From assembly GCA_913020705.1 (NCBI GenBank), contig CAJWBY010000070.1, positions 1-21,316 on the forward strand: 21,316 bases of DNA, read 5' to 3'. The translations under genes and the position numbers were made by a program. How positions within the stretch are numbered: position 1 is the first letter of the stretch; each line of letters starts with the position of its first letter. A model generated the notes under the pieces. It saw nothing but the letters and a program-made list of their open reading frames with translations. It was not told where the DNA came from and searched no databases. The stretch comes from an uncultured Colwellia sp. (GTDB lineage: Bacteria; Pseudomonadota; Gammaproteobacteria; Enterobacterales; Alteromonadaceae). Shown in pieces: positions 1 to 21,316 of this stretch.

Positions 1-828
1 TTTCCCGATGGCGGTTAAGTCTGGTGCCACTTTATAGTTTTGCTGAGCGCCAGCATAATTCACGCGAAAAGTGATCACTTCATCAAACATCAATAATGCG
101 TCGTTTTCTCTTGTCCATTGATGAAGCGCTTCAACAAATTCTTCACTCGCTGGCACCATACCAACGCGATGAGAAACAGGGTCTATAAGTATTCCTGCCA
201 ATTCATCTTTATGCTGATTTAAAATGGCTAAGGCTTTTTCAACATTGTTATAAGGAATTATTATAACGTCATCTAAAGCGCCTTCAGGGGTACCGTTTGC
301 AACAGGTACACTTGCCGGTTGATCTTCGTCTCCCCAGTTTTTAGGCGCGGCTGTTTGGCTAACTTCAGCGTAATCGTAGGCGCCGTGGTAGGCACCTTCA
401 ACTTTTGCTATTTTTTCTTTACCGGTAAAAGCACGCGCCGCTTTGATCATCGCCATTACCGCTTCAGTACCAGAATTTACAAAACGGATTTTTTCAAAAC
501 CAGGTACACGCTCACACAGTAATTCGGCATACTCAATTTCAATTTCGGTTGCCATAGTAAAGGCTGTACCTTTTTGTACTTGCTCGATAATCGCTTGAGT
601 TATTTCTGGGTTAGCGTGCCCATGGATCAGTGACGCCATATTGTTCGCAAAATCTATACGAGTAATACCGTCAATATCGGTAACATAACAGCCCTGCCCT
701 TTTTCAACATAATCAGGATGAGGCAATTTAAAAATTGTATTGCGACTAACACCGCCGGGTAATACTTTTTTTGCACGGTCAAACAGTTCAGCGCTTTTGC
801 TGTTTTGCTCATATGAAATAGATGACAT
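1..828 (-). CDS. Class III PLP aminotransferase, HemL-like fold (3' part outside window)
   Basis: This is the N-terminal 276 residues of a PLP-dependent class III aminotransferase, read on the minus strand from ATG at 828 and open to the window edge. Visible landmarks are the opening L-P-G-G-V-S-R segment (about residues 23-29), N-S-G-T-E-A (118-123), Y-H-G (147-149), the cofactor aspartate in F-D-E-V (D249) and T-A-I-G-K. The last visible codon (bases 1-3) is K276, the expected Schiff-base lysine. The sequence resembles glutamate-1-semialdehyde aminomutase relatives and bacterial beta-amino-acid transaminases more than GABA transaminases. Its start shares one base with the CoA-transferase stop (TAATG), so it is translationally coupled as the third gene of that operon. 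A genuine HemL is unlikely given this catabolic context. Substrate specificity cannot be read from the fragment; a beta-amino acid giving a 3-oxoacid is my inference from the partner genes. Confidence 0.85.
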   Translation of the reverse strand, partial: MSSISYEQNSKSAELFDRAKKVLPGGVSRNTIFKLPHPDYVEKGQGCYVTDIDGITRIDFANNMASLIHGHANPEITQAIIEQVQKGTAFTMATEIEIEYAELLCERVPGFEKIRFVNSGTEAVMAMIKAARAFTGKEKIAKVEGAYHGAYDYAEVSQTAAPKNWGDEDQPASVPVANGTPEGALDDVIIIPYNNVEKALAILNQHKDELAGILIDPVSHRVGMVPASEEFVEALHQWTRENDALLMFDEVITFRVNYAGAQQNYKVAPDLTAIGK

Positions 829-1511
829 TATGATTTCTCCGCTATATTACATGGGTCTAAAAGCTTGGCGCCGGTGCGTTCTTGAACAAAGTCGAACGCG
901 ACATTAGGGGCTAACTCAACCAGTTCAAAACCTTTACTCGTCACTTTAATAACACATAAGTCAGTATAAATTCGGCTAACAACACCTTGACCTGTTAACG
1001 GATAACTGCATTGTTCAATCAGTTTAGCAATACCATTTTTAGTCGTGTGTTGAGTGATAACAAAAATAGTTTTCACGCCAGCAACTAGATCCATTGCACC
1101 GCCAACCGCAGGAATTGCATCTGGCGCTCCTGTAGACCAATTAGCTAAATCACCATTTTGTGCCACTTGCATTGCGCCTAATACACAGACATCGATATGT
1201 TGCCCGCGTATCATTGCAAAACTATCAGCATGGTGAAAATATGCTGCGCCAGCAATAGCCGTTACTGGTTTTTTACCGGCATTAATTAGGTCGGCATCTT
1301 CTTCACCCTCTTCAGGTGTTGGTCCCATGCCCAATAAACCATTTTCGGTGTGATAAATAAATTCACGACCTTTAGGTACATATCGCGCGACTTTCTCAGG
1401 AATGCCAATACCTAAATTAACGTATGAACCATCAGGAATATCGAGCGCGGCACGTTCAGCCATTTGGTCTCGAGTCCAGCCAACTGCCTTTGTATTTTTT
1501 TCTAAGCTCAT
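828..1511 (-). CDS. 3-oxoacid CoA-transferase subunit B (PcaJ/ScoB-like)
   Basis: This is the beta subunit of a two-subunit family I CoA-transferase, which moves CoA from succinyl-CoA (or acetyl-CoA) to a 3-oxoacid. The protein has 227 residues, normal for the family. The hallmark E-N-G-L-L-G-M-G-P motif is at residues 56-64, with E56 the expected catalytic glutamate that forms the glutamyl-CoA thioester. Other family signatures are the early Y-V-N-L-G-I-G-I-P segment, D-L-I-N-A-G-K, G-A-x-x-F-H-H-A-D-S-F, and A-V-G-G-A-M-D-L. It overlaps the upstream A subunit by four bases (ATGA, 1508-1511) and is followed by the aminotransferase through TAATG, so the three genes form one translationally coupled operon. 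Resemblance to beta-ketoadipate:succinyl-CoA transferase PcaJ is close, but no aromatic ring-cleavage genes are visible. The substrate could equally be acetoacetate or another 3-oxoacid. Confidence 0.9.
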   Translation of the reverse strand: MSLEKNTKAVGWTRDQMAERAALDIPDGSYVNLGIGIPEKVARYVPKGREFIYHTENGLLGMGPTPEEGEEDADLINAGKKPVTAIAGAAYFHHADSFAMIRGQHIDVCVLGAMQVAQNGDLANWSTGAPDAIPAVGGAMDLVAGVKTIFVITQHTTKNGIAKLIEQCSYPLTGQGVVSRIYTDLCVIKVTSKGFELVELAPNVAFDFVQERTGAKLLDPCNIAEKS

Positions 1512-2218
1512 GGGTAAGTTCTTCCTTGTGCATTTAAGCTAGATTCTTGTAAAGGGTTTTCAACATGAATAATGCGATCAACAAAAATTCCTGGAGTTGC
1601 AACGGTTTCAGGATCAATATCGCCAGCATCCACACAATGACTCGTTTGTACTATGGTGGTCTTTGCCGCCATTGCCATAATAGGGGCAAAATTCCGCGCT
1701 GTTTTGTTGTAAGTTAAGTTGCCATAACGATCTGCGTCTTTCGCTTTGATAAGTGCAAAGTCAGCAGTTAAACTTCGCTCCATTACGTAATCACGATCAT
1801 CAAAGCTACGTTGCTCTTTACCATCTGCCAAAGGAGTACCTACCGAAGTTGCGGTAAAAAAGGCTGGAATGCCAGCGCCACCCGCTCGAATACGTTCAGC
1901 AAGCGTACCTTGAGGAACTAATTCTAATTCAATTTTGCCTGCGCGATATAAGTCAGGAAATACGGTAGAATTTGCGGTGCGAGGAAATGAACAAATCATT
2001 TTTCCCACCTGACCATTTTCAATTAATGCCGCTAAACCAACATGACCACTACCGGTATTATTATTAATAACCGTTAAGTTTTTAGCACCCTGATCAATAA
2101 GGGCATGAATTAACTCTATTGGGCTACCTGCTTCACCAAATCCGCCGATCATCACTGTGGCTCCGTCAAAAATATCGGCAACCGCGTCAGCAGCAGTGGT
2201 ACTAAATTTATTTATCAT
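1508..2218 (-). CDS. 3-oxoacid CoA-transferase subunit A (PcaI/ScoA-like)
   Basis: This is the alpha subunit of the family I CoA-transferase, 236 residues, the usual length. It starts M-I-N-K like PcaI proteins. Family signatures seen are M-I-G-G-F-G near the start, the stretch I-N-N-N-T-G-S-G-H-V-G-L, C-S-F-P-R, the segment Y-R-A-G-K-I-E-L-E-L-V-P-Q-G-T-L-A-E-R-I-R, and the C-terminal A-R-N-F-x-P-I-M-A-M-A-A-K. It is the first gene of the minus-strand operon and lies divergently from the LysR regulator at 2442. The 223-base interval between them holds a LysR-type dyad, so induction by that regulator is likely. With subunit B it would activate a 3-oxoacid as its CoA ester so that a thiolase can cleave it. 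No thiolase gene is in this window. Confidence 0.9.
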   Translation of the reverse strand: MINKFSTTAADAVADIFDGATVMIGGFGEAGSPIELIHALIDQGAKNLTVINNNTGSGHVGLAALIENGQVGKMICSFPRTANSTVFPDLYRAGKIELELVPQGTLAERIRAGGAGIPAFFTATSVGTPLADGKEQRSFDDRDYVMERSLTADFALIKAKDADRYGNLTYNKTARNFAPIMAMAAKTTIVQTSHCVDAGDIDPETVATPGIFVDRIIHVENPLQESSLNAQGRTYP

Positions 2219-2343
2219 ACTTAGCTTCTTCCTCTTTCAACTCGCCGCCTTGAGGTAAATTCAGGATGACGTTCTTTTTATAAATATGAATAAACTTTAC
2301 TGTTTGTTTTTACTATTGAAAAATATAATGTTTTTATGTGAGC

Positions 2344-2360
2344 TATAGGAGTAAGCTATA
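2344..2360. promoter_or_regulatory. Candidate LysR-type operator (TATAG-N7-CTATA)
   Basis: This is a perfect interrupted dyad, TATAG-N7-CTATA, in the 223-base interval between the CoA-transferase operon and the divergent LysR gene. It contains the T-N11-A signature of LysR-family recognition sites (T2346 and A2358). It lies about 80 bases upstream of the regulator's start and about 126 bases upstream of the CoA-transferase start, a usual placement for a shared autorepression and activation site. The pattern is seen directly; the binding protein is inferred from position. Confidence 0.5.
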
Positions 2361-2441
2361 ACTAATTTAAAATAACATTAACGAATCATATATCAATAGA
2401 TAGGATCTACTCATCTTTGTAAATAATAGTTGGTAATAACC

Positions 2442-3284
2442 TTGGAACTTCGCGCACTAAAATATTTTCAGTCGGTTTATGAGCAAGGCAGTATAAGCGC
2501 TGCTGCTCGGTGTTGCTTTGTTTCGCAACCGTCAATAACTTCCGCAATTCAATTACTCGAATCAGACTTAAATATCACTTTATTTGTACGTCATGCCCGT
2601 GGTGTGTTACCAACAGATGCAGCGGATAAACTTTATCCTAAAGCTAAAGAAATAGCAGATAATGCAAAAACGATCAGTAATCTGTTTTCTACCAGTCCAA
2701 AACCAGTATTACTCAGGTTAGGTATTATGCGTTCATTGGGCGCGCAACGAATGAGTTATTTATTGAAAAAAATAACAGAGGAAATTGATAATATAGAACT
2801 AACCTTAGTCGATCCCGAAGAACCTTGTGATGCACGGGTTGTCATTGCTAGCTCCGTAGCCAACAACGAAAGTTTCATTCCTCTTTGGCAAGACAACTAT
2901 CAACTAGCAGTTCCAAAAGCATGGCAAGTGGCAAAAAACTCATCTATTAATATTTTAGAATTGGAAGGTATGCCTTTCATCAATATAGCCCCATGTGAAA
3001 CACTTGATAAATTAAAAGCAGTGATGTCAGACGTTTCAGTAAGGTTTCAACCGCGTGCTAATATCAAAACGGTTGAATATGCTTGGCAATTAGTGTGTGC
3101 TGGGATTGGTTCGGCATTACTGCCTGATTGGCAAGAGATCTTGGATGCTGATGAATTAGTACTAATTCCTGTAGAAGGTATTCACTTAATTAAAGATATT
3201 GGCTTAGCCTTTAACAGCAACAAAGAGAATTCATCAATCATTACCGCAGTAAAAGAGATTTGCCGCTCAGAGAATATGAACTAA
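2442..3284 (+). CDS. LysR-family transcriptional regulator
   Basis: This is a LysR-type DNA-binding regulator of about 280 residues. The N-terminus M-E-L-R-A-L-K-Y-F leads into a winged helix-turn-helix with G-S-I-S-A-A-A, V-S-Q-P-S-I-T-S-A-I and L-E-x-D-L. It is followed by a periplasmic-binding-protein-like effector domain (about residues 90-280). The frame has no ATG until far inside the domain. An in-frame TAG at 2427-2429 limits the start to TTG at 2430 or TTG at 2442; I chose 2442 because it gives the canonical LysR N-terminus. Neither TTG has a clear Shine-Dalgarno sequence, so translation may be weak, which suits a low-abundance regulator. It is divergent from the CoA-transferase/aminotransferase operon and is probably its activator. 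The effector is unknown. Confidence 0.88.
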   Translation: MELRALKYFQSVYEQGSISAAARCCFVSQPSITSAIQLLESDLNITLFVRHARGVLPTDAADKLYPKAKEIADNAKTISNLFSTSPKPVLLRLGIMRSLGAQRMSYLLKKITEEIDNIELTLVDPEEPCDARVVIASSVANNESFIPLWQDNYQLAVPKAWQVAKNSSINILELEGMPFINIAPCETLDKLKAVMSDVSVRFQPRANIKTVEYAWQLVCAGIGSALLPDWQEILDADELVLIPVEGIHLIKDIGLAFNSNKENSSIITAVKEICRSENMN

Positions 3285-3298
3285 AGAGCATTGACCTT

Positions 3299-3511
3299 TT
3301 AAATAAAATCTAAACAAATATCAGTACAACCCTTACCACAATATACGCCTGGTGTGGTTTTGTCTTCGGGGACAATTAAACGGAGCACGGTGCCACAGGT
3401 TTCACATTTTATTTGTCGCCCGGCCATCACTTTTTTGATCAACGCTTTTTGATCATTAAATGATTTACCACTCGTTTTTTTTAGTTGGTCAAATTGCTTT
3501 ATATCAAGCAT
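3299..3511 (-). CDS. Small Cys-rich (putative zinc-binding) protein
   Basis: This is a 70-residue protein of unknown function. The N-terminal half is polar and Lys-rich and looks helical. The C-terminal half carries five cysteines: C36 and C39 in a C-x2-C knuckle, then C58, C62 and C66 spaced C-x3-C-x3-C, which suggests a small zinc ribbon or knuckle. There is no signal peptide, so it is probably cytoplasmic. An AGGG Shine-Dalgarno-like sequence lies just upstream of its ATG at 3511. It follows the RraB-like gene by about 30 bases on the same strand and probably shares its transcript, and it ends 14 bases from the convergent LysR gene. Coding is supported by the ordered cysteine pattern and position; I cannot name a family. 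Confidence 0.65.
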   Translation of the reverse strand: MLDIKQFDQLKKTSGKSFNDQKALIKKVMAGRQIKCETCGTVLRLIVPEDKTTPGVYCGKGCTDICLDFI

Positions 3512-3542
3512 GAACTGCCCTTATAGTTCTGAAGAACAGTGA

Positions 3543-3884
3543 CTAAGCCGCTGCACAATAAAAACCGTCGTATTGGCCACCAAGCGGTTCAGCACTTGAG
3601 ATCAATAAATTCTGATACGAGCTAATATTCTCATAGCTTGCACCGACAAATGGATAAGCGGTAATTTCCCAAGGAAAATCTTCGTTACCATCATAAGGCG
3701 AAAATGAAAGTTTTTGGTTATTTTCCAATAACAATTGGCCAAACTTTAATGCGGCATCTTCACTGGGGAAAATGACTGAAAATTCAATCTCGCGTTCTTG
3801 ATTTAAATCGTCGCCGTCATTCATCATTTGCCATAAAGCATTACCAACATTATCTTCTGGGAATAAGGTTAAATCACGTTTCAT
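3543..3884 (-). CDS. rraB: RraB-family RNase E regulator
   Basis: This is a 113-residue cytoplasmic protein with the RraB family pattern. The N-terminal segment L-F-P-E-D-N-V-G-N-A-L-W is followed by G-D-D-L, the strand E-I-E-F-S-V-I-F-P-S-E-D-A-A, the P-W-E-I-T-A-Y segment, and the C-terminal L-G-G-Q-Y-D-G-F-Y-C. RraB proteins bind RNase E and inhibit its processing of selected mRNAs. The protein is slightly shorter than E. coli RraB and lacks its acidic C-terminal tail, so it may be a family member with a modified partner range. It appears to be first in a two-gene unit with the Cys-rich protein downstream. No strong Shine-Dalgarno sequence is visible. The family assignment comes from motif resemblance; function in this organism is inferred. 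Confidence 0.75.
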   Translation of the reverse strand: MKRDLTLFPEDNVGNALWQMMNDGDDLNQEREIEFSVIFPSEDAALKFGQLLLENNQKLSFSPYDGNEDFPWEITAYPFVGASYENISSYQNLLISSAEPLGGQYDGFYCAAA

Positions 3885-4032
3885 TAGTTTTATCTTTTGT
3901 TTATATAATTTATTTCGCTATTTTATCTGATGAAAAACATAATACCAATCCAGTTATCGATTAATTTTGATAAACTAGCGCTATTAATCATCACAAAGAA
4001 CTTTTACGTTGAATACTGCCTTGAATACAACC

Positions 4033-4893
4033 ATGAATAAATTTGAGCTTCACATTGATATTACAACAGAAAATAGCTCAGTGATCACTGAACTCAATCA
4101 ACAGTGCGCGCTAAGTAATGCTCAATTAAAACAAGCAATTCAACAAGGTGCATTATGGTTAACGCGTGGTAAGAGTACACAAAGATTAAGGCGAATTAAA
4201 AAACCATTACAAACTACTGATACTTTACACTTTTATTACGACGAACAAGTGTTGAGCCAACAACCTAATGAAGCACTATTAATTGAAGACTGTACTGATT
4301 ACAGCGTTTGGTATAAGCCTTATGGCATGTTGTCTCAAGGTTCCAAGTGGAGTGACCATTGCACTATTGCGAGGTGGGCACAAACACACTTAACACCTGA
4401 ACGAGCGGCATTTATCGTTCACCGTTTAGATAGAGCAGCAACGGGATTAATTCTGATAGCACACAGTAAAAAAGCAGTTCGTGCATTAAGTGCAATGTTT
4501 GAGAAGCACGATTTAGAGAAAATCTATCATATTATTATTCATGGTGATCACCGTTTACGCCCGCAACCAGACACATTAACGAGTGATGTAGATGGAAAAA
4601 GTGCGAGTAGTCATTTTACCCAACTTGGTTATGATGAAAACAATAATGCTTCATTAGTTCGAGTTAAGATTGACACAGGTAGAAAACATCAAATAAGAAT
4701 TCATGCTTCGAGCATTGATATGCCTGTAGTTGGCGATAGATTACACGGGAAACTTGGAAGTATTAACGATGAGATAAGTGATGATTTGCAGCTATGTGCG
4801 GTATCTCTGCGTTTTATTTGTCCGTTAACTGCAGAACAACGGGTATTTAAACTGCCAGAGCATCTAATGCCATCATTAAACGCTCTAAAGTAA
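4033..4893 (+). CDS. RluA-family RNA pseudouridine synthase
   Basis: This is a pseudouridine synthase of the RluA family, which isomerises specific uridines in rRNA or tRNA. The catalytic motif H-R-L-D-R-A-A-T-G-L places the nucleophilic aspartate at about residue 133. The downstream G-R-K-H-Q-I-R-I-H motif and V-G-D-R-L-H-G follow in family order. The first roughly 75 residues look like an S4-type RNA-binding region. An in-frame TTG at 4009 would add eight residues; I prefer ATG at 4033, although neither has a good ribosome binding site. The family norm is H-R-L-D-x-D/E-T-S-G; the R-A-A-T-G version marks a less characterised branch, so RluC, RluD or TruC cannot be assigned. Its stop lies six bases from the stop of the convergent dapA. 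Confidence 0.88.
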   Translation: MNKFELHIDITTENSSVITELNQQCALSNAQLKQAIQQGALWLTRGKSTQRLRRIKKPLQTTDTLHFYYDEQVLSQQPNEALLIEDCTDYSVWYKPYGMLSQGSKWSDHCTIARWAQTHLTPERAAFIVHRLDRAATGLILIAHSKKAVRALSAMFEKHDLEKIYHIIIHGDHRLRPQPDTLTSDVDGKSASSHFTQLGYDENNNASLVRVKIDTGRKHQIRIHASSIDMPVVGDRLHGKLGSINDEISDDLQLCAVSLRFICPLTAEQRVFKLPEHLMPSLNALK

Positions 4894-4899
4894 ATTTAT

Positions 4900-5808
4900 T
4901 TACGAACAGTAATTGAAATCGCTATCGTTTAATAAGGCTAATTTATCACCAACAAGTTCAGATATTTCAAATTGAGCTAAATAATCAAAACCTTCCTGAC
5001 GTTGCTCTAAGGTCAATGCTAAATAAGGTAATCTAAAATTACGTTCAACAGCACCTGTCATCATTAACGTGGTATTAATGGCAATTGGGTTGGGTTCACA
5101 GAACAACCATTTCATTACGTTTTGTAAACGATCGTTCAACTCGCTATTTTGAGTATCCATTAAAGTTCTCATTAAGCTTGGAACAACATTTGACGTTACT
5201 GAAATAACACCATGAGAACCAAATTCGTGACGCCCCACATAACACTCATCATCGTTACCTGACCAACAAGCGATCCCTTTCTTCTCATAATAATCAATGC
5301 GTTCATTTCCGCCACATTCTTTTACGCCAATAAAGTTTTTATGCGTTGATAAAGGTTCAATGATATCTGGCGTAAGATCCTGACCTGTTCTGCCCGGTAC
5401 GTTATAGATAAAAGCAGGTCCAATATCCAACACTTTATTGAAATGTGCCACTACACCAGCCTTTGATGTTCTACCATAATATGGATTGATTTGAAGTGCT
5501 GCATCCATACCCATTGCAAAACCATTTTGTGTTGCTTTAATCGCTTCGCGCGTATTATTACTGCCGGTATTCCCAACAATAATAAGCTTGTCGCTATACT
5601 TATGAACAGTATGAGCAATTAACATTAAATGTTCTTCCCAACTTAATAAATGCCCTTCCCCCGTTGTACCACCAACAACAATACCGTCAACACCTGCGGC
5701 AATTTGTTGCGCAACAAGTTGATCATAAGTAACAAGGTCAATTTCACCTTGTGCGTTATAAGGGGTTTTTATCGCAGTAATTAAACTTGCTGACTTTATA
5801 TTTTTCAT
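4900..5808 (-). CDS. dapA: Dihydrodipicolinate synthase family protein, plant-like branch
   Basis: 4-hydroxy-tetrahydrodipicolinate synthase condenses pyruvate with aspartate semialdehyde in lysine/diaminopimelate synthesis. The 302-residue TIM barrel has all the expected active-site residues: the G-T-T-G-E motif (T48, T49), Y110 in N-P-Y-Y, Y135 and R140 in Y-N-V-P-G-R, and the Schiff-base K163 in G-V-K-E-C. From memory it reads far closer to plant chloroplast enzymes than to E. coli DapA, sharing G-E-G-x-L-x-S-W-x-E-H, G-N-T-G-S-N, S-G-N-D-D-E-C and G-V-I-S-V. The lysine-feedback site appears intact (W57, H60, N84, E88), with Trp replacing the E. coli His53 equivalent. It sits apart from bamC, the usual gammaproteobacterial neighbour, so it may be a second or replacement DapA. 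The unknown gene at 5872 is 63 bases upstream on the same strand and may be cotranscribed. There is no lysine riboswitch in that gap. Confidence 0.9.
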   Translation of the reverse strand: MKNIKSASLITAIKTPYNAQGEIDLVTYDQLVAQQIAAGVDGIVVGGTTGEGHLLSWEEHLMLIAHTVHKYSDKLIIVGNTGSNNTREAIKATQNGFAMGMDAALQINPYYGRTSKAGVVAHFNKVLDIGPAFIYNVPGRTGQDLTPDIIEPLSTHKNFIGVKECGGNERIDYYEKKGIACWSGNDDECYVGRHEFGSHGVISVTSNVVPSLMRTLMDTQNSELNDRLQNVMKWLFCEPNPIAINTTLMMTGAVERNFRLPYLALTLEQRQEGFDYLAQFEISELVGDKLALLNDSDFNYCS

Positions 5809-5871
5809 TTTTTTTCAACTACTTATTAAGTAAAAGGGGATTAATTTATTACGTTGTACAGGTAACTAAAT

Positions 5872-6258
5872 TTAACAGTGGCCGATTTTATCAATAACTC
5901 GACGAAGGATAAACACTTCATTGCTTACAATGTGTTGATATTTAAATATTTGGCTATCTAACGCTAATACTTTATAGGCATGGTAATTGTTTTCATCGGT
6001 TAAATCTGAACGAAAAAGTTCACCGTCATCAACTTCTTCTTGGGTAATAGTAAAATGAATATCACCAACTAAGCCCCAATCTCCTAGTTCAATATTTTGA
6101 CAAAGAATTTCCCCTTGAGCATTTTGTTCAACAAAAGAAAATTCAAAACTACCATCAAGGCTAAGCTCAGCATACTCAACGAGTTGGTGACCATTATCGT
6201 TCATTTCCATTCGATACCACCGTCCAGCCAATAACGCTCGGTTATATTGTTCACTCAC
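5872..6258 (-). CDS. Conserved-looking hypothetical protein (beta-rich)
   Basis: This is a 128-residue protein I do not recognise. It has no signal peptide or membrane segment and is acidic. It alternates short beta-strand-like stretches with turns: G-R-W-Y-R near residues 12-16, then L-S-L-D-G-S-F-E-F-S-F, and L-G-D-W-G-L-V-G-D-I-H-F-T-I. The W-Y near the start and the repeated strand-turn pattern recall small beta-barrel (lipocalin/calycin-like) or stress-response proteins, but this is only a fold-level impression. It is the first gene of a possible pair with the downstream dapA. Coding is supported by length, a clean ATG, an AAG-containing leader and a fit between neighbours on the same strand. 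Confidence 0.7.
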   Translation of the reverse strand: MSEQYNRALLAGRWYRMEMNDNGHQLVEYAELSLDGSFEFSFVEQNAQGEILCQNIELGDWGLVGDIHFTITQEEVDDGELFRSDLTDENNYHAYKVLALDSQIFKYQHIVSNEVFILRRVIDKIGHC

Positions 6259-6333
6259 TTTAAAATACGCCTTAGACCTTTGTCAGATTTAATCACTATT
6301 GTGCATTATTTTTACCAACAACCAAATAAAAAA

Positions 6334-6357
6334 AACCACAACATAAATGTTGTGGTT
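6334..6357 (-). terminator. Rho-independent terminator of the DUF4097 gene
   Basis: A perfect 10-bp stem (6334-6343 with 6348-6357) around a TAAA loop is followed on the minus strand by an uninterrupted run of T residues (plus-strand A run 6328-6335). It lies 31 bases past the stop of the DUF4097 gene and separates it from the gene at 5872. Confidence 0.85.
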
Positions 6358-6387
6358 AAAGTTCATATTGGAAATCTTTGATGAAAA

Positions 6388-7158
6388 TTAATTTTTCATT
6401 ACTTTAATACTGCCATTAACACTTTCTAAATCAATTTTTATATCGCCACTACCAACACTGCCAGATAAGCTACGGCCAGAAAACATTTTTTTATTACTTG
6501 AAAGTCCAAACGCAGTCTTGATACTACCATGCATTGTTTCTGCATTTATCGTGGCATTCAAATCACTTGGCATATAAAGTTTAATGCTTCCATTAACTGT
6601 TGTTAATTCTATTTCATCAATATTATTATCAATTTGTTGGTAAGTTGCTTTTATACTGCCATTAACTGAATTCAACGCCACATCATCAGCTAAGCCTTGC
6701 ACGTTAATTGAACCATTTACCGTATTAGCTTTTATCTCCCCTTCTACTTTATTAATAACTAATGAACCGTTAACTAAGTCTATGTCAGCTAAAGAAGCAC
6801 CAAATGGTACCATTACGGTGTAGTCAACTCGGCCAGAACTGTTATTACGTCCCCAAGATGATTGTTTTTCGTATTCAGTTTCAACAGTAACGCTATCAGT
6901 ATTTTGATCAAACTCAACTTTGATACGGTCTCTGTCTTTTTGGTTTTTAGCGGTAATGATTGCGGTTACTTTGATTTCATTTTTATCCCAGCCTTTAATA
7001 TCAACTGCGCCATTAATATTAGCCAATCGTAAAGCTGCTTTGTCACTTACATCAAAAGATTTTTCAATAGTATCTTCAATGTCTGCGTAGACAGCTGAAA
7101 TAGTAGAAAGTGATAGAATCGTTGCCAAAGTAAGTTGTTTTCTGAATGAGTTTTTCAT
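6388..7158 (-). CDS. Exported DUF4097-family repeat protein
   Basis: This is a 256-residue secreted or periplasmic protein. An N-terminal signal peptide (basic M-K-N-S-F-R-K-Q, hydrophobic core, A-V-Y-A then D26) precedes a right-handed beta-solenoid-like domain of the DUF4097 'putative adhesin' type. The solenoid is marked by recurring V-N-G-S turns followed by I/L-x-V/I/A: V-N-G-S-L, then four V-N-G-S-I copies, plus the variants I-N-G-A-V and M-H-G-S-I. They are spaced roughly 20 residues apart, with the last copy almost at the C-terminus. A good AAGGA ribosome binding site precedes the ATG. The gene is monocistronic, with its own terminator. Family members are often near envelope-stress or anti-sigma genes, but nothing of that kind is adjacent here, so the role is unknown. 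The 'adhesin' name does not demonstrate adhesion. Confidence 0.85.
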   Translation of the reverse strand: MKNSFRKQLTLATILSLSTISAVYADIEDTIEKSFDVSDKAALRLANINGAVDIKGWDKNEIKVTAIITAKNQKDRDRIKVEFDQNTDSVTVETEYEKQSSWGRNNSSGRVDYTVMVPFGASLADIDLVNGSLVINKVEGEIKANTVNGSINVQGLADDVALNSVNGSIKATYQQIDNNIDEIELTTVNGSIKLYMPSDLNATINAETMHGSIKTAFGLSSNKKMFSGRSLSGSVGSGDIKIDLESVNGSIKVMKN

Positions 7159-7299
7159 GGATATCCTTTAAATATTATTAATGGTTTTTTATTTCAATAA
7201 TGATAAGTCACCTACAAAACAAAAAAGGTTTAAATTTATTTATATTTTTTTAAAACAAAATTTTATTTACATTAATTAGCTAACAATAATTAAACTTAT

Positions 7300-7314
7300 G
7301 CAGTAGTCTACTGC
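7300..7314. promoter_or_regulatory. Perfect 7-1-7 palindrome upstream of cinA
   Basis: The 15-base sequence GCAGTAG-T-CTACTGC is a perfect inverted repeat 29 bases before the cinA ATG. A plausible -35 (TTTACA, 7266-7271) and an AT-rich -10 region around 7289-7295 lie just upstream, so the palindrome would cover the start of transcription. That is a typical repressor-operator position. It does not match the LexA box. The palindrome is observed; an operator role is inferred. Confidence 0.4.
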
Positions 7315-7343
7315 CCTATTACATTTGATTTTTGAGCTTTAAA

Positions 7344-8621
7344 ATGACTACAGCTAAAGTACACCTTCTCCTTACGGGGAATGAGTTAATGACCGGTGAT
7401 ATTGTTGACAGTAACTCGGCAATGATAGCTCAACAATGCAAATCTATTGGAATGAAAATTAGCCGGAAAGTCACTTTAGCGGATGATCTACATTTACTTG
7501 CCGATGAGATAAACACGTTAACAAAAAATGCTGACGTTTTGATTATTAATGGTGGTCTTGGACCAACGACAGATGATTTAACAGCGCAAGCATTAGCCAT
7601 AGCTTGTAACCTTCCTTTAGAGCAACATCCAACAGCATTAGCTCACTTAGAAAATTGGTGTCAGCAAAGAAACGCGCATTTAGGTAAAGCAAACCTTAAG
7701 CAAGCAATTTTGCCCAAAGGGTGCGATATAGTTGCTAATAGAGTGGGTAGCGCCGTAGGGTTTTCATTAATATTGAATGACTGCCACGTTGTTTGTACCC
7801 CTGGCGTACCCAGTGAACTAAAGATAATGCTCGAAGAGGAAATTATCCCTGCACTGGAGTCTCAATCAAGTTTCACTGCCGAAATGGATATTACTCGTTT
7901 ACAATTGTTTGGTATTGGCGAATCGACTTTACAATCAATGTTAGTAAAAGAATTTCCTCATTGGCCTAAAGAAGTAGAAGTTGGCTTTCGAGCTTCCTCT
8001 CCATTAATAGAGCTAAAATTAACGATTGAAAAGTATGTTCATTTACCATTAAAAACTCAACTTGTTGAAAAAATAAAAATATTACTTAATGATCATATCA
8101 TTGAAGAGATTAAAGAAAAGCCACGTACGTTATCCGAAATAGTATTGCAATTATGCCTACAGAAAAACTTAAAAATAACCACTGCCGAATCTTGCACAGG
8201 AGGCCTAATTGCTAGTCAATTAACCAAGGTTTCCGGTGCATCAGCTTCATTTGAAGCAGGATTTGTGACTTATTCCAATGCAATAAAAAGCAAATTATTA
8301 AATGTTAATAAGAACACCATAGAAAAGTATGGCGCAGTAAGCGAAGAAACAGTTAAAGAAATGGCTGAAGGAGCATTAGCTTCAGCAAATGCTGATTTAG
8401 TTATTGCCGTTACAGGAATTGCAGGTCCCAATGGAGGAAGTAAAGACAAACCAGTTGGTTCTGTTTGGATTGCATGGGGCAGTAGAGAAAAAATTTACTG
8501 TCATTACTTTTGCATTAAAGCCAATCGTGGCTATTTTCAGCACGCAGTTGCAGCAAGGTCACTCGACTTGTTAAGACGCTTATTAATAAAGAGTGACAAT
8601 GTACCGCTTTACTTTTCGTAA
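7344..8621 (+). CDS. cinA: CinA-family protein (NMN amidohydrolase / ADP-ribose pyrophosphatase-like)
   Basis: This is a full-length two-domain CinA protein of 425 residues. The N-terminal MoaB/MogA-like (COG1058) domain starts V-H-L-L-L-T-G-N-E-L-M-T-G-D and contains N-G-G-L-G-P-T-T-D-D (about 70-79), the metal/phosphate region of the pyrophosphatase. The C-terminal PncC-type nicotinamide-mononucleotide deamidase domain carries T-A-E-S-C-T-G-G (280-287; S283 is the expected nucleophile), Y-S-N, G-A-V-S, and G-I-A-G-P-N-G-G-S (about 358-366). It should recycle NMN to nicotinate mononucleotide in the pyridine nucleotide salvage cycle. A TTG at 7332 could add four residues, but ATG at 7344 gives the normal N-terminus. 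It is not next to recA here, unlike in many Gram-positives. A perfect palindrome lies 29 bases upstream. Confidence 0.93.
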   Translation: MTTAKVHLLLTGNELMTGDIVDSNSAMIAQQCKSIGMKISRKVTLADDLHLLADEINTLTKNADVLIINGGLGPTTDDLTAQALAIACNLPLEQHPTALAHLENWCQQRNAHLGKANLKQAILPKGCDIVANRVGSAVGFSLILNDCHVVCTPGVPSELKIMLEEEIIPALESQSSFTAEMDITRLQLFGIGESTLQSMLVKEFPHWPKEVEVGFRASSPLIELKLTIEKYVHLPLKTQLVEKIKILLNDHIIEEIKEKPRTLSEIVLQLCLQKNLKITTAESCTGGLIASQLTKVSGASASFEAGFVTYSNAIKSKLLNVNKNTIEKYGAVSEETVKEMAEGALASANADLVIAVTGIAGPNGGSKDKPVGSVWIAWGSREKIYCHYFCIKANRGYFQHAVAARSLDLLRRLLIKSDNVPLYFS

Positions 8622-8726
8622 TCGATTATAAATGTTTTATACATGTTAATTTTTGGTGTTTATCTTAAAAATATCAAAAGAAATGTCATTTTTATTGCGC
8701 CATAAATCAAAACTTTATATATTTAT

Positions 8727-8735
8727 TGGTATAAT
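8727..8735 (+). promoter_or_regulatory. Extended -10 promoter for the 8787-10836 gene pair
   Basis: The sequence TG-G-TATAAT (TG 8727-8728, hexamer 8730-8735) is a perfect extended -10 element. No good -35 is visible at 16-18 bases, consistent with extended -10 promoters. Initiation near 8742 would give a leader of about 45 bases to the TTG start at 8787. Confidence 0.6.
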
Positions 8736-8786
8736 AAACTAGAATAATAGTATTGTAGACATATTAGTGAGAGATAGGAGCATATT

Positions 8787-9113
8787 TTGATAGAAAAAAA
8801 TTTCATTATCAGTGGCCGAAATACAATCATCCACAAAATGAGAAAGTTTGATTTACTCATATTAAATGGCAATCACCCAGTAGTAGTCGTTAGTAATCGT
8901 GGTATTGGTGTTTATAAAGGTGAAGTACCGCGTAAGAAATCAGATGCTAAAAAAGCATATCAAGATGTCGTTGATGTTAGTGCTTCAGAGGTTTTTGGTG
9001 AATCAAAAACACTTATATTCATACAGGCACTTGATAATAAAGAATATAAAATAGATTATTCTAAAATCAATACAGGTTCATTCATTAAAGTTCACCAAGA
9101 AAATTACATTTAA
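8787..9113 (+). CDS. Unknown 108-residue protein upstream of FapA-like gene
   Basis: I do not recognise this protein. It is basic, has no signal peptide or membrane segment, and looks like a small alpha/beta domain, with strands such as D-L-L-I-L-N-G and V-V-V-V-S-N-R-G-I-G-V-Y. The TTG start is well supported: it is preceded by TAGGAG (8775-8780) with six bases between, and no in-frame ATG gives a sensible protein. It ends 34 bases before the FapA-like gene and shares its promoter (extended -10 at 8727), so a role linked to that protein is likely. PilZ-like or adaptor functions are conceivable, but no motif supports them. Confidence 0.7.
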   Translation: MIEKNFIISGRNTIIHKMRKFDLLILNGNHPVVVVSNRGIGVYKGEVPRKKSDAKKAYQDVVDVSASEVFGESKTLIFIQALDNKEYKIDYSKINTGSFIKVHQENYI

Positions 9114-9147
9114 TATTTTATAAGTTGTATGTTGGAGTAAATGTCGC

Positions 9148-10836
9148 GTGACACAAGCAAGTTTAGAGATCAATAAAAAAAATAATATCGACCTTGTTTT
9201 GCAACCTGTTAAAGATGCTTCTCAAATATTAGAAGTAACTATTCATGAGCTTATAGAAAAATCAGAATTTAAAAATTTATATGTTGATAATGGCAATATA
9301 AAAAATGCCATAGCAGAACTTAATAGTGTTTTAAAACCACTGCAAGCAAATAAGTCAGGTAGAGAAATAATTTACCAAGTATTAGAGCGACGAGATGCAA
9401 CCATTACTATTTCTATAGATAGTGATGAAATGTCTGCAACTGCTGAAATTACAGCAGCGCTCGGTGGAAAACATTTATCTGCTAAAGCAATCCTAAATGC
9501 AGCTCAACAATCTGGTGTTACTAAAGGTTTTACTAAAGAGCAATTGCTTAAACTTGCCCATAAAGCAGCGAAAGAGCCTGCTGGCTCAATAGTGAAAGGT
9601 GTTATAGCGCAAGGCAAAGATGCGGTAAATGGTAAAAACTCTAAAATAAAATTATTAGTGCAGAGTGCTCAAGACCGAATTTTACGTCCTAAAGAACGTG
9701 AAGACGGTAGTGTCGACATGCGTGATTTAGGTGATATTATTTGCGTAAAAGTAGGCGAACCTCTTGCTAAAAAAATACCTCTTACTGAAGGTGAAAAAGG
9801 TTTTACGGTTACAGGCTCCCCACTAGATCCTGTAGCGGGTGATGACGTTGATATGCAAGTAGGTGAAGGTACTGCTATCAGCGCAAAAAATGATAAAGTA
9901 TTAATATCCACCCTAATAGGCTTACCAAGAATCATCGAAAATGGGATGGAAGTAGACGGCGTTTACCGCATTAAAAATGTAGATGTTAGTACTGGACACA
10001 TCAAATTCGAAGGCAGTGTTATTATTGATGGTGATATCTGCGAAGGCATGAGAGTTGTTGCTACTGGCGATATATCCATTGGTGGTTTTGTTGAATCGGC
10101 CTCATTAGACGCGGGAGGCGATATTACTATAGGCAGTGGTATAATTGGGCGAAAACAAGATATAGAAGATATACCTGTTGATGACATTCAAATGAGTGTC
10201 AGTATTAAGGCTAAAGGTTCTGTTTACGCAAAATATAGTCAATATGCCGAAATATCATGTCACGACTTACGTATTGAAAATCAAATGATGCACTGCATTA
10301 TTGATGTAGAAGAAACATTATGGTTGGGGTCTGATGAGAAAGCCAATGGCAAACTGATTGCTGGCTATATTCAAGCAGGTAAATCGGTCCATGCTGGTAT
10401 GGTGGGTGCTACCGCAGGTAGTACAACTATTATCAACTTTTCTAAAAAAATTATTGGTATGAAAGAGCACATAGAGGATATTGACGCTAGATTAAAAATA
10501 GACTCAGATAAAACGACTGAATTACAACTAGCCGTAAATAAACTAAAAAAGCTTCCTAAAGATAAAGTTAATCCTGAAATGCTCAATAAATTAGTCTCAA
10601 CTTATAAATTTCATGCGAATAAAATGGGTGAAATTTTAAATGAAAAAGAAGCCTTTGAGGAAGAAATTCAAGCTTATATGACAGGTGTATTCGTAGAGGC
10701 AACTGAAAAACTATATCATGGGGTAACACTTATTGTTGGAGATTTTAATGATAATACCCGTCGAGAATATGGCCCAACAAAAATGAGTTATAGAGAAAGA
10801 AAGATTCATTTAGATCCTATCGTTCATACCCCATAA
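9148..10836 (+). CDS. FapA / DUF342 family protein (polarity factor-like)
   Basis: This is a 562-residue cytoplasmic DUF342 protein of the FapA type. The N-terminal region (about 85-260) shows family segments: M-S-A-T-A-E-I with L-G-G-K-x-L-S-A-K-A-I, and P-L-T-E-G-E-K-G-F-T-V-T-G followed by P-V-A-G-D-D-V. A glycine-rich beta-helix (about 285-435) has rungs such as I-I-D-G-D-I, V-V-A-T-G-D-I-S-I-G-G-F-V and L-D-A-G-G-D-I-T-I-G-S-G-I-I-G. A coiled coil (about 435-515) and a short basic tail follow. The GTG start has GGAG ten bases upstream (9134-9137). In Vibrio, FapA is reported to help polar flagellar assembly and to interact with EIIA-Glc; no flagellar or phosphotransferase genes are nearby here. 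The only partner is the 108-residue protein upstream. Family assignment is firm, role inferred. Confidence 0.88.
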   Translation: MTQASLEINKKNNIDLVLQPVKDASQILEVTIHELIEKSEFKNLYVDNGNIKNAIAELNSVLKPLQANKSGREIIYQVLERRDATITISIDSDEMSATAEITAALGGKHLSAKAILNAAQQSGVTKGFTKEQLLKLAHKAAKEPAGSIVKGVIAQGKDAVNGKNSKIKLLVQSAQDRILRPKEREDGSVDMRDLGDIICVKVGEPLAKKIPLTEGEKGFTVTGSPLDPVAGDDVDMQVGEGTAISAKNDKVLISTLIGLPRIIENGMEVDGVYRIKNVDVSTGHIKFEGSVIIDGDICEGMRVVATGDISIGGFVESASLDAGGDITIGSGIIGRKQDIEDIPVDDIQMSVSIKAKGSVYAKYSQYAEISCHDLRIENQMMHCIIDVEETLWLGSDEKANGKLIAGYIQAGKSVHAGMVGATAGSTTIINFSKKIIGMKEHIEDIDARLKIDSDKTTELQLAVNKLKKLPKDKVNPEMLNKLVSTYKFHANKMGEILNEKEAFEEEIQAYMTGVFVEATEKLYHGVTLIVGDFNDNTRREYGPTKMSYRERKIHLDPIVHTP

Positions 10837-10885
10837 ATTACTTATACTATTTTATAATATTCATTTCCATTACTCTGGATTATCG

Positions 10886-11659
10886 ATGAAAATTCTCACT
10901 TATTCCTTTATTTTTACTAGCCTAATGGCTAGTAATGTTAATGCTCAACAATGTGATATTAACTTTAATTACGGTGTTGTGATTAACCCTTCTCATCTAC
11001 GTATAATGCAAAAAAGCCAAACTTTCGTTCAAATAAATAATGATAAACAGCTATTTATTAGAGGACGAGAAGTTTCTCTAAATGAGGAGCAAATAAATTT
11101 AATAAATCAATACAGCCAAGGTATTCGTAAACAAGTTCCTGAAATAGTAGATATTGCCATTGAAGGTGTTGATATTGGCCTAAAAGCGGTAAATAAAGTT
11201 ATTGCAGGTTTAACCGGAGAGAACAGTGCTTCACATCAAAAAATTCAAGAACGATTTGATGAAATGCAATATCGGCTTCGCGAACGCTTTAATCATAGTG
11301 ATACCAACTATTACATTGCCTCACAGGACTTTGATGATTTTGATGATATCTTTGCCGGTGCGTTCGAACAAGAAATAGAAAGTATTGTCACTGAATCCAT
11401 TGGGACTATTCTAATGGCTGTTGGTGAAGCCATGACAACTAATGAAGAGCGTAGTAGTGAGCAGCGAGTAGAAGCTTTTGATCAACGTATAAAAGGTATG
11501 GAAAAAGGCTTACATCTTGAAATTGAACCAAAAGCACAAGAAATAGAATTAAAAGCGGCACAATTTTGCGAAAATTTGAAAAAGTTGGACCAGCTTGAGT
11601 TAACTTTACAGCAAAGTATTAATCAGCTCAGCGAATTCGATTTGATAGAGACTAAATAA
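10886..11659 (+). CDS. YggN-like DUF2884 periplasmic protein
   Basis: This is an exported protein of 257 residues with a signal peptide (M-K-I-L-T-Y-S-F, hydrophobic core, cleavage probably after N-V-N-A, about residue 20). It belongs to the DUF2884/YggN family: the mature part begins Q-Q-C-D-I-N-F-N-Y-G-V-V-I, with strands giving way to long amphipathic helices such as Y-S-Q-G-I-R-K-Q-V-P-E-I-V-D-I-A-I-E-G-V. The C-terminal third is helical and charged. Two cysteines (C23 and one in the A-Q-F-C-E-N segment) could form a disulphide in the periplasm. It follows the FapA-like gene by 49 bases on the same strand, so cotranscription is possible. A bidirectional terminator lies downstream at 11868. 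The family has no established biochemical function. Confidence 0.82.
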   Translation: MKILTYSFIFTSLMASNVNAQQCDINFNYGVVINPSHLRIMQKSQTFVQINNDKQLFIRGREVSLNEEQINLINQYSQGIRKQVPEIVDIAIEGVDIGLKAVNKVIAGLTGENSASHQKIQERFDEMQYRLRERFNHSDTNYYIASQDFDDFDDIFAGAFEQEIESIVTESIGTILMAVGEAMTTNEERSSEQRVEAFDQRIKGMEKGLHLEIEPKAQEIELKAAQFCENLKKLDQLELTLQQSINQLSEFDLIETK

Positions 11660-11725
11660 AACGCCCCTTATTTATTGACTAAATATTAGTATGACTAGTG
11701 ATGACTTTTGAACATCGTCACTCAT

Positions 11726-11860
11726 TCACATCCATGTGACCGTGACATTGCCTGCATGGATGCAGGTACTTATGATTTGTCTGGAACTAAAATCATGACC
11801 GTTGACGTGCAGGGATGCACTAATGCCTTGAAAGACAGGATGTCTGAGAAAGGCCATCCT
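11726..11860. repeat. Cluster of short hairpins with GGA loops (dispersed palindrome type)
   Basis: Four short inverted repeats occur in a row in the spacer between the YggN-like gene and ETF-QO: TCACA-TCCA-TGTGA (11726-11739), CCTGCA-TGGA-TGCAGG (11751-11766), GTGCA-GGGA-TGCAC (11807-11820) and AGACA-GGA-TGTCT (11833-11845). A longer pairing between AGGATG (11837-11842) and CATCCT (11855-11860) is also possible. The loops share N-GGA (or its complement) although the stem sequences differ. The same architecture recurs at 20944-21000. The cluster looks like a member of a dispersed intergenic palindrome (REP/BIME-like) family; copy number elsewhere is unknown. Confidence 0.6.
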
Positions 11861-11867
11861 GAACATA

Positions 11868-11891
11868 AAAAGCCTGCATAAGCAGGCTTTT
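11868..11891. terminator. Bidirectional terminator between YggN-like gene and ETF-QO
   Basis: A 10-bp stem with A-tract on one side and T-tract on the other (11868-11877 pairs with 11882-11891, loop ATAA; core GCCTGC/GCAGGC) lies 24 bases from the ETF-QO stop. It can end transcription from both convergent genes. Confidence 0.85.
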
Positions 11892-11915
11892 CTATATGAT
11901 TAAAAACATATTAAA

Positions 11916-13565
11916 TTACATGTTAGGGTAATTTGGTCCGCCGGTACCTTCTGGTGTAACCCAAGTAATGTTTTGGCTTGGATCTTTAATATCACAAGTT
12001 TTACAATGAATACAATTCTGCGCATTAATGACTAATTTATCGCCTTCTTCTGTCGCTTCAATCTCATACACACCTGCAGGACAATAACGTTGAGCAGGCT
12101 CAGCGTATTTAGTTAAGTTAACTGAGATAGGAATACCAGCATCCGCAAGTTTCAAATGACAAGGTTGCTCTTCTTCATGATTAGTATTTGACAGAAATAC
12201 AGACGTTAACTTGTCAAAGCTAAGTTTATTATCAGGTTTAGGATAATTAATTACAGCAACTTCAGATGCTAATTTTAGCTGCTCATGATCTAACCTGTCA
12301 TCTTTGAAATTAAATGGTAATTTACCATTGAAGATGTTTTGATCAAGTGTGTTATATGCACCGCCTAATGTCATACCAAACTTATGCATAACAGCGCCAA
12401 AATTACGTGTGTTATATAATTCGTCATATAACCAAGATGATTTAAAGCTTTCAGTATAATGTGTTAAATCTTTACCACCTTCATCACCTGATGCTATTGC
12501 TTGAAAGATACTTTCAGCGGCTAACATACCTGACTTCATCGCAGTGTGATTGCCTTTGATCTTTGCAAAATTAATAGTTCCTGCATCACAACCAACAATA
12601 ATACCGCCTGGCATTGTCATTTTAGGTAATGAGTTAAATCCGCCTTTTGCCATAGCTCGTGCGCCATAAGAAACACGTTTGCCGCCTTCGAGATATTGAC
12701 TAATTTTAGGATGATGCTTATAACGCTGAAATTCATCAAACGGGCTTAAATGTGGATTGCTATAATTCAAATCAATAATCAAACCTACAAATACTTGATT
12801 GTTTTCTGCATGGTATAAGTAACCACCACCTGTTGTGCCTTTATCTAAAGGCCAGCCAGCCGTATGAACAACAAGACCTTCTTGATGTTTCGCTGGGTCA
12901 ATATCCCAGATTTCTTTAAAACCTATACCATAATGTTGAGGTGATTTACCTTCATCAAGGTTAAATTTACTGATCAACTCTTTACCTAAGTGACCTCGAC
13001 AACCTTCAGCAAATACAGTGTATTTAGCACGTAATTCCATACCAGGAACAAAGGAATCTTTTTCTTTACCGTTAACATCTAAACCCATGTCACCCGTAAG
13101 AATACCAGCAACACTACCATCATCATTATAAAGAACTTCATGCGCAGGAAAACCAGGGAAGATTTCAACGCCTAATTCTTCAGCTTGTTCAGCTAACCAA
13201 CGACAAACATTACCCATACTGGCAATGTAGTTCCCATCATTGTGCATAGTTTTTGGTACAGAGAAGTTAGGTAATTTGATACCGTTACTCTCACTATTGA
13301 GTAAATAAATATCGTCGCCAGTAACTTTTGTTTTTAGCGGTGCTCCTTTTTCCTGCCAATCTGGAAATAATTCATTTAGCGCTCTTGGTTCAAAAACCGC
13401 TCCCGATAAAATATGAGCACCAACTTCTGAGCCCTTCTCAACAACACAGACCATAAGTTCTTGGTCTTTTTCTTTTGCTAGCTGCATCAAACGACAAGCT
13501 GTTGCTAAACCAGACGGACCAGCACCAACAATTACAACGTCAAAATCCATCGATTCGCGTTCCAT
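11916..13565 (-). CDS. Electron transfer flavoprotein-ubiquinone oxidoreductase (ETF-QO)
   Basis: This monotopic inner-membrane flavoprotein passes electrons from reduced ETF to ubiquinone. The 549-residue protein has the FAD-binding G-A-G-P-S-G at residues 14-19 after M-E-R-E-S-M-D-F-D-V-V-I-V. The quinone/membrane-contact middle region follows, and the C-terminal [4Fe-4S] domain has four cysteines: C495 in Y-C-P-A-G-V-Y, then C518, C521 and C524 in C-I-H-C-K-T-C-D-I-K. ATG at 13565 is the better start, because GGGGAAG lies just before it; a TTG at 13577 would add four residues and swallow this ribosome binding site. It is divergent from etfBA, which encodes its electron donor. Two tandem PsrA-type palindromes 34-68 bases upstream of the start suggest fatty-acid-responsive repression. 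Confidence 0.95.
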   Translation of the reverse strand: MERESMDFDVVIVGAGPSGLATACRLMQLAKEKDQELMVCVVEKGSEVGAHILSGAVFEPRALNELFPDWQEKGAPLKTKVTGDDIYLLNSESNGIKLPNFSVPKTMHNDGNYIASMGNVCRWLAEQAEELGVEIFPGFPAHEVLYNDDGSVAGILTGDMGLDVNGKEKDSFVPGMELRAKYTVFAEGCRGHLGKELISKFNLDEGKSPQHYGIGFKEIWDIDPAKHQEGLVVHTAGWPLDKGTTGGGYLYHAENNQVFVGLIIDLNYSNPHLSPFDEFQRYKHHPKISQYLEGGKRVSYGARAMAKGGFNSLPKMTMPGGIIVGCDAGTINFAKIKGNHTAMKSGMLAAESIFQAIASGDEGGKDLTHYTESFKSSWLYDELYNTRNFGAVMHKFGMTLGGAYNTLDQNIFNGKLPFNFKDDRLDHEQLKLASEVAVINYPKPDNKLSFDKLTSVFLSNTNHEEEQPCHLKLADAGIPISVNLTKYAEPAQRYCPAGVYEIEATEEGDKLVINAQNCIHCKTCDIKDPSQNITWVTPEGTGGPNYPNM

Positions 13566-13598
13566 AAACTTCCCCAAAAAATATTCATTGAAATAAAA

Positions 13599-13633
13599 TC
13601 AAACACTCGTTTGATTTTCAAACACCTGTTTGA
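13599..13633. promoter_or_regulatory. Two tandem PsrA-type operators (TCAAAC-N4-GTTTGA)
   Basis: Two perfect 16-base palindromes, TCAAAC-N4-GTTTGA, occupy 13599-13614 and 13618-13633, with centres 19 bases apart. They match the published consensus for PsrA, a TetR-family repressor of fatty acid oxidation genes (CAAAC-N2-4-GTTTG), whose regulon in several gammaproteobacteria includes etf genes. They lie between a possible minus-strand -10 hexamer (TATAAT, 13650 to 13645) and the ETF-QO start, so a bound repressor would block that gene. etfB begins 240 bases away on the other side. Confidence 0.75.
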
Positions 13634-13644
13634 TAATATCACTC

Positions 13645-13650
13645 ATTATA
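13645..13650 (-). promoter_or_regulatory. Candidate -10 hexamer for ETF-QO
   Basis: The minus strand reads a perfect TATAAT here, about 80 bases upstream of the ETF-QO ATG and 12 bases beyond the outer PsrA-type palindrome. No convincing -35 is visible at 16-18 bases. Initiation near 13638 would put both palindromes at the start of the transcript. Confidence 0.35.
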
Positions 13651-13873
13651 GATATTTTGTCCATAAATACTATCTTCTATTTTAAAGATTATGTGACAAA
13701 AGCTATTTAAGCTCAATTTATCAGAGACAACCGCTTTATTACGTTGACGTTCACGTACTCTAGTATTAGTCTGTCGAGCAATAATTACAAATATTTGCTA
13801 ATGTTAGTGTAGTAACAATAACGTTAGCTTAACTATATAAATACAAACACAACAAACGCAATCAGAGGCAACG

Positions 13874-14626
13874 ATGAAAGTATTAGTACCTATCAAACGT
13901 GTTATTGACTATAACGTCAAAGTTCGCGTAAAAGCAGACAATTCAAATGTTGATCTTGCTAATGTAAAAATGGCAATTAACCCTTTTTGTGAGATCGCCG
14001 TAGAAGAAGCGGTTCGTTTAAAAGAAGCAGGAATAGCAACTGAAGTTATTGCGGTTACTGTTGGTGATAAGGCTTCCCAAGAACAGTTAAGAACAGCTTT
14101 AGCATTAGGTGCAGATCGCGCTATTCAAATCGAAACAGATGAGAAATTAGACGCACTTAATATTGCAAAGCTTTTACAAAAGATTGTTGAAGAAGAACAA
14201 CCACAATTAGTTATTTTAGGTAAACAATCTATTGATAGCGATAACAACCAAACTGGTCAAATGCTTGCTGCATTAACAGGTATGGCTCAAGGTACTTTCG
14301 CATCAGAAGTCAAAGTAGATGGCGATACAGTTAACGTTACACGTGAAGTTGATAGTGGTTTACAAACTATCTCACTTAAGTTACCTGCAATTGTAACGAC
14401 TGATTTACGTTTAAATGAACCACGTTATGCATCATTACCTAATATAATGAAAGCAAAACGTAAGCCATTAGTCGTAAAACCTGCTGCAGACTTTGGTATT
14501 GATTTAAGCCCACGTTCAACATTATTGAAAGTCACACCTCCTGCTGAACGTAAAGCCGGTATTGTAGTAGACAGTGTTGATACGTTAATTGAAAAATTAA
14601 AGAATGAAGCGAAGGTGATCTCATGA
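13874..14626 (+). CDS. etfB: Electron transfer flavoprotein beta subunit
   Basis: EtfB is the small subunit of the ETF heterodimer, which accepts electrons from acyl-CoA and related dehydrogenases. The protein has 250 residues, normal for group I EtfB. It starts [19 protein letters not shown] and keeps [12 protein letters not shown]-x-D-R-A-I and [17 protein letters not shown], plus the EtfB signature V-T-R-E-V-D-S-G near residue 156. AGAGG precedes the ATG by about seven bases. The gene overlaps etfA by four bases (ATGA, 14623-14626), which enforces coupled synthesis of the subunits. It is divergent from ETF-QO. Confidence 0.96.
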
Positions 14627-15549
14627 GTATTTTAGTATTTGCTGAACATGATAACAGCACATTAAAAGCCGATACGCTTAAAACCGTTGCAGCAGCTCAA
14701 GCAATTGGTGGAGATATTCATCTTTTAGTTGCGGGTAGCAATTGTCAAAGCATTGCACAAGAAGCTGCAAAAGTTAACGGCGTAACCAAAGTACTTGTTG
14801 CAGATAATGCAGCTTACGAACATCAATTGGCTGAAAACATTAGTTTGTTGGTTACTGAACTTGCTGCGGATTACAATCATATTTTAGCTACAGCGTTAAC
14901 AACAGGTAAGAACTTCATGCCTCGTGTTGCCGCATTATTAGATGTTGCGCAAATTTCAGATATCATTGCTGTAGAAAGTGCTGATACATTTGTTCGCCCT
15001 ATCTATGCGGGTAACGCTATTGCAACAGTAAAAAGTTTAGACAGCAAAAAAGTGATTACTGTACGTCCTACAGGTTTTGATCCAGTTGCCGCTGACGGAA
15101 GTGCTGAAATTGTTGCATTAGATTCAGTAAAAGATGCAGGTATATCATCTCACGTAAATGATGAACTATCAGTATCAGAACGCCCAGATTTAGGCGCAGC
15201 AAGTGTCGTTATATCAGGCGGTCGTGGTATGCAAAATGGCGATAACTTCAAATTACTTGAAGGTATTGCAGATAAACTTGGTGCTGCAATTGGTGCATCA
15301 CGAGCAGCTGTTGATGCTGGCTTTGTTCCAAACGATATGCAAGTTGGCCAAACAGGTAAGATTGTTGCACCAGACTTATATATTGCAGTAGGTATCAGTG
15401 GAGCCATTCAACATTTAGCGGGTATGAAAGACTCTAAGATCATTGTTGCGATCAACAAAGATGCTGAAGCACCTATCTTCCAGGTAGCTGATTACGGTAT
15501 TGTTGGTGATTTATTTGATGTATTGCCAGAACTTGAAGGTAAACTTTAA
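14623..15549 (+). CDS. etfA: Electron transfer flavoprotein alpha subunit
   Basis: EtfA is the FAD-binding large subunit of ETF. The 308-residue protein shows a Rossmann-like N-terminal domain (M-S-I-L-V-F-A-E-H) and the conserved C-terminal FAD domain: S-G-G-R-G (198-202), S-R near 226-227, Q-V-G-Q-T-G-K (240-246) and G-I-S-G-A-I-Q-H (257-264). The later segment [16 protein letters not shown] is also typical. Its start overlaps the etfB stop (ATGA). A strong terminator follows 44 bases after the stop codon, so etfBA is a two-gene operon. With ETF-QO across the divergent promoter region, this window carries the complete route from flavin dehydrogenases to quinone. Confidence 0.97.
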
Positions 15550-15592
15550 ACGATAACGTTTTCAGACTTATTTTCTAGCGTATTCTAGGTAT

Positions 15593-15620
15593 AATAAAGC
15601 CACTTTTCAGTGGCTTTATT
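15593..15620 (+). terminator. Rho-independent terminator of etfBA
   Basis: A 12-bp perfect stem (15593-15604 with 15609-15620) around a TTTC loop, core AAGCCACT/AGTGGCTT, is followed by a T run. It closes the etfBA operon and separates it from the YciH gene. Confidence 0.9.
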
Positions 15621-15660
15621 TTTATCTTAAATTTAGCAATTGTGTTGATTAAATAGTGGT

Positions 15661-16077
15661 ATGAACATTATGAAAAATAAACTTACTAGTCTTAGCGATC
15701 TTGCCAGTGCATTCGGTAGAGAAACCGCATCAATAGATAATTCAGAAATACAGCAAACATCTGACAGTTCATTAGTATATTCGACACAAACTGGGCGTAT
15801 CAAGCAAGATGGAGTCGCCAAAGATGTTACTCCCAGTGACGGTTTTGCAAGAGTGAGACGTGAAACTAAAGGAAGAAAAGGGAAAGGCGTTATTACCATT
15901 AGTGGGTTAGGTATAGATGCCAAAGCACTCAAAGAGCTCGCTAAAAAGCTAAAAAAGACCTGTGGTACTGGAGGCAGTGTTGTGGGTGAAGTCATCGAAG
16001 TACAAGGTGATAAAAGAGAGCAAATAAAACAAGTTCTCGAAAGTAATGGCTTTAAAGTCAAGTTTATTGGTGGTTAA
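15661..16077 (+). CDS. yciH: YciH / SUI1-family translation factor-like protein
   Basis: This is a 138-residue protein with a C-terminal SUI1 (eIF1-like) domain, about residues 65-137. It is recognisable by R-V-R-R-E-T-K-G-R-K-G-K-G-V-I-T-I-S-G-L, the helix A-L-K-E-L-A-K-K-L-K-K, then C-G-T-G-G-S-V and the ending I-K-Q-V-L-E-S-N-G-F-K-V-K. Bacterial YciH resembles eIF1 and can discriminate initiation complexes in vitro; its physiological role, perhaps under stress, is not settled. The polar N-terminal 60 residues are typical for YciH. ATG at 15661 and ATG at 15670 are both possible starts, and neither has a clear ribosome binding site. It stands alone between the etfBA terminator and the convergent TyrR-like gene. 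Confidence 0.9.
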   Translation: MNIMKNKLTSLSDLASAFGRETASIDNSEIQQTSDSSLVYSTQTGRIKQDGVAKDVTPSDGFARVRRETKGRKGKGVITISGLGIDAKALKELAKKLKKTCGTGGSVVGEVIEVQGDKREQIKQVLESNGFKVKFIGG

Positions 16078-16095
16078 TAACTCAGAAATGAATCA

Positions 16096-17658
16096 CTAAC
16101 TTATCCTATACTTTCGAAGTTTCATTGCTATTTTATTGTGTGATACTTTCAATCGTTCAGCTAATTTTCTTGTTGTCGGATACAGCGGATAAAGTTCTTT
16201 TAACAAGTTACTTTCAAACTCATCTTGAGCAGTACTCCAATCACTCCATTCATTATGTGTAATGTTATTCTCAGTCTCACTGACATATTCTTCAATATTA
16301 CTCGATATTGTTAAACCTGAAGTGGAAAATTGAGATAAAGCTCCATCAATATCTGACTTCTCGATAATACCTGTCTCATTAAGGGCAATCGCTCTGAATA
16401 ATATATTTTGCAATTGACGAATATTCCCTGGCCATTGACACCTTTTAAGGGCACGTAACGCTTGTTCAGTTAACAGAGGTACCTTTCTTGCAACTTGTAA
16501 AGCTGCCATTTCAATAAAGTGTGTTGCTAATAATACGATATCATCAGTTCGATCACGTAGTGGCGGTATTGATAAATTAAGTACATTTAAACGATAAAAC
16601 AAATCTTCTCTAAAGAGTTTTTGTTCAATTTGTTTAGGTAAGTTTTGGTGGCTAGCACTAATAATACGTACGTTTGCTGTTAATTCTTGCGTTCCTCCTA
16701 AGCGACGATATTTATAATCTTCTAAAAAGCGTAAGAGCTTAGCTTGAAGATATACAGACATTTCAGCAATTTCATCTAAAAAAATAGTGCCAGTGTCTGC
16801 AAGTTCGAATAGTCCCGGCTTACCACTTTTTTTAGCCCCTGTAAAAGCACCTGAAGCATAACCGAATAATTCACTTTCTAATAAATTTTCAGGTAAAGCT
16901 GCACAGTTTAAAGCTAAAAATGGAGCATTAGCGCGACGGCTAGCATTGTGTAATGCACGAGCTAAAAGCTCCTTCCCAGTACCCGTTTCGCCACTAATCA
17001 GAACGGGTAATTCTAATTCAGAAAATCGACGTGTTTGTGATTTCAATAAACGAATGGCTGAATTTTCTCCGATAATGTTTTCAAATTCAGTTTGTTCACC
17101 ACTCTGGAGTAAAGCGATATGCTGTCCTATACGGTTCATTGAGCGCAGTGTAAGAATAACGCCGGATGCATTATGCTCCGAATAAATAGGCGTTATATCC
17201 GCTAAATATGAATGTTCAAGGAATAGCAGAGAGAAATTACTACTGGGTAAACTCAACATTGATTCAAATGACTGATCAATATATTTATCAATATGCTGCC
17301 CTTCAATTCTTAAATTTGATCCTTCTAATAAAGACCTTGCAGCAGTATTGATGATGACTATAATTCCATTTTGATCAATATCTATTATTGGGTCAGGGAT
17401 GGTATCTAATAATGTTTGTAAGTGGGCTTCACGTCTTTGAGTGGGGAGTAAATCCACAGAGATACAATGAATAATATCGTCCCTATTTAAGAGAGAATTC
17501 TGTATCTCAGATAAAATTATATTATCTGATATAAAGTGAACGTATATGTAATGAGTAACAACTTCTAGAGAGCAAATATTCCATCTGTTTTCTGCAAAAA
17601 TAGTAAGCACTTCTTGGCTTATACCAATTCTGTCTTTAACTTTTATTTCAATTCTCAA
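16096..17658 (-). CDS. TyrR-like sigma-54-dependent regulator (ACT-PAS-AAA+-Fis HTH)
   Basis: This is a 520-residue TyrR-family regulator. In order it has an N-terminal ACT domain (M-R-I-E-I-K-V-K-D-R-I-G, about 1-75), a PAS domain (about 78-185), a sigma-54 AAA+ domain and a Fis-type HTH (about 494-518). The AAA+ domain has Walker A G-E-T-G-T-G-K at 223-229, G-A-F-T-G-A at 270-275 and Walker B with D295-E296. Unlike E. coli TyrR, which lacks G-A-F-T-G-A, this protein keeps the sigma-54 contact loop and should activate sigma-54 promoters. The HTH T-R-K-L-A-E-R-L-K-V-S-H-N-K-I-A closely resembles that of TyrR, predicting a TGTAAA-like box. The start is TTG with a strong AGGTGAT just upstream; an overlapping ATG is out of frame. 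It is divergent from methionine gamma-lyase, and its own promoter region holds a perfect box, suggesting autoregulation. Confidence 0.93.
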   Translation of the reverse strand: MRIEIKVKDRIGISQEVLTIFAENRWNICSLEVVTHYIYVHFISDNIILSEIQNSLLNRDDIIHCISVDLLPTQRREAHLQTLLDTIPDPIIDIDQNGIIVIINTAARSLLEGSNLRIEGQHIDKYIDQSFESMLSLPSSNFSLLFLEHSYLADITPIYSEHNASGVILTLRSMNRIGQHIALLQSGEQTEFENIIGENSAIRLLKSQTRRFSELELPVLISGETGTGKELLARALHNASRRANAPFLALNCAALPENLLESELFGYASGAFTGAKKSGKPGLFELADTGTIFLDEIAEMSVYLQAKLLRFLEDYKYRRLGGTQELTANVRIISASHQNLPKQIEQKLFREDLFYRLNVLNLSIPPLRDRTDDIVLLATHFIEMAALQVARKVPLLTEQALRALKRCQWPGNIRQLQNILFRAIALNETGIIEKSDIDGALSQFSTSGLTISSNIEEYVSETENNITHNEWSDWSTAQDEFESNLLKELYPLYPTTRKLAERLKVSHNKIAMKLRKYRIS

Positions 17659-17691
17659 AACATCACCTAGATCAAGTTACTAAAGCATATT

Positions 17692-17709
17692 TGTAATATA
17701 ATTATTACA
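17692..17709. promoter_or_regulatory. TyrR-type box 1 (TGTAAT-N6-ATTACA)
   Basis: This is a perfect palindrome, TGTAAT-N6-ATTACA, with the geometry of the TyrR box (TGTAAA-N6-TTTACA). It is centred 42 bases upstream of the TyrR-like gene's TTG start and about 158 bases upstream of the predicted methionine gamma-lyase transcription start. It can serve both autoregulation and distal activation. Confidence 0.75.
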
Positions 17710-17710
17710 T

Positions 17711-17728
17711 CGTATTAATTATATTACA
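17711..17728. promoter_or_regulatory. Degenerate TyrR-type box between the two perfect boxes
   Basis: The right half is a perfect ATTACA (17723-17728); the left half, CGTATT (17711-17716), matches four of six positions at the correct N6 spacing. Its centre is 19 bases from box 1, nearly two helical turns, so a cooperatively filled weak site is plausible. Confidence 0.4.
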
Positions 17729-17751
17729 AATATAACAGCTCACTCTCAACT

Positions 17752-17769
17752 TGTAATTTATTTATTACA
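17752..17769. promoter_or_regulatory. TyrR-type box 2 (TGTAAT-N6-ATTACA)
   Basis: This is a second perfect TGTAAT-N6-ATTACA palindrome, centred about 98 bases upstream of the predicted sigma-54 transcription start. That is a standard upstream activating position for an enhancer-binding protein. A lone TGTAAT half-site follows at 17808-17813, closer to the promoter. Confidence 0.75.
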
Positions 17770-17831
17770 ATGTATTCTGTTTTTTTGATAGTGAAAATAT
17801 ATACCATTGTAATATAAGGATATTTAACCTC

Positions 17832-17847
17832 TGGCTTTGTTTTTGCT
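17832..17847 (+). promoter_or_regulatory. Sigma-54 (-24/-12) promoter of methionine gamma-lyase
   Basis: TGGC at 17832-17835 and TTGC at 17843-17846 are at exactly the sigma-54 spacing (GG-N10-GC) and are followed by T. The -24 element keeps the invariant GG and the -12 element the invariant GC; the A-C-G that usually follows TGGC is replaced by TTT. Transcription would start near 17858, leaving a leader of about 85 bases. The divergent regulator carries G-A-F-T-G-A, which supports the call. Confidence 0.75.
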
Positions 17848-17860
17848 ATAAGGAAATGAA

Positions 17861-17903
17861 AACGGATTACGCACGTAAATTTTAACGGATTACATACCGT
17901 GCG
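17861..17903 (+). repeat. Direct repeat and hairpin in the methionine gamma-lyase leader
   Basis: AACGGATTAC occurs twice, at 17861-17870 and 17884-17893, 23 bases apart. CGCACG (17870-17875) can pair with CGTGCG (17898-17903), a 6-bp stem enclosing the second repeat. Both lie in the predicted 5' leader just downstream of the sigma-54 start. The second repeat runs into ATTACA, and another ATTACA is at 17917-17922. Confidence 0.45.
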
Positions 17904-17943
17904 GCTAATTTATCTCATTACAAAACTTTAAATAGAGAAAGTT

Positions 17944-19149
17944 ATGAAAAATAGTAAATATGTAGAAACTCAAGCCATTCACTCAGGAAGAATTAATGAT
18001 GAACAATTTGGTTCATTAGCCACTCCCCTTTACCAAACATCTACATTTATTTTCGAAAATGCCCAACAAGGTGCGGATCGTTTTGCAGGTGAAGCTGAGG
18101 GTTTTATCTATGGCAGATTAGGAAACCCTACGGTAAGACAATTAGAAATGCGTGTTGCCGCCATGGAAGAAATGGAAGATGCTGCAGCAACTGCAACAGG
18201 GATGGCTGCAATATCAGGAACTTTGCTAGCTAATTTACAGTGTGGTGACCATATTATCTCATCAAGCGCTTTATACGGCTGTTCATATGCTTTAATAAGC
18301 CACATGCTCACTAAGTTTGGTATTGAAGTCTCGTTTGTTGATATGCAGGTACCAGAAAATATTGAAGCAGCTATAAAGCCAAACACAAAAGTAATATTTT
18401 TAGAAACGCCTATTAATCCAAACCTAGTGGTTCTGGATTTGAAACGAATTTTAGCGATTTCAAAACATCATAAAATTCTATCAATTGTTGATAATACTTT
18501 TCTTACACCAGTTTTACAGCAACCAGGTAAGTTTGGTGCAGACATAGTTGTTCATAGTGCCACTAAGTACCTCAACGGGCACGGTGATGTTGTTGCAGGT
18601 ATTATATGTAGCAATGCTGAAATGATAAGTAATATAAAATTAACTGCGCTTAAAGATATTGGCGCGACCATGAGTCCTCATGATGCATGGCTTATAATGA
18701 GAGGATTAAAAACGCTTCCATTACGTATGGAACGTCACTGTTCAAATGCTCAATCAATTGCTGAATTTTTAGAAAGCCATCCGATGATTGATAAAGTTTA
18801 CTATCCGGGTCTGAAGTCCCACGACGGATATAAATTTATTGGTACTCAAATGAAAGCTGCGGGAGGCGTGATCGCTTTTGAATTGAATGCAGACTTAAAA
18901 GGTGGAGAAGAATTTATTAATCGAATGAATTTATTCTCAATCGCTGTAAGTCTGGGAGATGCTGAGTCATTAATTCAACATCCTGCCTCAATGACACACT
19001 CACCTTATACACCAGAAGAAAGAATAGAAGCGGGTATTAGTGATAGTTTAATTAGGATATCAGTTGGCTTAGAGCATGTGAATGATCTAGTAGAAGATTT
19101 AAAGCAATCATTAGACAAAATTGAAAGCCGCCAAGATAAAGTTGCATAA
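17944..19149 (+). CDS. megL: L-methionine gamma-lyase
   Basis: This PLP enzyme splits L-methionine into methanethiol, 2-oxobutyrate and ammonia. The 401-residue protein is a Cys/Met-metabolism PLP-family member with Y56 and R58 in Y-G-R-L-G-N-P-T, Y111 and the diagnostic C113 in Y-G-C, D183 binding the pyridine nitrogen, and the Schiff-base K208 in S-A-T-K-Y. K237-D238 match the Lys-Asp pair that, with the active-site Cys, distinguishes methionine gamma-lyase from cystathionine gamma-lyase and gamma-synthase in Pseudomonas. Cystathionine gamma-lyase activity cannot be excluded, but the residues argue against it. The ATG follows AGAGAAAG. Upstream lie a sigma-54 promoter and TyrR-type boxes, so transcription probably requires the divergent TyrR-like activator. 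The product methanethiol makes this gene relevant to marine volatile sulfur. Confidence 0.93.
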   Translation: MKNSKYVETQAIHSGRINDEQFGSLATPLYQTSTFIFENAQQGADRFAGEAEGFIYGRLGNPTVRQLEMRVAAMEEMEDAAATATGMAAISGTLLANLQCGDHIISSSALYGCSYALISHMLTKFGIEVSFVDMQVPENIEAAIKPNTKVIFLETPINPNLVVLDLKRILAISKHHKILSIVDNTFLTPVLQQPGKFGADIVVHSATKYLNGHGDVVAGIICSNAEMISNIKLTALKDIGATMSPHDAWLIMRGLKTLPLRMERHCSNAQSIAEFLESHPMIDKVYYPGLKSHDGYKFIGTQMKAAGGVIAFELNADLKGGEEFINRMNLFSIAVSLGDAESLIQHPASMTHSPYTPEERIEAGISDSLIRISVGLEHVNDLVEDLKQSLDKIESRQDKVA

Positions 19150-19177
19150 CTGAGCGGCTATACTGTAATTTAAAGCG

Positions 19178-19606
19178 TTACTCCTGCGTAAAGATTTTAT
19201 CTAGCGCAGGAAGTACTTTTTCTTTTAAATTATCTAACTCTATTGATGTATAAGCTTTCATAGGAAACTCGCCCCAAACTGGTTTTGGCCATGAAATATC
19301 CCCCTCGAAACGAACAATATGGTGAACATGCAATTGTGGGCATACATTACCAAGTGCAGCTACATTCATTTTTTTTCCTTTGAATAACTGCATTAAAATT
19401 TCACTTAACATACTTGATTCATTTAAAAATTGTTGCTGCCGCTCCCAATCCAGTTGATATATATCTTGGATATTGTCAACCCTAGGTACTAAGACAAACC
19501 ATGGGTAATTGCTATCATTCATAAGTAATAATGTAGACAACGGCAAAGCTAATAATTCAATCGCATCTCTTTGTAGTAATTCATGAAGTTGAAATGTATC
19601 AGACAT
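19178..19606 (-). CDS. HIT-family nucleotide-binding protein
   Basis: This is a histidine-triad superfamily protein of 142 residues. The signature Q-L-H-V-H-H-I-V-R is at about 91-99; the first histidine of the classic H-x-H-x-H is Gln, as in a common bacterial HIT subgroup, leaving H93 and H95. The downstream W-P-K-P-V-W-G segment is typical of this subgroup. Such proteins hydrolyse or bind nucleotides, and the specific substrate is unknown. The frame extends to 19645, overlapping the GTPase gene, but ATG at 19606 is preferred because AAGAGAG sits seven bases before it and the HIT domain begins there. It follows the RbgA gene by ten bases, so the two are cotranscribed. It is convergent with methionine gamma-lyase; no obvious terminator fits in the 28-base gap. 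Confidence 0.88.
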   Translation of the reverse strand: MSDTFQLHELLQRDAIELLALPLSTLLLMNDSNYPWFVLVPRVDNIQDIYQLDWERQQQFLNESSMLSEILMQLFKGKKMNVAALGNVCPQLHVHHIVRFEGDISWPKPVWGEFPMKAYTSIELDNLKEKVLPALDKIFTQE

Positions 19607-19616
19607 ATATACTCTC

Positions 19617-20549
19617 TTAACGTTTGTTTTTTCGGCCACGGCCACGCGCTACTTTTTTAGCTTCACGAGCAGCAACTTTTTTAGCTTCAACTTCTAAAAA
19701 GTGAAGCGTCTCTTTTTCTACCATCTCAGGAGTTTCAAAAGTTATACCACCAAGAGTGCTATCCCTTATCTCATTGATTAAAATAGCAGAGGCTTTATGA
19801 AAATCAATATGTCCACCAGATTTAACGCACCCGCGGCGTCGCCCTATTTCTTCAAGCAATTCGATTTCTGTTTCAGGTATACTTTTTAATTGGTAACGTT
19901 CTTTCAAACGATCTGGGTATTCCTCTAATAAATACTCACCGGCGAAACAAGCAATGTCTTCATGGTCAAATGCAGTATCTTTGACGGCACTTGTTATAGC
20001 CAAACGATATCCACTATTCTCATTGATAATTTTAGGCCATAACATTCCAGGTGTGTCATACAAATATAACCCATCATCTAAGCGTATACGCTGCTGCCCT
20101 TTTGTTACTGCTGGTTCATTACCCACTTTAGCTTTAGCTTTACCTACTAGCGTGTTTAATAATGTTGATTTCCCAACATTGGGTATCCCCATGATCACAA
20201 CATTAATCTGTTTGCCGGTTTCATTTTTAGTTGGCACTAACTTCCGAATCAAGCTAGGTAGCGTTTTAGCAACAGATGGATTATCAGTTGTTAATGCAAT
20301 TGCTTTTACATTATTTTGAGATTCTAAATATTCTAACCAAACTTTAGTTTTAATAGGATCTGCTAGATCAGATTTATTTAATATTTTAATTAAAGGGAGA
20401 TCACCTCTTATTTCAGTGATCATCGGGTTCTCACTACTTAAAGGGAGCCGAGCGTCGCAGACCTCTATCACAACATCAATTTGAGGGAGAATTTCTTTTA
20501 TTTCTTTCTGGGCTTTATGCATATGCCCAGGGAACCAATTAATCGCCAT
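19617..20549 (-). CDS. rbgA: Ribosome biogenesis GTPase RbgA/YlqF
   Basis: This is a circularly permuted GTPase required for late 50S subunit assembly in bacteria that rely on it. The order of motifs is G4 before G1: N-K-S-D at 58-61, then P-loop G-I-P-N-V-G-K-S-T at 121-129, a T-K-G switch region near 149-151, and D-T-P-G at 165-168. The N-terminal I-N-W-F-P-G-H-M is the RbgA signature. The 310-residue length is normal; the C-terminus ends in a basic Lys/Arg-rich tail (last 20 residues) suited to rRNA contact. The ATG at 20549 opens the transcript about 80 bases after a predicted promoter. The HIT gene follows by ten bases. Lying directly downstream of an rRNA operon, it may gain some readthrough past the 5S terminator. 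Confidence 0.93.
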   Translation of the reverse strand: MAINWFPGHMHKAQKEIKEILPQIDVVIEVCDARLPLSSENPMITEIRGDLPLIKILNKSDLADPIKTKVWLEYLESQNNVKAIALTTDNPSVAKTLPSLIRKLVPTKNETGKQINVVIMGIPNVGKSTLLNTLVGKAKAKVGNEPAVTKGQQRIRLDDGLYLYDTPGMLWPKIINENSGYRLAITSAVKDTAFDHEDIACFAGEYLLEEYPDRLKERYQLKSIPETEIELLEEIGRRRGCVKSGGHIDFHKASAILINEIRDSTLGGITFETPEMVEKETLHFLEVEAKKVAAREAKKVARGRGRKNKR

Positions 20550-20631
20550 AACAACACTAAGTAATTTCTAATAACTGGATTTTAGCAAGTTACTGATTGA
20601 TACACACGTTACATCGAAAATAAATAATAAT

Positions 20632-20661
20632 ATTATAACAAAAGGGGGATTTGTCTTTGAA
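20632..20661 (-). promoter_or_regulatory. Candidate sigma-70 promoter of rbgA
   Basis: On the minus strand a TTCAAA -35-like hexamer (20661-20656) is followed after 18 bases by a perfect TATAAT (20637-20632). It lies about 83 bases upstream of the rbgA ATG and just past the 5S terminator, so rbgA need not depend on rRNA readthrough. Confidence 0.5.
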
Positions 20662-20696
20662 TATAATAATAAATTTTTGAAGCAAACAGCAAAAAT

Positions 20697-20716
20697 CCCG
20701 ACTCTTTCGAATCGGG
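20697..20716 (-). terminator. Terminator of the rRNA operon
   Basis: A CCCGA-rich stem with one mismatch (20697-20704 with 20709-20716) around a four-base loop is followed on the minus strand by five T residues (20695-20691). It begins about 14 bases past the 5S 3' end. No tRNA gene lies between. Confidence 0.85.
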
Positions 20717-20729
20717 CTTTTCTAATTAG

Positions 20730-20848
20730 AAGCCTAGCAATGTCCTACTCTCACATGGGAACTCCCACACTACCATCGGCGCTAACACGTTTCACTTCTG
20801 AGTTCGGAATGGGATCAGGTGGGACCATGTTGCTATTGTCGCTAGACA
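20730..20848 (-). rRNA. rrf: 5S ribosomal RNA
   Basis: This is a 119-base match, from memory, to gammaproteobacterial 5S rRNA. The minus strand starts TGTCTAGCGAC. It contains the conserved GGTCCCACCTGA, CCGAACTCAGAAGTGAAAC and TAGCGCCGATGGTAGTGTGG segments, and ends GCTAGGCTT, which pairs with the 5' end as the terminal helix I. End positions are estimated by alignment with E. coli and could be off by one or two bases. It is the last gene of the rRNA operon. Confidence 0.97.
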
Positions 20849-20943
20849 AAAACGTTATTAATCGAGTCGAACTCAATTAATTATCAATCTTGGAATGCTG
20901 ATACAAACAAAAACAATCTTATTCAATTCATTATAGTGCGCGA

Positions 20944-21000
20944 TGTGCACGGATGCACAAGTGTCGAACGTAGCCATGGATGGCGTGTTCAACGGATGTT
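20944..21000. repeat. Hairpin cluster inside the 23S-5S spacer
   Basis: TGTGCA-CGGA-TGCACA (20944-20959) is followed by GCCA-TGGA-TGGC (20973-20984). The latter is enclosed by a further GAAC/GTTC pairing (20966-20969 with 20987-20990), and AAC-GGAT-GTT (20991-21000) comes next. The hairpins with GGA loops match the architecture of those at 11726-11845. They lie in a 220-base internal spacer, longer than the roughly 90 bases of E. coli, and may be an inserted repeat element. Confidence 0.6.
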
Positions 21001-21068
21001 TTACCATCTTATGTCAGTCTTTTACAACCCTTCGCTTTACCTTATCAGTAAAACCACTTAGGTGTTGT

Positions 21069-21316
<248 letters not shown>

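Follow-up and report, generated by a model that had tools for sequence, protein, structure and literature searches.

The pairing of a methionine gamma-lyase gene with a divergently transcribed TyrR-like regulator in an uncultured Colwellia sp. raises the question of what turns this methanethiol-producing enzyme on. In the window, by which we mean the whole 21,316-nucleotide stretch analyzed, megL (17944..19149, forward strand) encodes a 401-residue protein that scores 554.1 bits against the methionine gamma-lyase model TIGR01328, above its curated cut-off of 549.7. Across an interval of 285 bp (17659-17943) lies the gene for a 520-residue regulator with a TTG start (16096..17658, reverse strand), which is given the working name MegR here and is assigned as a TyrR-like sigma-54 enhancer-binding protein from a full-length match to NF008085 and its clade in the tree. 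We consider it highly likely that MegR is a GcsR-like, TyrR-family sigma-54 activator that is dedicated to the divergent megL and acts as proposed below, and comparison with related loci suggests that it very probably switches on megL in Colwellia-type marine bacteria.

Closer inspection of the regulator bears out most of the domain order that an earlier note had read from this DNA (ACT, PAS, AAA+ with GAFTGA, and a TyrR-like HTH). Pfam recovered PAS, Sigma54_activat and HTH_50, and the GAFTGA sigma-54 contact loop is intact at residues 270-275 of the translation (16834..16851, reverse strand). The ACT domain had no Pfam match in the window protein at 1e-3; its putative assignment rests on an alignment of residues 1-178 to the TyrR N-terminal structure 2jhe (E 2.6e-8) and on the beta-alpha-beta-beta-alpha-beta order of residues 2-67 in a predicted model. 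MegR also matched 1g2h in the structure-sequence comparison and, among the matches listed by Foldseek, aligned over its AAA+ region. The full-length TyrR-like architecture (ACT-PAS-AAA+-TyrR HTH) is therefore present, though without a Pfam ACT, and the TyrR model NF008085 matched MegR over residues 1-520 with 389 bits, under its curated cut-off of 576 bits. The recognition helix, SHNKIAMKL (residues 506-514; 16117..16143, reverse strand), was assigned by analogy with the TyrR HTH.

We then compared 61 distinct divergent regulator/megL intervals, whose kinship raises all counts and p-values given here. GAFTGA or GAFSGA is found in 60 of the 61 megL-linked regulators. The window's interval contains every site described earlier: two perfect TGTAAT-N6-ATTACA palindromes, one degenerate box and a lone half-site. 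Box 1 (17692..17709; no box is assigned a strand) is perfect, adjoins the regulator start and is paired with box 2 (17711..17728), a degenerate CGTATTAATTATATTACA with two mismatches that lies 19 bp from box 1. Box 3 (17752..17769), again perfect, is a probable enhancer site, with 80 bp separating it from the downstream -24 element, while the lone half-site TGTAAT (17808..17813, forward strand) was read from the sequence with no function evidenced. The pattern TGTAAW-N6-WTTACA occurs twice in the window against 0.01 expected from dinucleotide shuffles. Of the orthologous intervals, 57 of 61 carry at least one box with up to one mismatch (shuffle mean 0.4, maximum 2) and 51 carry a box pair anywhere (shuffle mean 0.175, maximum 1). 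At 45 of the 61 loci, two boxes spaced by 18-21 bp precede box 3; judged from these relatives, the degenerate box 2 is a conserved partner. Clear boxes are absent from L116 and L217, where the recognition helices differ.

The earlier description of the switch as self-contained agrees with the distribution of these sites across genomes. Over 13 genomes, the paired-box pattern is almost confined to the megL interval (8 of the 13), with one further place overall and three matches for the reversed control against nine true places. Single perfect boxes across nine genomes showed no excess (10 places versus 13 for the reversed control), and nothing obvious was seen by eye at six perfect-box loci away from megL.

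A TGGC-N7-TTGC element faces megL at 17832..17846 (forward strand), as had been noted, with a predicted start site near 17858. Three such elements were found in the window against 0.82 expected; we therefore rejected significance from the window alone, and the case rests on conservation among relatives. The strict form, TGG-N8-TTGC facing megL, is kept in 45 of the 61 intervals and occurs on the opposite strand in one of 61; among the first 21 loci it was present in 19 (shuffle mean 0.11, maximum 1). Six of the 16 intervals in which it is missing (L205-L209 and L212) are without the C of the -12 GC. A scan of the window for sigma-70 promoters returned three against 2.7 expected and so gave no information.

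The distance from box 3 to the TGG, measurable in 49 loci, clusters at 78-82 bp (36 loci), with further loci about one helical turn nearer, at 67-69 bp (five), or farther, at 89-92 bp (six), and single values of 112 and 126 bp. For the 12 of 61 loci in which the script returned no box/element pair, anchors for alignment of an IHF-like block were placed by eye. The IHF consensus is YAAN4TTGATW, and a block with up to one mismatch, framed after the aligned columns were seen, is present in 46 of 61 intervals (shuffle mean 0.95, maximum 4), the exact consensus alone being present in 15 of 61. At the corresponding position in the window (17800..17812, forward strand) the block is degenerate, with three mismatches. 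This phased geometry bears on whether MegR mainly represses itself through boxes 1 and 2 while another enhancer-binding protein drives megL at the sigma-54 promoter. The distance of the paired boxes from the regulator start, 34-70 bp, does roughly match the place of the box at tyrR in relatives; however, box 3 stays in phase with the promoter, and in the family the element accompanies MegR and is found at none of 20 examined loci without it, which makes such an arrangement very improbable.

The system is narrower than the Alteromonadales frame of the earlier note. MegR was found in 7 of 197 genomes of the order (E<=1e-138) and in 51 of 147 genomes of the family (E<=1e-112), and we rejected an order-wide system. 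Across the 147 family genomes, MegR and megL co-occur in 51, megL stands alone in 33, both are missing from 63, and MegR is never found alone. When 20 relatives with megL but no MegR were examined, none had the element within 350 bp of the gene. Loss of conservation of the boxes and the -24/-12 element had been named as a finding that would undo the proposal; instead, both are kept at most MegR-linked loci, and the element is missing from the 20 examined megL loci without MegR. RpoN was present in all 11 genomes searched among relatives of the window's organism, and the class-wide relatives G371 and G511 gave no megL match in the stretches searched.

Comparison with canonical TyrR indicates that MegR is a TyrR paralogue. 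A canonical TyrR above the NF008085 cut-off is encoded by another gene in 8 of 10 related genomes, and two of the traits ascribed to classical TyrR hold for all eight: GAFTGA is found in none of the proteins, and the tyrR boxes are of the TGTAAA type in each genome. TyrR/PhhR and MegR share full-length domain order and a related box; however, TyrR and MegR form separate clades, MegR is 36-39% identical to Colwellia TyrR, and it shows none of the marks of TyrR (a score above 576 bits, a TGTAAA-N6-TTTACA box, absence of GAFTGA). The recognition helix reads SHTAIANKL in canonical TyrR of the eight related genomes versus SHNKIAMKL in MegR. The PhhR-type proteins of Pseudomonas that were compared carry GAFEGA, unlike MegR, a substitution that also appears in excerpts of PMC3162934. 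The proposed shift of the box at position 6 is likewise evident, since, with that position left free in the scan, 237 of 264 half-sites have T there and none has A, as opposed to the TGTAAA type at tyrR. Sequence comparison thus establishes the parts of the system, their co-inheritance and their phased spacing, and shows that both the box and the recognition helix have diverged from those of the TyrR paralogue.

These data also weigh on whether canonical TyrR and sigma-70 control megL through the same boxes, the -24/-12 element being a chance match in AT-rich DNA. Passages of PMC5343134 predict that Shewanella TyrR controls mdeA, and megL lies with phhA in the 20 MegR-less relatives, with a TyrR start in the examined stretch in 15 and, in 11, a TGTAAA-type box (up to two mismatches) in the 350 bp that precede megL; the element by itself is, as noted, insignificant in the window. 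Against this stand its retention with phased spacing in 45 of 61 intervals but at none of the 20 MegR-less loci, and the complete lack of A at position 6, and we regard such control of this locus by TyrR and sigma-70 as very unlikely.

The mechanism that we favor for MegR has a known precedent in the breakdown of glycine by Pseudomonas. In the parts of PMC4894688 that describe it, GcsR of Pseudomonas aeruginosa is a TyrR-like sigma-54 enhancer-binding protein for glycine cleavage that requires RpoN and responds to glycine; like MegR, it has 18-bp TyrR-like sites upstream of a catabolic target. GAFTGA is kept in the five Pseudomonas relatives of our set (L015-L019), taken by eye as GcsR from a GcvP-like neighbor. 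GcsR and MegR nevertheless fall in separate clades with 42-44% identity and differ in target (the gcs2 operon versus megL), in box (TGTAACG-N4-CGTTCCG versus TGTAAT-N6-ATTACA) and in recognition helix (SHTAIAHRL versus SHNKIAMKL), and MegR has neither the clade nor the glycine cleavage linkage of GcsR.

Further precedents are the predicted Shewanella TyrR for mdeA and a clostridial MdeR, predicted in sections of PMC6615313 to be a sigma-54 enhancer-binding protein for mdeA-metT, which resembles MegR in pairing a sigma-54 element and an enhancer-binding protein with methionine gamma-lyase. In 9 of 14 clostridial loci we found megL linked to an ACT/PAS-type enhancer-binding protein of another lineage, which we infer to be this MdeR. 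These regulators have 520-532 residues with PAS, AAA+, HTH_50 and a TyrR-like start; ACT was detected only below cut-off in three of four tested, and the one compared against NCBIfam scored higher for PrdR (413.6 bits) than for TyrR (356). They belong to another phylum and lie upstream of megL on the same strand rather than divergently. When the tree was rooted at its midpoint they grouped apart from MegR at 100/100, although this tree drew warnings on composition and long branches; it gives a single origin no support, though one is conceivable. MdeR of Pseudomonas putida, a divergently transcribed local regulator affected by L-methionine according to excerpts of PMC8707732, is of the Lrp/AsnC family and unrelated to MegR. 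Our literature search found no description of the methionine branch that MegR represents.

For DNA binding, activation, autoregulation and IHF action, we infer the following route. MegR would bind box 3, which sits about 80 bp ahead of the -24 element, together with the paired boxes adjoining its own start, through which it probably also controls megR itself. A signal bound at the N-terminal ACT/PAS region would lead MegR to assemble, and its GAFTGA loop would contact RpoN polymerase at TGGC-N7-TTGC to form the open complex, perhaps assisted in most relatives by IHF bending the DNA that separates box 3 from the promoter. The MegL thus made would convert methionine to methanethiol, ammonia and 2-oxobutyrate.

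The effector is the least sure part of this route. Methionine is the simplest signal because regulators are linked to megL in the 61 loci and in 9 of 14 clostridial loci of a separate lineage, and we think it the probable one. It is conceivable, and we hold this tentatively, that the same switch answers instead to cysteine, homocysteine, 2-oxobutyrate or another amino acid: the effector is unreadable from sequence, with nothing decisive seen in an alignment of ACT residues, and passages of PMC4894688 on GcsR indicate that ligand change is possible among TyrR-like proteins. In two genomes a second paralogue has a 2-oxoacid dehydrogenase gene as its neighbor, which would fit methionine or 2-oxobutyrate, whereas the repeated linkage to megL argues against a different signal.

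Taken jointly, the comparisons are compatible with a wider reading to which we give about even credence. MegR would represent a methionine-sensing class of TyrR-like sigma-54 activators. Its box and its recognition helix would have changed in concert, away from those of the TyrR paralogue in that cell, which would insulate each circuit from the other. In some genomes the module would have been duplicated onto an operon for a 2-oxoacid (probably 2-oxobutyrate) dehydrogenase without loss of its promoter geometry, and in Clostridia a separate TyrR-like lineage would have taken over megL. The locus offers a compact case in which paralogous regulators seem to keep their circuits apart through one base per half-site and a few residues of the recognition helix, and in which the sigma-54 mode is kept in MegR and GcsR and lost from TyrR. 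A further prediction is how marine bacteria of the Colwellia type turn on a methanethiol-producing enzyme, with MegR as a possible methionine-responsive sigma-54 sensor.

In the two genomes with a second MegR paralogue, the 2-oxoacid dehydrogenase gene lies next to it, and the encoded enzyme possibly performs the next step of the pathway.

The regulator gene (16096-17658, minus strand), which begins with TTG and matches TyrR over its full length, and the methionine gamma-lyase gene megL (17944-19149, plus strand) flank an interval at 17659-17943 whose anatomy, together with the regulator's domains, the earlier note had described correctly. Two perfect TGTAAT-N6-ATTACA palindromes lie there against 0.01 expected, along with a degenerate box 19 bp from box 1 and a sigma-54-type TGGC-N7-TTGC element facing megL. 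Because this last pattern occurs three times in the whole window versus 0.82 expected, the element needed comparative support. Pfam assigned PAS, AAA+ and HTH_50 domains to the regulator, here called MegR, and alignment with 2jhe and a predicted model (mean pLDDT 83.5) point to an ACT domain. The mechanism proposed in that note is most likely right as well, with MegR probably activating megL and possibly sensing methionine.

We scanned genomes for regulator loci, keeping the top 80 loci from 587 relatives; the pooled loci numbered 73, or 68 once identical intervals were dropped, with four of the 68 representing two genomes seen twice (L168 and L221; L169 and L220). megL was divergent within 1 kb in 61 of the 68, the remaining seven being those same four loci and the paralogues L216 and L218, all without megL, and L214, which has a distant PLP enzyme at 1.5 kb. 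Across L001-L014 (Colwellia, Litorilituus, Thalassotalea and MAGs) megL was divergent in 14/14, and further window genes were common to 12/14, which places the window in this lineage; the closest regulators found (L170, L171) were 82% identical to the window's. RpoN was present in all 11 genomes searched.

Among the 61 megL-linked regulators the sigma-54 contact motif read GAFTGA in 54, GAFSGA in six and GAFTDA in one, and strict TGG-N8-TTGC faced megL in 45/61 intervals, as against 1/61 on the other strand (the initial 21 loci gave 19/21, against a shuffle mean of 0.11 and a maximum of 1). A box stood 40-130 bp upstream of the element in 49 of the 61 loci, at spacings of 67-69 (5 loci), 78-82 (36), 89-92 (6), 112 (1) and 126 (1), so that the clusters are about one helical turn apart (Rayleigh p ~3e-6 at period 11 in 20 loci from the first set, with no correction for relatedness or for the choice among five periods). 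Upstream of this promoter-proximal box 3, 45/61 intervals carried a box pair, 19 bp apart in 34, and a pair occurred anywhere in the interval in 51/61 (shuffle mean 0.175, maximum 1). The strict element was missing from 16/61 intervals. Four of these held a relaxed form (TCGC in L001, L174 and L192; ATGC in L116), and 12 gave no box/element pair by script and were read by eye: the first T of TGG was altered in L179, L200, L211, L213 and L219, L217 had TCGC, and L205-L209 and L212 had TTGA or TTGT. L001 also has a stretch, judged MITE-like by eye, that separates its -24 element from megL; it carries nearly perfect inverted repeats of 20 bases, and ATG lies 265 bp from TGG there. The L002 megL and the tyrR-like matches in G002 are fragmented, which suggests frameshifts or assembly errors.

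IHF binds the consensus YAAN4TTGATW. Upon aligning the intervals on the -24 element, we found an IHF-like block 32-20 bp upstream with at most one mismatch in 46/61 (against a mean of 0.95 and a maximum of 4 in single-base shuffles of this stretch) and in the opposite orientation in 0 of 61; this test was framed after the aligned columns were seen, and twelve anchors were placed by eye. IHF may contribute at megL promoters, but its help in the window is doubtful, since the block there has three mismatches.

Canonical TyrR, over the curated cut-off, accompanied the megL-linked regulator in 8/10 related genomes. GAFTGA was found in 0/8 of these TyrRs, all of which had the helix SHTAIANKL, and directly upstream of tyrR 8/8 had a TGTAAA-type box with at most one mismatch. 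The megL-linked helix was SHNKIAMKL in 50/61, SHNKIA[IL]KL in four and other in four, with three missed by the search pattern, and a scan of megL-interval half-sites with position 6 free gave T 237, C 26, G 1 and A 0 of 264. The first-tested 21 MegR proteins formed one clade (100/96), which on wider sampling also included three second copies (97/95), with GcsR and TyrR/PhhR separate from it. MegR, 5/7 GcsR rows and the outgroup rows carry GAFTGA-like motifs, which points to a loss of the sigma-54 contact in TyrR. The motif is also gone in the Stutzerimonas-type GcsR relatives L020, L021 and L220 (GAAHAS, GVASGT and GTANAS).

Across 147 family genomes MegR occurred in 51 and megL in 84, with both in 51, megL alone in 33 and neither in 63 (Fisher 2.5e-17, relatedness ignored). 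In 20 of the 33 megL-only genomes (L252-L271), TGG-N8-TTGC lay within 350 bp upstream of megL in 0/20, phhA was downstream of megL in 20/20 by eye (L256 with an extra open frame between; 4/4 products tested were phenylalanine 4-monooxygenase), and a TyrR start fell within the examined stretch in 15/20. These MegR-less relatives therefore hold megL in phhA/TyrR surroundings, and it is with MegR that the sigma-54 element is found. The enzyme in these loci is the same and its regulatory neighbourhood different. In 13 genomes the paired-box pattern (at most two mismatches) matched the megL interval in eight and one other place, G008:C38, compared with three matches for a reversed control; the other five gave no match, at least some having spacings other than 19. 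This distribution fits a single-target regulator.

Two genomes have a MegR relative transcribed divergently from an AceE-like E1 that scores far below the aceE cut-off: G634 (L216/L250; L250 2362-7557), where E2 and E3 genes follow, and G598 (L218), where only part of E1 was seen. Their intervals contain box-like pairs 19 bp apart with 3-4 mismatches each; a third box-like site, with 4 and 2 mismatches, precedes TGGC-N7-CTGC by 79 or 81 bp, which repeats the megL-type promoter geometry. Since 2-oxobutyrate is the MegL product, a candidate 2-oxobutyrate dehydrogenase is an attractive guess for the E1 operon. At L214 (G700) a second MegR-like copy, whose helix is SHAKISRKL, has nearby a 231-aa protein with no NCBIfam match and a Cys/Met-metabolism PLP enzyme; the latter is itself preceded by TGG-N8-ATGC and TGTAAC-like half-sites.

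The TyrR-like sigma-54 activator is an already known kind, GcsR being an RpoN-dependent example in glycine catabolism (PMC4894688), and Leyn et al. predicted mdeA control by Shewanella TyrR (PMC5343134). No description of the Colwellia-type pair was found in titles or abstracts of the open-access papers that the searches listed. What looks new is the methionine branch of this lineage, along with the copied module and the way box and helix have diverged from those of TyrR. Pseudomonas putida MdeR is Lrp-type (PMC8707732), whereas MegR is TyrR-like. Nie et al. predicted mdeA-metT of Clostridiales to be under sigma-54 and MdeR (PMC6615313), in a main text where the word TyrR is absent. At E<=1e-125, 14 of 245 genomes gave clostridial megL loci; an enhancer-binding protein adjoined megL upstream in nine (L241-L249), and TGG[CT]-N7-TTGC immediately preceded megL in 8/9 of these versus 0/5 others. 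The start of these proteins is TyrR-like, and they carry HTH_50. Domain scans of four out of the nine gave PAS, AAA+ and HTH_50 in 4/4 and ACT below cut-off in three; one matches 2jhe. In a tree with warnings the clostridial regulators grouped apart from MegR, and the one run on NCBIfam matched PrdR better than TyrR.
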